Both the position numbers and the translations under genes were made by a program. The notes below the pieces were generated by a model. It made no database searches. It worked only from the letters and a program-made list of their open reading frames with translations, and was not told where the DNA came from. This document shows positions 1-64,000 of a stretch of 64,000 nt of DNA, piece by piece. Position 1 is the first letter of the stretch. Each line of letters opens with the position of its first letter. The stretch spans positions 806,001 to 870,000 of the forward strand of contig NZ_JACHBY010000001.1 of NCBI RefSeq assembly GCF_014200495.1. Direction: 5' to 3'. This DNA comes from Mucilaginibacter geliditolerans (GTDB lineage: Bacteria > Bacteroidota > Bacteroidia > Sphingobacteriales > Sphingobacteriaceae).

Positions 1-2
1 AT

Positions 3-359
3 AATGGCAGGATAACTTTTTTATTAAATCCAGTACACCACATAGCTGTACCAAGGCAGGTACATAACCGTGTTACCAATGTTTATATAAATGAAGGCTA
101 TACCGATGAAGATGAAATAACTTATACCCTGCCTGAGGGTTACCATCTGGATAGTGAAATATTACACAGAAATCTTGATTCGCCTTTTGGTAAGTTTAGC
201 GCTACGATGAAAGTTGAAGGGAACCAATTAGTTTATAAGCGGAAATTCCGATTAAATGATGGCACTTACCCTAAAGATACTTACCAGGACCTCGTCGATT
301 TTTACCAGTCGATTGCTGATGCCGATGCACACGAGATAATACTGGTTAAAAATAACTGA
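3..359 (+). CDS. C-terminal part of a DUF3857/transglutaminase-type protein (5' truncated)
   Basis: An open frame enters from the left edge and stops with TGA at 357-359, giving about 118 residues. The segment reads as a beta-rich tail: a conserved stretch near YTLPEGYHLDS, then FGKFSATMKVEGNQLVYKR and a final YQDLVDFYQSI segment. This layout is typical of the C-terminal domain (DUF3858-like) found after DUF3857 and a transglutaminase-like core in Bacteroidota periplasmic proteins. The catalytic core lies outside the window, so the assignment rests on the tail alone. The last 14 bases overlap the tail of a convergent small gene. Confidence 0.6.
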   Translation, partial: NGRITFLLNPVHHIAVPRQVHNRVTNVYINEGYTDEDEITYTLPEGYHLDSEILHRNLDSPFGKFSATMKVEGNQLVYKRKFRLNDGTYPKDTYQDLVDFYQSIADADAHEIILVKNN

Positions 360-474
360 AGATAACTATACCGAGTATAATACCCACAATCATAATTACA
401 TACAAAAGTATTTCGGTACCGGCAAAGCGTTTATATTTTGTCCAGAATGAATAGTTTTCTTTGGGTTCTTCCAT
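346..474 (-). CDS. Small single-pass membrane protein (42 aa)
   Basis: ATG at 474 opens a 42-residue frame ending at TAA (346-348). The N-terminal half is charged and aromatic (MEEPKENYSFWTKYKRFAG). The second half is one hydrophobic helix rich in Ile, Leu and Val, ending SYF. That is the expected layout of a tiny inner-membrane protein with its N-terminus probably in the cytoplasm. It overlaps the convergent upstream gene end by 14 bases and follows the NlpC/P60 gene on the same strand by 53 bases. I do not recognise a family. Confidence 0.45.
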   Translation of the reverse strand: MEEPKENYSFWTKYKRFAGTEILLYVIMIVGIILGIVIFSYF

Positions 475-527
475 TATGTCACAAAATTACCAATTTATCA
501 TAATGGTTTGCAATAAACACGCAATTG

Positions 528-1106
528 TTAATTTACCGAATCAGCTGTAACGGTAGTTGTACCCAGATCAGTTACCGACCCGCATCTTGAAAAGTATTTA
601 TAGATGGCACCATGCAATGGTACAATAATTACTCCTTTAGATGAACTTGCGTGAACTATATAGCCATTTTGCAGGTAGACACCTACGTGACTGAATTTTT
701 TACCATCGAAATCAAAAAACACCAGGTCGCCTTCCTTCAGGTCCTGCTCATATTCGCGCTTAATAACAAGTATTTGCTTACTGGTCATGCGTGGGATGGC
801 TATGCCATAAACTTGCTGTTCCAATAAAAAAGCAAGTCCTGAGCAATCTATTCCATCCTTATCCAAGCCGCCAAATCTGTAGGGTGTACCCATCCACTGA
901 TCAATAAAAGCATAAAGCCGGCCGTTTTGTATATCGTTTTTATCAACCCCCATCATCTCCGAATATTTATCGGCAATACTGGCCTGCGGCTGAACAATTT
1001 CACCCGGCTCGCCTTTCATCACCGCTTTGCGGGAGTGGCATGAAGTAAGAATAGTTAAAGAGATGAGTGCTAAGAATACAAATTTGGAGTAGCAGTTTAA
1101 CTTCAT
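528..1106 (-). CDS. NlpC/P60 family cell-wall hydrolase, lipoprotein
   Basis: 192-residue putative peptidoglycan endopeptidase (C40 family), expected to cut peptide stems in the periplasm. Residues 1-23 form a lipoprotein signal with lipobox LTSC, so Cys23 would be lipidated. The catalytic domain spans about 62-180. The nucleophile is Cys88 in DGIDCSG, the catalytic His is His140 in FSHVGVY, and His152 in VHASS fits the third polar position. Length and motif spacing are normal for a stand-alone NlpC/P60 lipoprotein. ATG at 1106 places the signal peptide directly at the N-terminus. It stands alone, 92 bases from the DUF3999 gene on the same strand. Confidence 0.9.
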   Translation of the reverse strand: MKLNCYSKFVFLALISLTILTSCHSRKAVMKGEPGEIVQPQASIADKYSEMMGVDKNDIQNGRLYAFIDQWMGTPYRFGGLDKDGIDCSGLAFLLEQQVYGIAIPRMTSKQILVIKREYEQDLKEGDLVFFDFDGKKFSHVGVYLQNGYIVHASSSKGVIIVPLHGAIYKYFSRCGSVTDLGTTTVTADSVN

Positions 1107-1198
1107 ACTATAAAAATACCCCTAAACTTTTTCGCCTTAAAAGTCAGTTTATTAACATATTAACATTTTTAAATGATCGGGATCATTAAGTAAAGAAT

Positions 1199-2431
1199 TT
1201 ATTGGATTTCCCGTGTCATTTTAACTGTCAAAAAGCTAAGCAACGCTAATACAATCAGCATTGATAACCATATCCACAGGCCAAAATCATGCTTAGGCTG
1301 TGCCCTTTTACCGGTAGCATAATCCGGATTTTTATAAGCAGTATTTGAAGCTATTACAGGCAATCTGTCTATTGAACAATACTTTAAAAAACTAAGATCG
1401 TAATTAACAGTTTTGGCAAGCGAGTCGCCGGTAAGTACATAATAATCATGGCCGCCAGCAAGGTAACTGATGATATATTGTTTTAACTGATATGCCTTTA
1501 CAGATACAACATGCAAGGGATTATCATCACTATTAAATATATCAACCCTGATGTACTTTGTTTTAGCAGAAAGCATGATATCCTGTGTGCCTGATGAACT
1601 TAAAACAGTATCACAAACCTCATCAATATTTATATTATCAAAGTTTTTATCGGTTGTATACACCATCACCCTGCGGCTGTAATATTTAGGGTCGGTTATG
1701 TTTAAATGAAGCTTATTAAGCTGGTAAGGTTCATCAAAATTGATAAAAATACTTGTTTTTTTGCCGGTATCTACCTTGTTGAATTTAACAGGGGGCAGTT
1801 CGGCATACTCAGGCTGGTTCGATTGGGTTAAGTAAATGCCCGATCTTAATATTTTTACAGGGGCCTTATTCTTACCATTTACCTGTATCTTAAAATAACG
1901 GTAATTACTCGTTGGGAAACTAAACGATTGCTCATAATCAGGTTTGCCACTATCTCCGGCATCCTGTAATTGGATATCCTCCTTTATAGCAAACCATGTT
2001 TTCAGGTCATCGCTTCCGGTTAAGTTCACATTTCTGCTTACACTGGTATTTTTCAGATCAACCCATAGCTGGTTTATATTCAGCCTGTTTACATTTTCCG
2101 AGATATAAATAGTGGCAGTATCAGTTTCAGAATTTGAATTAACCGCCGGAAACTCAATAAAACTATCCTGGTTTCCTGCTGACAAGTTATTACTTAACGC
2201 ATAAGCAACAGTTTTCCCGGTGTTATCAAACAACCGGATATCATACAGACCTTTAGCACTTTTAGCGATCAGGCCCGGATTTAGTTCAATTTTATAGATC
2301 CGGGCTGAATCAATCTTTTTTATATCGGCCCGGTATTTAAAAGCATTCACCTGCGCATGGGTGGATATGCTTTTTAATATTAAAATGCAAAGTAATGCAG
2401 ATACTAACTTAACTCTTCGGTTCCCCATCAT
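1199..2431 (-). CDS. DUF3999-like exported membrane-anchored protein
   Basis: About 410 residues. A frame-extended GTG start exists at 2488, but I chose the ATG at 2431 because it puts a clean signal peptide (hydrophobic VSALLCILILKS, cleavage near STHAQ) at the N-terminus and leaves only a 23-base overlap with the gene upstream. The mature part is beta-rich with discoidin-like segments (RYFKIQVNGKN, KYIRVDIFNSDDNPLHV). A single C-terminal membrane helix (LWIWLSMLIVLALLSFL) is followed by a short basic tail. This matches DUF3999 proteins, whose function is unknown. It is transcribed with, and probably translationally coupled to, the DUF2339 gene, a pairing I associate with an envelope role. 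Confidence 0.75.
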   Translation of the reverse strand: MMGNRRVKLVSALLCILILKSISTHAQVNAFKYRADIKKIDSARIYKIELNPGLIAKSAKGLYDIRLFDNTGKTVAYALSNNLSAGNQDSFIEFPAVNSNSETDTATIYISENVNRLNINQLWVDLKNTSVSRNVNLTGSDDLKTWFAIKEDIQLQDAGDSGKPDYEQSFSFPTSNYRYFKIQVNGKNKAPVKILRSGIYLTQSNQPEYAELPPVKFNKVDTGKKTSIFINFDEPYQLNKLHLNITDPKYYSRRVMVYTTDKNFDNINIDEVCDTVLSSSGTQDIMLSAKTKYIRVDIFNSDDNPLHVVSVKAYQLKQYIISYLAGGHDYYVLTGDSLAKTVNYDLSFLKYCSIDRLPVIASNTAYKNPDYATGKRAQPKHDFGLWIWLSMLIVLALLSFLTVKMTREIQ

Positions 2432-4748
2432 CAGCAATAATAACTTTAACTTTTTGGTACATAAACGAAATAATGAGCAATAGCACACCCAGGCAAAAGA
2501 AAGCGGCTATTTTACCCGCAGCGGGGATATTCTCAATATCAAATACAAATAGCTTAACCAGGGTAATTGTAAATAAGGTTAGTGATATAATGCGCAGTAC
2601 CCGTATTTTATAACGCATACCCAGCCACATCAAAGCAAACGATAATACGCCCCAAATAACAGGCAGCGCCGTTTTAATATATACAGTTTCAATATGATCC
2701 ATAGTAGCTCCCTTAGTGTAGAACAGCAGATTGCTTAACAGACATATCTCTAAACTTAAAAACAGCACAATACCCGCCGACAAAATCCAGCTAACCGGCT
2801 TAATATATGCTTGGAAACTAGCCCTGCAAACTTTAATAAGTGCATAAAATATGAGCAGGATAAATACGGCACCTATCCAATGCGCAATAAAATGGCTGGC
2901 ATTAACGGTGTACGCAATAAGTATAGCAGATTGTAACCCGAAAAACTCCGGTGTTAACAGCAGGTATATGGTAATAGTGGCAGCGTAAACACTGGCTATT
3001 ACTTCCCTATTCATTTTGTTGATGAAGAACCTGTCTGCTACCTGGCAAAAAACGAACACAAAAACTGGCAGGTAAAGCATAAGGTATAATATATTCAGAT
3101 CGGTTGCTGGGTAACGATTTAAAAACTGATGATTTATCTCTAATGCGCCACTGCAAAATAGCAAGATTATAGCCACATAATTGTAAATAGCAGGTGATAT
3201 GAGCGGACCATTCTCATGCGATTTATTGGCAAAAGCATATAACGCCCAGGTGCAGATGGCAGAAAATACAGTTGTTATAAAACCCTTATTAGCGATGATA
3301 GCAAAGCGTACTTCCGGCGAGATATACAACTGCGACCAATCCATCATCAGGCTCAGCAACATGGCTATCCAAATAACCAGTGACACCAGCCGGATTAACT
3401 TTATGCTCGATTTTTGGTATAGCCAATACAGCAAAACACTTTCGGCAGCCCAAAATAAGGTAATAAAATGCCCATGCAATTGTATTGGGGCGGCTAATGA
3501 GATAAAGGTTAATGTAATGCCTATAAGCAGGTAAAGGATATTGATCTCGGCCCGTTTAGTTCTGAAAAGTACGAATGAGAACAACAGGTTTAAAGCCCCG
3601 ATACTTGCTGAAAACAAGCCGCGGAACTGCTCATCATGCATCATGGTAAGCAAATACAGGCCTGTACTAAAATAAAGCGCAGTATTTATAAGCAGGATGC
3701 TAAAATCAGAGGTGATGAATTTCTTGTTTTCCCGAATGTTGTACGCGATGTTGATCAGGAAAAACATGAGGTATAAAACAGTGATATAAGTAAAACTGAT
3801 TTGATAAGCGCCAACGGGTAATGTGTAAACAATACCTGCCAGTACCAATACCGTTAAACCAAATGCCGTAATATTAAGTACGCGCCACGATTTGAAGTAG
3901 GCAATAACCAACAAACCCGCATTTAAGGTGATTAGATAAATAAACAAAGCATTATAGTTCGCGCTGCCGTTACTTACCATAAACGGGCTCGACATGCCAC
4001 CTACCAATGCTATTACGGCCAGTTCCTGCTTGTCATAAAGCATTGAAAGTGCGACTGCGAAACACGTAATAACAATTAATATAATGAATGAGACTGTTTG
4101 ATCAAACAGATGAAACTCATGGTAAGCCAGCGTAATGGTAAAGTAGAATATGGCCAGTCCGCCACCAACCAATACCGAACTAAATGCCTTGTAGCTATTA
4201 CGCAAGCGATGCGCAATGGCTATTAATATACCGCCGCATAATATACCTATTCCAACCCTGCCTGCAGGGCCTACCCAGTTATTATCAATGGCATACTTAA
4301 CAAAAAAGCCAATGGCCAGCACCAGTATGGCAATACCTATCTTATTAATCAGGTTTTCGCCGATGAACTTTTCCAGATCCGGGTATCGTTCAAAAAAAGA
4401 AAGCCGGGGTTCTTCAATTACAGGCTTTGGCGTTTTTCTTATATTTGAGAAAGGATCGTTAATAACCTCTATATGGCGTTCAATCTCAGGCTCTTTAGCT
4501 TTGGGCGGAGGAGGTAACGGTATATCAGGCGCTTTTTCTGATACCGGTTTTACAACGTAATCTACCTCCGGCTCAATAATAGTTTTCTGATTTTCTACTG
4601 TCGGCTTAGGCACATTAAGCCCGCGGATCATATTCTTAAGATCAATGATCTTTAACTCCAGTTCCCCTATCCTACTGTTGAGCTTGTTATTATTAGTAAT
4701 TAATAAAATGATTATAATTAGAAAGAATACAACATATATGGCATCCAT
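2409..4748 (-). CDS. DUF2339 multi-pass membrane protein
   Basis: 779 residues. An N-terminal membrane helix (residues 3-19) is followed by a short coiled-coil-like stretch (NKLNSRIGELELKIIDLKN) and a proline-rich, acidic cytoplasmic linker up to about residue 115. From there to the end the protein is nearly all hydrophobic, with some 20 or more predicted membrane helices. The first conserved block is ENLINKIGIAILVLAIGFFVKYAIDN, which is characteristic of DUF2339. Function is unknown; the family is widespread in Gram-negatives. It overlaps the downstream DUF3999 gene, which suggests co-expression. Four glycine-rich loops in the first third (VGPAGRVGIG, VLVGGGLA) are typical of the family. Confidence 0.85.
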   Translation of the reverse strand: MDAIYVVFFLIIIILLITNNNKLNSRIGELELKIIDLKNMIRGLNVPKPTVENQKTIIEPEVDYVVKPVSEKAPDIPLPPPPKAKEPEIERHIEVINDPFSNIRKTPKPVIEEPRLSFFERYPDLEKFIGENLINKIGIAILVLAIGFFVKYAIDNNWVGPAGRVGIGILCGGILIAIAHRLRNSYKAFSSVLVGGGLAIFYFTITLAYHEFHLFDQTVSFIILIVITCFAVALSMLYDKQELAVIALVGGMSSPFMVSNGSANYNALFIYLITLNAGLLVIAYFKSWRVLNITAFGLTVLVLAGIVYTLPVGAYQISFTYITVLYLMFFLINIAYNIRENKKFITSDFSILLINTALYFSTGLYLLTMMHDEQFRGLFSASIGALNLLFSFVLFRTKRAEINILYLLIGITLTFISLAAPIQLHGHFITLFWAAESVLLYWLYQKSSIKLIRLVSLVIWIAMLLSLMMDWSQLYISPEVRFAIIANKGFITTVFSAICTWALYAFANKSHENGPLISPAIYNYVAIILLFCSGALEINHQFLNRYPATDLNILYLMLYLPVFVFVFCQVADRFFINKMNREVIASVYAATITIYLLLTPEFFGLQSAILIAYTVNASHFIAHWIGAVFILLIFYALIKVCRASFQAYIKPVSWILSAGIVLFLSLEICLLSNLLFYTKGATMDHIETVYIKTALPVIWGVLSFALMWLGMRYKIRVLRIISLTLFTITLVKLFVFDIENIPAAGKIAAFFCLGVLLLIISFMYQKVKVIIADDGEPKS

Positions 4749-4749
4749 A

Positions 4750-4856
4750 ATTTCGGGTTTGGTTCACTAAATATAGATGAATAATTTAGAAATCATAAAA
4801 TGCAGTATAAATCCAAAATCGGAATTCCCAAATCCGAAATCCAATTACCCTTTTAT
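4750..4856. repeat. Degenerate word array between mutS and DUF2339 gene
   Basis: The 96-base gap holds variants of a short word: aaatcggaattccc, aaatccgaaatcc and aatttcgggttt. It extends a few bases into the 3' end of mutS. It is a weak example of the word arrays described under findings; only partial self-complementarity is visible. Confidence 0.35.
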
Positions 4857-7454
4857 CACCCGCTGTATTTCATCCAGTTTCATCAAAGCTTCAACCGGTG
4901 TAAGCGTATTTACATCAAGATTATTCAGGGTATCGCGTATCTTAACCAAAACCGGGTCATCAATACTGAACATCTGCATTTGCACCGCTTGTTTTTGCAC
5001 CTTGCGGATACTTTCCTTTATATGCTCGCCGCCTGTACGCTCGTTTTCCAACTTTTTGAGTATATCATTGGCACGGTTTAATACCTTTTGCGGCATACCT
5101 GCCAGTTTAGCCACGTGGATACCGAAACTATGCTCACTACCACCCGGCACCAGTTTACGCAGGAAAATGATCTGGTGGCCTACCTCCTTTACCGATACAT
5201 TAAAGTTTTTGATGCGGTTAAAGGTGTTGCTCAGTTCATTCAACTCGTGGTAATGCGTGGCGAATAATGTTTTGGCTTTCGCCGATGGATGGCTATGCAA
5301 ATATTCGGCAATGGCCCAGGCTATGGAAATACCGTCATAAGTTGAAGTACCGCGCCCTATCTCATCCAACAGGATCAAACTTCTGTCGGATATATTATTG
5401 AGGATACTGGCTGTCTCGTTCATCTCCACCATAAAGGTTGATTCACCTGAGGATACATTATCCGATGCGCCTACCCTGGTAAATATCTTATCAACCAATC
5501 CGATCGAAGCGGCTTTAGCCGGCACAAAACAACCCATTTGCGCCATCAGTACGATCAATCCGGTTTGCCTTAACAACGCCGACTTACCCGCCATGTTCGG
5601 CCCTGTAATAATGATGATCTGCTGCGATTCGGAATCGAGGAATACATCATTGGTGATATAAGTTTCACCCAGTGGCAAATTCTTCTCAATAACCGGGTGA
5701 CGGCCACCTTTTATATCAATAATACGGCTATCGTTTACCTCAGGCTTAACGTAGTAGTTTTTGATGGATATGGTAGCAAAATTCAGTAGCACATCAAGCC
5801 TTGCTACCAGTTGCGCGTTCAGTTGTATAGGCTTAATGTACTCGGCAAGTGAATATAGCAAGTCGTTATACAGCCTTGTTTCCAGGGCAAGTATCTTTTC
5901 CTCTGCACCTAATATCTGCTCTTCGTATTCCTTTAATTCAGGAGTGATATAACGTTCAGCGTTTACCAGCGTTTGCTTGCGGATCCAATCCGTAGGTACC
6001 TTATCCCGGTGACTATGTGTAACCTCCAGGTAATAGCCAAATACATTATTGAATGATACTTTTAATGATGGTATCCCGGTTATTTCTGCTTCCCGTTTTT
6101 GTATCTCCAGTAAATAACCTTTACCACCGAAAGCGATCTTACGTAAATGATCAAGCTCTTCACTGATACCCTCATTCATTACGCCGCCTTTCACAATCAT
6201 TACCGGCGGCTCGGGGTCTAATTCCTTTTCTATCTTATCACTGATGAGTGTACATGGATTCAGCTGTTCCCCAATGGCTTTTAAAGGCAAACTGATTGAG
6301 CTTTCACACAATTGCTTGATGGTCTCAATGGCTTTCAAAGCTTTTTTAAGCTGACAAACCTCACGTGGATTAGCCTTTTGTAAACCAATCTTCGATATCA
6401 GCCTTTCCAGGTCACCAATCTGGCGGATATACTGCTGTAGCGTTTCCCTAAGTTCTTCCTGTGCTATCAGGTATTCCACCACACCCAGACGGTCGTTAAT
6501 AGGCTTTATCTCTTTTAGCGGCATAACTATCCACCGGCGCAGCAAACGTGCGCCCATAGGTGAACAAGTGTTATCCAACACATCAACCAGGGTAAGGGCG
6601 TTCTCATTGTTAGAGCCAACCAATTCAAGATTACGGATGCTGAACCTGTCTATCCATAAGTACCTGTCCTCCTCTATCCTTGATATTGCCGAGATATGCT
6701 GTAAATTCCGGTGCTCTGTCTCATTCAAATAATGCAGTGCCACACCGGCAGCAACAATACCCAAATTGAGTTTATCGATACCAAAGCCTTTTAATGATTT
6801 TACGCCGAAATGCTTTAACAGTGTTTCATTGGCATAATCGCCGCTGTATGGCCAGTCGTCAAGCGTATAGGTGTAAAAGCGGTCGCCGTAAGTATCTTTA
6901 AAATCAGATTGACGGCTTTTGGGGTAGATCACTTCACTCGGCCCAAAGCTTTGCAATAGCTTATCAATATAATCACTATTCCCCTGTGCGGTCAGGAACT
7001 CACCTGTTGAAATATCTATTAGCGCTATACCTATGCTGTTCTTCTCAAAATACAGCGATGCCAGGTAGTTATTACTCTTTTGGTTGAGTATATTATCGTT
7101 GATAGCTACTCCCGGTGTAACCAGTTCGGTAACACCTCGCTTAACAATGGTTTTGGTGGTTTTCGGATCTTCCAGCTGATCGCAGATGGCTACTCGTTGC
7201 CCGGCTCTAACCAGCTTTGGCAGGTAAGTATCCAGTGAATGGTGCGGAAAGCCAGCCAGTTCTGTATGTGTTGAGGCTCCGTTGCCCCTGCGTGTGAGCA
7301 CAATGCCTAAAATGCCTGAAGCCTTAATGGCGTCCTCACCAAATGTTTCGTAAAAGTCGCCCACGCGAAACAACAGCAAAGCACCGGGGTACTTAGCCTT
7401 TATCACGTTGTATTGTTGCATTAAGGGCGTTTCTTTGGTAGCGTCTTTTGCCAA
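4845..7454 (-). CDS. mutS: DNA mismatch repair protein MutS
   Basis: 869 residues, the usual length. It recognises base mismatches and small loops and recruits MutL. The N-terminal mismatch-recognition domain carries the Phe-x-Glu motif (FYE, residues 34-36). The ATPase domain has Walker A GPNMAGKS (618-625), the ST-motif region with GESTFMVEM, Walker [10 protein letters not shown] and the HYHEL histidine motif. The C-terminus contains a helix-turn-helix dimerisation segment. The start codon is TTG at 7454. I kept it because the residues before the first Met ([10 protein letters not shown]) resemble family N-termini; the first ATG at 7421 would remove them. It is monocistronic or leads the DUF2339/DUF3999 genes 96 bases downstream. 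Confidence 0.97.
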
Positions 7455-7997
7455 GCGGTATACTCCTTTTTAATAGGTGGGTAAAGTTAATGCATTAGGC
7501 GGTGTTTAAACAGATTGTTGAAAATTTAGGCAGATGTGGATTGTTGAACAGCTACATCTTGTTCCATAGTATATATGAAACAAGATGTACTTTTAGATGA
7601 AAGTTTAAAAACCAAGCCCTGGTTTTACAGGTATCTTGTCCCCACAGCAGACGGGTCAGGCACTCAAATAAAAACCGCTAATATTAAGACAATAGTTAAT
7701 ATTCAGAACTGTGTAAGGGTTTAACAAATAGTTTTTCGATATAAAAATGCCTTTCTGTTTTAATTAAGGCACTATTTTTAAAAACAGTGCGTTTAACTTA
7801 AATATTTTAGCTTAAAGTTTAAACCCCAGGACTACAAGCACCCAAACCGTACATTCTCATAATTCTATATTTTCATATTCATATTTTTTATGATGCTTTT
7901 TTGAAAATATAATAAAAAGCTAATCTATCAAATCAAAAACTTACTCTATAAGTTATAGAGTAAAAACAATTGCAATGTTATTGCATTAACTAGCCAT
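7455..7997. other. Long AT-rich intergenic region between mutS and an ABC transporter
   Basis: A 543-base divergent region expected to hold promoters for both flanking genes. The visible structures are the 11-bp inverted repeat at 7553-7589 and a 49-codon open frame (7575-7724, starting inside that repeat). The last 150 bases are very A+T rich. I see no tRNA, riboswitch or insertion sequence. Confidence 0.5.
7553..7589. repeat. 11-bp inverted repeat
   Basis: Arms tacatcttgtt (7553-7563) and aacaagatgta (7579-7589) are perfect complements separated by 15 bases. It lies about 100 bases upstream of the mutS start and 408 bases before the ABC transporter. It could be an operator or the foot of a hairpin. 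No T run follows, so it is not an obvious terminator. Confidence 0.5.
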
Positions 7998-9821
7998 ATG
8001 AAGATATTATTCAGCTATCTTAAAAAATACAAGTGGACCGTACTGCTTGCCTTACTAATGACAGCCATAAACCAATGCTTTGCGTTGTTTGACCCTCTCA
8101 TCACAGGTAAAATAGTAGATGATTATATTGTTAAAAGAGACCTATACACCCACGACGAATACCTCAGGGGGGTATTAATGCTCATAACCTATGGGGTTGG
8201 CGCCGCGCTGATATCGCGTATAGCCAATAATTTTCAGGATTATTATACTATTACAGTTTCACAACGCCTGGGTGCCGATATGTATGCCGATGGCATGAAA
8301 CATTCCCTGGCTATCCCCTACTACGATTTTGAAGATACCCGTAGCGGTGAAAAACTAGGCGTTTTGCAACGCGTAAGAAGTGATGCCGAAAACTTCATAA
8401 AAGCATCTATAAATGTAACGTTTATGGCTTTTTTCGGGATAGTTTTTGTGGCTGCATATTCTTTTTTAATAAGCTATAAAGTAACTATAGTGTTTGTGCT
8501 TTCGGTACCCATAATTACTTATTTAAGCTGGACTTTATCAAAAAAGATAAAGGTTATTCACCGGGCCATTATATTAAAAACATCTGTACTGGCGGGCCGT
8601 ACCCATGAATCATTAAGAAATATTGAACTGGTAAAAAGTCATGGCCTTGCCGACCAGGAAATTGAACGTTTAAATACTACAACCCACAAAATTTTAAGCC
8701 TGGAAATTGTAAAAACGAAGATCCTGCGGTTTTTAAGCTTTATACAGGGCAGTACGGTAAACGTTGTGCGTAGCATAATGGTTATGGTGTTGCTAATGCT
8801 GATATTTGATAAAGAGATATCGCCCGGACAGTATTTTAGTTTTTTATTATACTCATTCTTTCTTTTTGGGCCCCTACAGGAGTTTGGGCATATGGCCTTA
8901 ACCTGGCGCGAGGCACAAATATCCCTGGGTAATTTTAAGCGGCTGATGGCTATGCCGATAGAAGTAATACCTACCGATCCTACTGAGATCAACTCAATAG
9001 TTCATATTGAGTTCGATAACGTATTTTTTAAATACAAGCAAAGCAGCCGTTATGCGCTTAACGGCGTATCGTTTCATGCGGAAAAAGGAGAGACGGTAGC
9101 CTTTGTAGGCCCATCGGGCTCAGGTAAAACTACGTTAATAAAATTATTGGTGGGCTTGTATAAACCATTGCAAGGCGATGTATTGTATAATCAAACTTCA
9201 TCAAATGATATACACCTTGATGATCTGCGTCGTAAAATTGGTTTTGTAACTCAGGATACGCAATTATTTTCAGGAAACATAAGGGATAACCTGCGTTTTG
9301 TTAAACCCAATGCTACAGACGAGGAGTGTTTGGAAGCGCTTAATAAAGCCGCTTGCCAATCATTATTGGCAAGGGCTGAAGATGGATTAGATACAATGAT
9401 AGGTGAAAGTGGCGTAAAGATATCCGGAGGCGAAAAACAACGCTTATCAATTGCAAGGGCATTGCTGCGCCAACCAAATGTGCTATTATTTGATGAGGCT
9501 ACGTCAGCATTGGATTCATTAACTGAGGAAGAGATCAGTAAAACTGTACGTAAATTATCTGAACTGAAAGATCATATTACAATGATCATAGCGCACAGGT
9601 TATCTACAATAATGCATGCCAACCGTATTTATGTACTCGAGAATGGCCACGTTATTGAATATGGCTCACACGAAGAGCTTATAAATCTGAAAGGATTATA
9701 CTACGCTATGTGGAGGCAACAGGTTGGCGAACGCAAATTACATGAGGAGCTTAGTTCATTTACCCGCAAACCCGATCAGATACCCATTATGGCAGGTATA
9801 CCTATCAATCCAAAAATTTAA
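7998..9821 (+). CDS. ABC exporter, fused permease and ATPase (MsbA/MDR-like)
   Basis: 607 residues with a six-helix transmembrane domain (about 1-310) and a C-terminal nucleotide-binding domain. The ATPase shows Walker A GPSGSGKTT near 371, the Q-loop in VTQDTQLF, signature SGGEKQR near 476, Walker B VLLFDEATSALD near 492 and the switch His in IAHRLST. This is the half-transporter layout of MsbA, lipid and multidrug exporters, which act as homodimers in the inner membrane. The substrate cannot be read from sequence. It is monocistronic, with its own upstream region and a terminator just downstream. Confidence 0.92.
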   Translation: MKILFSYLKKYKWTVLLALLMTAINQCFALFDPLITGKIVDDYIVKRDLYTHDEYLRGVLMLITYGVGAALISRIANNFQDYYTITVSQRLGADMYADGMKHSLAIPYYDFEDTRSGEKLGVLQRVRSDAENFIKASINVTFMAFFGIVFVAAYSFLISYKVTIVFVLSVPIITYLSWTLSKKIKVIHRAIILKTSVLAGRTHESLRNIELVKSHGLADQEIERLNTTTHKILSLEIVKTKILRFLSFIQGSTVNVVRSIMVMVLLMLIFDKEISPGQYFSFLLYSFFLFGPLQEFGHMALTWREAQISLGNFKRLMAMPIEVIPTDPTEINSIVHIEFDNVFFKYKQSSRYALNGVSFHAEKGETVAFVGPSGSGKTTLIKLLVGLYKPLQGDVLYNQTSSNDIHLDDLRRKIGFVTQDTQLFSGNIRDNLRFVKPNATDEECLEALNKAACQSLLARAEDGLDTMIGESGVKISGGEKQRLSIARALLRQPNVLLFDEATSALDSLTEEEISKTVRKLSELKDHITMIIAHRLSTIMHANRIYVLENGHVIEYGSHEELINLKGLYYAMWRQQVGERKLHEELSSFTRKPDQIPIMAGIPINPKI

Positions 9822-9828
9822 TATATAA

Positions 9829-9860
9829 CAAAAGAGGCGCTTACACAAGCGTCTCTTTTG
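9829..9860 (+). terminator. Intrinsic terminator after the ABC exporter
   Basis: A 14-bp stem (caaaagaggcgctt with aagcgtctcttttg, one G/A mismatch position) and a 4-base loop start 8 bases after the stop codon. The 3' arm ends in a T-rich run. Confidence 0.8.
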
Positions 9861-10086
9861 TTATTAACTATGTATATTTTTCTGTGTTTCAAGCTTTTAT
9901 AATATAAACTGGTGTTGTTAATTAATTTGGCACAATTATGTTGCCATATACTGTCCTCATAAATAAACAAGTTTTTACACCTCCCATACCCAATATTTCT
10001 TTCATAAGTATTAAAACATGCTTTTACCGGCTTAGGAACAGTTGTTGTATCTATACTAATACACATTTATTTCAAAATAATAAGCC

Positions 10087-10425
10087 ATGAAAAACTTAAG
10101 AGTAATAGCAACAGCATTGATCGCTACATGTGCATTTGAATATGCCATAGCAAATACAGGTAACCCTGTGAAAAACAAAAGCATGAAAATTACCGCGGTA
10201 ATGGATACAGTGCCTACTACACCAAAACCCGCACCTACCCCAACACCAGCTCCTACTCCAGTGCCTACACCTGTTCCTAATCCTGCGCCAACACCAGTGC
10301 CAGCACCAACACCTAGTCCTAATCCTGCGCCGGCACCAGCACCTAGTCCAACGCCTACACCTCCGTCACCAACACCAAGCCCTACTCCAACTCCGCCAAC
10401 TACACCTCCATCTGGTTCAAAGTAA
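10087..10425 (+). CDS. Secreted proline-rich repeat protein
   Basis: 112 residues. A signal peptide ([22 protein letters not shown]) precedes a short linker. From about residue 44 the protein is a Pro-Thr-Pro/Ala/Ser low-complexity tract (units such as [15 protein letters not shown]) ending PPSGSK. Such tracts behave as extended, rigid spacers; none of the usual attached domains is present here. The tract is encoded by varied codons rather than one exact DNA repeat, so selection on the protein is plausible. Function unknown. A 265-base A+T-rich region lies upstream. Confidence 0.65.
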
Positions 10426-10446
10426 ATAATAGTATAAAATTATATG

Positions 10447-10495
10447 CTAAGGGGCAGCGTGTTCTTGTATAAGATAAGAACACGCTGCCCCTTAG
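10447..10495. terminator. 20-bp perfect hairpin, probable bidirectional terminator
   Basis: Arms 10447-10466 (ctaaggggcagcgtgttctt) and 10476-10495 are exact complements around a 9-base loop. It follows the proline-rich gene by 21 bases. There is no strong T run on either side, so it may act as a 3'-end-stabilising hairpin rather than a textbook terminator. Confidence 0.6.
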
Positions 10496-10575
10496 TATCT
10501 CAAAGCTATTATAGCAATATTATTTTTGTAACAAAACAGCTGTTAAACCGTCTACTATATATAAAAAACATCACT

Positions 10576-10905
10576 ATGGATGCATCACTTATCACCACAA
10601 GTACCGGTTTAGAAGGATATCGTATTGTTAAACATTTAGGCGTTGTACGCGGTATTACCGTGCGCAGTCGTAGCGCTTTAGGCAATATTGCAGGTGGCTT
10701 TCAGTCACTTTTTGGCGGCCGGCTCTCTATTTATGTTGAACTTTGCGAAAATGCCCGTGAAGAGGCTTTTGTATTATTGGCGCAGCATGCCCAGGCTTTG
10801 GGCGCTAATGCCATTATAAACATGCGTTACGATGCCAACGAGGTAATGCAGGGCATTACCGAAGTATTGGCATACGGAACTGCTGTAGTAGTTGAGAAAA
10901 TTTAA
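10576..10905 (+). CDS. YbjQ/UPF0145 (DUF74) family protein
   Basis: 109 residues. The fold is recognised by a TSTGLEGYRIVKHLGVVRG beginning, then VRSRSALGNIAGGFQSLFGG and an ending QALGANAIINMRYDANE plus GTAVVVE, all hallmarks of YbjQ (DUF74). These proteins form pentameric rings; function is not established, with heavy-metal binding proposed for some. I placed the start at the ATG 10576 rather than an upstream in-frame ATG at 10444, because the latter would read through the hairpin at 10447-10495 and add non-homologous residues. Confidence 0.88.
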   Translation: MDASLITTSTGLEGYRIVKHLGVVRGITVRSRSALGNIAGGFQSLFGGRLSIYVELCENAREEAFVLLAQHAQALGANAIINMRYDANEVMQGITEVLAYGTAVVVEKI

Positions 10906-10909
10906 GGCC

Positions 10910-11128
10910 TTAACTGGCCTTAAGATGATCGGTTTTGTGCACCGGACCTTTTTCAGGTGGTGTTGAGGTTATTTCACCAAACTCATTAACATAGGCCATC
11001 ATGCTTTCAAGACTGCCGTCGGCTTGGTTTTGTTGGCGCTCCAACTTACGTTGTTCTTTATCTTCTTTCTTTTTCTGCCTGTTTTTTTCAAGCTGTTTTT
11101 TCATGAATGTTGCCTGCGATTTTGCCAT
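10910..11128 (-). CDS. Small basic conserved protein (72 aa)
   Basis: Begins MAKSQATFMKKQLEKNRQKKK, a strongly basic helical stretch, then a conserved-looking SLESMMAYVNEFGEITSTPP. The same two-part layout is familiar to me as the N-terminal extension of some Bacteroidota cold-shock-domain proteins; here no cold-shock domain follows, so the protein may be the extension on its own. Likely nucleic-acid or ribosome associated by charge, but this is inference. It converges with YbjQ (4-base gap). Confidence 0.6.
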   Translation of the reverse strand: MAKSQATFMKKQLEKNRQKKKEDKEQRKLERQQNQADGSLESMMAYVNEFGEITSTPPEKGPVHKTDHLKAS

Positions 11129-11377
11129 AAATTACATTTATTAGTTAGAAAACTCCGTTTAACCACTTTATTAACAATGTTTCTTGCTTGATTAGACGGA
11201 ACGGGGTAAAAATCGATTCCGAGGGCGGCAACAGGATGAGCAGCTAAGGAAAATGGTCTGATCAAAAAAAAGAAAACGGTTAGCTGGTTAAGCTATAGAG
11301 GAGTGTGAATTATATCCTGTTTAATGCAAATATACGCATTTGGCGGCAATATCCCTAATATTATCCGGGTTTATAAC

Positions 11378-11575
11378 CTATTTAAAGTATGAGAGCGGTA
11401 TCTCTTTCCACATACCGTGGGCCAGGTGACCTATAAGCAATTCATATACAAGATAAACCGGCCAAAATATATAAGTAATAAGCAATACAATAAGATTATG
11501 GTTATAATACCAGCTTATCATTAACGAGTATAAGCCTAAAAGGAAATATAATATACTTGAATCTCTTTTATCCAT
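11378..11575 (-). CDS. Small two-helix membrane protein (65 aa)
   Basis: I start at the ATG 11575 (MDKRDSS), because upstream residues in the longer frame look non-coding. Two hydrophobic segments follow: ILYFLLGLYSLMISWYY and LIVLLITYIFWPVYLVYELL. The C-terminus is short and polar with GMWKEIPLSYFK. Family not recognised. It has its own 250-base upstream gap on one side and none of its neighbours gives a functional clue. Confidence 0.5.
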   Translation of the reverse strand: MDKRDSSILYFLLGLYSLMISWYYNHNLIVLLITYIFWPVYLVYELLIGHLAHGMWKEIPLSYFK

Positions 11576-11763
11576 TTTAATATCGTACTGGGGTTTAACT
11601 GTGAAATTACACTTTTTTTTGAAAAACAAATAAACTGTATTTTTTTGCAATTGAGTACCGCGTATGTTCGGTTAAAGTAACCTCTAACTTAAAAATATGT
11701 TAATTACCTATAATATGTTAATAATTTTTAGTTCAGTTTATATATAAACTAGTTACAATAAAC

Positions 11764-11771
11764 TATGTTTG
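11764..11771 (+). promoter_or_regulatory. TAnnTTTG-type -7 box
   Basis: TATGTTTG exactly matches the Bacteroidota -7 consensus TAnnTTTG and lies 55 bases before the start of the 71-residue small protein. No convincing TTTG -33 box is seen at the right distance. Confidence 0.4.
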
Positions 11772-11825
11772 TTAAAACAAATGTCCCTGTAGGGGGTTAA
11801 ATTAAAAAAACAATTTAAACTAATT

Positions 11826-12041
11826 ATGGCAACATCACAAAGCGGCGGTATTACCGCCTATTCTGTAAAAACAAAAACCAAGAATGTACCCATGATCGAT
11901 CCGGTTATCGATGTGAAATCAGGCAGGTATATTGCAACTGGTAAAGACAGTGCAGGCAACAAAATGGCTGCAATTATGAGTAAAGCTACAGCAGAAGGAC
12001 ACATTAGCAGCGGCAATGCTAAAAAAGGCTCTGGCTGGTAA
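11826..12041 (+). CDS. Small conserved glycine/lysine-rich protein (71 aa)
   Basis: Begins MATSQSGGITAYSVKTKTKN and contains DVKSGRYIATGKDSAGNKMAAIMSKATAEGHI, ending KKGSGW. It has no signal peptide or membrane segment. The regular, polar composition and clean signals (perfect -7 box upstream, terminator 18 bases downstream) mark it as a real, probably well-expressed gene. Function unknown; I cannot assign a family. Confidence 0.7.
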   Translation: MATSQSGGITAYSVKTKTKNVPMIDPVIDVKSGRYIATGKDSAGNKMAAIMSKATAEGHISSGNAKKGSGW

Positions 12042-12059
12042 GATATTTTTCGTCTAATT

Positions 12060-12097
12060 AATAGCATTGTTGCCTGTAACAGGGCTTCAATGCTATT
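12060..12097 (+). terminator. Intrinsic terminator
   Basis: 10-bp perfect stem (aatagcattg with caatgctatt) and 18-base loop, followed by TTTTTT. It ends the 71-residue small-protein transcript. Confidence 0.75.
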
Positions 12098-12405
12098 TTT
12101 TTTATAGGCAGTGCCCTCCCAACACAGGTATATCATATCACAAAGGCTGTTATCTCCAAAAATCAAATCTTTAACTAAACAAACTCAATAATGATGAGTA
12201 ATTTAGAAAGATTGCCTCGCCACACAAACCCACTTGCGTACAGGCCTGTAAAATCCACGTTACTTCTTTATTGGCTATCAACATTCTAAACAGATTATAA
12301 TATATTTAATTGTAAAAAAAATGTTAAAGCATGTTAAACTGGTTATGCTGTGCTTTTAAATAGATATATTTAACCGCTTAACCGCTGTATCTTTTATTTC
12401 AATTC
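12098..12405. other. Intergenic region upstream of the MG2/plug protein
   Basis: 308 A+T-rich bases with no clear feature. A 32-codon open frame starts at ATG 12191 but has no distinguishing property. The last 100 bases probably contain the promoter of the downstream gene; I could not identify boxes with confidence. Confidence 0.4.
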
Positions 12406-15147
12406 ATGTTGATGATCTTAAGAAAACTTTTACTTACTGCCTGTTTATCGTTAGTTGTAGTATTATCCGCCTTTGCGCAGGATGATAGCGTGGCACTAAC
12501 AACTATTATTTCAAAAACCGCAAAATTTGCCACAAACTATCCTGTTGAAAAGGTTTATCTCCATTTTGACAAGCCTTATTATGCCGTTGGCGATACCATC
12601 TGGTTTAAAGCCTATGTAACCATACAGGATCATCAATTATCTGCATTAAGCAAAATTGTTTATGTTGATATGATCACTAATCATGATTCAGTGGTGCAAT
12701 CCTTACGCCTGTCAGTAGCTAATGGTGTTGCAAGTGGCAGCATTGTGCTCCCTCAGGTTTCATTTATGGAGGGCAATTACCATGTGAGGGCATATACCAA
12801 TTGGATGCGGAACTTTGACCCAGCCTACTTTTTCACTAAGAATATAACGGTAGGCAATACTGTAGATGAGAAAAACCCCGTAAATACACATATTTCATTC
12901 ACCAATTCGTTATCGGGCGGGGTCGAAAAAATTGATGCTAAAATTATTTATAAGGATCAGGACGGCGTAGCTTATATCAATAAAAAAGTATCGTGGAAAG
13001 TGCAGTCGGATGATGAAACAATTGATAAAGGCAAGGGTACAACCGATCAGAACGGTGTGCTAACCCTTAGTTTTTCAAGCAATAAACGTGGTTCATTCGG
13101 AACAGCCGATCTGATTACCGACATTGATCTCAATTATAAAAAATCCATTTCCAACTCGTTTTCTTTAAAAACGGCAGCCATACCAAAAGATGTACAATTT
13201 TTCCCTGAAGGAGGTAACATTATAAGTGGCATCCGCACAAAAGTTGCTTTCAAAGCTATCAGTTCTAATGGTTTAGGTGTTGAGATTAAAGGTACTGTAA
13301 CTGATAATGACAATAAAGTTGTTACAAATTTCGCATCGCAGCATTTAGGTATGGGGATGTTTATTTTAACACCTGAAACCGGTAAAAGCTATAAGGCAAA
13401 TGTAACCTTTCCCGATGGCACGCAAAACAGTTATGATCTGCCAAGAATAATGGATGAAGGGATCGACCTATCAGTAAATAACACTAACCCTGATAGCCTT
13501 AACCTGAAGATATCTTCAAATCCTGATTTCTTACAAAAATTCACCAATACGCGATTCTATATTGTGGCCCAGAGCGGTGGCGTGATTTATTATGCCGCAC
13601 AAACTAATTTACGCAGCTTAGCTTATTCTGCAGCAATACCAAAAATCAAATTTCCTACGGGCATTTTACAGGTATCCCTCCTATCATCTGAAGGTGATCC
13701 GTTAAGCGAAAGAATAGTTTTTATACAGCATAATGACCAACTGAACGTGACTCTAAATACTGATCGCCCGACATATACACAAAGGCAAAAGGTTAGAATG
13801 ACCATGACTGTAAAAAATAAGGATGTGCCGGTTTCAGGTAGCTTTTCATTAGCGGTTATTGACGAGAGCAAGGTACCATTTGATGAAAATGCTGAAACCA
13901 CTATTCTCTCAAGCATGCTGCTAACTTCTGATCTGAAAGGATATATTGAGAAACCTAACTACTATTTTAACCATGTTGATGAAACTAAGGTAACGGATCT
14001 GGATATATTGATGCTTACCCAGGGGTATCGTCGTTTTACCTATAGCGATATCGTTTATGATAAAAATCCGTCCATCTATTTTTTACCTGAACAGGGGATA
14101 AACGTATCGGGTATATTAAGGGCAAGCAATGGTATAGCTGTACCCCGCGGCAATGTGCATTTAACCATTCCTGATAAAATATATTATAAAGATGCAATTA
14201 CTGATCCGTCGGGTAATTTCTTTTTCCAGAATTTAACGTTCCAGGATTCATCACAGGTAATATTGAATGCTAAAAACAATACAAACGGCAAATTCATGGA
14301 GCTAACAGTTAATGCTGATACCTACCCGGCATTACAAAAAAATGCAAACTCGCCTGATAATGTAGCCAACATTGACAGCATGCTTACCACCTACCTGCTG
14401 AATACCAAAAAGCAATATGCCGGTAACCGTGTATTAAAAGAAGTAGTTATTAAAGCAAAAAGTGAAGTTAAAAAGCCAAGCCATTTGGATTACCCATCAT
14501 TGGTAGGATTAAGCCCACAGCCGGATCATATGATAGATGGCTCTCAGCTTGCCGGGTGTAACGTATTACTTGATTGCCTTAGAGGTGCTGCATTTGGCCT
14601 AACCTACGATGTTGATGACTTTTATATAACGCGCGATTATATGCAGGGCAATAAAAAAACACCGGTACAGGTATATTTTAATGGTATGCCCGTTGAAACA
14701 AACTACCTGGCTAATATAGATCCGAAAACTGTTGAATCAGTAGAGATATTTTTAAACAACGGCATAACCAATATAGGTTCGATGAACAATACAAAGGGCG
14801 TTCTGGTTATCAACTCCAAAAAGATACCTAAGGGTGAAAAGATCAGCCTTGCTGAATTAAAAAACCTGATTCCGCAAAAAAATGTAATTACAATTAGCCC
14901 GATGGGATATGCCAAAGAGCGCCAGTTTTATGTACCGAAATATTTAGTTGCAAGAACTGCCATGGAAGTTCCTGACTATCGTACCACTGTTTACTGGAAC
15001 CCTAAAATAATAACCGATAAGGCAACCGGCAAAGTTTCATTTGAGTTTTATAATTCGGACGGGAAAGGCACTTATAAAGCAGTTATTGAAGGGATTGATA
15101 TTGATGGAAACATAGCACATTATGTTTATCATTATAAAGTAGATTAA
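12406..15147 (+). CDS. Large exported MG2-domain / TonB-plug-like protein
   Basis: 913 residues with a signal peptide (LLLTACLSLVVVLSAFAQ). The mature N-terminus carries the block EKVYLHFDKPYYAVGDTIWFKAY, a macroglobulin MG2-like signature common in Bacteroidota. Further beta-sandwich domains follow, including a carboxypeptidase-regulatory-like segment (GILRASNGIAVPRGNVHLTI, about 565-620). The region from about 680 (LKEVVIKAK ... PVQVYFNGMPVE ... DPKTVESVEIFLNN) resembles a TonB-receptor plug, but no outer-membrane barrel follows. The likely role is in the periplasm or at the outer membrane as a structural or signalling protein; function is not established. It is a single-gene unit with a strong terminator. 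Confidence 0.75.
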   Translation: MLMILRKLLLTACLSLVVVLSAFAQDDSVALTTIISKTAKFATNYPVEKVYLHFDKPYYAVGDTIWFKAYVTIQDHQLSALSKIVYVDMITNHDSVVQSLRLSVANGVASGSIVLPQVSFMEGNYHVRAYTNWMRNFDPAYFFTKNITVGNTVDEKNPVNTHISFTNSLSGGVEKIDAKIIYKDQDGVAYINKKVSWKVQSDDETIDKGKGTTDQNGVLTLSFSSNKRGSFGTADLITDIDLNYKKSISNSFSLKTAAIPKDVQFFPEGGNIISGIRTKVAFKAISSNGLGVEIKGTVTDNDNKVVTNFASQHLGMGMFILTPETGKSYKANVTFPDGTQNSYDLPRIMDEGIDLSVNNTNPDSLNLKISSNPDFLQKFTNTRFYIVAQSGGVIYYAAQTNLRSLAYSAAIPKIKFPTGILQVSLLSSEGDPLSERIVFIQHNDQLNVTLNTDRPTYTQRQKVRMTMTVKNKDVPVSGSFSLAVIDESKVPFDENAETTILSSMLLTSDLKGYIEKPNYYFNHVDETKVTDLDILMLTQGYRRFTYSDIVYDKNPSIYFLPEQGINVSGILRASNGIAVPRGNVHLTIPDKIYYKDAITDPSGNFFFQNLTFQDSSQVILNAKNNTNGKFMELTVNADTYPALQKNANSPDNVANIDSMLTTYLLNTKKQYAGNRVLKEVVIKAKSEVKKPSHLDYPSLVGLSPQPDHMIDGSQLAGCNVLLDCLRGAAFGLTYDVDDFYITRDYMQGNKKTPVQVYFNGMPVETNYLANIDPKTVESVEIFLNNGITNIGSMNNTKGVLVINSKKIPKGEKISLAELKNLIPQKNVITISPMGYAKERQFYVPKYLVARTAMEVPDYRTTVYWNPKIITDKATGKVSFEFYNSDGKGTYKAVIEGIDIDGNIAHYVYHYKVD

Positions 15148-15161
15148 TAATAATTCACCCC

Positions 15162-15211
15162 AAAACAAAAGGGCGCCGTACTTAATATAAAGTACGGCGC
15201 CCTTTTGTTTT
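15162..15211. terminator. Strong bidirectional terminator
   Basis: Perfect 22-bp arms (15162-15183 and 15190-15211) with a 6-base loop. The arm cores are G+C rich (gggcgccgta) and the outer ends are A/T runs on both strands, so it can stop the plus-strand MG2 gene and the minus-strand isomerase gene. Confidence 0.9.
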
Positions 15212-15225
15212 AATATTTATCTCTA

Positions 15226-16104
15226 TTATACGTTCAAGATACTTTTAACGTAAGCACAGCTTTTGGTAATGCTTACATAAGGGTCTATATCAGTATAATT
15301 TTCCTGTTCAACAATAAAGTGCTTAATGCCTCCCAATTTTGCATAACCCATAATTGATTTAAAATCGATAGTACCATTACCTACCTCTGTATTCTTCTCA
15401 TGGTTAGTTTTATCCATATCCTTTATATGGAAAGCAAAAAATCTGCCCGGGTGCGCCTTTATAATAGCCTTAGGATCCTGCCCCGTGCGCACTACCCAAT
15501 AAAGGTCCATTTCCATACTTACCAGTGCGGGATCAGTTTTAGCTAAAATAGTATCATAAAAAGTGGTGCCATCAACTGGTTTCCATTCAAAATTATGGTT
15601 GTGATAGCCTAACTTCAATCCCGATTGCTTGCATAACTCACCCGCCTTATTCAGTTTATCTGCAATGTTATTAAAGTCGCTAACTGTTTTTATATAGGCA
15701 TCATTAAGGTGAGGTACTATTACATATTCCATCCCGGTAATATTAGCGGCTTCAATATAAGTTTTTAGCTCATCTGTTTTACCTGCTCCCAAAAAGCTAT
15801 CAAATTCAAAATGACCGCTTGGTGTGCTTAGGCCATTATCCTTTAACAGTTTGCTAAAATCCTGCGCATTCAGTCCCCAAAAGCCATCGGCTTTGCTGTA
15901 GCCAAAAGGTTCAACTTCTTTATAACCGGCAGCGGCTACTTTTGCTATAACGCCTTTCACATCAGTTTTTATCTGATCGCGCAGACTATATAGTTGCAAC
16001 CCCACTACCCTATTCTTTCCCATTGCTTTTAATAGTTCCGGGGCTATCATTAATCCAGCCGACACAAGGCCTGCCTGTGTTAAAAATGTTCTTCTGTTAG
16101 TCAT
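15226..16104 (-). CDS. Exported sugar phosphate isomerase/epimerase-like TIM-barrel protein
   Basis: 292 residues from ATG 16104 (an in-frame TTG at 16143 would add residues encoded by a repeat). The N-terminus MTNRRTFLTQAGLVSAGLMI is a Tat-type signal (RR motif). The barrel (xylose isomerase-like, AP endonuclease 2 superfamily) shows VGLQLYSLR, KEVEPFGYS, LGYHNHNFEW, MEMDLYWV, FHIKDMD and FIVEQEN; the His, Asp and Glu in these strand ends fit the metal site. Such exported proteins act on sugars in the periplasm. It is the last gene of a minus-strand sugar cluster with a Gfo/Idh/MocA oxidoreductase and a second paralogue. Substrate unknown; a lyase or epimerase role on a keto-sugar is possible. 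Confidence 0.85.
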   Translation of the reverse strand: MTNRRTFLTQAGLVSAGLMIAPELLKAMGKNRVVGLQLYSLRDQIKTDVKGVIAKVAAAGYKEVEPFGYSKADGFWGLNAQDFSKLLKDNGLSTPSGHFEFDSFLGAGKTDELKTYIEAANITGMEYVIVPHLNDAYIKTVSDFNNIADKLNKAGELCKQSGLKLGYHNHNFEWKPVDGTTFYDTILAKTDPALVSMEMDLYWVVRTGQDPKAIIKAHPGRFFAFHIKDMDKTNHEKNTEVGNGTIDFKSIMGYAKLGGIKHFIVEQENYTDIDPYVSITKSCAYVKSILNV

Positions 16105-16124
16105 ATAATTTGTAAATATATTTA

Positions 16125-16204
16125 AGCTAGAATCAGGAGGCAAGATTCAAGAATCAAGATAAAATTGAAACTTCCTGACTCTTAATTCTTGACTCTTGAA
16201 TATT
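16125..16204. repeat. Word array, tcaaga vocabulary
   Basis: Between the isomerase and the oxidoreductase genes. Left side: caagattcaagaatcaagat; right side: cttaattcttgactcttg, which is its approximate reverse complement, so the transcript can fold. The same vocabulary appears at 28521-28720. Confidence 0.7.
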
Positions 16205-17660
16205 AAACTCCTACTTTCCAGCCGTCCCTGTATTCCCTTTTCACAAATTGGTTCACATCGTCAAAATTGGTTACGCGCATGGCATTATTATCCCATTGCA
16301 GTGTTATGCTGTCACCAGGATAAGTAACACCTTTGCCATCAGCTCTAGGCTTTTGTATGCTATGCCCTCTGATAGATAAATTAGCCATCAATAAAGCCTC
16401 TGTTAAAGGTCCGGCCAATTTAAACGGAGAGCTTACATCATCAGGTTTACCGGCAATGGCAGCTTCAACCCATTGTGCATAGTGACCATCCTGACCACCC
16501 GGCACACGCTTTATAGTTTTTGGAACATTTACTTCTTTAGTGCGTGAGGTAGGCAATAATTGCGGGTTGATAGAATAAGTGCTTGCCATCATTTTACCTT
16601 TGGTACCAATAAACAGCATACCATTACCATCATCACCAAAATCTTCGTTAGGGCCTAATTCCGCAGGTCTTTCAGGTTGTATGCCACCATCCATCCAGTG
16701 CACGGTGACATCGCCTTTTGTTTTTTCTGTTTTTGGATAAGTTAATGTGATATGACTTGATGGAGGACAGCTATCAGGGTAATATGCTTTCTCAAAAGGA
16801 CCTGTATATACCGTACCTATACTTGACTGCACATTTTTTACATATTGCAGATCAAGCACCCGGAACGGGGCTTCCATTATATGGCAGCCCATATCGCCTA
16901 AGGCACCTGTTCCATAGTCCCACCAACCGCGCCAGTTAAAAGGGGCTATGCCATCCATATAATCCCTGTATTTTGCCGTACCCAACCACAGGTCCCAGTT
17001 CAACTCTTTAGGCACAGCTCCTTTTGGCGGCCAATGTACCCCCTGGGGCCATACGGGGCGATCTGTCCAACAATAAACGGTATGTACATCGCCAATTTCA
17101 CCGGCATCATACCATTCGCGTAGTTGCCTTACCCCATCATTTGAGGCCCCCTGATTACCCATCTGGGTAACTACTTTATATTTTTTGGCAGCCTCGGTTA
17201 AAGCGCGGGCCTCATAAATATCATGTGCCATTGGTTTTTGCACATATACGTGCTTACCCAATTGCATAGCCGAAAGCGCAACAATAGCGTGATTATGATC
17301 AGGTATAGATACTGATACGGCATCAAAATTTTTCTGATCCTTATCCAGCATTTCGCGCCAATCACTGTAAAATTTGGCTTTGGGGAATTTGCTTACAGTT
17401 TTAGCAGCACTTCGGGTATCAACATCACATAAAAATGCTATTTCGGCCTTACCACTGGCATAAAAATTGGCAATATCACTACTCCCTTTACCACCAGCGC
17501 CAACTGCTGCTATTACCAGGCGGTCGCTTGGCGCTGTATAACCTTTACCGCCTAATACGTATCGTGGAACTATCATTATACCGGCAGCTGCTATTGAACT
17601 GCTTTTAATAAAACCCCTGCGTGAAGAGTTTAATGAAGAAGTGCTTTTTTCCTCGCTCAT
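16203..17660 (-). CDS. Exported Gfo/Idh/MocA family oxidoreductase
   Basis: 485 residues. Tat-type N-terminus SSRRGFIKSSSIAAAG. A Rossmann domain follows (IAAVGAGGKGSSD, then FLCDVDTRS), with the family motif near VQKPMAHDIYEA (the usual E-K-P reads Q-K-P here). The C-terminal domain has WWDYGTGALGDMGCHIME. Secreted members usually carry tightly bound NAD(P) and oxidise or isomerise sugar hydroxyls. Its position between two isomerase-like barrels suggests it works with them on the same glycoside. The stop codon lies in the word array 16125-16204. The gap of 114 bases to the upstream gene is otherwise featureless. Confidence 0.92.
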   Translation of the reverse strand: MSEEKSTSSLNSSRRGFIKSSSIAAAGIMIVPRYVLGGKGYTAPSDRLVIAAVGAGGKGSSDIANFYASGKAEIAFLCDVDTRSAAKTVSKFPKAKFYSDWREMLDKDQKNFDAVSVSIPDHNHAIVALSAMQLGKHVYVQKPMAHDIYEARALTEAAKKYKVVTQMGNQGASNDGVRQLREWYDAGEIGDVHTVYCWTDRPVWPQGVHWPPKGAVPKELNWDLWLGTAKYRDYMDGIAPFNWRGWWDYGTGALGDMGCHIMEAPFRVLDLQYVKNVQSSIGTVYTGPFEKAYYPDSCPPSSHITLTYPKTEKTKGDVTVHWMDGGIQPERPAELGPNEDFGDDGNGMLFIGTKGKMMASTYSINPQLLPTSRTKEVNVPKTIKRVPGGQDGHYAQWVEAAIAGKPDDVSSPFKLAGPLTEALLMANLSIRGHSIQKPRADGKGVTYPGDSITLQWDNNAMRVTNFDDVNQFVKREYRDGWKVGV

Positions 17661-17774
17661 AAAATATAATTTGGTTGTTTTTAATGGTTGAATACCTATA
17701 TTAATATCAACAATACAGGTTTATCAAACATAATAAAATATTTAGAAAAAAGCATTTAGCTACAAATATGTTAC

Positions 17775-18680
17775 TCAATATCCCCACCTGTTCATAACCT
17801 TCAAATCCAATTTCGAACATTCCAGCGGATCTGCTCCCTGGTACTCTTCCTGCTCAATAATAAATTGCGATGTACCACCTATTTTTCGGGCTTCTTTTAA
17901 TATATCTTTTAGTGGTAATATGCCCTTACCCAGCACGGTGTTCTCATATTTACCATCAGAATTTTTAATCTGGTCTTTTACATGCATCAGCTCAAACCTG
18001 CCGGGATATTTTTTAATATAATCAAGCGGCATGGCACCTGTTGGGTACATATTGCCAATATCCATTTGTTGTGCTACTAAGTCGGGATCGGTGTTGACCA
18101 GCATTACATCGTATAAGGGCATGCCGCTGAATAGTGTGGTAAATTCAAAATCGTGATTATGATAACCAAACTGCAGGCCTTGTTTATGACATAATTCGCC
18201 GCATTTGTTAAACACATTCATGAATTTCTTAAACGCGTCAACATCCTTTAACAGATCATTGTCCATACCCGGACTTATAAGGTACTTCTGCCCTACTTCA
18301 GCGGCATCGGCAACAGCATGCTTCCATTCATCTGTAAAATCGTTGCTGGCGGCATTCCAATGCTGTTGTGTTAATGTTACATGCCCGCTGGTCATGTTTA
18401 AATGGGTATCGTCCAATACTTTTTTAAAATCCTTAACCGAATAGCCATAAAATTTGCGATCACTGTAACCGGCATGCTCCACCTGGAAATACCCCATATC
18501 CGATAATTTCTTCAATGTACCGGCGGGGTCGGCATGCATGGCATCGCGTACGCTATATAGTTGCAATCCCAGCCGTTCAATTTTTTTGGGCGATGCAAAT
18601 AAATGCTCGGGCATAAAAGCGGCACCGGCAACTAGTACCGCGCTATTTCTTAAAAATATTCTTCGTGAATTTTGTATCAT
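17775..18680 (-). CDS. Exported sugar phosphate isomerase/epimerase-like TIM-barrel protein (paralogue)
   Basis: 301 residues with a Tat-like N-terminus (NSRRIFLRNSAVLVAGAAFM). Same fold as the gene at 15226: LGLQLYSVRDAM, GYFQVEHAGYS, FGYHNHDFEF, QMDIGNMYP, LMHVKDQ and FIIEQEEY. Metal-ligand positions are conserved. The two paralogues differ enough to suggest different substrates or steps. Its start is only 2 bases from the stop of the PD40 gene upstream, so the two are probably translated from one mRNA. Confidence 0.85.
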   Translation of the reverse strand: MIQNSRRIFLRNSAVLVAGAAFMPEHLFASPKKIERLGLQLYSVRDAMHADPAGTLKKLSDMGYFQVEHAGYSDRKFYGYSVKDFKKVLDDTHLNMTSGHVTLTQQHWNAASNDFTDEWKHAVADAAEVGQKYLISPGMDNDLLKDVDAFKKFMNVFNKCGELCHKQGLQFGYHNHDFEFTTLFSGMPLYDVMLVNTDPDLVAQQMDIGNMYPTGAMPLDYIKKYPGRFELMHVKDQIKNSDGKYENTVLGKGILPLKDILKEARKIGGTSQFIIEQEEYQGADPLECSKLDLKVMNRWGY

Positions 18681-18682
18681 TA

Positions 18683-20203
18683 TTATTTAGCTATTGGGTA
18701 TACAGGGAATAACAATTTCGAATTGCTTACAAAAGCAATGTGTTTACTATCAGGCGACCATGATGGTGTATTGATAGTACCCTGTCCGCCATATAAATAG
18801 GCAATAACTTTTGTAGTACCGCCACCGATAGGCATTAACCTCAAATAAACATGCCTGTAAAACGGATGATCGCCGGGCGATACCTCATTTTTATTAAAGG
18901 TGATAAAAACTATCCATTTACCGTCAGGCGATATATGTGGGAACCAGTTATCATAATCATCATTGGTGACCTGCGTTTGCTCGCTGCCATCGGGTTTCAT
19001 GCGCCACACCTGCATTAAACCGCTGCGCACCGAGCAGAAATAGATATATTTCCCATCGGGTGTATACTCCGGCCCGTCATCAAGGCCGGGTGCAGTGGTT
19101 AATCTTACCTCCTCACCTCCTGCCGAAGGCATGCGGTAGATATCATACTCATTGTTCCTGTCTCCACAAAAAACCAAATATTTTCCATCCGGCGACCAGC
19201 CATGCATGTATGATGGCCCTATTTTATTCATTCGTTTGGCATCTCCCCCCCTTGATGATAAAGTATAGCCAATTGAGCCATCTTTTTCACTATTACTGAT
19301 CGCCAGCATTTTACCGTCGAATGAAAGCACATGGTCGTTATTATTATTGGTTGCTACACCTGTATTAAGTACTGCAGGGATGTTTGTTGCCAAATCATAT
19401 TTATAAAGCAGTCCATTGCTGTTATAGATCAAAGATTTACCATCCTTTGTCCAGTTTGGGGCCTGTAATGATTCCGGCGACTGGTAAATAATCCTGCTGT
19501 TTTGTGTTTCCAGATCAAGGATATGAATATCACTGCCTATATATTTCTGGTAACCATTTTCGCCATTAGCCGGCACTACTATACGCACATTATGGAATAG
19601 GGCTGATTCGGTAACATTGGGATTATGGGAGCACACAAACAGCCCCACGTATACTTCATCGCCCAGATCAAGACTATCAACCTGCTCGGTTATAAAGGTA
19701 TCGCCATTACGGGCTACAGACATAATATAGGTATTGCCTTTTCTCTCCAGCTGAATAACGTCAGCCGATGTAAGTTTAGATTTTATTTCTTCGGTAACAG
19801 CGCCAGTGGAGCGCCTGAATTGCAAAGAAGTTAACCCATCACCATGCACAACAGCGTTGACGTGTTTTGAGTCGGAATCAAGCGAGGTTCTTACCATCCA
19901 GCCCATTTTTCGGTGCATTTCAACACCTTTGCCAATAAAGGCGGCATTGGTGGTAAGTATAAAATCACCTTTCATACGTTTCCATACAAAATGAAAATCA
20001 TCATGATTGGCCCATATATTTTGCCCTGAACCTGATATTTTATATTGCTGCTGAGCAGGGTCATAACTGGCCGTACCGGCGGGTTTAACACTGCCTACAT
20101 CAGATTGGCTATCAAATATCCCTAAGGTTGTTTGCGCATAAGCCTTATCAAAATATAACGCAAGCGAAAAGCATAACAATAAGCAGCTTAGTTTTAATTT
20201 CAT
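18683..20203 (-). CDS. Exported TolB-like PD40 beta-propeller protein
   Basis: 506 residues with a signal peptide (LSCLLLCFSLALYFDKAYAQ). Residues about 30-210 look like a DUF1349-type lectin-like domain (NHDDFHFVWKRMKGDFILT, GWMVRTSLD, GDEVYVGLFVCSHN). From about 220 there are repeated PD40 units: APNWTKDGKSLIYNS, GWSPDGKYLVFCG, PEYTPDGKYIYFCS, PHISPDGKWIVFIT and SWSPDSKHIAFVS. These form a beta-propeller. The role is probably binding of a carbohydrate or scaffold in the periplasm. It is the first gene of the sugar cluster. Confidence 0.82.
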   Translation of the reverse strand: MKLKLSCLLLCFSLALYFDKAYAQTTLGIFDSQSDVGSVKPAGTASYDPAQQQYKISGSGQNIWANHDDFHFVWKRMKGDFILTTNAAFIGKGVEMHRKMGWMVRTSLDSDSKHVNAVVHGDGLTSLQFRRSTGAVTEEIKSKLTSADVIQLERKGNTYIMSVARNGDTFITEQVDSLDLGDEVYVGLFVCSHNPNVTESALFHNVRIVVPANGENGYQKYIGSDIHILDLETQNSRIIYQSPESLQAPNWTKDGKSLIYNSNGLLYKYDLATNIPAVLNTGVATNNNNDHVLSFDGKMLAISNSEKDGSIGYTLSSRGGDAKRMNKIGPSYMHGWSPDGKYLVFCGDRNNEYDIYRMPSAGGEEVRLTTAPGLDDGPEYTPDGKYIYFCSVRSGLMQVWRMKPDGSEQTQVTNDDYDNWFPHISPDGKWIVFITFNKNEVSPGDHPFYRHVYLRLMPIGGGTTKVIAYLYGGQGTINTPSWSPDSKHIAFVSNSKLLFPVYPIAK

Positions 20204-20312
20204 ATAATTGGCGGTTGTATTAGTAATTTAGGATTCACTAAGTTAACTATTCCATTATTAAAAGGTATAGTGATTTTTTACCCCAAAGTTGTCTTTTTCC
20301 ACCAAAAACAAA

Positions 20313-20339
20313 AAAGGAGATGCAAAACACATCTCCTTT
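20313..20339 (-). terminator. Intrinsic terminator after the desaturase
   Basis: 10-bp perfect stem (aaaggagatg with catctccttt) with a 7-base loop. On the minus strand it is followed by a T-rich run. Confidence 0.8.
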
Positions 20340-20365
20340 ATATTTCATTAAAACATTGGTCTTTT

Positions 20366-21448
20366 TTACAGATCGGCAACTAATGCTTTCTTGGTTTCTT
20401 TTGCATAAGCCTTAGCTGTTGCTTTAGCCGCTGCGGGCTCGGCACAATAAGCCTGGTAAAATTCCTTTTTTGAGTCGCGGTAATGACTTACTGCCCCTAT
20501 CATGCTTAACAGTTTTATATAGCACCATGCCAGGTCGAGCTGGTAAGGTTTAAATCCTGAACGTGCACTTTTAGGGTACAGGTGATGGTTATTGTGCCAT
20601 TCGCCTGCTACATAGCCTGGCCAAATCTGGTTTATTGACATATCCTCGCGGTTATAGTCAACACCATCACGGCGTTTATCTTCACCCTTACCATGGCCTT
20701 CATAGTTATAAGTACGTACACCTACGGCCCAAAAACCTGCCGCACCAAACATAGCACACACAAGCCCGAAACCACCTAAAAGGTAAAAGGCCGCGAACCA
20801 AAAGCTCCAGTTTAATATCACACTGATAATTGTGCGTACAGGCGAAGCCAATGTGCCCCATTTTTGATATTGGGCATAGCTATTGGTATTTACACCGGTA
20901 TGGCGCATTAAATTAACACATTTACCGTAGTTTTTCTCCGTCATACTGCGATTGATAGGCTGATGATTAACATCGGCTAAAAAGCAATATAAAAAACCAC
21001 CTGATGCGTTGTAAGGATCGCCTGGCTGGTCAGATAATGCATGGTGCACGTGGTGCGATATGGCATATATCTCTTCCGGAATAATTTTAAGGGTAAGATT
21101 CTGGGTGAAAAACCGCCAGAATTTATTGCTGAACTCATAGGCGCCATGTGTACAGTAACGATGATGCCATATGGTACCATGCGTACCCATTACTATCATG
21201 CTATACACAAAAGCCGCTATTAACAGCTTAAATGAGAAATACTTAAAAATAAAAAGGAATAAAAATGGCGCCAAACATAAAACCATGAACCAACTCATGA
21301 ATGAAAGCCAGTTCTTTTTGTTTTTAAAGATATTCAGCCGTTTAAAGAACTCTTTTAGTATTTGATTGGAACTAGGTTCCGAAAGGTTACCACACTCATC
21401 TCTCCACCCATACGAGGGTGGCTCCAGCACGCTGTCTAAGAAAGCCAT
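20366..21448 (-). CDS. Membrane fatty-acid desaturase (acyl-CoA/stearoyl desaturase family)
   Basis: 360 residues. Four or more hydrophobic segments surround three His boxes: H90-x4-H95-H96 extending to HRYCTH101, HHVHH (132-136) and HNNHH late in the protein. These bind the di-iron centre that introduces a cis double bond into acyl chains. The C-terminus ends in an Ala/Lys-rich tail. Membrane fluidity or oleate-type synthesis is the expected role. It stands alone, with a terminator downstream and a word-repeat 5' region. Confidence 0.92.
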   Translation of the reverse strand: MAFLDSVLEPPSYGWRDECGNLSEPSSNQILKEFFKRLNIFKNKKNWLSFMSWFMVLCLAPFLFLFIFKYFSFKLLIAAFVYSMIVMGTHGTIWHHRYCTHGAYEFSNKFWRFFTQNLTLKIIPEEIYAISHHVHHALSDQPGDPYNASGGFLYCFLADVNHQPINRSMTEKNYGKCVNLMRHTGVNTNSYAQYQKWGTLASPVRTIISVILNWSFWFAAFYLLGGFGLVCAMFGAAGFWAVGVRTYNYEGHGKGEDKRRDGVDYNREDMSINQIWPGYVAGEWHNNHHLYPKSARSGFKPYQLDLAWCYIKLLSMIGAVSHYRDSKKEFYQAYCAEPAAAKATAKAYAKETKKALVADL

Positions 21449-21469
21449 TAGTTTAAAAAATTAGTTTGA

Positions 21470-21535
21470 TCCAGTATCGGAATAAATTAGTAGTCAGTAT
21501 CGGATAATAGTTATAATTCAGTATTCGGAATATAC
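21470..21535. repeat. Word array upstream of the desaturase gene
   Basis: Three direct variants of cagtatcgga (at about 21472, 21494 and 21519 as cagtattcgga), separated by words like taaattagtagt and taatagttataatt. No complementary arm is visible, unlike most other arrays here. It lies in the probable 5' region of the minus-strand desaturase gene. Confidence 0.55.
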
Positions 21536-21704
21536 GCTTGTAAGGTATGTATTAATTATCGAAGCAAAGAAAATATGTTAGAACCCTGGGGAGTAATAAT
21601 CAAAGGGAACAAAATAGTACCGGAGCCGAAATAAAATTTCTTACCACATTATAACGATGGGTTCTGTTTTAAAGTATCAATGTGTCATAATAAAATCATA
21701 ATCT

Positions 21705-22271
21705 TTATTCTGATACTATACAACGCTCACCACTAAGCATTAATTTACATTGTTCAAAATCATTTGGCATTATGATAGCATCTGATTCTTTCCTGTAATT
21801 TTGCTTAAGTTCCTTACGACGGCGCGATTCAATAAAACGCCTAACATCTTCCCTATTTTCCAATATCAAACCGGGTACCTGCACCAGGTTATTATCTTCA
21901 TCTTTGGCTACCATTGTAAAGTAACTGGTATTGGTGTGTTTTACACTGTTGGTTTTTATATCTTCAGATACAACCCTTATACCCACCACCAGTGAAGTAT
22001 TGCCCACATAATTCACAGATGCCATGAGCGATACCAGTTCACCAACTTCAACCGGCTGTAAAAAATCTACTGTATCTATCGAGGCGGTTACGCAATAATT
22101 ACCCGAGTGCTTGGCCGCACAAACGTAAGCTACCTTATCCATTAATGACAATAAAACCCCGCCGTGTATCTTACCCCCGAAATTGGAGTAGGAAGGTATC
22201 ATTAGTTCGGTGATCACTGTTTCGGAAAACCGTACACTTTTGTATGGTAGTTCATTGGGTTGGGCTGACAT
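21705..22271 (-). CDS. Acyl-CoA thioesterase (hotdog fold)
   Basis: 188 residues from ATG 22271 (a TTG at 22280 is less likely). The hotdog signature is NFGGKIHGGVLLSLMDKVAYVCAAKHSG, followed by SIDTVDFLQPVEVGELV and VNYVGNTSLVVGIRV. It matches the YciA/BFIT-like acyl-CoA hydrolases, which release free CoA from acyl-CoA in the cytoplasm. The polar C-terminal extension of about 45 residues (RRRKELKQNYRKES...) is longer than the core domain needs. Confidence 0.88.
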   Translation of the reverse strand: MSAQPNELPYKSVRFSETVITELMIPSYSNFGGKIHGGVLLSLMDKVAYVCAAKHSGNYCVTASIDTVDFLQPVEVGELVSLMASVNYVGNTSLVVGIRVVSEDIKTNSVKHTNTSYFTMVAKDEDNNLVQVPGLILENREDVRRFIESRRRKELKQNYRKESDAIIMPNDFEQCKLMLSGERCIVSE

Positions 22272-22396
22272 AATTTTCAAGATTAATCAGGCACAAATTA
22301 ATCATCATGAATTGTATTATTACAATATTTATTACACATTGCATAAAATAACATAGAGAATATCTATATTAATAAATACAAACCGAACTAATATCT

Positions 22397-23110
22397 GTGA
22401 GAAAATATATTCTGCTTACTACTATCCTATTTTATATGGGCACCTGTTTTGCCCAGGACACTGCTAAAAATAAACAGGAAACTGTTGAGCAAAAAAACAG
22501 ACTGACCGAAACCGTTACGGAAACCTTTCATGTGCTCAAAACTGATAAAAAAACCAAAGAAGGTTTATATTCCGCTGTATACAAGCGCAAAACTGCATTG
22601 GCTATTGGCAAGTATATTGATGATAGACGAACCGGTACCTGGCATTTTTATGATATTAATGGGCGACTGGTTGAAAACTTTGATTACGACAGTTTGAATT
22701 TGCTATATGAAGAACCAATGGATAGCCTGTCGCAAACTAAAATAGTATATAGCTTTGATAATAAATTTACAGATAGCGACCGTGTTACCAGGCCTTTAAA
22801 AATAGGCGGAAGGTGTTTTGGATTTATCCCTTATTTAAAAGTTTATACACTTTCTGAAGATCTTTATGGCATCAACCTTTATACTGCGGTTGCCATTTTA
22901 GAGGTACTGGTGAGTCCGGGAGGACGGCTTGCAGATTTCAAGGTACACATCCGGTCAAACGGGTACGAAAAAGTAACCAGCTTTAGTCCCGACCTTATTG
23001 CTGAAGATGATAAAGTATTTGTCCCCGCCACGCTTAACCATAAGCCTATACTATCGCGCATATTTATAAAATGCAGGATAACTAATAGTGGTGACCTGGA
23101 TGTGGATTGA
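22397..23110 (+). CDS. Exported protein with MORN-like segment
   Basis: 237 residues. The start is GTG at 22397, preferred because it gives a proper signal peptide (KYILLTTILFYMGTCFAQ). Residues about 55-80 (AIGKYIDDRRTGTWHFYDINGRLVENFDYD) form a MORN-like or antitoxin-repeat-like motif. The C-terminal half (AVAILEVLVSPGGRLADFKVHIRSNGYE, then SRIFIKCRI) faintly resembles TonB C-terminal-like domains, though I would not name it so. Function unknown. Confidence 0.65.
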   Translation: MRKYILLTTILFYMGTCFAQDTAKNKQETVEQKNRLTETVTETFHVLKTDKKTKEGLYSAVYKRKTALAIGKYIDDRRTGTWHFYDINGRLVENFDYDSLNLLYEEPMDSLSQTKIVYSFDNKFTDSDRVTRPLKIGGRCFGFIPYLKVYTLSEDLYGINLYTAVAILEVLVSPGGRLADFKVHIRSNGYEKVTSFSPDLIAEDDKVFVPATLNHKPILSRIFIKCRITNSGDLDVD

Positions 23111-23118
23111 GGATATTG

Positions 23119-23164
23119 AAACACAAGCATCATTGCTTCGTACCTCGCAATGATGCTTGTGTTT
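23119..23164. terminator. 18-bp bidirectional terminator hairpin
   Basis: Arms 23119-23136 and 23147-23164 are exact complements around a 10-base loop. It lies between convergent genes. The inner part, cattgcttcgtacctcgcaa, closely resembles the REP-like core at 60740-60853. Confidence 0.85.
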
Positions 23165-23177
23165 TATCAGCGCTTAT

Positions 23178-23675
23178 TTAGTGAGCGTGATGCCCGTCAG
23201 CTCCATGGGCGTGACCATGTGACAACTCTTCTTCAGTTGCAGGGCGAACATTAATGATGTTTCCTTTAAAGTGAAGCTCCTGACCAGCCATTGGGTGGTT
23301 AAGGTCAACAATAACCGCATCTTCAGCTACAGATACTACCTGCCCCTGGAAACGATTACCATTATTATCCTGCAAAGGTAATATACTGCCAATTTCAGGC
23401 ACATCAGTACCATCGAACATTTCTTTAGGCAGGTTAGCTACAGCTTCATCATCATATTCGCCATAAGCGTCTGCTGCTGATAATTGAAAGTCATAGGCAT
23501 CTCCTGTTGAAAGAGTACTTAAGTTTTCTTCGAATTTTGGAAGCATTTGTCCTGCCCCAAATAAAAATGTTAAAGGCTGTTCTTGAGTAGCGCTCTCAAC
23601 TAATGTTTCAGTGCCATCCTGATCTACATACAGATCATAAGTTAATGACACTACGTTTTTTGGTGCAATTTTCAT
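23178..23675 (-). CDS. FKBP-type peptidyl-prolyl isomerase, SlyD-like
   Basis: 165 residues from ATG 23675 (a TTG lies 6 bases upstream). The FKBP core is read from VSLTYDLYVD, LTFLFGAGQMLPKFEENL and then the insert-in-flap region (AADAYGEYDDEAV...). AGQELHFKGNIINVRPATEEE is the family's C-terminal block. The tail is His-rich (HGHAHGADGHHAH), as in metal-binding SlyD. It is expected to catalyse proline isomerisation and act as a chaperone, possibly in nickel handling. Its start is 17 bases from the end of the DUF255 gene upstream on the same strand, so the two may be co-transcribed. Confidence 0.9.
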   Translation of the reverse strand: MKIAPKNVVSLTYDLYVDQDGTETLVESATQEQPLTFLFGAGQMLPKFEENLSTLSTGDAYDFQLSAADAYGEYDDEAVANLPKEMFDGTDVPEIGSILPLQDNNGNRFQGQVVSVAEDAVIVDLNHPMAGQELHFKGNIINVRPATEEELSHGHAHGADGHHAH

Positions 23676-23692
23676 TATCAAAGGTGTTTTTA

Positions 23693-25708
23693 CTAAATAA
23701 GTATTTTCGAATTAATTTGTTTTAGGGCATCGGTAATATTATCAACCGGTAAACTACATGTTTTATCTTTACATATAAATACCTGGGTTGTATTATTAAA
23801 CCTATCCTGCAGCAAAGGTAAACTTCCTTTTGTACCTCCCAATATTATTTTGTTGGGGATGTAGTTATTTTCTATTTCCATACGGAAAGCTTCGGCATTT
23901 GTACCGGTTATTGCCACTTCATACACGCCGAAAATCTCGTTAAGCAATAACGAAGCCCAGTTGGAGTATGCAGACCCATATTTAGCCATATGCGGTAAAA
24001 TGTTACGCAGTAATTGTGCCGAAATATCTAAATACTCCTGTACATCAAAAAGTAAACCCAGTTTCCTCAGATTATGTGCCATCACCGAATTTGATGAAGG
24101 TATCACCCCATCCATTATCTCTGATTTACGGGCAATTAGCTGTTCATCCTCATCGCCGGTGAAGTAAAATATACCTGTGCTTTCTTCATAATAATGTATG
24201 ATAGCATAATCAGTTAGTATTTGAGCCTGGTTTAGCCAGTTTTCGTCAAAGGTAACTTCATACAAGGCAATAAACGCGTCAATAACATTGGCATAATCAT
24301 CTAAAAAAGCAATGGAGTCATTGTTCTTACCTTTATATATGCGCGATAACCTGCCATCTGTGTCCACCATATTACCTAAGATAAATTTGGCATTTTTAAG
24401 CGCTGTTTCCAGGTATTCCACTTTATTAAAAGCGCGGTAGGCATCACAAAGCCCTTTCAGCATCAAGCCATTCCATGAGGCCAGTACTTTGTTATCCAAC
24501 CCGGGCCTGATGCGGCTGGCCCGTGCCTCAAATATCTTTTTGCGCGATGCTTCCACATTGGCTACCATATCCTCCAGTACTATGCCCAGCTTATTGGCCA
24601 GGTTTAGGTCTTTATCCTTTTTGAACAGTACATTAGTCTGCTCTTCTTCCCAATTCCCCTCATCTGTTATATTATAGTAAATACAGAACAGCTCAGCGTC
24701 AGCACCCAATATTTCTTCTATTTCAGCTTTAATGAACGTATAAAATTTGCCCTCCACACCTTCACTATCTGCATCCAGCGCACTGTAAAATGCACCTTCG
24801 GGTAATGATAACTCACGAAGCGTAAACGTGATGATCTCATCCACTACCTGCTTATAAAGCTGTGAGCTTTTCCATGTATAAGCCTCGGAATATAAGCTAA
24901 CCAGTTGTGCATTATCATACAACATTTTTTCAAAATGCGGCACATGCCAGCGGCCATCAACGCTATAACGGGCAAAGCCGCCACCTATATGATCATAGAT
25001 ACCTCCAAAGGCCATTTTCTTGAGCGTTAAGCTAACAACCTGCGCTATTTCACTATCATTCATGAGGTAAGCATAGCGCATCAGGAACTGCCAGTTATTA
25101 GGCATCGGGAATTTTGGCGATGAACCCATGCCGCCCTCTTCCTTGTCAAAATATTTCTTCCAGTTATCAACTATTAGCTGTATATCATCCTTGCTATATT
25201 CAGGTTGCTCTTTTACAATGCCAATAGATTCATATTGCTTTATGCCTTCGGTTAATTTAACAGCATATTCATCTGCTTCGGCAGGTTTTTGTTTATAGAA
25301 ATCAGCCAGGTTAAAAAGCAAGGAAGTCCAGTCGTTTTTACGGAAATAGGTACCTCCATAAATAGGCCGCTGATCGGGCAGGCAGATACAGTTTAATGGC
25401 CAGCCTCCCCTGCCGCTCATTAATTGTACGGCACTCATGTATATCTGGTCGATATCGGGGCGCTCTTCCCTGTCGACCTTAATACAAATGAAGTATTCAT
25501 TCATCACCGCGGCTACTTTTTCATCCTCAAAGCTTTCATGTTCCATTACATGGCACCAGTGGCAGGCCGAGTAACCTATACTTACCAGTATCAGCTTGTT
25601 TTCATCTTTCGCTTTTTTTAAAGCTTCAGGGCCCCAGGGATACCAGTTAACAGGATTATTGGCATGCTGCAATAAATAAGGCGAGGTGGAATTGGCGAGA
25701 TGATTCAT
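23693..25708 (-). CDS. Thioredoxin-domain DUF255 protein (YyaL/spermatogenesis-associated 20 type)
   Basis: 671 residues. It starts [26 protein letters not shown], the diagnostic beginning of the family. A thioredoxin-like active site follows as [12 protein letters not shown], then [10 protein letters not shown] and [14 protein letters not shown]. The rest is an alpha/alpha six-barrel resembling glycosidases or epimerases ([23 protein letters not shown]). Biochemical function is not established. Length is typical. The protein has no signal peptide and is probably cytoplasmic. Confidence 0.92.
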
Positions 25709-25912
25709 ATGTATTTATTAACAGCTAAAGTGCAATATTTAAAGCAATTGTAGGATGCAAAAGTTTTCAGATAGAAGAATAGTTTTTAACAATAGCAAAA
25801 TTAATTATGCTTATTGATAAGCATGTGAGGGGAATTAAATATTGATTATACAGATAGCGAATACAAACTATAATTACAGATATGGTTTGAGAAAATCATT
25901 GTAAAGAGAAAC
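25709..25912. other. Intergenic region, no feature seen
   Basis: 204 A+T-rich bases between the toxin gene end and the DUF255 start. No repeat, hairpin or open frame stands out. Confidence 0.4.
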
Positions 25913-26206
25913 TTAAGAAATAATTAATGGATCTTGCCTATTATCCCAAAAACAAACAATTTCAATAACATTATCATATACTTTATATAGCATCGAACAA
26001 TTTTTATGAAGCAAACACTTTCTTACTTCGGTATTCTCTTCTACAATAGGATAAATAAAAGGTGCTTCTGAAATGAGATTAAGAATTTTCAAAATCTTTG
26101 CCTCAAATTTAATTACGAACTTATCACCCCATCTTGCTCGAAGTTGAATAGCTAATTCATTATAGGTTTCTTCAGCTTCTAACGTAAACCTTATTTCAAG
26201 GCTCAT
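25913..26206 (-). CDS. ParE/RelE-superfamily toxin
   Basis: 97 residues. The pattern LEIRFTLEAEETYNELAIQL ... WGDKFVIKFEAKILKILNLISEAPFIYPIVEENTEVRKCLLHKNCSMLYKVYDNVIEIVCFWDNRQDP is that of a RelE/ParE toxin: basic residues near the middle and a C-terminal FWDNRQDP. The target (gyrase or ribosome-bound mRNA) cannot be told. It is translated directly after the antitoxin, sharing the ATGA overlap at 26203-26206. Confidence 0.85.
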   Translation of the reverse strand: MSLEIRFTLEAEETYNELAIQLRARWGDKFVIKFEAKILKILNLISEAPFIYPIVEENTEVRKCLLHKNCSMLYKVYDNVIEIVCFWDNRQDPLIIS

Positions 26207-26412
26207 TTTTTGGAAAAATGTTTATCTGTAAAATCTTTCAAAGAAATTGTTTGGCCATTTTCATGCTGCTGGATACTCCTTTCGATGCTTTTTAATACAT
26301 GAGGCGGTAAAGTATTAGACTGAGGTTCAAATTGAATATTTAAAGCTTTCAAAAAAGCTTTAACAGTTTTCAATTGCTCAGCACTTTCAGGATGTATCAA
26401 TATAGATTCCAT
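26203..26412 (-). CDS. Antitoxin of the ParE/RelE pair (DUF2683-like)
   Basis: 69 residues from ATG 26412; the longer frame begins with a TTG at 26442. The start MESILIHPESAEQLKTVKAFLKALNIQFE is a common antitoxin N-terminus in Bacteroidota. The C-terminal half (SIERSIQQHENGQTISLKDFTDKHF) is the likely toxin-neutralising segment. No ribbon-helix-helix motif is visible, so DNA binding is uncertain. Confidence 0.82.
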   Translation of the reverse strand: MESILIHPESAEQLKTVKAFLKALNIQFEPQSNTLPPHVLKSIERSIQQHENGQTISLKDFTDKHFSKK

Positions 26413-26549
26413 AATATCAAATTTACACATCACAATAAACAATTCAAAAATATATTAATCCTATATGGATTTAGTTTTTGTATCATCCTTGTTAACAAAT
26501 CTTTAATAAAGATTAAATTTTATTATTTTCGCTGCCTTAATTGACCGAA

Positions 26550-28520
26550 ATGTTTTTTATAAAATTTAAACACCTACTGGCTGGGTGTGCCGTATTCTTA
26601 TTGGCCGCCAATACATTATCAGCCCAAACAACCGATTCTAGTAAATACGACCACAATGATATTTTCGGCCCTATTACATGGCCCGTTACAAGTGGCAACA
26701 CCCGTTCAGCAAGCGGACAACCAGGCGAAAACTACTGGCAAAACCGTGCCGATTACCTCATACATGCTACTTTAAATGAAGGTAAGCAGGACACCACTAT
26801 CACTGGTGATGTAACCATTAATTATACCAATAACAGCCCCGATAAGCTGGACTACTTATGGTTGCAGCTCGATCAAAATTTATTTAAACCCGATTCGCGC
26901 GGTGCTGCAGTAACTCCTATGAGCGGTGACCGTTTTGACGTTAAGGGCTTTAATCGTGGTGGGTATCATATCGAATCTGTATCGGTTACTTATAAAAATC
27001 AAACCTATACAGTTAAACCGATAATAACAGATGCCCGCATGCAGGTACGTTTAAATACGCCCATGGGTGCAAAAGGCGATAAGATAATTGTAAAGGTAAA
27101 TTACAGCTTTTCTATCCCGGTATATGGTGCCGACCGTATGGGTCGTGAGAAATTTAAACAGGGATATGTTTATGAAATTGCGCAATGGTACCCGCGCATG
27201 TGTGTTTATGACGATGCCGAAGGCTGGAACACCCTGCCTTACATGGGCTTAGGTGAATTTTTCTGTGATTATGGCGATTTTGATTATTACGTAACCACGC
27301 CTGCAGATATGCTGGTTGTTGGTTCAGGCGATCTGCAAAATGGTGCAGCGGTGTTGACACCAACTCAACAAAGCAGGTTAGCTGAAGCGCGTAACAGCGA
27401 TAAGACTGTAATGCTGATAAAACCTGAAGAGGTTGACCAGCCTGCAACTCACCCTTTTAAAGGTATGCTAACCTGGCATTTTAAAATGCAGAACAGCCGT
27501 GATGTATCATGGGCCGCTTCAAAAGCATTTATATGGGATGCGGCAAAAGTTAATTTCCCATCAGGCCGTAAAGGTATTGCCATGTCTGCCTATCCTGTTG
27601 AAAGTTCAGGTAACGACTCATGGAGCCGTTCAACAGAATATCTTAAAAACAGTATGGAAATTTATTCAACCGGATTTTTTGAATATCCATGGAACTCGGC
27701 TACAAGCGTATCAGGTGTTGCATTGGGTATGGAATATCCGGGTATTATCTTTTGCCTGAATAATTTAAAAAACAAGCAACTCTGGGGCGATATAACACAC
27801 GAGATCGGTCATAACTGGTTCCCAATGATAGTAGGCTCCAATGAGCGTAAATACATGTGGATGGATGAAGGTTTCAATACCTATATCAATGTTTACGCTA
27901 CAGATCGTTTTAACAATGGTGAATATAAGGACACCGCTAAAATAGCCCAAAAGACATTAAGGGGCTATAGAAAAAGTGTCGACCCGTTAATGACGCCCCC
28001 CGAAGCTATTGGACTTCATGATTATAGTCAATATTATTACAAAACATCATTAGGACTACAAATACTGCGCAATGATGTGGTTGGACCGGAGCGCTTTGAT
28101 TATGCTTTCCGCGAATACATTAAGCACTGGGCATTTAAACACCCGCTGCCATATGACTTTTTCAGGGCGATGAATGACGCTACCGGCGAAGACCTGAACT
28201 GGTTCTTTAAACCATGGTTCTTTACTACCTGGAAGCTAGATCAGGCAATACAGTCGGTTGAGTATGTGGACGGGGATACCACTAAAGGTGCGATCATCAC
28301 ACTGATAAATAAAGGAAAATTGGCTTTGCCTGTTGTATTAAAAATAACGCAAGCTAATGGCAAAACAGAAACCATAAATTTCCCTGTTAACATCTGGCAG
28401 CGTAATGGTGTATGGGAGTTTAAATACCCTTCAACATCAACCATAAAAACTATGGTGCTTGATCCCGAACATGAATTGCCGGATTCAGATCTGAGCAATA
28501 ATGTTTATAACGCGAAGTAA
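26550..28520 (+). CDS. Secreted M1 family zinc metallopeptidase
   Basis: 656 residues from ATG 26550 (the frame also has a TTG at 26541). A signal peptide ([18 protein letters not shown]) precedes the beta-sandwich domain. The catalytic domain has HEIGH at 417-421 and the third zinc ligand Glu440 in MDEGFN, giving the HExxH-x18-E pattern. Preceding it, [13 protein letters not shown] resembles the M1 GAMEN-like motif. Aminopeptidase activity is expected in the periplasm or outside the cell. A long word array begins right after the stop. Confidence 0.92.
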
Positions 28521-28720
28521 GCATTAAGAGTCAAGATGCAAGAGTCAGGAGTCAAGAATTATAGGGAATTTCCTATCTTGATTCCTGGCTCTTTTTCTTT
28601 ACTCTTTTTTCATCTTGATTCTTAACTCTTGTTTCTTGATTCTTTTTCCCATCTTGATTCCTGGCTCTTTATTCTTGAATCTTTCCCATCTTGTTTCTTG
28701 ATTCTTTTTTTATAGATTAG
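28521..28720. repeat. Long word array, tcaaga/tcttga vocabulary
   Basis: About 200 bases directly after the M1 peptidase stop. The left part (aagagtcaagatgcaagagt, caggagtcaagaatta) is followed by many reverse-complement words (atcttgattcctggctcttt at both 28575 and 28651; cttgattcttaactcttg; gtttcttgattc). It shares vocabulary with 16125-16204. It occupies most of the gap before the PhzF gene. Confidence 0.8.
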
Positions 28721-28747
28721 CTTAACAAAAACACAACATTATCTACC

Positions 28748-29545
28748 ATGACCATCCCCATTTACCAGGCTGATGCTTTTACCGATAAACTGTTCGGCGG
28801 CAACCCGGCGGCTATTTGTCCGCTTACAGAGTGGCTGCCAGATGAAACGATGCAAAAAATAGCTATCGAAAACAATCTTGCCGAAACAGCATTTTTTGTA
28901 AAAACAGCAACCGGGTATAAATTAAGATGGTTTACACCTGAGTATGAGATAGACCTTTGCGGGCACGCTACCCTTGCATCGGCACATATTTTATATACCG
29001 AACTGGGTTATAATGAGGAAGCAATTCATTTTGAAACTGTAAAGGCAGGCACTTTACATGTTAAAAAAGAAGGAAGCAAATATACCATGGATTTCCCGTC
29101 ACGCCCTCCTATTCACATTGATGCGCCAATTGGCTTGGTAGAGGCTTTAGGCGAAAAAGAACCCATTGAAGTTTTACGCTCAAGGGATTACTTTCTGGTT
29201 TATGAGTCGGAAGATGACATAAAAGATATTTCGCCCGATTTTTTCGCCCTGTCGAAAATGGATACAGTAGGCGTAATAGTTACTGCTCCCGGTAAAAATG
29301 TTGATTTCGTATCCCGTTTCTTTGCACCCGGCGCAGGTATTCCCGAAGACCCTGTTACAGGCTCGGCACATTGCAACCTTATACCCTATTGGGCAAAACA
29401 GCTGGGTAAAAATAAGCTGCACGCCTATCAACTATCATCCCGAAAAGGTGAGCTCTGGTGCGAGCTAAAAGGCGACCGTGTATTGATGAGTGGTAATGCT
29501 GTAACATATTTAAAGGGGACAATCGCTATTGAGGTGAAAGCATAA
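28748..29545 (+). CDS. PhzF family isomerase/epimerase-like protein
   Basis: 265 residues. Motifs: IYQADAFTDKLFGGNPAAICPL at the N-terminus, Glu near position 46 in NNLAETAFF (the usual catalytic acid), DLCGHATLASAHIL and GIPEDPVTGSAHC. The fold is a duplicated DAP-epimerase-like barrel. Phenazine synthesis is not implied, because most members lack it and no phz genes are near. The substrate is unknown. Confidence 0.9.
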   Translation: MTIPIYQADAFTDKLFGGNPAAICPLTEWLPDETMQKIAIENNLAETAFFVKTATGYKLRWFTPEYEIDLCGHATLASAHILYTELGYNEEAIHFETVKAGTLHVKKEGSKYTMDFPSRPPIHIDAPIGLVEALGEKEPIEVLRSRDYFLVYESEDDIKDISPDFFALSKMDTVGVIVTAPGKNVDFVSRFFAPGAGIPEDPVTGSAHCNLIPYWAKQLGKNKLHAYQLSSRKGELWCELKGDRVLMSGNAVTYLKGTIAIEVKA

Positions 29546-29577
29546 AGCTGAAAGGCGAAAGCTACAAAGTATTCTAT
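29535..29577. repeat. Word array arm, aaagctgaaagg vocabulary (left of DUF4261 gene)
   Basis: The phzF stop codon is the start of the word taaagctgaaaggcgaaagc, followed by tacaaag. The reverse complement appears at 30492-30526 on the other side of the DUF4261 gene. Confidence 0.6.
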
Positions 29578-29639
29578 ATAAAGAGCCCTTCACCTCTTCT
29601 AATATCCCTTAGTAAAATGCTCTTGAATAGGTGTGAATA

Positions 29640-30428
29640 TTATACTTTAAGCTTAATGGATTGCCCCTTGACAAATTCACCTTTTGAAGAGGTAACAGCT
29701 ATCTTTTGATCAGCAGTAAGGCCAATCGTTTCGCCTATTTTTAATGTAACTTCTTGACAGAGGACATAGGAAGTAATATTAAATAAGAAATCAAATAACT
29801 CTTCCAAACTTAGCTTTGAATCAATTATTTCAATTTCTTGGTTATTAAATTCTTTTAAGCCATAAGTATATGCGCAATTTCCTGTTGTGAGTTTTTTAAG
29901 CCCGATGTAAACCCATAACGTAACTGGTATATCGTCGTTTTCAAGTACATCTATATTATCCAAATATTGATTTCGGGGTATAAGTAACGACTGAGCTCCC
30001 TGATATACTCCAACAGCATCAGATGTAATTAAGATTGAGTATAATACTTTGCTCAAAATCTTAAATCGTTCCAATGGGCTTTTTTGCCCTGACATTATTG
30101 ATACGATTGCGTGTCCACCGTGGTCTTTAAGTTCTTCTGATGCATTTGGCCAATTGTAGGCATATTTTGCAGTGCCTTCAATGTCATCCCATGGAATTTG
30201 TACAGGTATATAGGCTAATGCAATTGTTTCTCCGTTTATATTAAAAGCTACTGCATTATTATCACCCTCAATATCAGTAACATCAAAACCCCAATGCGAT
30301 TTAAGATTCTCAATTATATTATTAATATCATAACTATCGCCATTATTAAAAATTGGCATTGCAAGCAGGATATTATTTTCGGAGGCTTGAGGTTTAGTAT
30401 TTTTCTTAAATAGGTTGAATAAGCTCAT
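29640..30428 (-). CDS. DUF4261 domain protein
   Basis: 262 residues. The N-terminus (NILLAMPIFNNGDSYDINNIIENLKSHWG) and mid region (HAIVSIMSGQ, GVYQGAQSLLIPRNQYLD, PVTLWVYIGL) match the DUF4261 layout. Function is unknown; members occur in polymorphic-toxin immunity and other accessory settings, but no toxin neighbour is visible here. It has no signal peptide. It is more A+T-rich than neighbours and sits between two arms of one word array (29535-29577 and 30492-30526), which suggests insertion. Confidence 0.72.
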   Translation of the reverse strand: MSLFNLFKKNTKPQASENNILLAMPIFNNGDSYDINNIIENLKSHWGFDVTDIEGDNNAVAFNINGETIALAYIPVQIPWDDIEGTAKYAYNWPNASEELKDHGGHAIVSIMSGQKSPLERFKILSKVLYSILITSDAVGVYQGAQSLLIPRNQYLDNIDVLENDDIPVTLWVYIGLKKLTTGNCAYTYGLKEFNNQEIEIIDSKLSLEELFDFLFNITSYVLCQEVTLKIGETIGLTADQKIAVTSSKGEFVKGQSIKLKV

Positions 30429-30491
30429 TCGTAGGAATGCTAAATTTCCCGAAAGGTAAATTATTGAACTAAATTATGCAACCCGTGTGAA

Positions 30492-30526
30492 ACCTTTTGC
30501 CCTTTACCTTTCAGCTTTAACCTTAT
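30492..30526. repeat. Word array arm (right of DUF4261 gene)
   Basis: cctttacctttcagctttaa complements the aaagctgaaaggcgaaag arm at 29535-29577, with 0.9 kb in between. Confidence 0.55.
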
Positions 30527-31165
30527 TCAATATCCCACCGTAAAATGCCCTTTAATATGCATTGGGGTCTCCAGCTCATCAACAATCGCAATCGCGTAAT
30601 CTTCCATTGATATGTGGCTTTTGCCATTCGCGTCAGTCAGTAATTGATTATCGCCTGTACGGAATTTACCGGTACGGGTACCGGGGTAAATCTCTGCCGA
30701 TGGACTCAGGAAAGTCCAATCCAATCCATTTTCCTTTTTATAAAGCGCCAACGCATCCCTGTGGGCCAACGAAACAGCTTTATATTCAGGTGGAAAATCA
30801 GGGGTATCTACCAGTTGCAGGCCGGGCGCTACCTCTAAACTTCCTGCACCGCCAACAATAATTAATCTTTTTACGTGAGCCTGCTTTAAACCGTTGATAA
30901 GCGGAATGGCTACTTCAGTTATAGTTGACGGTGGTATACCTTTAGCCGGATTATAAGCCGATACCACTGCATCCTGGTTAAAAGCAGCTGTCTCTACATC
31001 CTGCGAGTTAAACAAGTCGGCTTTTGCAACTTTGAGGTGCGGATGTATAACGGTATAATTTTCGGGGTGGCGCACCGCCGCGGTAACATCGTGGCCCCTG
31101 TTTAAAGCTTCTGTAACTATACGGCTGCCAATACGGCCGCCTGCTCCAAATACTGCAATCTTCAT
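30527..31165 (-). CDS. NAD(P)-binding NmrA/SDR-like protein
   Basis: 212 residues. The Rossmann motif FGAGGRIGSRIVTEALNRGHDVTAAVR is at the N-terminus, followed by KADLFNSQDVETA, IIVGGAGSLEVAPG and WTFLSPSAEI. The fold is the atypical SDR family seen in YwnB/NmrA-like redox sensors and reductases. The classic Tyr-x3-Lys is not evident, so it may bind nucleotide without catalysis. It is monocistronic, with a word array upstream. Confidence 0.85.
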   Translation of the reverse strand: MKIAVFGAGGRIGSRIVTEALNRGHDVTAAVRHPENYTVIHPHLKVAKADLFNSQDVETAAFNQDAVVSAYNPAKGIPPSTITEVAIPLINGLKQAHVKRLIIVGGAGSLEVAPGLQLVDTPDFPPEYKAVSLAHRDALALYKKENGLDWTFLSPSAEIYPGTRTGKFRTGDNQLLTDANGKSHISMEDYAIAIVDELETPMHIKGHFTVGY

Positions 31166-31216
31166 GATAATTATAAGTTATGATAGCTAAACTAATGTAG
31201 GCTGTAAAAGTTTTTG

Positions 31217-31321
31217 TTAAGCTGAAAGGATAAAGGTGAAAGCTTAAAGACAAAAGTCAATTACCGACAAAATCTCTTCAAAATTCACCTTTCAGCTTTG
31301 AGCTTTCGTCTTTAAGCTTTC
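31217..31321. repeat. Word array between NmrA-like gene and smc
   Basis: Left words aagctgaaaggataaaggtg and aaagcttaaagac; right words cacctttcagctttgagctt and gtctttaagcttt. A 13-bp perfect stem joins 31239-31251 and 31308-31320. The array is in the divergent 5' region shared by the two genes, so it is not restricted to 3' ends. Confidence 0.8.
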
Positions 31322-31397
31322 CAAAAATATATTTTAGGATTTCGTTTTTTTATAACTAATTTGAAAGTTCGGAATTTTCCGAAACGTTACAATTTAA

Positions 31398-34300
31398 ATG
31401 CAGCTTACATCTTTAGAAATCAAGGGGTTTAAAAGCTTTGGCGATAAAATCACCATCAACTTTAATGAGGGTGTTACCGCTATTGTAGGCCCTAATGGCT
31501 GCGGAAAATCAAACGTAGTGGATTCCATCCGCTGGGTACTGGGTGAGCAAAGCACCCGGATGCTCCGTTCGGAGAAGATGGACAACATTATTTTTAACGG
31601 TTCGAAAAGCCGTAAGCCGGCTAATCTGGCTGAGGTATCGCTCACTTTTGACAATACCAAAAACATTCTGCCTGTTGAGTTTTCGCAGGTCACCCTAACG
31701 CGTAAGCTTTACCGTAACGGCGACAGCGAATACCGCCTGAACGATGTACAATGCCGCCTGAAAGATATTACCGATCTTTTTCTGGATACTGGTATCGGCT
31801 CTGACTCCTATGCGATTATTGAGTTGCGGATGGTTGATGAAATCATCAGCAATAAAGAGGGCTCGCGCCGTAATTTATTTGAGGAGGCATCGGGCATATC
31901 AAAATATAAGCTCCGCAAAAAACAAACCTTCGCCCGGTTAAAAGATACCGAGGCTGATCTGGAACGTGTGGAAGACTTGCTTTTCGAAATAGAAAAGAAC
32001 CTGAAAACACTCGAAAATCAGGCTAAAAAAACTGAACGCTACTACCGCATCCGTGATCAGTATAAATCACTGAGCATTATGCTGGCCTCATTCAGGATAG
32101 CGTCATTCAGTGAATCACTTGCCCGGATAGAGGAAAAAGAACAGGTTCAGCTGACTGAAAAATCCGGCATTTCTGCGCAGATAGATACGCTTGAGGCCGC
32201 TTTACAACAATCAAAGCTGGATAGCCTGCACAGAGAGAAAAACCTTTCTATACAGCAAAAAGCTACCAATGAGCATGTAAGTAAAATACGTGCTTATGAA
32301 AGCGAGAAAAAGATAAAGAACGAACAGCTAAAATTTCAGCAGGATAAGGAAGCGCGGTTAAGTGAAGAACTGGAACGCGACCGCAACCAACTGAACCACG
32401 TACTGTACAATATAAAACGCCTCTCCGAAGAGAAAATGCAGGAGGATGAGGCGCTGCATACGGTGCAATCCAAAGTTGCTGATCTTAAATTAGCTGTGGA
32501 TGAGCTGCGTTTGGATCAATCATCATCGCGCAATGAACTAAATGAGCTAACCGACATTAATAACCGGCTACAAAACCAGGTTTATAAGGCCGAAAAGGAT
32601 CTGGAGATACTCCAGATTCAGCAACAGGCTTTGGAGCAGGAAAGTCAGCGCAATATGGAGGATGCCACCAATAAAGAGGTGGAACTCTCCCACTTTAACC
32701 AGGTAGTAGCCGAATTACAGGAACGCACTGAAACCCTTGAAAACGAATACAAAGTACTGGTTGACTTTGAGCAGCAATTAAAAGATCAGCTGATAGATAT
32801 TGATGAGCAGTTAAGTACAGTTAAAGAAAGCATAATTGCCGATAGCCGTAAGTTGGATGCCAAGCAAAACGAGTACAACCTTACCAAAAGTATGGTTGAT
32901 AATTTGGAAGGCTTCCCCGAATCTATCCGTTTTTTAAAGAAAAATGCGGACTGGTCTAAAAACGTTCCCTTATTCAGCGACATTTTATTTTGCCGCGAGG
33001 AATACCGCGTAGCCATTGAAAACTATCTTGAGCCTTTGATGAACCACTATGTGGTAAGCAATTATGATGAGGCCATCAGCGCTATTAATCTGTTAAGTAA
33101 ATCTGCCAAAGGCCGGGCACAGTTTTTTGTGCTGGATAGCTACAAAGATGAACCACGCGTAATTAATGACTTTGAAAGCGGTGTTGCTGCATTGCAAGTA
33201 GTTGAAGTTGATAAGCTTTATCAGCCGCTATGTAATTTTCTGTTGAAGAATGTTTATTTGGTTGACGACAGCAGCGAGCAGGTATTAAACAATGCTACCC
33301 TGCCTGACGGCGTTGTGCTGATAGGTAAAAGCGGAAAGTTCAACAAATCAAAACATACCATGGCGGGTGGTTCGGTTGGGTTGTTTGAGGGTAAGCGTAT
33401 TGGTCGGGCAAAGAACCTGGAAAACTTAGCCAGGGAAATTAAGCAGTTCGATACCCGTATCAATTACTCAAAGGAAGAATCCATTGGCCTGCAAAGCAGA
33501 TCGGCGGCATTAAAGGCATCCGGCAAAGCCGAAGAAGTAAAACAAAAACAACAGGAACTCAGCAGGCTGAATACTGAACTGATCACCGTTAAAACCCGGC
33601 AGGAACAATATCAAACCTTCATTACCAACAGCTTGAATCGCAAGGATGATATCGCCAAAAAGATCAGTACTATTATAGAAGAAACAGCGGCCCTACGCCC
33701 TGAGCTGGCCGAACTCAAAACCCAAAAGCAAATACAAAGTGAATTGCTGATTGAAAAGCAGGCCATTTTTAATGAGCTGAATGAGCATGTGACCGTACAA
33801 TCCAACGCTTATAACCAGGAGAATATCCGCTTCCATCAGCAGCAGAATAAAGTTTCAGGATTAGTAAAGGATTTGGATTACCGCGAAACGCAAAAAGAAC
33901 ACCTGGAAGTTCGTATTAAACAAAATGCGGTTGAGTTTGATAAAGTAAAGATCGCTATACAGGAAAACCTGCAACAATCGGACCTGAATGATGATGACCT
34001 GATCGAGATGTACACCCAAAAGGAAGAACTTGAAAAAGCTACTCAACAGGCCGAGCAGGAATATTATGAGTGGCGTGGAAAAATAACCGAAACAGAAAAC
34101 GAGATAACCGATCTGCGCCGCAAAAAGGATAACGCCGCCTTTATTGAAAACGCGCTGAAAGACGAACGCAATAACCTGAAACTGGAATTGAACGCGCTGA
34201 AAGAACGCCTTTCGGTTGAGTTTAATGTGGATATACAAGAGCTGATTGATACCGATGCCACTGTTACCGAAAGTGAAGATGAATTACGCGAGAAAACCGA

Positions 34301-34934
34301 GAAGCTTAAAAAGCAAATGGATGATTTCGGTGCTATCAACCCTATGGCAGTTGAGGCTTATAATGAAATGAATGAGCGTTACCAATTCATCCAGGCACAA
34401 AAGAAGGACCTGGCTGAGGCAAAGGCATCGCTACTGGCCACTATTCAGGAAATTGACGATACGGCTAAGGAAAAGTTTATGGCGGCATTTACTACGGTAC
34501 GCGATAACTTTATTACGGTCTTCCGTTCGCTGTTTAATGAAGAAGATTCATGTGATCTTATCCTGACAGATCCCCAGCACCCGCTTGAATCTGATATCGA
34601 TATCATCGCCCGGCCAAAGGGTAAACGCCCCCTATCCATCAACCAATTATCAGGTGGTGAAAAAACATTGACGGCTACGGCTATCCTGTTCTCGCTTTAC
34701 CTGTTAAAACCTGCCCCTTTCTGTATTTTTGATGAGGTTGATGCCCCGCTTGACGATACCAATATTGATAAGTTCAATAACATTATCCGCGAGTTTTCTA
34801 AAGATTCGCAATTCATCATCGTGTCCCACAATAAACGCACTATTGCCAGTACCGATGTTATTTACGGTGTAACCATGGTTGAGCAAGGCATATCGCGCGT
34901 GGTACCTGTAGATCTAAGGCAATTAGCCGATTAA
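31398..34934 (+). CDS. smc: Chromosome segregation protein SMC
   Basis: 1178 residues, normal length. It condenses and organises the chromosome, acting with ScpA and ScpB (not in this window). N-terminal Walker A is GPNGCGKSN (32-40). Long coiled coils run from about 165-500 and 660-1010, around a hinge near 510-650 (FLKKNADWSKNVPLFSDI... and KHTMAGGSVGLFEGKRIG). The C-terminal head has LSGGEKTLTATAILFSLYLL and Walker B FCIFDEVDAPLDD. The stop codon coincides with the first word of the downstream array. Confidence 0.97.
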   Translation: MQLTSLEIKGFKSFGDKITINFNEGVTAIVGPNGCGKSNVVDSIRWVLGEQSTRMLRSEKMDNIIFNGSKSRKPANLAEVSLTFDNTKNILPVEFSQVTLTRKLYRNGDSEYRLNDVQCRLKDITDLFLDTGIGSDSYAIIELRMVDEIISNKEGSRRNLFEEASGISKYKLRKKQTFARLKDTEADLERVEDLLFEIEKNLKTLENQAKKTERYYRIRDQYKSLSIMLASFRIASFSESLARIEEKEQVQLTEKSGISAQIDTLEAALQQSKLDSLHREKNLSIQQKATNEHVSKIRAYESEKKIKNEQLKFQQDKEARLSEELERDRNQLNHVLYNIKRLSEEKMQEDEALHTVQSKVADLKLAVDELRLDQSSSRNELNELTDINNRLQNQVYKAEKDLEILQIQQQALEQESQRNMEDATNKEVELSHFNQVVAELQERTETLENEYKVLVDFEQQLKDQLIDIDEQLSTVKESIIADSRKLDAKQNEYNLTKSMVDNLEGFPESIRFLKKNADWSKNVPLFSDILFCREEYRVAIENYLEPLMNHYVVSNYDEAISAINLLSKSAKGRAQFFVLDSYKDEPRVINDFESGVAALQVVEVDKLYQPLCNFLLKNVYLVDDSSEQVLNNATLPDGVVLIGKSGKFNKSKHTMAGGSVGLFEGKRIGRAKNLENLAREIKQFDTRINYSKEESIGLQSRSAALKASGKAEEVKQKQQELSRLNTELITVKTRQEQYQTFITNSLNRKDDIAKKISTIIEETAALRPELAELKTQKQIQSELLIEKQAIFNELNEHVTVQSNAYNQENIRFHQQQNKVSGLVKDLDYRETQKEHLEVRIKQNAVEFDKVKIAIQENLQQSDLNDDDLIEMYTQKEELEKATQQAEQEYYEWRGKITETENEITDLRRKKDNAAFIENALKDERNNLKLELNALKERLSVEFNVDIQELIDTDATVTESEDELREKTEKLKKQMDDFGAINPMAVEAYNEMNERYQFIQAQKKDLAEAKASLLATIQEIDDTAKEKFMAAFTTVRDNFITVFRSLFNEEDSCDLILTDPQHPLESDIDIIARPKGKRPLSINQLSGGEKTLTATAILFSLYLLKPAPFCIFDEVDAPLDDTNIDKFNNIIREFSKDSQFIIVSHNKRTIASTDVIYGVTMVEQGISRVVPVDLRQLAD

Positions 34935-35043
34935 AGCTGAAAGGCGAAAGCCTAAAGCTAAAAGCACTTTAATAAAGTTTAAAGCTTTTCTCCTTTTAGC
35001 TTTAAGCTTTTATCTCTTCAAAGCTTTTACCTTTCAGCTTTTG
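34932..35043. repeat. Word array spanning the convergent ends of smc and S41 peptidase
   Basis: Left: taaagctgaaaggcgaaagc and ctaaagctaaaagcac; right: ttagctttaagctttta, tcaaagcttttacctttcag. The two sides are approximate reverse complements. The smc stop TAA begins the first word. On the other strand, the last codons of the S41 gene (KAER then stop) are read from the same word. Confidence 0.85.
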
Positions 35044-36502
35044 ATTTAAATACCATTGGTCTGAACTTATGCTTGTTCAATTCGAGAGATACGACCCGGG
35101 ATTGTTCAACTGAGAAAGTATTTTGTTTTGACAAGTCTTGTGGAATCTTTAAGGCAAATGTACCATTCTTAACGTAGTTTAAGGCATATGACAACAGCAT
35201 TTCTGTGGAGTCGCCAAATTCCTTTGTAATATCATCAGCAGCTGACTTACCAGGGTATGTAGCAGTACCCGGAATCATACCCGAATAGTAATCACCCTTA
35301 TTAGCAGAGTTCTCTACATACAGTTGTGGTGAGTACAGGTAGTATTTATTTATGGGGATAGGTATTTCACCAACTGGTTTGCCATACGTTGTGCTGCCAA
35401 TTAATATTACATTTAGCTCAGGTAGTAAGTTATTAATGGTAAGCTCACTTGATGAAGCTGTTTCATTAGTCACAATAAAAAACACCCTGCTGATATTTAA
35501 TGAGAGCTTTTTAACAAATTGCGTTTGATTGTTTGCAGGCAAAAACTGACCGGGGCTAAGGCTATATTTTTTACTCAATAAAGGATATTTATCATTTTGC
35601 AGATTGCTGTTAAAGTATTGCGTATACATTAAAGTATTGCTTTTTGCCGCGGGCACAATTAAATCATCCAGGTATTCTGCTGTTTCTCCTGCCCCACCAC
35701 CATTATAGCGCAAATCAACCACCAGTTCATTTATGCCATTTGTTATAAAATAATCAAAAGCGGTATTTAATTGTGGCTGCGCATTAGCAAGGGCGGTAAA
35801 ACTATTAAAAACCATATAGCCTATCTTATGCCCGCCCCCCTCGTTAAAAACTTTGTAGGTTATTACCGGATTAACTGTATAACTGGCGGTTGACAATGAA
35901 ACACTTATACTTGTTCCATCGGGTTTCAGCAAGGTCATTTTGATGGTTGGGCTATAATAAATAGCATCGATAACAAAATTCAGATTACTATTATTGTCTG
36001 ACGAAGGTGTGGAGGTACCATTAATATTGGTTATCTGGTAGCCGCGTTTTATACCAGCCAAATCAGCGGGCGAACCGGCGTATACATATTTAACCCGCAG
36101 ATCTTCATCAGCTATATATGCTGGCTCAAAGCCAAAATCACCATTTGTACCGTTGAGCGATGCAGTTTCTGTTCCATCATCAATAAATGAATATTTGGGC
36201 ACCAAAGGATTTGTAGCGAAATACTCATATGGTGCATTGGTTGCAGGATTGATTTTCAGCTGCGATATGGCAAATATTTCGCTGTTCAAAGCATCCTGAT
36301 CATTATCAGACGTATAAGAGCGCGGATCAAATGTGGAGTATGATGGTATGGCATCGTTCCACAAATAGTCTTCTTTTTCGTAATAATAAACGGAATCTCT
36401 TATTTGATCCAGTGTACTGGCAGCTTTAGTACTCTTATCTTTTTTACAGGATGCTATTAACCCGGCAGATAGTATAATGATAAAGAAAAATAGTTTTTTC
36501 AT
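35027..36502 (-). CDS. S41 family C-terminal processing peptidase, lipoprotein
   Basis: 491 residues from ATG 36502. The lipobox is LIASC (Cys19). A PDZ-like domain lies around 120-210 (VKYVYAGSPADLAGIKRGYQI). The S41 protease core follows, with ELVVDLRYNGGGAGETAEYL and FFIVTNETASSSELTINNL, where the Ser in ASSSEL is the presumed nucleophile. Expected to cleave periplasmic proteins near their C-termini. The final four codons come from the repeat array at 34932-35043. Confidence 0.88.
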   Translation of the reverse strand: MKKLFFFIIILSAGLIASCKKDKSTKAASTLDQIRDSVYYYEKEDYLWNDAIPSYSTFDPRSYTSDNDQDALNSEIFAISQLKINPATNAPYEYFATNPLVPKYSFIDDGTETASLNGTNGDFGFEPAYIADEDLRVKYVYAGSPADLAGIKRGYQITNINGTSTPSSDNNSNLNFVIDAIYYSPTIKMTLLKPDGTSISVSLSTASYTVNPVITYKVFNEGGGHKIGYMVFNSFTALANAQPQLNTAFDYFITNGINELVVDLRYNGGGAGETAEYLDDLIVPAAKSNTLMYTQYFNSNLQNDKYPLLSKKYSLSPGQFLPANNQTQFVKKLSLNISRVFFIVTNETASSSELTINNLLPELNVILIGSTTYGKPVGEIPIPINKYYLYSPQLYVENSANKGDYYSGMIPGTATYPGKSAADDITKEFGDSTEMLLSYALNYVKNGTFALKIPQDLSKQNTFSVEQSRVVSLELNKHKFRPMVFKSKAER

Positions 36503-36570
36503 ATACAAGGGGTTATATACCAAGGTAGAAATAGTTTCCTTTACGAAAATAAGGTTTAAATCTTATTCCT

Positions 36571-37179
36571 CTATAAAAATTGTTCGGCATTCAGGCAATC
36601 TATACCGCAAGCCTGTGCGCAAAGCCTGTCTTCTTCGGCATTTTCAATCATTACTATATCCCGACGCTGCAAATTATGCTCCTTTAATAGCAAATGAATG
36701 ATATCGGGCTCGGGCTTTGGCGTGGTTTCATCAGCAAAATAACATACCAGGTACTTTTCAAGTCCGTGCCATTCGGTTTGCTTTATCTTATTCAGTTGTT
36801 GTTCGGGATTTCCATTAGTTACTATAAATAGTTTCTTGCGGTCAACCACAATATCTTGCATCAATTCAAGCATATTTTTAAACAGCAATAGTTTTAAAGG
36901 CAGCTTGGCAGTCAGCATTTGGTTATCAAGGCTCGCACGATATTTTTCATCAAGGTGAAATCTTTCCTTAACACGATCAAAAACCTTGTCTTTACCCTCA
37001 TTTTCATAAGTTGATGTCATTAAGCCGAGTACAGCCTTGGCATCATGCAGTTCAGTATATTCAATCAGGTTGGCAAAAAGGTAATAAACCTGGTATAAGT
37101 AATCTTTTTCAGGATAAAGCACATTATCCAGCTCAAATATGAACGCCGTTTTGCGTTTGTCGATGTCTGTGTATTTCAT
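36571..37179 (-). CDS. HAD-superfamily protein with altered catalytic motifs
   Basis: 202 residues with the fold of a HAD phosphatase of the YjjG/YrfG-like type. Motif I, normally D-x-D, reads FIFELDNVLYPEKDYL, so the nucleophile Asp is replaced by Glu (codon GAG). Motif II (FIVTNG) and the motif III Lys (TPKPEPDI) are retained. Motif IV, normally GD-x3-D, reads IENAEED. Loss of the nucleophile and of one metal-binding acid suggests it is not an ordinary phosphatase and may be a binding protein. No frameshift is present, and the gene looks maintained. Confidence 0.85.
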   Translation of the reverse strand: MKYTDIDKRKTAFIFELDNVLYPEKDYLYQVYYLFANLIEYTELHDAKAVLGLMTSTYENEGKDKVFDRVKERFHLDEKYRASLDNQMLTAKLPLKLLLFKNMLELMQDIVVDRKKLFIVTNGNPEQQLNKIKQTEWHGLEKYLVCYFADETTPKPEPDIIHLLLKEHNLQRRDIVMIENAEEDRLCAQACGIDCLNAEQFL

Positions 37180-37194
37180 TATGTAATAACCTTA

Positions 37195-37290
37195 TTGTCA
37201 TTTCGAACGAGGTACGAGGAGAAATCGTCTGCACTTGCATAACCTGTACGTCCTCAGTATAAGATCTCTCACTATCCTTTGAGATGACAA
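37195..37290. repeat. REP-like palindromic element (family 2, degraded)
   Basis: Starts ttgtcatttcgaacgaggta and ends gagatgacaa. Same core as the element at 47002-47095, but the right arm has diverged. It lies in the 5' region of the HAD-like gene. Confidence 0.6.
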
Positions 37291-37309
37291 CTTAATATGA
37301 TGACAAATT

Positions 37310-37612
37310 TTATAAATTTTGGTAAACAATATTAATCCCGTATTCAGTAAACAACTGCTCCGATTCCTTTAAAAGCACCGTCTCTTCTTCCCGTAAAACA
37401 TAAAGCGTATCTATATTTTTATCGAGACAAAGCGCTAACATTTCGTGCAGATATGAAACGGATTTAGGATCAGGCAGCCGGATCATCTTACCTGACTTGA
37501 CCATAATTTCAGGTAATTCCAGGTAATCGCCCAAAAGAATACTCCACGCGTTTAATTTGCTTTTCAGCTGATAGGCCTCAGCTGAACTTGCCGCTGTAAT
37601 AAGTACGTTCAC
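37310..37612 (-). CDS. Small Rossmann-like protein, resembles an ATP-grasp N-terminal (pre-ATP-grasp) domain
   Basis: 100 residues from a GTG start that overlaps the upstream ABC gene's stop by one base (TAGTG), implying translational coupling. The sequence NVLITAASSAEAYQLKSKL, then LLGDYLELPEI, YLHEMLALCLDKNIDTLYVLREEE and SEQLFTEYGINIVYQ, looks like the N-terminal sub-domain of PylC/CarB-type ATP-grasp enzymes, without the following ATP-grasp domain. Whether it is a functional remnant or a regulatory domain is unknown. It is not obviously truncated by a frameshift. Confidence 0.65.
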   Translation of the reverse strand: MNVLITAASSAEAYQLKSKLNAWSILLGDYLELPEIMVKSGKMIRLPDPKSVSYLHEMLALCLDKNIDTLYVLREEETVLLKESEQLFTEYGINIVYQNL

Positions 37613-38265
37613 TATTGAGTAATTAAGCCGTCTTTCATTAAAACTTTGCGATCCGACAATGCCGCCAGATCTTCATTATGCGTAACGATCACAAAGGTTT
37701 GGCTAAACTCATTGCGCAATTGCAGGAACAATTCATGCAACTCGCGCGCGTTTGTGGAGTCGAGGTTACCCGATGGTTCGTCGGCAAAAATTAATGCCGG
37801 GTTATTTACCAGTGCACGGGCCACGGCTACCCTTTGCTGCTCACCACCTGATAATTCGTTTGGTTTATGATGAAACCGGTCGCCCAAACCAAGCCGTTCC
37901 AATAATTCTGTAGCTCTCTTTTCAGCCTCATTACGTGATTTCCCAGCGATGAATGCCGGTATACACACGTTTTCCAATGCATCAAACTCAACCAACAAAT
38001 GATGGAACTGAAATATGAACCCTATTTTAAGGTTGCGGAAAAGGCTCAGGTGCTTGTTACTTAACTTGCTCAGCTCCTGGTTGGCAATAAATAACTGACC
38101 AGAATCGGGTCTATCTAAAGTACCCAGTATATTCAACAATGAACTTTTACCGGCACCTGATGCCCCTACTATGGTAACAATTTCGCCCTTTTGCACTTCC
38201 AGGTCTACCCCCTTTAGTATTTCAAGCTGACCGTATGATTTATGTATGGATTGCGCTTTAAGCAT
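37612..38265 (-). CDS. lolD: ABC transporter ATP-binding protein, LolD/MacB-type
   Basis: 217 residues, pure nucleotide-binding domain. Walker A is GASGAGKSS, signature LSGGEQQR, Walker [15 protein letters not shown], switch His in VTHNEDLA. Sequence close to Lol[21 protein letters not shown] and the [19 protein letters not shown]-loop region. The permease partner (LolC/E-like or MacB-like FtsX family) is not adjacent; the next gene is the small Rossmann-like protein. LolD powers release of lipoproteins from the inner membrane, but without the permease the role is a family-level inference. Confidence 0.85.
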
Positions 38266-38271
38266 GGGCGA

Positions 38272-38376
38272 ATTTAGTGATTAGTGATTAGTTAATTAGT
38301 GATTAGTGAACTTTTTATGGTTGTTTACCGCTATAAAACTAATCTCTAACCACCAACCTCTAATCACTAAACCTCC
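38272..38376. repeat. Word array, attagtgattag vocabulary
   Basis: Left: agtgattagtgattagttaa and ttagtgattagtgaac (38276-38311); right: aactaatctctaaccaccaa and ctctaatcactaaacc. The two sides are approximate reverse complements. It lies in the divergent region between the lolD start and sucC. Confidence 0.8.
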
Positions 38377-38487
38377 CTGTAACCAGATTAATACTCAAAT
38401 TAATGTAAAAACAATGCACTTATATCTTATCACTAATTATTGTTTTTGAAACAAAATCGTAGTTTTACCGCAAATTCTTTCGAAAAC

Positions 38488-39681
38488 ATGAATATTCACG
38501 AATATCAGGGTAAAGCCATTCTAAAAAGCTTCGGTGTTAGGGTTCAGGAAGGTATCGTTGCTGATACTGTTGAACAAGCTGTTGAAGCGGCTAAAAAATT
38601 AAAGGACGAATACAACTCAAGCTGGGTTGTTGTAAAAGCACAAATACACGCCGGTGGCCGCGGTAAAGGCGGTGGCGTTAAATTGGCTAAAAATTTAGAC
38701 GAGGTTAAAGAAAAAGCAGGCGCCATTTTGGGTATGCAGCTAGTTACCCCGCAAACCGGACCTGAAGGTAAATTAGTTAGAAAAGTATTAGTTGCCCAGG
38801 ATGTTTACTATCCGGGTGAAAGCGAAACCAAGGAATTTTATATCAGCGTATTGCTTGATCGTGCTAAGGGACGTAACATCATCATGTATTCAACCGAAGG
38901 CGGTATGGATATTGAAGAAGTTGCACACTCAACCCCTGAGCTGATCCATAAAGAAGAAATTGACCCGAAAGTTGGTCTGCAAGCATTTCAGTCACGTAAA
39001 ATTGCCTTTAACCTGGGCCTTTCAGGCGATGCATTTAAAGATATGGTGAAATTCATCACTGCTTTATATAAAGCTTATGATGCTACCGATTCGTCACAAT
39101 TTGAAATAAACCCGGTATTAAAAACATCCGACAATAAAATTTTAGCTGTTGATGCTAAAGTAAACCTGGATGATAACGCATTATTCCGTCACCCTGATTT
39201 TGCCGCTTTACGCGATACAAATGAAGAGGATCCGATGGAAGTTGAGGCCAGCAAATCAAACCTTAACTATGTAAAGCTCGACGGTAACGTTGGTTGTATG
39301 GTTAACGGTGCAGGTTTAGCTATGGCAACTATGGACATTATTAAAATTGCCGGTGGTGAGCCTGCAAACTTTTTGGACGTAGGCGGCACTGCTAACGCTG
39401 AAACTGTAAAAGCAGCTTTCAACATCATATTAAAAGATCCGCATGTTAAGGCTATTTTGATCAACATCTTCGGTGGTATTGTTCGTTGCGACCGTGTTGC
39501 ACAAGGTGTTATTGATGCTTACCAGGAAATTGGTGACATCCCTGTTCCTATCATCGTGCGTTTACAAGGTACCAACGCAGTTGAAGCCAAAGCATTAATA
39601 GATAACTCAGGCCTGAAAGTTTTCTCAGCCATATTACTGAAAGAAGCTGCAGAACGTGTTAAGGAAGTATTGGCACTGTAA
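38488..39681 (+). CDS. sucC: Succinate-CoA ligase [ADP/GDP-forming] subunit beta
   Basis: 397 residues starting MNIHEYQGKAILKSFGV at ATG 38488. An in-frame TTG at 38440 is not used in the family. It is the nucleotide-binding subunit that, with SucD, converts succinyl-CoA to succinate in the TCA cycle with substrate-level phosphorylation. The ATP-grasp domain shows VVKAQIHAGGRGKGGGVKLA, and the C-terminal CoA-ligase domain has FLDVGGTAN and FGGIVRCDRVAQGV. sucD is not adjacent, unlike the common sucCD operon. The gene is followed by the most regular tandem array in the window. Confidence 0.97.
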   Translation: MNIHEYQGKAILKSFGVRVQEGIVADTVEQAVEAAKKLKDEYNSSWVVVKAQIHAGGRGKGGGVKLAKNLDEVKEKAGAILGMQLVTPQTGPEGKLVRKVLVAQDVYYPGESETKEFYISVLLDRAKGRNIIMYSTEGGMDIEEVAHSTPELIHKEEIDPKVGLQAFQSRKIAFNLGLSGDAFKDMVKFITALYKAYDATDSSQFEINPVLKTSDNKILAVDAKVNLDDNALFRHPDFAALRDTNEEDPMEVEASKSNLNYVKLDGNVGCMVNGAGLAMATMDIIKIAGGEPANFLDVGGTANAETVKAAFNIILKDPHVKAILINIFGGIVRCDRVAQGVIDAYQEIGDIPVPIIVRLQGTNAVEAKALIDNSGLKVFSAILLKEAAERVKEVLAL

Positions 39682-39685
39682 TTTA

Positions 39686-39797
39686 TTGGTTCACTGGTTC
39701 ATTAGTTCATTGGTTCATTGGTTCATTGGTTCATTGGTTCATTGGTTCATTGGTTCATTGGTTCATTGGTTCATTGGTTCATTGGTTCATTGGTTCA
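39686..39797. repeat. Tandem octamer array, ttggttca x14
   Basis: Fourteen contiguous 8-base units in register, ttggttca, beginning 5 bases after the sucC stop. Unit 2 (ctggttca) and unit 3 (ttagttca) carry one change each; the last eleven appear identical. A 20-base segment across units 1-3 (39689-39708) has an exact reverse complement at 40033-40052, on the far side of a terminator and a REP element. Confidence 0.95.
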
Positions 39798-39819
39798 TTG
39801 GTAACTAGTTGATATAATC

Positions 39820-39860
39820 ATAATAAAAAAGGGGAGCAAATTGCTCCCCTTTTTTATTAT
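39820..39860. terminator. Strong bidirectional terminator
   Basis: 20-bp perfect arms including aaaaaaggggagcaa and ttgctccccttttttat, with A and T runs on opposite ends for both directions. It ends sucC and probably also the convergent GltS-like gene. Confidence 0.9.
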
Positions 39861-39867
39861 GATATCC

Positions 39868-40020
39868 AAGCGTCATTGCGAGGAACGAAGCAATCCCCGA
39901 CTGTGCAAATCAGCTTTGCATGTTAGCCTTGTATAGTTTGGGATTATTAATGTTGTGTTTATTTTTCAATGGTATTAATGAGCTCCCTCCCGTCGGTTGT
40001 CTTCGTTCGCAATGACGCTT
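39868..40020. repeat. REP-like element, family 1
   Basis: Terminal inverted repeats aagcgtcattgcgaggaacg (39868 on) and cttcgttcgcaatgacgctt (40001-40020), with a 2-base gap in the right copy. The interior has 'caatccccgactgtgcaaat', matching the 60740-60853 element. Confidence 0.85.
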
Positions 40021-40059
40021 GATGAAAGAATCGAACTAATGAACCAGTGAACAAATGAA

Positions 40060-41700
40060 CTAACTAATAAAAGCGCTCGCCTCCGTTGAAGCCACCTGAC
40101 TCACTTTACTATAATCAGGCACAAAAGTATTTTCACTGCTGATGGCCATATCCATTTCAAAATTTAGTGGATAAGGTGTATTTAGCAGGCTGCCTTTCGG
40201 AATATATGGGAACAGCTCGCCATAGGTTTGTATCTTATTATTGCTAACGCGACGATAGATGAACATACGATGAATATCATCCGGGTGCTGCAAACCTGCT
40301 GCGCCTATCATTTGTATGGCACTGCTAACCGTGGCTTTATGAAAACTAGCTACCCTGTCTTTTTTATCGGCAACAACCAGGCCTTTCATCAGGCTTTTAT
40401 CCTGCGTGGCAACTCCGGTTGGGCAAGTATTGGTATTGCATTCCAGCGCTTGTATACAGCCCAAGGCAAACATCATTCCGCGGGCGCTGTTGCACATATC
40501 GGCGCCAAGTGCAAAGTTCTTCACCAGATCGAAACCGGTTGCCACTTTTCCTGATGCTATAATTTTTATATGTTTTTTAAGATCAAAACCGGTAAGCGCG
40601 TCATAAATAAATGCCAATGCCTCACGCAAAGGCATCCCAACGGAGTTGGAAAACTCTAATGGCGCGGCGCCCGTACCACCTTCGCCCCCATCAACTGTAA
40701 TAAAGTCGGGGTAAATACCTGTAACAATCATCGCCTTACAGATAGCTAAAAATTCGCTTTTATGGCCAACACATAGTTTAAACCCAACGGGTTTCCCATC
40801 CGAAAGCTCACGCAGTTGTTTAATAAAGTTCATCAGCTCCAAGGGTGTGCTGAAAGCAGTATGGTATGGTGGCGATATCACGTCCTCTCCCATTTCCACC
40901 AGCCTGATCCGCGCTATCTCAGGCGTAACCTTGGCGGCAGGTAAAATGCCACCATGCCCGGGTTTTGCGCCTTGCGACAGCTTTATTTCTATCATCTTTA
41001 CCTGGGGTAATATGGCTCGTTGTTTAAAGGCATCATAATCAATTGTGCCATCCTTGTGGCGGCAACTGAAATAGCCTGTGCCTATCTGCCAGATAATATC
41101 ACCACCGGGTTGCAGGTGGTAATCGCTCAGGCCACCCTCGCCGGTATTATGCGCGAAGTTGCCTATTTTCGCACCGCTGTTCAGTGCCAAAATGGCGTTC
41201 TGACTCAATGAGCCAAAACTCATAGCTGATATATTATATATACTTGCCGAATAAGGCTGCTTACATAACGGGCCGCCTACGGTAATCCTCGGATCCAAAT
41301 TCAGTTTAGTATGATCCAATGCCGCGATACTATGATTTAACCATTCGTAACCATTTTCATAAACATCCAGTTCGGTACCAAACGGCCGGGTATCATCAAC
41401 CTTTTTAGCCCTTTGATAAATCACACTGCGGTTTTGACGGTTGAATGGTGTGCCATTGGTATCGCTTTCAATAAAATATTGGTAAACTTTTGGCCGCAGG
41501 TCTTCCATCAAAAACCTTAAATGGCCAAATACCGGAAAATTGCGGGTAATGGTATGTTCGGTTTGTAACAGGTCATAAACACCCAATATAAAAATGGGTA
41601 CAAATATCACCAGCGACCATACGGCCGGCTTCCAGAGAAAGGTCCACCCTACGAGAGCTGCCAGAATTATTATTGCGGAGAAGATGAAGAGCTTACGCAT
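40060..41700 (-). CDS. FMN-binding glutamate synthase-like protein (membrane-anchored)
   Basis: 546 residues. Two hydrophobic helices near the N-terminus (ALVGWTFLWKPAVWSLVIFVPIFIL) precede a glutamate synthase central/FMN domain. Motifs: SAMSFGSLSQNAILALNSGAK, KPGHGGILPAAKV, VDGGEGGTGAAPLEFSN and the cysteine cluster C-x5-C-x4-C (GCIQALECNTNTCPTGV) that binds the 3Fe-4S centre in GltS. No glutaminase domain is present, so it is not a full GOGAT. Such proteins are common in Bacteroidota; the electron donor and substrate are unknown. Its 3' end overlaps the complementary arm of the sucC word array. Confidence 0.85.
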   Translation of the reverse strand: MRKLFIFSAIIILAALVGWTFLWKPAVWSLVIFVPIFILGVYDLLQTEHTITRNFPVFGHLRFLMEDLRPKVYQYFIESDTNGTPFNRQNRSVIYQRAKKVDDTRPFGTELDVYENGYEWLNHSIAALDHTKLNLDPRITVGGPLCKQPYSASIYNISAMSFGSLSQNAILALNSGAKIGNFAHNTGEGGLSDYHLQPGGDIIWQIGTGYFSCRHKDGTIDYDAFKQRAILPQVKMIEIKLSQGAKPGHGGILPAAKVTPEIARIRLVEMGEDVISPPYHTAFSTPLELMNFIKQLRELSDGKPVGFKLCVGHKSEFLAICKAMIVTGIYPDFITVDGGEGGTGAAPLEFSNSVGMPLREALAFIYDALTGFDLKKHIKIIASGKVATGFDLVKNFALGADMCNSARGMMFALGCIQALECNTNTCPTGVATQDKSLMKGLVVADKKDRVASFHKATVSSAIQMIGAAGLQHPDDIHRMFIYRRVSNNKIQTYGELFPYIPKGSLLNTPYPLNFEMDMAISSENTFVPDYSKVSQVASTEASAFIS

Positions 41701-41870
41701 TGGTAACAGTTATTTAATGTAAATCTAAAGGTTTATGCAGAACAAAAATGCATATTAGTCGTTAAACTTTTCACGTATTGTTGACGGATTGTAATCTTCA
41801 ATATTAAATAGATGTTTAAACATATATATACTTACATTATGTCTCATAAAAAAACAAAATTTAAAAAATC

Positions 41871-42407
41871 ATGGCAACAACAACAAAATGGGTGTTAGAT
41901 CCAATGCACTCAGAAGTTCAATTTAAAGTAAAACACTTAGTTATATCAACTGTAAGTGGTTTTTTCAAAAGTTTTGAAGGTGAGTTAGATACTGCAAATG
42001 ATGATTTTTCAGATGCAAGTATTTCTTTTTCTTTAGACATCAACAGCATCGACACCAACCAAACTCAACGCGATGAGCACTTAAAATCAGCTGAGTTTTT
42101 TGATGCTGCCGAATATCCAAAAATTAGCTTTAAATCAAGCTCATTTACTAAAGAAGGTGATGACGAGTATGCTCTTGCAGGCGACTTAACTATAAAAGGT
42201 ATAACTAAACCGGTTACATTAGCTGTTGAATTTGGTGGCGCTGCTACCGATTTCTACGGTAACACTAAAGCAGGTTTTGAGATTACCGGTAAAATAAACC
42301 GTAAAGAATTTGGTTTAACCTGGAGTGGTGTAACCGAAGCTGGCGCGGTAGTAGTTGGTGAAGACATCAAATTACTGATCAACGTTCAGTTTGCTAAACA
42401 AGCGTAA
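41871..42407 (+). CDS. YceI family lipid-binding-like protein
   Basis: 178 residues forming a YceI lipocalin-like barrel. Family blocks: WVLDPMHSEVQFKVKHLVISTVSGFF, SIDTNQTQRDEHLKSAEFFDAAEYPKISFKS, LTIKGITKPVTL and FEITGKINRKEFGLTW. No signal peptide is visible, so a cytoplasmic location is likely here, unlike E. coli YceI. It may bind isoprenoid or other lipid. A word array follows immediately. Confidence 0.93.
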   Translation: MATTTKWVLDPMHSEVQFKVKHLVISTVSGFFKSFEGELDTANDDFSDASISFSLDINSIDTNQTQRDEHLKSAEFFDAAEYPKISFKSSSFTKEGDDEYALAGDLTIKGITKPVTLAVEFGGAATDFYGNTKAGFEITGKINRKEFGLTWSGVTEAGAVVVGEDIKLLINVQFAKQA

Positions 42408-42410
42408 GCT

Positions 42411-42446
42411 TTATTTCGGATTTCGGATGTTCGATTTCGGAATTAT
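42411..42446. repeat. Word array, ttcggatttcgg vocabulary (left)
   Basis: Words tttcggatttcggatg and ttcgatttcggaatt begin 4 bases after the YceI stop. The segment 42426-42440 (gatgttcgatttcgg) has an exact complement at 42569-42583. Confidence 0.8.
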
Positions 42447-42455
42447 ATATTTTTG

Positions 42456-42486
42456 ACAGGGTTTGCAATGATATTGCAAACCCTGT
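42456..42486 (+). terminator. Intrinsic terminator after YceI
   Basis: Perfect 14-bp arms acagggtttgcaat and attgcaaaccctgt around a 3-base loop, followed by tctttt. It lies between the two complementary halves of a word array. Confidence 0.9.
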
Positions 42487-42563
42487 TCTTTTGCTATAAA
42501 CAAACAAATATTAGTAAATATCCTTTTAACTTCGACCATTATTATTAAATGTTCGTATTAAAG

Positions 42564-42604
42564 TAAGTCCGAAATCGAACATCTTAATTCCGAAATACAC
42601 GAAC
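42564..42604. repeat. Word array, right half
   Basis: Words gtccgaaatcgaacatc and ttccgaaatacacgaac reach right up to the start codon of the YciO-type gene, so they form its leader region. Confidence 0.8.
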
Positions 42605-43225
42605 ATGTTAATCAAGATCTACCCCGAAAACCCGAACCCAAAAGCTATTGAACAGGTGGTTGAAGTGCTGCGCAAAGGCGGCCTCATCATCTACCCTACC
42701 GACACTGTTTATGGATTAGGTTGTGATATTACTAATCATAAGGCTATCGAAGCCATATGCCGTATCCGGAACATTAAACCTGAGAAAGCGAATTTCTCAT
42801 TTATATGCTATGATCTCAGCCATATATCAGATTATATTAAGCCTATCGACAATACCACTTTCCGTGTGTTGAAAAAGGCATTGCCTGGGCCGTTTACCTT
42901 TATATTTAATGCCAGCCACATGGTACCAAAGCTGCTTAGCTCCAACAAAAAAACAGTTGGTATAAGGGTACCCGATAATAACATAGCCCGCGAAATTGTA
43001 AAGGCTTTGGGAAACCCGATCGTATCAGCATCTATAAAAGATGACGACGAGATCATCGAATACTCAACAGACCCGGAACTGATCTATGAAAAGTACCAGG
43101 ACCTGGTTGATATAGTAATTGATGGTGGATATGGTGGCAATATAGCATCCACAGTAGTTGATTGCACCGCGGGCGACTTTGAGGTCATCCGTGAAGGTAA
43201 AGGCGAGTTGGAGTTGTATTTGTAA
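42605..43225 (+). CDS. Sua5/YciO/YrdC family protein, YciO-type
   Basis: 206 residues with PTDTVYGLGCDITNHKAIEAICRIRNI and PGPFTFIFNAS..GIRVPDN. The length of about 206 and the conserved HPEN/P-type start (IYPENPNPKAIEQVVEVLRKGGLIIYPTD) and GGYGGNIASTVVDCT resemble YciO more than TsaC. TsaC/Sua5 makes threonylcarbamoyl-AMP for t6A of tRNA; YciO members have an uncertain role and weaker activity. Alone in its transcript, followed by a REP-like element. Confidence 0.87.
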   Translation: MLIKIYPENPNPKAIEQVVEVLRKGGLIIYPTDTVYGLGCDITNHKAIEAICRIRNIKPEKANFSFICYDLSHISDYIKPIDNTTFRVLKKALPGPFTFIFNASHMVPKLLSSNKKTVGIRVPDNNIAREIVKALGNPIVSASIKDDDEIIEYSTDPELIYEKYQDLVDIVIDGGYGGNIASTVVDCTAGDFEVIREGKGELELYL

Positions 43226-43231
43226 AAAAAC

Positions 43232-43324
43232 ATTGTCATTGCTGTAAGGAACGATGAAGCAACCTCGTCGCGTTTTGATCTGCAAGCGACGAGGTTGCCA
43301 CGCTATCGCTCGCAATGACACAAT
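43232..43324. repeat. REP-like element, family 1 variant
   Basis: Ends attgtcattgc / gcaatgacacaat. A 13-bp inner stem (gcaacctcgtcgc at 43259-43271 with its complement at 43286-43298) surrounds a short loop. It lies between two convergent genes. Confidence 0.85.
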
Positions 43325-43335
43325 TAGAGATAATA

Positions 43336-44106
43336 TTACGGCCTTATGGCTTTCACAAACGCAGGTATCTTCTCTAAATAATTATCCTCAGCCAGTAACT
43401 TAACAAACGCACTGCCTACAATAGCACCGCTGGCATATTCGCATGCTTTTGTGAAGGTAGCGTTGTTTGAGATCCCAAAACCAATAATAGCAGGGTTGTT
43501 TAATTCCATAGCCTTAATACGCTTGTAGTAATCCTCAATATTGGTTGATACATTTAAGCTGCCCCCAGTTATGGATGATGATGAAAGCAGGTAAATAAAG
43601 CTATTGCTCAGCTCATCAATCTTACGGATACGATCTGCTGATGTTTGCGGTGTAACCAGGAATATATTGCTCAGGTTATTATCCAAAAAGTATTTGGAAT
43701 ACAGGGCTTCGTACTCATACATCGGCAAATCGGGCACTATAATGCCGTCTACTCCTACTTCCGAAGCCGTTTTACAGAATTTTTCTATACCGTATTGCAG
43801 TATAGGGTTAACATAACCCATTAGCAGTATAGGGATGTTTACACGTTTACGCAGGTCTTTCAACTGCTCAAATAAAACGTGCACGGTCATGCCATTTTGT
43901 AATGCCGTTTCTGAACTATGCTGGATAGTAGGTCCATCAGCCACCGGATCAGAATACGGGAAACCGATCTCCAGGAAATCGGCGCCGGCTTTTTCCAATG
44001 CCTCGGCAATATCAACAGTAGTATTCAGTTCAGGATAACCCGCCGTATAGTAGATAGATAGCAGGTTAGTTTTTTTTGTATGGAAAAGGTTTTGTAAGCG
44101 GTTCAT
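43336..44106 (-). CDS. trpA: Tryptophan synthase alpha chain
   Basis: 256 residues. Cleaves indole-3-glycerol phosphate to indole and GAP, with the catalytic Glu in DFLEIGFPYSDPVADGPT and the Asp just after. Loop 6 area and SSSSITGG are as in the family. It works in a complex with TrpB, whose gene ends 79 bases upstream. The gap holds a 22-bp inverted word array. It is the last gene of the trpDFBA operon under the attenuator at 47110-47229. Confidence 0.96.
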   Translation of the reverse strand: MNRLQNLFHTKKTNLLSIYYTAGYPELNTTVDIAEALEKAGADFLEIGFPYSDPVADGPTIQHSSETALQNGMTVHVLFEQLKDLRKRVNIPILLMGYVNPILQYGIEKFCKTASEVGVDGIIVPDLPMYEYEALYSKYFLDNNLSNIFLVTPQTSADRIRKIDELSNSFIYLLSSSSITGGSLNVSTNIEDYYKRIKAMELNNPAIIGFGISNNATFTKACEYASGAIVGSAFVKLLAEDNYLEKIPAFVKAIRP

Positions 44107-44185
44107 TTGTTAGTTCATGGTTGATAGTTCATAGTTCATGGCAGCACATATCACTATGAACTATCAACCATGAACCATGAACAAA
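44107..44185. repeat. Word array between trpB and trpA, 22-bp perfect stem
   Basis: Words gttcatggttgatagttc, atagttcatgg and their complements. The segment 44113-44134 pairs exactly with 44154-44175. It lies inside an operon, so the transcript must pass through it. The vocabulary is related to the sucC octamer array (gttcattggttc). Confidence 0.9.
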
Positions 44186-45367
44186 TTAAAATCCGAAATA
44201 TTTTATATAAGTCTCTAAATCTTTATCTCCCCTGCCTGATATGCAGATTATTACATTGTCACTGGCTTTAAACTGCATTTTTTCAAGCTGCGCTAAAGCA
44301 TGGGCTGTTTCAATTGCTGGTATAATTCCTTCCAGCTGTGAGCAAAGCAAGCCTGCCTGTAAGGCCTTATCATCTGTAATGCTTACGTATTGTGCACGGT
44401 TTATTTTATATAGATGTGCGTGCTGCGGGCCTATGCCCGGGTAATCCAATCCTGCCGAAACAGAATATGGTTCAACAACCTGCCCGTCATCAGTCTGCAT
44501 CAATATAGTACGACTACCGTGCAATACGCCTTCCCTACCCAAAAATGTAGTAGCTGCAGAATGCCCGCTATCTACACCTTTACCTGCGGCTTCAACTGCT
44601 ACCAGCCTAACACTTTCATTATCCAAAAAATGATAGAACATACCCATAGCATTACTACCACCACCTACACAAGCCATCACATATTCGGGCAATTCCTTAC
44701 CGGTATGCTCCAGCAATTGTCTTTTGGCTTCCAGCGATATAATGGATTGGAACCTCGCAACCATATCCGGGTATGGATAAGGCCCAACTACCGACCCAAT
44801 AATGTAATGTGTATCAACAGGATTAGCAATCCAATCGCGCATGGCCTCATTAGTAGCGTCCTTAAGCGTTTTACTGCCCGATGTAGCTGAAACCACTTTA
44901 GCACCCAACATTTTCATACGGGCCACATTTGGCGCCTGGCGCGCCATATCAATTTCACCCATGTAAACAATACATTCAAGCCCCATTAAAGCGCAAACCG
45001 TAGCAGTAGCTACGCCGTGCTGACCTGCACCTGTTTCAGCAATAATGCGTTTTTTGCCTAAGCGCTGGGCCAAAAGTATCTGGCCTATGGCGTTATTTAT
45101 TTTGTGCGAACCTGTATGGTTCAGATCCTCACGTTTAAAAAATATGTTTGCGCCATATTTTTCAGAATATCTTTTAGCATGATATAATGGCGAAGGCCTG
45201 CCAACATAATCCTTTAATAACTGGTCGAATTCAGCTCTAAAACCAGCATCATTAATAATGTTTAAGTACTGCTGCCTCAATTCCTCAACATTGGGGTAAA
45301 GCATCTCTGGTATGTATGCTCCGCCAAAATCGCCATAATAGCCTAATTCGTTAACTCCGTATTTCAT
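44186..45367 (-). CDS. trpB: Tryptophan synthase beta chain
   Basis: 393 residues from ATG 45367 (MKYGVNELGYYGDFGGAYIPE). The PLP lysine is in HTGSHKINNAIGQ. The phosphate-binding GGGSNAMG and the C-terminal region GRGDKDLETY follow. It condenses indole and serine to tryptophan. Its start overlaps the trpF stop by 17 bases, indicating coupled translation. Confidence 0.96.
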   Translation of the reverse strand: MKYGVNELGYYGDFGGAYIPEMLYPNVEELRQQYLNIINDAGFRAEFDQLLKDYVGRPSPLYHAKRYSEKYGANIFFKREDLNHTGSHKINNAIGQILLAQRLGKKRIIAETGAGQHGVATATVCALMGLECIVYMGEIDMARQAPNVARMKMLGAKVVSATSGSKTLKDATNEAMRDWIANPVDTHYIIGSVVGPYPYPDMVARFQSIISLEAKRQLLEHTGKELPEYVMACVGGGSNAMGMFYHFLDNESVRLVAVEAAGKGVDSGHSAATTFLGREGVLHGSRTILMQTDDGQVVEPYSVSAGLDYPGIGPQHAHLYKINRAQYVSITDDKALQAGLLCSQLEGIIPAIETAHALAQLEKMQFKASDNVIICISGRGDKDLETYIKYFGF

Positions 45368-45992
45368 TTGTATCAAATTGTTTAATGGCAGCAAATGCCA
45401 CTTTTAATTTCTCTATATTTTTCATTCCCGGTGCAGTTTCAAAGCGACTATTCAAGTCGACTCCATAAAACTGCGGGTGTGTGATCTTTTTTATCTCATC
45501 TAGGTTATCCAGGCTGATACCCCCACTCAAAAAGAAAGGCACATCCAGTTGGTATTTATCTAATATGCTCCAATCGAACGTTTTACCCGAACCACCGTGG
45601 ATATCCGTTTTAGTATCGAACAAGAAGAAATCAACCTTATCAATATAATCATTCAGCTGCTCAAAATCAAAGCTATCGTTTAGTCCGAAAGCCTTTAATA
45701 TTGTTACCTTACCTTTAAATTCAGCGCAAAAATCGGCGCTTTCATTACCGTGCAACTGTACGGCATCAAACTTAAACTGATCTATAAGCGCATCAATATT
45801 TTCAGCAGTTTCATTAACAAACACCCCTGTTTTGATAATGGACGAAGGTAAAGCATTTAAAATTTCCACCGGCACATCTGCAACAAAGCGTGGCGATGGG
45901 CCATAGAAAATAAAGCCCATGTAATCGGGTGTTAACCCAGCCACCTGTTCAATATTCTGTGGATCTCTTAAACCGCAAACCTTAATTTTCAT
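45351..45992 (-). CDS. trpF: Phosphoribosylanthranilate isomerase
   Basis: 213 residues. The catalytic Cys is in KVCGLRDPQNIEQV and the Asp lies in VDLNSRFETAPGMKN. Third step of Trp synthesis. The protein is not fused to TrpC, which is the next enzyme of the pathway and is missing from this operon. It follows trpD by 3 bases. Confidence 0.95.
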   Translation of the reverse strand: MKIKVCGLRDPQNIEQVAGLTPDYMGFIFYGPSPRFVADVPVEILNALPSSIIKTGVFVNETAENIDALIDQFKFDAVQLHGNESADFCAEFKGKVTILKAFGLNDSFDFEQLNDYIDKVDFFLFDTKTDIHGGSGKTFDWSILDKYQLDVPFFLSGGISLDNLDEIKKITHPQFYGVDLNSRFETAPGMKNIEKLKVAFAAIKQFDTNEIRS

Positions 45993-45995
45993 ACT

Positions 45996-46985
45996 TTAAT
46001 TATTGATCAAAGTTTTAAAACTGTTCAATGCTTTTTTAGCAGTTAATGCTTCCTCTGCTTCATAAAAACAATCAGCAAAGCTTTTTTCGGGGCAAATTGT
46101 TTTAATAGCTAATGCCGCATTGCATAAAACCACGTTCGCTTGCGCGGCGGTAGCTTCAACATTAAGCACCTTCATAAATATATCAGCCGACTCACTCACG
46201 GTATGCCCACCGGTTATTTCAGCCGGGTTCAGTTTGGCAAAGCCTAAACTCTCAACAGTATTTATTTTTTCACCATCAGCGCTGAATGTTTTAAAATCGC
46301 AGGTTAGCGAAACTTCGTCATAACCTTCAAGCGCATTTACGATGGTATATTTCTTATCGGATTTTTGATAAAGATAGGCAAATACACGTGCAAGCTCCAG
46401 GTTATACACCCCTACCAGTTGATTTTCAGGCTTTGCCGGGTTAACTAATGGGCCGAGCATGTTAAAAAATGTCTTCACCCCCAACTCGCGGCGTATAGGC
46501 GCTACGGTTTTCATAGCCGGATGGAACAATGGCGCATGCAGAAAGCAGATGTTAGCCTTATCAATGCTATGTCTGAGCTTATCAGCATCATTTGTAAACT
46601 GATAGCCTAAAAACTCTATCACGTTTGACGATCCGCAACCTGATGATACCCCATAATTACCATGTTTAGCCACTTTATAACCTGCGCCTGCCACTACAAA
46701 TGATGCCAGGGTAGATATATTAAAAGTATCCTTACCATCGCCACCGGTACCGCAAAGATCTATCATTTCGTCTGTTTCCAAATCGATGTTAAGGCAAAGC
46801 TCCAGCATGGCATCGCGGAAGCCCTCCAGTTCGTTAACTGTAATGCTGCGCATGCAATAGGCCGTCATAAACGCCGCCATTTGCGAGTTGTTGTATTTAC
46901 CCTGTGCAATATTTATCAAAATCTCTTTTGACTGCTCCCTGGTAAATGTTTTATTTTCAAAAAGATGGTTTAATATCTGCTTCAT
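45996..46985 (-). CDS. trpD: Anthranilate phosphoribosyltransferase
   Basis: 329 residues. The PRPP-binding signature is LCGTGGDGKDTFNISTLASFVVAGAG, followed by KHGNYGVSSGCGSSNVIEFLG. It joins anthranilate and PRPP. It is the first structural gene of the operon; 124 bases of leader separate it from the attenuator's terminator, most of which is a REP-like element. Confidence 0.95.
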   Translation of the reverse strand: MKQILNHLFENKTFTREQSKEILINIAQGKYNNSQMAAFMTAYCMRSITVNELEGFRDAMLELCLNIDLETDEMIDLCGTGGDGKDTFNISTLASFVVAGAGYKVAKHGNYGVSSGCGSSNVIEFLGYQFTNDADKLRHSIDKANICFLHAPLFHPAMKTVAPIRRELGVKTFFNMLGPLVNPAKPENQLVGVYNLELARVFAYLYQKSDKKYTIVNALEGYDEVSLTCDFKTFSADGEKINTVESLGFAKLNPAEITGGHTVSESADIFMKVLNVEATAAQANVVLCNAALAIKTICPEKSFADCFYEAEEALTAKKALNSFKTLINN

Positions 46986-47001
46986 AATTTAAAATTCTGT
47001 T

Positions 47002-47095
47002 TGTCATTTCGAACGAGAGTGAGAAATCTTCTGCAACCTGCTCGTCGGTTTGCATTTTGCAGAAGATTTCTCCTCGTACCTCGTTCGAAATGACA
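47002..47095. repeat. REP-like element, family 2, between attenuator and trpD
   Basis: Left tgtcatttcgaacgagagtg, then agaaatcttctgcaa; right ttgcagaagatttctcctcg, then tacctcgttcgaaatgaca. The stem has one internal asymmetry. It lies on the trp mRNA between the terminator and trpD. Confidence 0.85.
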
Positions 47096-47109
47096 TCGCA
47101 TAATAGTAC

Positions 47110-47138
47110 AAAAAAAGGGTTACCATGTGGCAACCCTT
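47110..47138 (-). terminator. trp attenuator terminator (3:4 hairpin)
   Basis: On the minus strand AAGGGUUGCC (47138-47129) pairs with GGUAACCCUU (47124-47115), 10 pairs with one G-U, loop ACAU, then a run of seven U. It is placed 44 bases after the leader-peptide stop codon. The left arm also pairs with upstream segment 2 (see the leader region feature). Confidence 0.92.
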
Positions 47139-47193
47139 CTTCTGTATATGTTAAAAAAACAAAAATGGAATTGCCTTACGATTACTCGTTAAG
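47129..47193 (-). promoter_or_regulatory. trp attenuator pause and antiterminator hairpins (1:2 and 2:3)
   Basis: Minus-strand segment CUUAACGA (47193-47186) can pair with UCGUAAG (47181-47175), 7 pairs with one bulged A and a GUAA loop; it covers the end of the leader peptide. The alternative is GGCAAUUC (47175-47168) with GGGUUGCC (47136-47129), 8 pairs including two G-U, which consumes the 5' arm of the terminator. The two structures share segment 2 and are mutually exclusive with the terminator in the standard attenuation order. Confidence 0.88.
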
Positions 47194-47229
47194 CCACCAC
47201 CAATTGTTGTTTAATATTTTCACTGTCAT
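47182..47229 (-). CDS. trpL: trp leader peptide
   Basis: 15-codon open frame, MTVKILNNNWWWLNE, from ATG 47229 to TAA 47182. Three consecutive TGG codons (47202-47194) sit just before the 1:2 pause hairpin, where a ribosome starved for Trp-tRNA would stall and free segment 2 to form the antiterminator. No other function is expected of the peptide. Confidence 0.93.
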   Translation of the reverse strand: MTVKILNNNWWWLNE

Positions 47230-47239
47230 TATTATGCGA

Positions 47240-47271
47240 CAAATATGGAAATAGTTTTTACTAAAAGCAAA
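47240..47271 (-). promoter_or_regulatory. Putative trp promoter
   Basis: On the minus strand TTTG (47271-47268) and CATATTTG (47247-47240) lie 20 bases apart, close to the Bacteroidota pattern TTTG-N19..21-TAnnTTTG with one mismatch. Transcription would start only about 5-7 bases before the leader ATG. Confidence 0.5.
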
Positions 47272-47291
47272 CAGAATGATAAATTTACGGT

Positions 47292-47393
47292 GTAAGTTGA
47301 TTGAATGAGTAGTTTATTGGGTTGATTAGGTTATTATCCAAACTTAACAACTACTCACTTAATCAACCAATCAACTTAATCAACCAGCAAAAC
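47292..47393. repeat. Word array upstream of the Kir channel gene
   Basis: Left: gttgattgaatgagtagttt and gggttgattaggtt; right: acaactactcacttaatcaa and ccaatcaacttaatcaacc. The two halves are approximate complements. The right half reaches almost to the ATG at 47394. Confidence 0.85.
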
Positions 47394-48368
47394 ATGTCCA
47401 TACCTACCCGTAAAGTTAACCCCGAAGATGATCTTGGTTTCGGCTATCAGCCGGTAATGAAGAATCAACCGCTGATCAACAAGGATGGTTCGCCAAATGT
47501 GAAGCGCAGGGGCCTGCCATTTTTCAATACAGTAAACAATTACCATAAACTCATTACAATGAGTTGGGTAAAATTCTGGGGCTTGGTGCTGGCTGTTTAT
47601 ATGGTTACCAATATTTTTTTCGCGCTTATTTATGTAGCCATAGGCCCGGATAGTTTATACGGTCATCATATTGATGGCGAGCTTAACCGCTTTTGGGAAG
47701 CATTCTTTTTTTCGGCGCAAACCATCTCAACAGTTGGTTACGGGCATATTAACCCGCGGGGTATGGCGGCTAACAGTGTAGCGGCACTTGAATCAATGAT
47801 GGGTTTACTGGCATTTGCATTGGCAACCGGCTTGCTTTACGGGCGTTTTTCGAGGCCATCGGCAAGAATAGTATATAGCAAAAATATATTGGTAGCGCCT
47901 TACCTTGAGAATGGGCGTGGCCTGATGTTCAGGTTAGCTAATCTGCGCATGAATATTTTGGTTGATCTGAATATGGAGGTTATTTTTTCCTATAATGAAG
48001 ACGTAAACGGGAAACCAGTACGCAGGTTTTTTCCACTTAAGCTAGAAAGAAGATCTGTAAGCATACTAACCCTTAACTGGACTGTTGTACACCCTCTTGA
48101 TGATCACAGTCCGTTAAAAGATATGACACTTGATGATCTCAATAAATCAGAGGCTACCTTTGCTATATTACTAAAATCATTTGACGATGCGTTTTCGCAA
48201 ACCGTACATTCACGTACAGCCTATCAAAATGAAGATATAATATGGGGTGCTAAGTTTAAAACAGTGCTTGACCGTGAAGATACCGGCCGCATAGTATTGG
48301 ATTTGAGCAAAATAAGCGATTATGATCTGGTTGAATTGCCCGAATTGGAGGTTAAAGCCGAAGCGTAA
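47394..48368 (+). CDS. Inward rectifier potassium channel (Kir/KirBac type)
   Basis: 324 residues from ATG 47394; the longer frame upstream is read from the word array. It starts with a cytoplasmic slide helix, then TM1 (WGLVLAVYMVTNIFFALIYVAIG), the pore helix and selectivity filter TVGYG (SAQTISTVGYGHINPRG), and TM2 (AVAALESMMGLLAFALATGLLYGRF). The C-terminal immunoglobulin-like cytoplasmic domain follows (VPYLENGRGLMFRLANLR-like block, LNWTVVHPLDDHSPLKDM). Expected to conduct K+ inward in the inner membrane. Length is normal for KirBac. Confidence 0.93.
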   Translation: MSIPTRKVNPEDDLGFGYQPVMKNQPLINKDGSPNVKRRGLPFFNTVNNYHKLITMSWVKFWGLVLAVYMVTNIFFALIYVAIGPDSLYGHHIDGELNRFWEAFFFSAQTISTVGYGHINPRGMAANSVAALESMMGLLAFALATGLLYGRFSRPSARIVYSKNILVAPYLENGRGLMFRLANLRMNILVDLNMEVIFSYNEDVNGKPVRRFFPLKLERRSVSILTLNWTVVHPLDDHSPLKDMTLDDLNKSEATFAILLKSFDDAFSQTVHSRTAYQNEDIIWGAKFKTVLDREDTGRIVLDLSKISDYDLVELPELEVKAEA

Positions 48369-48375
48369 TATAAAT

Positions 48376-49191
48376 CTACTTCAACAATGAATCCTTCTCT
48401 TTAGAGAACACATTGTAAACCATCTTATCTAAAAAGCCGGGTATAAATTTACTTAGCGCTACGGTTAACTTACCCTGCCCTGTCATGATTAATGTACGTG
48501 AGCGGTTTTCTACGCCATCAACAATAATTTTGGCCACTTCATCAGCGGTCATCATTTTTTCTTCGTGAAGTGTGCTCTCTCCCTGCTGCTTGCCATTTTT
48601 GTCAAGTGCTGTATTACGGATGTTTGATGCTGTAAAGCCTGGGCAAGCGGTTAATATGTTTACGCCGGTCTTCAAAGTTTCAACCCGCAACGCATCCAAA
48701 AAGCCGTTCATGGCAAATTTTGATGCTGAATAACCGGTACGGCCCGGCAGGCCTTTATAACCCGCAATGGATGATACGCCAACTATTGTACCCTGTGATT
48801 TTATAATTGCAGGCAAAGCATATTTTGTACAATATACTGTACCCCAAAAGTTTACATCCATCAACTCCTTTAAAACTTTAATATCAACATCATTAAACAA
48901 TGCCCGCATGGATATGCCTGCATTGTTTACCAGCACATCAATCTTTTTAAAAGTCAGCAGGGTTTGCTTAATTAATTGTTCGCATTCATCCTCTACTGAA
49001 ACATCGCAATGGATAGCCACTGCCCTGATGCCATATTTCTGCTCAAGGTCCTGTGTTATTTCACATAAAGCCACATACTGGCGCGCACCTAAAACAAGAT
49101 TGGCGCCGCGTTTGGCAAATTCGTAAGCTAATGATTTTCCGATGCCTGACGAAGCACCGGTTATAACTACAATTTTATCTTTCAACTTCAT
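48376..49191 (-). CDS. Short-chain dehydrogenase/reductase
   Basis: 271 residues. Cofactor motif TGASSGIGKSLA, active-site YSASK with Ser in VGVSSIAGYKG, and NNAGIS. The substrate is unknown. Its start overlaps the end of the GT2 gene by 17 bases, so both and recR upstream are probably one operon. Confidence 0.9.
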   Translation of the reverse strand: MKLKDKIVVITGASSGIGKSLAYEFAKRGANLVLGARQYVALCEITQDLEQKYGIRAVAIHCDVSVEDECEQLIKQTLLTFKKIDVLVNNAGISMRALFNDVDIKVLKELMDVNFWGTVYCTKYALPAIIKSQGTIVGVSSIAGYKGLPGRTGYSASKFAMNGFLDALRVETLKTGVNILTACPGFTASNIRNTALDKNGKQQGESTLHEEKMMTADEVAKIIVDGVENRSRTLIMTGQGKLTVALSKFIPGFLDKMVYNVFSKEKDSLLK

Positions 49192-50014
49192 ATAACAGTG
49201 GCAACTGTGGTTGCGGCACGCCTGCTACTTTAATTTCAGGCATCTTGAATAAATATTTGAAAGCGAATATAAGCATAGCGCCATAAAAATATTTAATAAA
49301 ATGCCAGTTAAATTTAGGCAGGCTACGATCGCCTGCATTGATGATATATGTTTTAGGGAAATAGTAATTCTTATAACCGGCAAGCCTCAAGCGGTATGAC
49401 AGGTCGATATCATGCCCATACATGAAAAAGTGCTCATCAAACAAGCCTGTTTCGTCTAAAGCCGATTTGCGGAGCAACATAAACGCGCCATTTAAAAAAT
49501 CAACCTCAGAAGTTTGAAACTCTTCAACCCAATCCTTACGGTTACGATCGAGCAGCCGTGATTTTGGAAATGCCCTCGCCAGGCCTATAAGTTTAAAAAA
49601 CGCGATCCATGATGATGTAAGCCCCCTATTCGACTCCGGTAAAAATCTTCCTTGCGGAGTTACCATGCGCACACCCAATCCGCCTGAATCTGTATGTATA
49701 TCCATAAACTCAAGCGCACGCTCCAAAGTCTTTTTGGAGCTTATTATATCCGGGTTGACCAGTAAAACATACTCGCCTTTTGCCACCCGGATAGCATCGT
49801 TGTAAGCCTTTGCATAACCATCATTCCGGGCATTGGTAATAACCTGAAATTGCGGAAACTCATCTTTGAGCATCTCAACAGATTTATCAGTAGAAGCATT
49901 ATCAACTATAAAAATCTCATAATCAACATGCTTACCAGCATCAATTAAAGAGCCGAGCGTATGCCTGAGCATTTCACAAAAATTATAATTGACAATAACT
50001 ACAGACAGTTTCAT
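49175..50014 (-). CDS. Family 2 glycosyltransferase
   Basis: 279 residues, GT-A fold: SVVIVNYNFCEMLRHTLGSL, IVDNASTDKSVEML, YVLLVNPDI (DxD-like position is NPD) and DEHFFMYGHDIDLSYRLRLAGY. One hydrophobic segment near the C-terminus may associate it with the membrane. Close to rhamnosyltransferase-like enzymes; likely acts on cell-surface glycan. It is 2 bases from recR and overlaps the SDR gene. Confidence 0.88.
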   Translation of the reverse strand: MKLSVVIVNYNFCEMLRHTLGSLIDAGKHVDYEIFIVDNASTDKSVEMLKDEFPQFQVITNARNDGYAKAYNDAIRVAKGEYVLLVNPDIISSKKTLERALEFMDIHTDSGGLGVRMVTPQGRFLPESNRGLTSSWIAFFKLIGLARAFPKSRLLDRNRKDWVEEFQTSEVDFLNGAFMLLRKSALDETGLFDEHFFMYGHDIDLSYRLRLAGYKNYYFPKTYIINAGDRSLPKFNWHFIKYFYGAMLIFAFKYLFKMPEIKVAGVPQPQLPLLYEVER

Positions 50015-50016
50015 AT

Positions 50017-50634
50017 TTAGCGTGATAGTGAATTCTCGTACGGAACACGTGTGGCTATTGACCGACCTAAAGTCAATTCATCCACGTATTCTAATTCACC
50101 ACCAAAAGCTATGCCACGAGCTATAGTTGAGATAGTTATATTGTAAGATTTTAATCTTTTGTTTAAATAAAAAATAGTAGTGTCGCCTTCCATAGTGGCA
50201 CTAAGGGCAAAAATCACCTCCCTCACCTCATTTTCCTTCAGGCGCTCAACCAATGTATCCACCTCAAGATCAGACGGACCTATGCCATCCATTGGCGATA
50301 TCAATCCACCCAAAACATGGTATAACCCATTGTACTGATTAGTATTCTCTACGGCCATTACATCACGTGTATCCTCAACCACACATATCAGGCCCCGGTC
50401 GCGCTTAGGGGCAGTACATATCTCACATACAACATGATCAGATATATTGTGGCAGGTTTGGCAAAACTGTATGTTATTACGCAGGTTACTTATAGCGCCA
50501 CTAAAGCGCTCAACCTCAGTCCTATCCTGTTTTAATAAATGCAAAACCAATCGTAAAGCAGTTTTTTGCCCCACACCCGGCAGCTTCGAAAACTCCGCAA
50601 CCGCATCCTCCAATAACTTTGATGAAAAGTTCAT
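50017..50634 (-). CDS. recR: Recombination protein RecR
   Basis: 205 residues. Helix-hairpin-helix [17 protein letters not shown], the four-Cys zinc motif ([17 protein letters not shown]) and the Toprim domain ([32 protein letters not shown]). It acts with RecF/RecO in gap repair. First gene of the recR-GT2-SDR run; the co-transcribed neighbours have unrelated functions. Confidence 0.96.
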
Positions 50635-50649
50635 GATGCTAAGGTAAGG

Positions 50650-50737
50650 AATTATTGATTGAGTGAATTATTGATTGCAGGTAATTGGGATTTTGTAATT
50701 TGGCATTTTAATTCAGTAATTCCATAACTCAATAATT
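50650..50737. repeat. Word array between recR and LOG gene
   Basis: Left: attattgattgagtgaatta and ttgattgcaggtaattggga; right: attcagtaattccataactc and aataatt. The pairing is loose. It covers the divergent 5' region of both genes. Confidence 0.6.
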
Positions 50738-51322
50738 ATGAATAGCATTTGCATATTCTGCGGCGCAAATTTTAGCGGCGACCCTTTATTGGAACAGGCC
50801 ATTAACCAGTTAGCTGAAATAATGATTAGCCGCGATATATCGCTGATTTTTGGTGGCGGCAAGGTTGGTGTAATGGGTATGGTTGCTGATGCCGTATTAA
50901 ATAAAGGCGGCAGGGCTATTGGTGTAATACCACAATTTTTAATGGCAAAAGAAATTGCGCATCCGGGCTTAACAGAATTGCATATAGTTGAAACCATGCA
51001 CCAGCGCAAACAATTAATGAGCGATCTGTGCGATGGTTTTATTACCATGCCCGGTGGTTTAGGCACTATGGAAGAATTTTTTGAGGTATTAACGTGGCTG
51101 CAACTGGGTTTACACAGCCGCCCTGTTGGTATTTTAAATGTGAATGGCTTTTATGATCTGCTATTAAAACAACTGGATGTAATGGTTGAACAACGCTTTC
51201 TAAAACCTGTAAACCGCCAACTGGTTTTATCATCAGGCGATCCTATCGAGTTGATTAGTTTGATGAATAATTTTAAGGCCGAAACTGATGAGGTTTGGTT
51301 TAGGGATAGAAATCTTATTTAG
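50738..51322 (+). CDS. LOG family protein (TIGR00730), putative nucleotide-5'-monophosphate nucleosidase
   Basis: 194 residues. It begins SICIFCGANFSGDP and contains LIFGGGKVGVMGMVADAVLNKGG and the family motif MPGGLGTMEEFFE (PGGxGTxxE). Family members release ribose-5-phosphate from nucleoside monophosphates, including cytokinin precursors; in bacteria the physiological substrate is open. Alone in its transcript. Confidence 0.92.
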   Translation: MNSICIFCGANFSGDPLLEQAINQLAEIMISRDISLIFGGGKVGVMGMVADAVLNKGGRAIGVIPQFLMAKEIAHPGLTELHIVETMHQRKQLMSDLCDGFITMPGGLGTMEEFFEVLTWLQLGLHSRPVGILNVNGFYDLLLKQLDVMVEQRFLKPVNRQLVLSSGDPIELISLMNNFKAETDEVWFRDRNLI

Positions 51323-51399
51323 TTTTAAGGTTGGCTGATATCATAATAATCACTTAAAATTTTATATCATTGGTAATGTTATATACCTAACCATTGTCA

Positions 51400-52476
51400 A
51401 TGAAAAAAATTCCCTTAACCTTAATTACAGTTTTATTTTTCTTATTAATTACCCGTACAACTGGTAATGCGCAGGTAACGGATTCCACCCTAAGAAAAAA
51501 ACTAACTATAAATGGCTTCTGCCTTTGCCAAACAAGCCTGCAATTATTAAAGCAATCTTACCCCAATTTAAAGGAAACAAGTTTAGAAGAAATGGATCTG
51601 CCGAGAGGATGCCTTGGGCAGGATGCGCGGTACATTGCAGGCAATGGATATTGTACAGATAAACAACCGGGACTGATTTTTCAAAAAGACCAGCAAACAG
51701 ATTATATCAGTAAGATAAGATTAACAAAACAATTTAAAGGTTATTTGCCTAATGGAAAATATATTGATATGAGTACAGCTAAATTGAAAGACCTCGCAAA
51801 TTTATACCCCGAATTGAAAGACCAATGGGGTTCAAGAGGTTGTTCTGATTATTGGAATTTTTCGAATGATACTATATCATTTTACGTTAAAATAGATATG
51901 AATTTAAAGCCACAATTCCCTATAAATAAAGCCTACTATATGGATAAACCAATAGAAGGAATTGATCTCACAATGTCTTGCTACAGCCTTCAGAAAGACA
52001 AAGCCGAAGTAGATATTTTTGATGAAGACACAAAAGAACCTGTATATTTTCTTGATAGCATACGTGTGAACAAAATGGTTTTATCCAATTATCAACCATC
52101 AGAAATTGCATTAGTATCCGTTTATAAAGATTCAACTGTAATAAAAAAGCTTTTCCCTCCGGGGGCAAAAAATGGGCTTATTTATATTGAAACAAAAGAT
52201 TTTGTTAAGCATCGATACTGGAAATACTTCAAGTCGAAATCAGCCGATTACGCCAAAATATACCCATCGATGCCGGATGACTCAACTGTTCAGTATATTC
52301 TGAATGAAAAAGTTCTCAAAGAAGATTATGAGAACGACCTGCCAACAATAAATGATACGAATTTTAAAACTTTAACTATAATAAATAAACAGGAGCTAAT
52401 TAAAAAATACGGTATAAAAAATAAAGATTATGGTGTAATAATTATCGACGCTAAAATAGCCAGCAAAAGCCATTAA
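51400..52476 (+). CDS. Exported hypothetical protein
   Basis: 358 residues from ATG 51400 (a TTG lies 6 bases upstream). A signal peptide (LTLITVLFFLLITRTTGNAQ) precedes a Cys-containing N-terminal segment (NGFCLCQTSLQLLKQSYP ... GCLGQDARYIAGNGYC). The C-terminal two thirds is a repeated beta-sheet with VYKDSTVIKKLFPPGAKNGLIYIETKDF, which resembles TonB-plug-like pieces (KNGLIYIETK). Function unknown. Confidence 0.7.
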   Translation: MKKIPLTLITVLFFLLITRTTGNAQVTDSTLRKKLTINGFCLCQTSLQLLKQSYPNLKETSLEEMDLPRGCLGQDARYIAGNGYCTDKQPGLIFQKDQQTDYISKIRLTKQFKGYLPNGKYIDMSTAKLKDLANLYPELKDQWGSRGCSDYWNFSNDTISFYVKIDMNLKPQFPINKAYYMDKPIEGIDLTMSCYSLQKDKAEVDIFDEDTKEPVYFLDSIRVNKMVLSNYQPSEIALVSVYKDSTVIKKLFPPGAKNGLIYIETKDFVKHRYWKYFKSKSADYAKIYPSMPDDSTVQYILNEKVLKEDYENDLPTINDTNFKTLTIINKQELIKKYGIKNKDYGVIIIDAKIASKSH

Positions 52477-52580
52477 CGTGTTATTACTGATGAATGATGT
52501 ATTTATACAAACAAAATTCATGTAAATAACATTTTCCTGTTGTAATTTACCTAAAATTACATTTCACATAACAGCCAATT

Positions 52581-54212
52581 ATGGATCTTGAATTCAATAA
52601 AAATGAAGATATTAATAAACAACTTGTTTATGACCTCTCAACCCGTCTAAAAAAGATTTACCTGGGTGGTGGTGAAAAAGCCGCCGCCAAACAAAAAGAG
52701 AAAGGTAAAATGCTGGCACGGGAACGTATCAGCTACCTTTTGGATAAAGACAAACCCTGGCTGGAGATCGGCGCTTTTGCGGGCGACGGGTTATATGCAG
52801 AGCATGGCGGTTGCCCGTCAGGAGGCGTAGTATGTGGCATTGGTTATGTATCGGGCAGGCAATGTGTGGTTGTTGCTAATGATGCTACGGTAAAAGCCGG
52901 GGCATGGTTCCCAATTACAGCAAAGAAAAACCTGCGCGCACAGGAAATTGCCATGGAAAACCGGCTGCCTATTATTTACCTGGTTGATTCTGCCGGTGTT
53001 TACCTGCCTTTACAAGATGAGATCTTCCCCGATAAAGAACATTTCGGGCGCATATTCCGCAACAATGCCATCATGAGCAGTATGGGCATAGTTCAAATAT
53101 CGGCTATCATGGGTTCATGCGTGGCAGGTGGCGCTTATTTGCCAATTATGAGCGATGAGGCCATGATAGTTGAAGGAACAGGTTCTGTATTCCTGGCAGG
53201 CTCATACCTTGTAAAATCAGCTATTGGCGAGGATATTGACAACGAAGCACTGGGAGGCGCAGCTATGCACTGCGAAATATCAGGTGTTACCGACTATAAA
53301 CAACCCAATGATAAAGCCTGTTTAGATAGCATCCGCAATATTTTAAGCATGTTGGGCGATTATAATAAAGCAGGATTTGATCGTATAACATCAGCCCCGC
53401 CTAAGCTTGATCCCAAAGATATTTACGGACTACTACCTGATGCACGCGACAAACCTTATGATATGAGGGATATTTTGTTGCGCCTGCTGGATAATTCTGA
53501 ATTTGAAGAGTATAAAGCTGAATACGGACAATCTATTATTTGCGGTTTGGGCCGCATTGATGGCTGGGCCGTGGGTATAGTTGCCAATCAGCGTAAAGTT
53601 ATAAAATCGGGCAAAGGCGAAATGCAGTTTGGTGGTGTGATCTACTCTGACTCAGCCGATAAGGCCACACGCTTTATTATGAACTGTAACCAGAAAAAAA
53701 TCCCGCTGGTATTTTTGCAGGATGTAACCGGCTTTATGGTGGGCAGCCGCTCCGAGCAGGGCGGCATTATAAAGGATGGCGCCAAAATGGTAAATGCCGT
53801 AGCCAATTCGGTAGTGCCGAAGTTTACCATAGTAATGGGTAACTCTTATGGTGCGGGCAACTATGCCATGTGCGGCAAGGCTTATGATCCGAGATTGATA
53901 TATGCCTGGCCATCGGCAAAAATTGCGGTAATGGGTGGCTCACAAGCGGCAAAAACCCTGTTACAGATACAAGCCGCCGGCTTAAAATCAAAAGGTGAAG
54001 AAGTGATCACCAAAGAGAAGGAAGCGGAACTACTAAAGGCGATCAGCGATAAATACGATTCACAAACTACCCCATACTATGCAGCAGCCAGGCTTTGGGT
54101 GGATGGCATTATAGACCCGCTGGAGACACGCAAGGTAATATCAATGGGTATCGAGGCGGCAAACCACTCGCCTATTGAGAAAGCCTTTAATGTGGGAGTT
54201 ATTCAGACTTAA
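52581..54212 (+). CDS. Acyl-CoA carboxylase carboxyltransferase beta subunit
   Basis: 543 residues with both N- and C-terminal crotonase-like carboxyltransferase domains. Blocks: GKMLARERISYLLDK, GGVVCGIGYVSGRQCVVVANDATVKAG, YLVDSAGVYLPLQDEIFPD and DVTGFMVGSRSEQGGIIKDGAKMV. The CoA-substrate pattern resembles methylcrotonyl-CoA carboxylase beta rather than propionyl-CoA carboxylase, but this needs phylogeny. The biotin-carrying partner is not in the window. It transfers CO2 from carboxybiotin to the acyl-CoA. Confidence 0.9.
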   Translation: MDLEFNKNEDINKQLVYDLSTRLKKIYLGGGEKAAAKQKEKGKMLARERISYLLDKDKPWLEIGAFAGDGLYAEHGGCPSGGVVCGIGYVSGRQCVVVANDATVKAGAWFPITAKKNLRAQEIAMENRLPIIYLVDSAGVYLPLQDEIFPDKEHFGRIFRNNAIMSSMGIVQISAIMGSCVAGGAYLPIMSDEAMIVEGTGSVFLAGSYLVKSAIGEDIDNEALGGAAMHCEISGVTDYKQPNDKACLDSIRNILSMLGDYNKAGFDRITSAPPKLDPKDIYGLLPDARDKPYDMRDILLRLLDNSEFEEYKAEYGQSIICGLGRIDGWAVGIVANQRKVIKSGKGEMQFGGVIYSDSADKATRFIMNCNQKKIPLVFLQDVTGFMVGSRSEQGGIIKDGAKMVNAVANSVVPKFTIVMGNSYGAGNYAMCGKAYDPRLIYAWPSAKIAVMGGSQAAKTLLQIQAAGLKSKGEEVITKEKEAELLKAISDKYDSQTTPYYAAARLWVDGIIDPLETRKVISMGIEAANHSPIEKAFNVGVIQT

Positions 54213-54285
54213 ATAATGGAGAGACGAAACATTCTGCGTCTTATGTTGAAATTCATTCAACATTGGTGATTAAGGGTATTTTATT

Positions 54286-54293
54286 TAAGTTTG
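54286..54293 (+). promoter_or_regulatory. TAnnTTTG-type -7 box
   Basis: TAAGTTTG with TTG 20 bases upstream (54263-54265) matches the phylum's promoter layout. It ends 4 bases before the ATG of the split DUF3592 gene, so the mRNA would be essentially leaderless or start just inside the gene. Confidence 0.35.
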
Positions 54294-54296
54294 GAT

Positions 54297-54718
54297 ATGG
54301 ACAATCAAGCCTTTATTATTCTTATCACTTTTTTGGCAGGAGTTTTTTTTATAGTGTTTGGCATCGCGAAAAGTCAGGAGCGTGATTCATTCTTAAAAAA
54401 TGGCATAAAAACCGAAGGTGTCGTTTTAAGATTGAAAAAAGATATAGTATGACCAACAATGATGTGCTATATCATCCGGTTATAAGATATGTTACAAAAC
54501 AAAAAGATTGGATAACAGAAGAATACGATATTGGAAATTATCCGTGTTTATATAATGAAGGAGATAAGGTTACTGTAATTTATGATCCCATTGATAATAA
54601 AAAGTTTATAATTAATGATAAATCAACTAAATACATCGGCCCTTTTTTTATTGTAATAGGTATAGCTGCTATGTCTGTTGCTATTTATTATTATCTTTTC
54701 CAAATACCACATAACTAA
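54297..54718 (+). pseudogene. DUF3592 membrane protein gene split by a frameshift
   Basis: Two frames together give a normal DUF3592 protein. Frame 1 (54297-54452, 51 aa) has a membrane helix and the start of the domain (KNGIKTEGVVLRLKK). Frame 2 (54449-54718, 89 aa) continues it (LYHPVIRYVTKQKDW, YNEGDKVTVIYDPIDNKKFIIND, then a second helix). The break lies at a run of six A (54435-54440). One extra A there would join the frames as LRLKKRYSMTNNDVLYHP. The ATGA overlap at 54449-54452 could also let the second frame be translated by itself. Programmed slippage, a real lesion or an assembly error are all possible. Confidence 0.65.
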
Positions 54719-54729
54719 GTTGACATTTA

Positions 54730-55905
54730 ATGAAAAAACTGCCATTCATATTACTGCTCTTGTTGTGCTTAAAATCCTATGCACAAAGTGCTATGGAAAT
54801 CCATCAGCGCGCTATCTTGGTTGATACCCATAACGATGTATTATCAAATGAACAGATCAACCATTTAGATATCGGCAAATTACAAACTGAAGGTCAGCTT
54901 GATTTGGTGCGGGCAAAACAAGGCGGCTTGGATGCACAGGTTTTCTCCATCTGGTGCGGGCCTCAATATGGCAAGGGCACCGCTTTTAGATTTGCCAACC
55001 GAGAGATAGATTCGCTTTACGCATTGATTAAGCGTTATCCTGATAAAATAACATTAGTACGTAACTCAGCCGAATTAAAAAAGGCAGTAGCCGATCACAA
55101 ATTTGCTGCTTTAATTGGCGTTGAAGGCGGACATATGATTGAGGACAGGATGGATTATATTGATAGCCTACATAACCGCGGCATGTGCTATTTAACCCTC
55201 ACCTGGAATAACAGCACCTCATGGGCAACATCCGCTTATGAAGAAAGGTTTAAACATGATAGCTTAACACACCATGGTTTAACAGAATACGGCAAACAGA
55301 TAGTGCATCATTTAAATGACCTGGGTGTAATGATAGACCTCTCCCATCCTAGCGAACAAACGTTTTATGATGTGCTTGCCACTACCAATAAGCCAGTAAT
55401 TGCATCGCACAGCTGCGCTTATGCGCTTAATCCGCATCAACGCAATTTAAAAGATGCACAACTTAAAGCGCTGGCTAAAAATGGCGGTGTGGTATTCGTA
55501 AATTTTTATAGTGGCTTTGTCGACAGCACCTATCAAAAGAAAGCAACTGAATTCCGTCACAGGCACCGCGCAGAACTTGATTCACTTATAAAGATCTATA
55601 AAGATGAAGACCTGGCTACTGACAGGCTTTATGCTGTTTACAAAGCAGAATCAGAACCTATGCGGCCACCTTTAAGCCTGCTGATAAAACATATTGATTA
55701 TATAGTAAAATTGATAGGTGCCGACCACGTAGGCATAGGCTCTGATTTTGATGGCGCCGAATCATATCCAAAAGGTATGGATGATGTGACCGATTATCCC
55801 AAAATAACCGCTGAACTGCTAAAACTAAACTATAGCGAAAAGGATATTGATAAGATATTAGGAGGAAACTTTTTAAGGATGTTAAAAGCCAATACCGGCA
55901 AATGA
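54730..55905 (+). CDS. Secreted dipeptidase, peptidase family M19
   Basis: 391 residues with a signal peptide (LPFILLLLLCLKSYAQ). The M19 metal site is read from ILVDTHNDVL (His-x-Asp), GVEGGHMIEDRMDYID (Glu), VMIDLSHPSE, IASHSCAYALNPHQRN and GIGSDFDGAE. Renal dipeptidase-like enzymes hydrolyse dipeptides, sometimes D-containing, in the periplasm. Starts 11 bases after the DUF3592 remnant. Confidence 0.92.
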   Translation: MKKLPFILLLLLCLKSYAQSAMEIHQRAILVDTHNDVLSNEQINHLDIGKLQTEGQLDLVRAKQGGLDAQVFSIWCGPQYGKGTAFRFANREIDSLYALIKRYPDKITLVRNSAELKKAVADHKFAALIGVEGGHMIEDRMDYIDSLHNRGMCYLTLTWNNSTSWATSAYEERFKHDSLTHHGLTEYGKQIVHHLNDLGVMIDLSHPSEQTFYDVLATTNKPVIASHSCAYALNPHQRNLKDAQLKALAKNGGVVFVNFYSGFVDSTYQKKATEFRHRHRAELDSLIKIYKDEDLATDRLYAVYKAESEPMRPPLSLLIKHIDYIVKLIGADHVGIGSDFDGAESYPKGMDDVTDYPKITAELLKLNYSEKDIDKILGGNFLRMLKANTGK

Positions 55906-55947
55906 TCATATAGCAGTGAGCTCGAAACCATTGTATGCAAATACAAA

Positions 55948-56043
55948 TCAACTCAGCAACAATTTCAGCACAACAATAGTAATAACCAAAATAGCTATTA
56001 TTAATATTGAAAACTGCCACAGCGCTTTATTCTTATCTTCCAT
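55948..56043 (-). CDS. Small single-pass membrane protein (31 aa)
   Basis: ATG 56043 to TGA 55948. MEDKNKALWQFS then a single hydrophobic helix (ILIIAILVITIVVLKLLLS). It resembles the 42-residue frame at 346-474 in general layout: charged N-terminus, Trp, then one helix. Too short for confident calling. It lies in the 269-base gap between the M19 peptidase and trxB. Confidence 0.35.
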   Translation of the reverse strand: MEDKNKALWQFSILIIAILVITIVVLKLLLS

Positions 56044-56174
56044 AAATCTAAAGATGTAAAATAATGAATAGATTTCAACAGGAAAAGCAAAATTCCACAA
56101 TTCATATGTTTACTAACATCTGACCAACCAAATTACCTTTTTTCGTACATTCGCACTTCATTATTTAATAACAA

Positions 56175-57131
56175 ATGTCTCAAGATATTGAACACGTAAA
56201 ATGCCTGATCATAGGTTCAGGTCCTGCGGGATATACCGCTGCTATATATGCTTCACGCGCTGATTTGAAACCCGTATTATATACAGGTATGCTTGCCGGC
56301 GGTCAGCTTACACAAACTACTGAGGTTGAAAATTACCCTGGTTATCCAGATGGCATCATGGGCCCTGAGATGATGGAAAATTTCCGGCAGCAGGCTGAGC
56401 GTTTGGGTGCTGATATCCGTTTTGGCTATATAAGCTCGGTTGATTTTTCAAGTCTGCCGCACAAAGTAGTAGTTGATGAGCATAAAACCATTACTGCCGA
56501 TTCAATTATTATTTCAACAGGCGCGTCAGCAAAATGGCTGGGCCTTGACTCAGAACAAAAATATAGCGGCTTTGGTGTTTCAGCCTGTGCTGTATGCGAT
56601 GGATTCTTTTTCAGGGGGCAGGATGTGGCATTAGTTGGCGCGGGTGATACCGCTGCTGAAGAAGCTACCTATTTGGCTAAAATGTGCCGTAAGGTAACCA
56701 TGATCGTTCGCCGTGATGAGTTCAGGGCTTCAAAAGCCATGATGCACCGCGTGTTGCATACACCAAATATCGAAGTATTATACAATACCGAAACTGTTGA
56801 AATACTTGGCGACGGACAAAGTGTAACCGGCGTAAAAGTACTCAACAATAAAACACAGGAACATACTACAATTGATATAACCGGTTTTTTTGTAGCTATA
56901 GGCCATAAACCAAATACTGATATATTTAAAGGCTGGATCCATATGGATGAAACCGGCTATATCATTACCCATCCAGGATCAACCGAAACAAATATTGAAG
57001 GTGTATTTTGCTGCGGCGATGCGCAGGATCATATCTACCGCCAGGCAGTAACAGCCGCAGGTACAGGTTGTATGGCCGCTATTGATGCTGAGCGTTATTT
57101 AGCTGCTAAAGAGCATGTGGTAACAGCATAA
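56175..57131 (+). CDS. trxB: Thioredoxin-disulfide reductase
   Basis: 318 residues. FAD-binding GSGPAGYTAAIYASRA near the N-terminus, redox-active CAVCDG, NADPH-binding GAGDTAAEEATYLA and GVFCCGDAQDHIYRQAVTAAGTGC. It reduces thioredoxin with NADPH. Monocistronic. A REP-like element follows. Confidence 0.96.
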   Translation: MSQDIEHVKCLIIGSGPAGYTAAIYASRADLKPVLYTGMLAGGQLTQTTEVENYPGYPDGIMGPEMMENFRQQAERLGADIRFGYISSVDFSSLPHKVVVDEHKTITADSIIISTGASAKWLGLDSEQKYSGFGVSACAVCDGFFFRGQDVALVGAGDTAAEEATYLAKMCRKVTMIVRRDEFRASKAMMHRVLHTPNIEVLYNTETVEILGDGQSVTGVKVLNNKTQEHTTIDITGFFVAIGHKPNTDIFKGWIHMDETGYIITHPGSTETNIEGVFCCGDAQDHIYRQAVTAAGTGCMAAIDAERYLAAKEHVVTA

Positions 57132-57145
57132 GGATTAAAAAAAGA

Positions 57146-57243
57146 GTTGTCATCCCTAATTTATTTCGGGATCTCACATGCCCAGTAACCGCCATGATGG
57201 CATCCTTGCGCGTGAGGTGCTGAAACAAGTTCAGCATGACATA
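57146..57243. repeat. REP-like element, family 3
   Basis: Starts gttgtcatccctaatttatt and ends gttcagcatgacatat. An inner hairpin pairs catccc with tcgggat. The core words (gggatctca, tgctgaaacaagttcag) form a third vocabulary but retain the GTCAT...ATGAC ends. Confidence 0.75.
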
Positions 57244-57316
57244 TAAATAGATAAGTATATTATCCCAAAACAATTCCTCCCATTATGCCTTTATAATCTA
57301 AACAATTATAAATACC

Positions 57317-57487
57317 ATGGGAAAAGGAGATAAAAAATCCAGAAAAGGTAAAATAGCAATGGGTTCATTCGGCAAAAGCCGACCGCATCATGTAAAAAAA
57401 GCTGAAACAGCAATCCCCTTGCAAAAAGAAGAAAAACCTGCCGAAGCTGTTGAAAAGACAGAAAAAGCAAAAAAACCATCCGCTTAG
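57317..57487 (+). CDS. 30S ribosomal protein THX, extended
   Basis: 56 residues. MGKGDKKSRKGKIAMGSFGK is the hallmark of bacterial THX (bTHX), a small basic protein that sits in the head of the 30S subunit. Here the 26-residue core is followed by a Lys/Glu-rich tail (KAETAIPLQKEEKPAEAVEK...). The gene is not on the ORF scale most annotations use, so it is easily missed. A terminator overlaps its stop codon. Confidence 0.9.
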   Translation: MGKGDKKSRKGKIAMGSFGKSRPHHVKKAETAIPLQKEEKPAEAVEKTEKAKKPSA

Positions 57488-57501
57488 GCGAATGGTTTTT
57501 T
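57470..57501 (+). terminator. Terminator overlapping the THX stop codon
   Basis: 14-bp stem aaaaaaccatccgc / gcgaatggtttttt with one mismatch and loop ttag, which is the TAG stop. A T run follows. Confidence 0.8.
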
Positions 57502-57583
57502 TATTTTATTGAGATTTTTACACAACAGTAGCTTCGTGTTTTTTCAAAATCTGCTATCTTCACAAAATCGTATTTAATTTACT

Positions 57584-59908
57584 ATGTATAAAAAGTTTTT
57601 CCTGTTATTTTTTGCTATTGGTACCCTTTCTACAACAATCACAAACGCCCAGGACGGCGGACCAAACCTGGGGATAATCCCGGCGCCTGTATCCATAAAA
57701 AAAGCATCCGGTAATTTTACCCTGAGCCGGCAAACAGTAATACTGGCTGATAGCACAAATAATAAAGCTGTAGTTTTTTTAGCAGATTACCTGCGCAGCA
57801 AAAAAATGCTGAGCATTAAACCAGGCATTGACTCCAACAAAAACACACCCAATAGCCTGATATTAACAGCTGCAGGTACAGACAGCCTGCCTGCTGAAGG
57901 TTACAGGTTAACCATTACACCACAGCAAATTACCATTGCAGGTAAAGGAGCAGGTTTATTTTACGGGATACAAACGCTTATACAATTAATGCCTGCCGAT
58001 GGCGGCGCTACAATACAATTACCTTGTGTGCAAATTGAAGATTACCCCCGCTTTGGTTACCGCGGTATGATGCTTGATGTTTGCCGTCACTTTTTTTCGG
58101 TAGAGTTTGTTAAAAAATATATCGATCTGATGGCGGCCTATAAGCTCAACAACTTCCACTGGCATTTAACTGACGATCAGGGCTGGCGCATAGAAATAAA
58201 GAAATATCCAAAATTGACTTCTATAGGCAGTCAGCGGGCGCAAACAGTTATCGGCAATTACCACGACCGTACACCACAACAGTTTGACAACACCCCTATT
58301 GGTGGTTTTTATACACAGGATCAAATTCGTGATGTAATTAAATACGCTGCCGACAGGTATATCAACATTGTACCCGAAATTGAAATGCCGGGCCACTCTG
58401 AAGCTGCACTAGCCGCCTACCCGGAGCTGGGTTGCGAACCCTCATTTCCTTACAAGGTATCTGAAACATGGGGCGTTTTTCATGACACCTATTGCCCATC
58501 TGATAAAACATTCAGCTTTCTGGAGGATGTGCTAACAGAAGTAATGGAATTATTCCCTTCAAAATATATTCATGTTGGTGGTGATGAAGCGCCCAAGGAT
58601 GCCTGGAAAAAATCAGCGTTTTGCCAGAAACTTTGCAAAAAACTCGGGCTGAAGGATGATCGTAATTCAACTAAAGAAGATAAGCTGCAAAGCTATTTTA
58701 TAGAACGGATCGAAAAATTTGTAAATTCAAAAGGCCGCAGCATTATAGGCTGGGATGAGATATTGGAAGGAGGCCTATCCCCTAACGCTACCGTAATGAG
58801 CTGGCGTGGCGAAGCTGGTGGCATAGCCGCGGCACAACAAAACCATGATGTGATCATGACCCCTGGCAGCGGAGGTTTGTATATCGACCATTCGCAAGGC
58901 AAATTAAACGAAGAGCCGTTAAGCATTGGCGGTTATGAACCCGTATCAAAAATATATAGCTATAACCCTACCCCGGCAGCACTTACCCCCGATCAGCAAA
59001 AGCACATAGTAGGTGTACAGGCCAATTTATGGACGGAATACATTCCTACTGAAAACAAAGTGGAATATATGGTGCTGCCCCGTATGCTTGCGCTGAGCGA
59101 GGTGGCATGGTCGCCATTGGCCAATAAAAACTATAATGATTTTGCCAATAACCGCCTGCCATCCCATTTAGCCTGGTTGGATAAAAATGGTTTTGATTAC
59201 CACGTACCGCAGGCTATTGGCGCGAAGGACACCATTATGTTTGGGTCACAACTTAATGTGAATTTGAAGCCATCGGTTACAGGTGCAACTGTTTATTATA
59301 CTATAGATAGCTATACACCACGCGAAACTGATATACCGTACACTATACCTATGACCTACAATGTACCGCAGGATCAGTACCGCGAACTGGAAACTATTGT
59401 TATAACCCCATCAGGCAAGCGCAGCAGGGTTACCAGCACATTTGTGTATAATAAGTCGCCATTGCCGCCGGTTAATTATCAGGGCACTGCAAGCGGCTTA
59501 AAATACCTGTTATATACCGGTGCATTTAATAACACAGGCGAGTTGGCTACAGCTGCCGCCGTTGATACCGGCATAGCAAAAAGCTTTAATACAAGCATCA
59601 TCCGGAAAAATAATCCTGCCTTTGGTATAATTTATAGCGGTTTTATCCGTATTGATAGTGATAATGTTTATGGATTTTCAACACTATCAGATGATGGCTC
59701 GGAGTTATCTATTGACGATATACCTGTTGTTAAAAACGATGGCAAACATTCCTCAATTGAACAAGGCGGATCAGTGCCTTTACAAAAAGGATATCACCGT
59801 TTTACCTTAAAATATTTTAATGTTGGCACAACAGGCACGCTTCGTGTATATTTGACCATACCGGGTAAACCAAAAGGCGAACTATCGCCAGACGAAATGT
59901 ATAATTAA
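57584..59908 (+). CDS. Family GH20 beta-N-acetylhexosaminidase
   Basis: 774 residues with a signal peptide (FFLLFFAIGTLSTTITNAQ). An N-terminal GH20b domain (about 30-145) precedes the catalytic TIM barrel. Catalytic Asp-Glu lie in HVGGDEAPKDAW; HWHLTDDQGWRIEIKKYP and WGDEI-like IIGWDEILEGG support it. After the barrel there are a fn3-like region and a PA14-type C-terminal domain (KYLLYTGAFN ... YGFSTLSDDGSELSIDD ... KGYHRFTLKYF). It removes terminal GlcNAc/GalNAc from chitin or host glycans. Confidence 0.95.
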   Translation: MYKKFFLLFFAIGTLSTTITNAQDGGPNLGIIPAPVSIKKASGNFTLSRQTVILADSTNNKAVVFLADYLRSKKMLSIKPGIDSNKNTPNSLILTAAGTDSLPAEGYRLTITPQQITIAGKGAGLFYGIQTLIQLMPADGGATIQLPCVQIEDYPRFGYRGMMLDVCRHFFSVEFVKKYIDLMAAYKLNNFHWHLTDDQGWRIEIKKYPKLTSIGSQRAQTVIGNYHDRTPQQFDNTPIGGFYTQDQIRDVIKYAADRYINIVPEIEMPGHSEAALAAYPELGCEPSFPYKVSETWGVFHDTYCPSDKTFSFLEDVLTEVMELFPSKYIHVGGDEAPKDAWKKSAFCQKLCKKLGLKDDRNSTKEDKLQSYFIERIEKFVNSKGRSIIGWDEILEGGLSPNATVMSWRGEAGGIAAAQQNHDVIMTPGSGGLYIDHSQGKLNEEPLSIGGYEPVSKIYSYNPTPAALTPDQQKHIVGVQANLWTEYIPTENKVEYMVLPRMLALSEVAWSPLANKNYNDFANNRLPSHLAWLDKNGFDYHVPQAIGAKDTIMFGSQLNVNLKPSVTGATVYYTIDSYTPRETDIPYTIPMTYNVPQDQYRELETIVITPSGKRSRVTSTFVYNKSPLPPVNYQGTASGLKYLLYTGAFNNTGELATAAAVDTGIAKSFNTSIIRKNNPAFGIIYSGFIRIDSDNVYGFSTLSDDGSELSIDDIPVVKNDGKHSSIEQGGSVPLQKGYHRFTLKYFNVGTTGTLRVYLTIPGKPKGELSPDEMYN

Positions 59909-59916
59909 GCCGATTT

Positions 59917-60720
59917 ATGAATATGAATAACAGGTTTTATTTATTGATACTGACAGCATGCACCATAATAGCAGGCTGTAATAATAGCGATGATAAAAAA
60001 ACAGACAGTGCACCTCCTGTAGTGAAAAAACCTGTTATAATGCAACCGTTCAGGTATCATAAATTGATAGAGGTTTCGCCAGGCAATGATTTTGACGTTT
60101 TAAGCTGGGGAAGAGGATCGCAGGCAGTAGGTTCATTTCTGATATTGCATTCCGATTCATCAGGCATGAAGTACACTACTACTACCGGTGATCTGGATGG
60201 CTCAATTGTAGATGTCTATAACGCTGATATGGACATGGATGGCAATCCGGAGATACTTATACAGGCCAAAGCTACTGATACTACCAACTATGCTGTTATA
60301 TATGCATTTGAGTTTACCAATGGCAAAGCAAACAAGCTTGATTTTCCAAAGCTAACCTCGGCGCAAAAGAAAGGCTATCGTGGTAGCGACAACTTTTATA
60401 TACAGGAAGGCAAGTTCATGCGCGAGTTCCCGATATATGATGGAAATGGCAAGGATGCCAAACCAACCGGGGCAAAACGTTTGTTGCAGTATGGATTAAG
60501 GAACAATGAGTTTACAGTACAACAGGTAAGTAAAGATTCAACCTTAAAAAGTAAAACTATAGCTGCGCCACCTGTAAAAACAAATTCTACAACAAAGAAA
60601 ACTTCAACCTCCACCCAAAGCACTTCATCAACCAAAAAGAAAAAGAAGTCGGACGAAAGTTCTTCAACTACCCATAAAAAGAAAAAGAAGAAACATCACC
60701 ATAGCAGCGACGATAATTAA
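59917..60720 (+). CDS. Putative lipoprotein with lysine/serine-rich tail
   Basis: 267 residues; lipobox near IIAGC. The body (about 40-205) contains a PliI/FG-GAP-like pattern (VDVYNADMDMDGNPEILIQAKATD). The last 55 residues are Lys, Ser, Thr and His rich (runs KKKKKSDESSS, KKKKKHHHSS), probably disordered and anionic-surface binding. The start can also be the second Met at 59923. It follows the GH20 gene by 8 bases and is likely co-transcribed. Confidence 0.75.
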   Translation: MNMNNRFYLLILTACTIIAGCNNSDDKKTDSAPPVVKKPVIMQPFRYHKLIEVSPGNDFDVLSWGRGSQAVGSFLILHSDSSGMKYTTTTGDLDGSIVDVYNADMDMDGNPEILIQAKATDTTNYAVIYAFEFTNGKANKLDFPKLTSAQKKGYRGSDNFYIQEGKFMREFPIYDGNGKDAKPTGAKRLLQYGLRNNEFTVQQVSKDSTLKSKTIAAPPVKTNSTTKKTSTSTQSTSSTKKKKKSDESSSTTHKKKKKKHHHSSDDN

Positions 60721-60739
60721 TTAAGCTGCCTTTTGCTTT

Positions 60740-60853
60740 CATAAAGCGTCATTGCGAGGAACGAAGCAATCCCTAACTATACAGGGCGAATAAATAGGCA
60801 TATTTGATTTGCACAGTCGGGGATTGCTTCGTTCCTCGCAATGACGCTTTATG
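60740..60853. repeat. REP-like element, family 1, 34-bp perfect inverted repeat
   Basis: Arms 60740-60773 and 60820-60853 are exact complements (cores aagcgtcattgcgaggaacg, gaagcaatccc). The loop is 46 bases. The same sequence, degraded, occurs at 39868-40020. Confidence 0.9.
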
Positions 60854-60920
60854 ATATAAAAGACCTCATTTTAAATCGCCATAAGCAACTTTTTTTTATG
60901 CGCATAATAACTAATAACCA

Positions 60921-60928
60921 TATATTTG
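60921..60928 (+). promoter_or_regulatory. TAnnTTTG-type -7 box before gatB
   Basis: TATATTTG matches the consensus exactly, 41 bases before the gatB ATG. No clear -33 TTTG. Confidence 0.4.
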
Positions 60929-60968
60929 AAAATTGGATCAGCTGATTTATGGCTGAAATACATTATTT

Positions 60969-62438
60969 ATGACAGTTCTCACAGGCGATATTAGTGACAA
61001 ATATGAGTTGGTTGTAGGGTTAGAGGTTCACGCGCAATTATCCACTTTAAGTAAAGCATTTTCATCAGATTCAGCTGCATTTGGCGCTGAACCAAATCAT
61101 CATATCAGTCCGGTATCATTAGGGCACCCGGGTACACTACCCCGCCTTAATAAAACTATGGTGGAGTACGCAGTTAAAATGGGCCTGGCCTGCAATTGTA
61201 GCGTCAACCTTAATAACACGTTCGCCCGTAAAAATTATTTTTATGCTGATCTGCCGAAAGGTTACCAGATAACCCAGGATCATAAACCAATAGTTACGGG
61301 TGGTTTTGTACCTGTGAGATTGAGTGACGGTACTGCAAAAGATATCGCTATCCACCATATCCACATGGAAGAGGATGCCGGTAAAAGCATGCACGATCAG
61401 CATTTTGATGATTCGCTAATCGACCTTAACCGTGCAGGCGTGCCATTAATTGAGATTGTTACCGAGCCCGATATGCGCAGCAGTGAGGAAGCCGGTCAGT
61501 TTTTAACAGAAACACGCAAACTGTTACGCTACCTTGATATTTGCGATGGCAATATGGAGGAAGGCAGCATGCGTTGCGATGCCAATATCTCGGTAAGGCT
61601 TAAAGGTGAAACAGCTTACGGCAATCGCTGTGAAGTAAAAAACCTGAACTCTATACGCAATGTACAGCGTGCCATTGAACATGAATTTGCAAGGCAGATA
61701 AATATTATTGAAAATGGCGGTCGCATAGATCAAAACACATTAAATTTTAATGCTGATACAGGTGAAACCTCTGTTTTGCGCTCAAAGGAAATGGCTAATG
61801 ATTACCGTTATTTCCCTGAACCCGATCTGGCGCCATTGTTTTTAGATCAATTGTATATCGACAAAATACAACAGGCTATGCCAGCCTTGCCTAACCAGCT
61901 TTATAAAAAGTATACTACCGAACTAGGGCTATCAGATTATGATGCGACGGTTATTACGGCTGACAAAGAACTTGCTTTATTTTTTGAAGAACTGATAAAG
62001 CATACTAATAATTATAAATCGGCAGTACATTTACTGATGGGACCTGTTAAATCGCACTTAAATGAGAGTGGCCTACACATTGGTAACATAGGTGTTAAAC
62101 CTGCAAACCTGGCCGGACTAATTAAACTGGTTGATTCAGGACAGATCAACAATACCGTTGCATCACATAAGTTGTTCCCTGCTCTGCTCAAGTTCCCTGA
62201 TAAAACAGCGGAAACGCTGGCTGCCGAGCTGAACTTATTGATCAGTAATGATGGTGACGATGTAAGTCAGTTTATCCAGGCCGCGATTGCCAAGTTTCCG
62301 GATAAGGTTAAAGAATACCAGAAAGGTAAAAAAGGCGTTTTAGGTTTGTTTATGGGCGAAATTATGAAAAGCTCAAAAGGCAAGATCGATCCGCAGAAAA
62401 CAAATCAACTACTTATTAAAGAACTAGAATCTAAATAA
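60969..62438 (+). CDS. gatB: Asp-tRNA(Asn)/Glu-tRNA(Gln) amidotransferase subunit B
   Basis: 489 residues. Family blocks: YELVVGLEVHAQLST, PVSLGHPGTLPRLN, RKNYFYADLPKGYQITQ, DLNRAGVPLIEIVTEPD and, after about 290, the YqeY-like tail domain (IMKSSKGKIDPQKTNQLL). With GatA and GatC it converts Glu-tRNA(Gln) or Asp-tRNA(Asn) to the amide. gatA and gatC are not adjacent, as is common in this phylum. The start of the TlpA gene directly follows the stop. Confidence 0.97.
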   Translation: MTVLTGDISDKYELVVGLEVHAQLSTLSKAFSSDSAAFGAEPNHHISPVSLGHPGTLPRLNKTMVEYAVKMGLACNCSVNLNNTFARKNYFYADLPKGYQITQDHKPIVTGGFVPVRLSDGTAKDIAIHHIHMEEDAGKSMHDQHFDDSLIDLNRAGVPLIEIVTEPDMRSSEEAGQFLTETRKLLRYLDICDGNMEEGSMRCDANISVRLKGETAYGNRCEVKNLNSIRNVQRAIEHEFARQINIIENGGRIDQNTLNFNADTGETSVLRSKEMANDYRYFPEPDLAPLFLDQLYIDKIQQAMPALPNQLYKKYTTELGLSDYDATVITADKELALFFEELIKHTNNYKSAVHLLMGPVKSHLNESGLHIGNIGVKPANLAGLIKLVDSGQINNTVASHKLFPALLKFPDKTAETLAAELNLLISNDGDDVSQFIQAAIAKFPDKVKEYQKGKKGVLGLFMGEIMKSSKGKIDPQKTNQLLIKELESK

Positions 62439-63560
62439 ATGAAAAACCGTATCATATTATGCAGCATTGTATCTATCTCAATGCTGATATTTTCGTGCAA
62501 GGATAATAATGCATTTACCATTTCTGGCACTGTTCAAAATCCGGCAAGCTTAAAAACTGTATTCCTGTTAGAGAGCGACAGCACCACCACAAACGTTGTT
62601 GACTCAACCAAGCTAAGCGAAGATGGTAAATTTCAGTTTAAACATACCGCACCTTATGCCAACCTGTATAAACTACGTGTAGGCGGTAGTGTTTTTGACC
62701 TGATAGCTAAAAACGGCGATGCCATTGACTTCAGTACCGATTTGAATGACAATAAACACAGTTACACCATCAGTGGCTCAGATGAGTCGGAAAAGATCCA
62801 GGAGTTTAATAAGATAAGTAATGTTTATACCGACAAAAACACAAAACTGGCTGATGAATACCAGGCAAAATCACAGGCTTTAGGCAAACAATCAGATTCA
62901 TTGATGAAAATATACCTGCCCGTATTTCAAAAAAACATAGCTGATTACAGCGTTGTTACTTTGAAATTCATGAATGATAACAAAAACTCGCTGGCTGGCT
63001 TTTACGCAGCAACATCACTTGACCCTGATAAATATGAGCAGCCGTTAATTGCTTATGCAGATCAGATAAAAGATAGTTTTAAAGATAATCCAGGTGTACA
63101 GCAGTTCATCAAACAAATGATGCTGATTAAACCAGTATCGATTGGCCAGCCTGCGCCCGAGTTTACCGTTATAGGTGTAGATAACAAGCCCATCAAGTTA
63201 TCTGATTACAAAGGAAAATATGTTATGCTTGATTTCTGGGCATCATGGTGCGGCCCGTGCAGGCAGGAAAATCCTAACGTAGTTGCGCAGTATGCAAAGT
63301 TCAAATCAAAAGGTCTTAATATCCTTGGTATATCGTTAGATACTGATAAAGATAAATGGCAACAAGCTATAACAGCAGATAATTTAACTTGGAGCCATGC
63401 ATCAGACCTTAAGAATTTTGAAGGCCCTACAGAAAGGTTATACCATATAGAAGCCATACCATCAAACTTCATAATTGACCCTCAGGGCATTATAGTTGCC
63501 AAAAATGTAAGAGGGGCTGATCTTGAAGATTTTTTAAATAAAATATTTAATAAGCCTTAA
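62439..63560 (+). CDS. TlpA/AhpC-type thiol-disulfide oxidoreductase lipoprotein with DUF4369
   Basis: 373 residues; lipobox IFSC (Cys20). An N-terminal DUF4369 beta domain (TISGTVQNPASLKTVFLLES) is followed by a helical linker. The thioredoxin-like domain (about 235-373) has DFWASWCGPCRQENPNV with the CGPC site, and EAIPSNFIIDPQGIIVAKN with the cis-Pro. Periplasmic reductase role expected. The ATG begins at the base immediately after gatB's TAA, so they are transcribed together. Confidence 0.93.
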   Translation: MKNRIILCSIVSISMLIFSCKDNNAFTISGTVQNPASLKTVFLLESDSTTTNVVDSTKLSEDGKFQFKHTAPYANLYKLRVGGSVFDLIAKNGDAIDFSTDLNDNKHSYTISGSDESEKIQEFNKISNVYTDKNTKLADEYQAKSQALGKQSDSLMKIYLPVFQKNIADYSVVTLKFMNDNKNSLAGFYAATSLDPDKYEQPLIAYADQIKDSFKDNPGVQQFIKQMMLIKPVSIGQPAPEFTVIGVDNKPIKLSDYKGKYVMLDFWASWCGPCRQENPNVVAQYAKFKSKGLNILGISLDTDKDKWQQAITADNLTWSHASDLKNFEGPTERLYHIEAIPSNFIIDPQGIIVAKNVRGADLEDFLNKIFNKP

Positions 63561-63654
63561 TTAACTGTTAAGATAAAGTAACATTTAACAATTTGTTAAT
63601 ATTAGCTTAACTATTTGCTTCTTTTCAGCGTATACTTTTATACAAAAATTAATC

Positions 63655-64000
63655 ATGAGCAACATATCGAAACAAAAAATACTTATTGTTGATGATGAAC
63701 CGGATATTTTAGAGCTGATAGAGTATAATTTAAAGAAGGAAGGCTATCAGGTTTTTCTTGCCCATAACGGACAAGAGGCTGTTACTGAGGCCAAAAGATC
63801 TCTCCCTGACCTGATAGTACTGGACATTATGATGCCTAAAATGGATGGCATCGAGGCCTGCCGCATTATGCGCACCATGCCCGAATTTAAGAATACCTTT
63901 ATGGTATTTTTAACTGCCCGCAGTGAGGAATATTCTGAAATTGCAGGTTTCAACGTTGGAGCAGACGATTATATCGCCAAACCTATAAAGCCCCGCGCTT
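63655..64000 (+). CDS. Response regulator, receiver domain (3' truncated by window edge)
   Basis: First 115 codons are seen. The receiver shows DD at 13-14, the phospho-acceptor Asp57 in LIVLDIMMPKMDG, Thr87 and Lys109 (KP). The GADDYIAKPIKPR ending suggests the OmpR/PhoB class with a winged-helix domain beyond the window edge. It has a 95-base A+T-rich upstream region with several ttaac/gttaa words. The cognate histidine kinase is probably just downstream. Confidence 0.93.
   Translation, partial: MSNISKQKILIVDDEPDILELIEYNLKKEGYQVFLAHNGQEAVTEAKRSLPDLIVLDIMMPKMDGIEACRIMRTMPEFKNTFMVFLTARSEEYSEIAGFNVGADDYIAKPIKPRA

Follow-up and report, generated by a model that had tools for sequence, protein, structure and literature searches.

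Gene content and leader region of the trpDFBA unit

The window, by which we mean the whole 64-kb stretch of DNA that was analysed, carries four tryptophan biosynthesis genes on its minus strand, in the order trpD-trpF-trpB-trpA behind a terminator. Anthranilate phosphoribosyltransferase (trpD, 45996..46985) matches TIGR01245 with 298.7 bits (cut-off 199.05), tryptophan synthase beta (trpB, 44186..45394) matches TIGR00263 with 584.7 bits (cut-off 392.45) and tryptophan synthase alpha (trpA, 43336..44106) matches TIGR00262 with 236.2 bits (cut-off 102.35). Phosphoribosylanthranilate isomerase (trpF, 45351..45992) was assigned from PF00697 (133.2 bits, cut-off 22.7), the NCBIfam models matching below their cut-offs. 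The gene on the other side of the leader region runs divergently, and a domain search returned inward-rectifier potassium channel domains for its product. All elements of the leader region described below are on the minus strand.

Between the terminator and trpD lies an imperfect palindromic repeat (GTCATTTCGAACGAGG..., 47002..47095) that is not part of the attenuator. It returns 72 matches in its own genome, many of which are one place matched on both strands. Some relatives have other repeats at this position, for example CCCCCGGCCCCCTGAAGGGGGAG, and in two loci (L064 and L133) hundreds of bases of repeated palindromes separate the attenuator from trpD, the leader open reading frame (ORF) beginning at about -540 and -413, respectively. 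Insertion of repeats seems to be tolerated at this position behind the terminator.

The Bacteroidota promoter consensus is TTTG / TAnnTTTG. Reading the sequence ahead of the leader ORF revealed a -33-like TTTG element of this type (47268..47271) located 20 bases ahead of a -7-like element, CATATTTG (47240..47247), which ends 10 bases before the leader ATG. Among the best 80 of 225 trpD loci from relatives, all 80 contain a [TC]AnnTTTG box at most 45 bases upstream of the leader start, and in 64 of the 79 that have an ATG the box ends 7–12 bases before it. If this consensus applies and fixes the start site, the transcripts would be almost leaderless. A box 10 bases before the ATG would also leave little room for a Shine-Dalgarno site; translation in Bacteroidota starts largely without such sites.

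A short reading frame with three consecutive tryptophan codons

The leader ORF, MTVKILNNNWWWLNE, was read from the sequence and from the alignment of genus members. It occupies 47229..47182 and comprises 15 codons, from an ATG at 47229 to a TAA stop codon at 47184-47182. Three consecutive Trp codons (TGG TGG TGG, 47202-47194), which a previous sequence-only reading had pointed out, are indeed present and fall within arm 1 of the longer form of the 1:2 hairpin described below. The second and third of these codons occupy alignment columns 39-44 and are invariant in the 36 leaders of the genus. The peptide core NNNWWWLNE is almost fixed across the genus, the first leader codons vary, and the third positions of the Asn codons ahead of WWW swap almost only between C and T, a pattern that fits a translated frame. 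The start codon is uncertain: in the two relatives whose TrpD is most similar (97 and 98% identity), ATA stands in place of the window's ATG, yet both keep a GTG two codons later. This GTG (47223-47221) may therefore be the start in the window as well.

Two short ORFs with WWW occur in the window on both strands together, and only the trpD leader ORF has a terminator no more than 140 bases behind its stop codon. Sixty Markov-1 random windows contained 0.033 WWW ORFs per window, none of them with a terminator. The combination of a Trp-rich ORF and a terminator thus exceeds the chance expectation, and its conservation is stronger evidence than this count.

Mutually exclusive pairings and an intrinsic terminator

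Four segments downstream of the first leader codons can form alternative helices. Segment 1 (UGGUGGUGGCUUAACGA, 47186..47202) was delimited by the consensus fold, in which 96.5% of cells are paired in the genus, and by the family alignment. Consensus and single-sequence folds place segment 2 (UCGUAAGGCAAUUCCA, 47166..47181) as the partner of either segment 1 or segment 3. Folds and pair counts define segment 3 (AAGGGTTGCC = AAGGGUUGCC, 47129..47138), which pairs with segment 2 to give an antiterminator or with segment 4 to give a terminator. Segment 4 (GGUAACCCUU) and its U-run (47110..47124) complete the intrinsic terminator, whose 3:4 helix has 99.2% of cells paired in the genus. The mutually exclusive 1:2, 2:3 and 3:4 pairings proposed earlier from the letters alone are thus present at this place on the minus strand. 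The region combines a Trp-codon ORF upstream of trp genes, three exclusive pairings and a terminator before trpD, which is the anatomy of an attenuator.

Two details of the earlier description need adjustment. The terminator hairpin (47138-47115; 3' arm GGTAACCCTT at 47124-47115) runs into a T-run (47116-47110) that ends ahead of trpD. This run was said to supply seven U behind the terminator; it does contain seven T, two of which close the stem, leaving five unpaired U. The 1:2 pairing exists as described in a register of 7 pairs, and it can also be longer, with 13 pairs and the Trp codons within arm 1. In the RNAalifold consensus of 36 leaders the UGG codons of arm 1 pair with GGCAAUUCCA of segment 2, and in single-sequence folds the codons ahead of the Trp codons extend the 1:2 pairing further; in the fold of the window's leader the Asn codons pair with a U-rich stretch. 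The 13-pair helix has 96.5% of cells paired in the genus, compared with 25-59% when slid. The 7-pair register has 96.7% of cells paired, two of its pairs being broken in 2 and 5 of 35 distinct sequences. Because the two registers pair in nearly equal fractions of cells, either may apply in the lower stem.

Within the genus, changes on both sides of a pair occur at 3 of the 11 pairs of the 3:4 helix, above all 500 shuffles. The 1:2 helix has one both-sided change, which is not clearly above the shuffles (86 of 500 as high). The 2:3 helix has 96.8% of cells paired, compared with 20-61% when slid; it lacks both-sided changes, and 368 to 500 of its 500 shuffles reached the same level. The genus is too uniform to prove 1:2 and 2:3, and at this level both rest on complementarity and the slid control.

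The leader is conserved in front of trpD across the family

The own genus of the window (g1) has members mostly titled Mucilaginibacter among the best 80 of 225 loci, and the window's TrpD shares 97% identity with that of an M. xinganensis metagenome-assembled genome (L159). We located trpD in 36 of 37 g1 genomes, the remaining genome being 58% complete. A leader ORF precedes trpD at all 36 loci, with WWW in 34 and WW in 2, and each of these leaders has a terminator in the genus alignment (A1). The best 80 of 225 loci, a second set that overlaps the first, all have a Trp leader (WWW in 77, WW in 3), and a narrow terminator pattern was found in 71 of them. Of the nine pattern-negative loci, two (L196 and L211) duplicate the contig stretches of L017 and L019, in which terminators are seen. 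Loss of the WWW codons in related species had been named as an outcome that would contradict an attenuator; the Trp codons are instead kept at 36 of 36 and 80 of 80 loci. The suggestion that three Trp codons in a row make for a stricter Trp density than in the E. coli leader does not hold as a rule, given the WW variants at 2 of 36 genus loci and 3 of 80 loci of the second set.

The arrangement extends beyond the genus. Of 49 genomes from other genera of the family, examined in sets of 20 and 29, 44 have a Trp-rich leader in front of trpD, with the Trp forms WWW, WW, WRW, LWLW and WCW. From one genus to another the peptide is free to vary except at its Trp codons, and the pairings persist. The proposal of a trpDFBA attenuator in a member of the Bacteroidota is therefore supported, with the amendment that it is found across the family and is not peculiar to this genome. 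The leader was not found in 4 of the 49 genomes, namely L049, L063 and L131 of genus g26 and L154 of g32 (a 76% complete genome); L139 was not assessable, its gene start not having been located. The trpD leader peptide was found in none of the three g26 genomes, and trp regulation may have changed in that genus. By eye, L049 and L063 still show a terminator.

Eleven trpD loci of the class from outside the family (L037-L047) gave no match up to E = 1 to the covariance model described below, in upstream sequence that was limited in places (206 bases in L041, 782 in L040). Three of them (L038, L045 and L046) have a short ORF with WW or WxW within 800 bases of trpD. We considered these ORFs as leaders and take them to be chance occurrences, the model matching none of the 11 loci.

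Covariation supports the 1:2 and 3:4 helices

A covariance model holding the 1:2 and 3:4 helices (R1) was built from the 36 genus leaders. It matched 43 of the 44 trpD leaders from other genera, at 28.0-91.9 bits. The exception, L143, has a leader ORF and scored 19.3 bits; it was left out of the family alignment (A3). Other places in the window reach 28.9 bits with R1, the highest being a second-best match at 42453-42569 (minus strand) that we take as AT-rich noise. E-values of R1 are too optimistic in AT-rich DNA, and matches near 30 bits were not counted as homologues. Three leaders (L132, L145 and L148) at 28.0-28.6 bits are accordingly not above noise by score, yet they lie at the right place before trpD.

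In the 43 leaders 88.7% of cells pair, and 18 of the 24 stem pairs show both-sided changes, so the covarying pairs that had been proposed as a check on the attenuator are present in related species. The cells with both-sided changes number 70, compared with 18.9 +/- 3.6 after shuffling (0 of 500 as high) and with a maximum of 24 after sliding. Fitting of the alignment to R1 favours pairing, and one pair (columns 43-122) is mostly unpaired. A MAFFT alignment of mixed genera (A2) was excluded from the counts because its gaps shift the stems. Family covariation thus supports 1:2 and 3:4; outside the genus, 2:3 is known from folds alone.

Folding of individual leaders gave a similar picture. Pairings around the stop codon include ACAACA with UGUUGU, AUAAAG with CUUUAU and AUAGC with GCUGU in different family leaders. 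Energy z-scores of the 1:2 region in the 43 leaders have a mean of -1.08, with 25 of 43 below -1 and 4 of 43 below -2. Judged by eye, all 18 displayed leaders from other genera fold a 1:2-type hairpin while segment 3 has yet to be transcribed, and in the same 18 a stall on the Trp codons lets segment 3 pair with segment 2.

Relation to catalogued leader RNAs

At the gathering threshold no Rfam family matches anywhere in the window. A permissive search placed RF01692, Bacteroid-trp, at 47249-47129 (model positions 1-131 of 131) with 39.8 bits, below its cut-off of 49. Its E-value of 0.0022 for 341 bases is not decisive by itself because unrelated models do about as well or better in that search: one for an sRNA gives 0.0036, and one for a miRNA gives 2.9e-06 on the adjacent palindromic repeat. 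A genome-wide search at E <= 0.001 gave no RF01692 match in the window's own genome. The same threshold applied to 81 family genomes, some of them without trpD, gave 10 matches, 4 of them over the cut-off. Eight of the 10 lie directly before trpD, with two over the cut-off (G122, 49.4 bits; G120, 49.6 bits) and others just under it (G129, 48.0 bits, and G028, 46.5 bits, both of the same genus as the window; and four more). The best family match (G074:C41:7443-7568, 53.7 bits) is on a contig other than that of trpD (C92). The window leader resembles Bacteroid-trp, and its assignment there is carried by the better scores of homologous trpD leaders, G122 and G120 foremost among them. The strongest RF01692 matches found precede a different gene, trpE, in another bacterial family, f26 (59.5-88.5 bits at 5 of the 20 trpE loci scanned).

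The kind is known and the RNA family already named. Rfam describes RF01692 as 'Bacteroidete tryptophan peptide leader RNA', and Table 1 of Weinberg et al. 2010 (PMC2864571) marks Bacteroid-trp, in Bacteroidetes, with 'y' both as an RNA and as cis-regulatory. Among the matches listed in a literature search, the titles and the opening parts of the abstracts do not treat trp attenuation in Bacteroidota. What is added here is this copy, the family-wide distribution, the covariation and the paired trpE attenuator described below.

The window leader also shares its layout with the E. coli Trp_leader (RF00513), which has tandem Trp codons in arm 1 and a 3:4 terminator. In E. coli the stop codon lies between arms 1 and 2, and likewise in the window leader. 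The sequences differ, and RF00513 is not matched by the window up to E = 10. Three trpD leaders from three genera, among 20 loci of other genera, do score with RF00513 below its cut-off of 41 (L059, 34.0 bits; L066, 27.6 bits; L065, 24.7 bits). Unlike in E. coli, a promoter-like box lies 10 bases before the ATG of the window leader.

A model for attenuation at the trpDFBA leader

Very probably, this element is a transcription attenuator of the classical, ribosome-mediated type that controls trpDFBA. RNA polymerase would start a few bases ahead of the leader ORF, with a ribosome translating the leader close behind. When charged Trp-tRNA is scarce the ribosome would stall on the UGG codons and block arm 1; segment 2 would then pair with segment 3, the terminator could not form and trpDFBA would be transcribed. 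With ample Trp the ribosome would reach the stop codon between arms 1 and 2 and cover segment 2, leaving segment 3 to pair with segment 4 and transcription to end in the U-run. If the leader were not translated, formation of the 1:2 hairpin would be expected, to the advantage of the terminator.

We computed these states with a masking model that folds only the RNA left free by the ribosome and registers pairing between segment 3 and bases anywhere upstream of it. When a Trp codon occupies the A site, the mean probability of upstream pairing of segment 3 is 0.70-0.99 over the 36 leaders. When the stop codon occupies that site, the probability is 0.07-0.62, below the Trp-stall value in each of the 36. 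The enterobacterial logic that had been put forward, in which a stall at Trp codons favours the antiterminator, thus agrees with the model in 36 of 36 leaders, as a computed result. For the window's own leader the values are 0.80 for the Trp stall, 0.53 with no ribosome and 0.42 at the stop codon, a contrast that is modest in this model. Stalls at any other sense codon of this leader give 0.64-0.80; Trp specificity must therefore come from the codons themselves. In untranslated RNA the upstream pairing is at least 0.65 in 11 of the 36 leaders, and the untranslated state is therefore not uniformly terminating in the masking model. At equilibrium the 3:4 terminator wins (0.85-0.97 in the four leaders displayed), so 2:3 must form before segment 4 is made, during transcription. 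In textbook attenuation the decision is likewise taken during transcription.

The same terminator could in principle answer to a different Trp sensor, with the Trp-rich ORF being incidental. T-boxes, Trp-binding riboswitches and TRAP-like proteins all use leader terminators, and the 3:4 helix alone would serve any of them. Against such routes, no Rfam family reaches its gathering score in the whole window, and no T-box is among the matches up to E = 10 at 46980-47320. An incidental ORF also fits poorly with the retention of WW or WWW in 36 of 36 genus leaders though the first leader codons vary, and with the WRW, LWLW and WCW forms of other genera, which keep the Trp codons and change the residues between them. 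We therefore consider it highly unlikely that Trp is sensed in one of these other ways. Less probable still, to the point of being negligible, is a constitutive terminator of the upstream region next to a frame that is Trp-rich by chance. A terminator alone is common, but no pair of ORF and terminator arose in 60 random windows, the 80-locus set and the family covariation already contradict a chance arrangement, and a Trp-rich ORF precedes trpE as well, at 53 of 57 loci.

A further possibility is that the leader peptide itself acts. In cis it could halt its own ribosome when free tryptophan is present, as TnaC does, or it could act in trans after its release. The latter is reported for peTrpL of Sinorhizobium (PMC7298713). 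The nearly fixed NNNWWWLNE core in the genus is what one would expect of an active peptide, but between genera all of the peptide except the Trp codons is free to change, with the pairings preserved, and in the fold of the window leader the Asn codons of that core pair with the U-rich stretch. Action of the peptide is accordingly very improbable.

The trpE half of the pathway has its own leader

In the window's own genome trpE, trpG and trpC form a second unit elsewhere (trpEGC), separate from trpDFBA. TrpE was identified from its Pfam domains and its neighbours, NCBIfam TrpE models matching below their cut-offs; a shorter TrpE paralogue is encoded at C1:1352443 of the same genome. Reading the sequence ahead of trpE revealed a second Trp leader, MIKINPINRWWHQSKFWQPDAI, with a hairpin and a T-run behind it (contig G000:C4, L071:3785-3653, minus strand). 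A TAAATTTG box stands in front of this leader, and the trpD leader also has a promoter-like box. Each half of the split trp pathway therefore has its own Trp leader in this genome. The trpE leader does not match RF01692.

A leader ORF with WW or WxW lies at most 400 bases before trpE in 53 of 57 loci, by a criterion that has no shuffle control and in a sample that is not random, as it includes the 30 top-scoring of 102 genomes that had a match. The fractions are 28 of 31 loci in the family and 25 of 26 outside it, and 51 of the 53 leaders have a detected terminator behind them. By this criterion no leader ORF was found at three g26 loci and at L128. In the g26 trpE leaders (L079-L081) only scattered single Trp codons are seen by eye.

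The R1 model, built from trpD leaders, reaches at most 23.9 bits on the 31 trpE loci of the own family (L073-L103), within the noise that extends to 28.9 bits. Ten trpE leaders from families f26 and f27 (L106, L108-L113, L119, L120 and L122) score 40.6-53.0 bits with it. The trpD leader is thus closer to trpE leaders from other families than to the one before trpE in its own. This likeness is compatible with the trpD unit having inherited an old leader, but part of it may stem from the AT-rich composition that these leaders share and from the invariant WWW. We also considered a recent duplication linking the trpD and trpE leaders of one genome, which is not supported. Over 20 genomes, the likeness before the Trp codons is 0.36 within a genome and 0.37 between genera, and 3329 of 5000 permutations were as high.

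Discussion

One scenario for these observations, which we offer tentatively and regard as possible rather than probable, is that splitting of the trp pathway left both halves with an attenuator of their own. The trpD copy would have kept the ancestral Bacteroid-trp form, and the core of the family's trpE leader would have changed beyond recognition, giving one pathway two separately tuned Trp sensors, both on almost leaderless transcripts that lack Shine-Dalgarno sites.

The findings suggest that attenuation of trp genes by the textbook route occurs widely in a phylum in which it is rarely studied. The Rfam model sees few of the copies (10 of 81 family genomes, under stricter filters), whereas looking directly before trpD finds the leader in 44 of 49 genomes of other genera. 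A pathway that is split between two units, each with its attenuator, would provide a natural test of separate sensors that are differently tuned.
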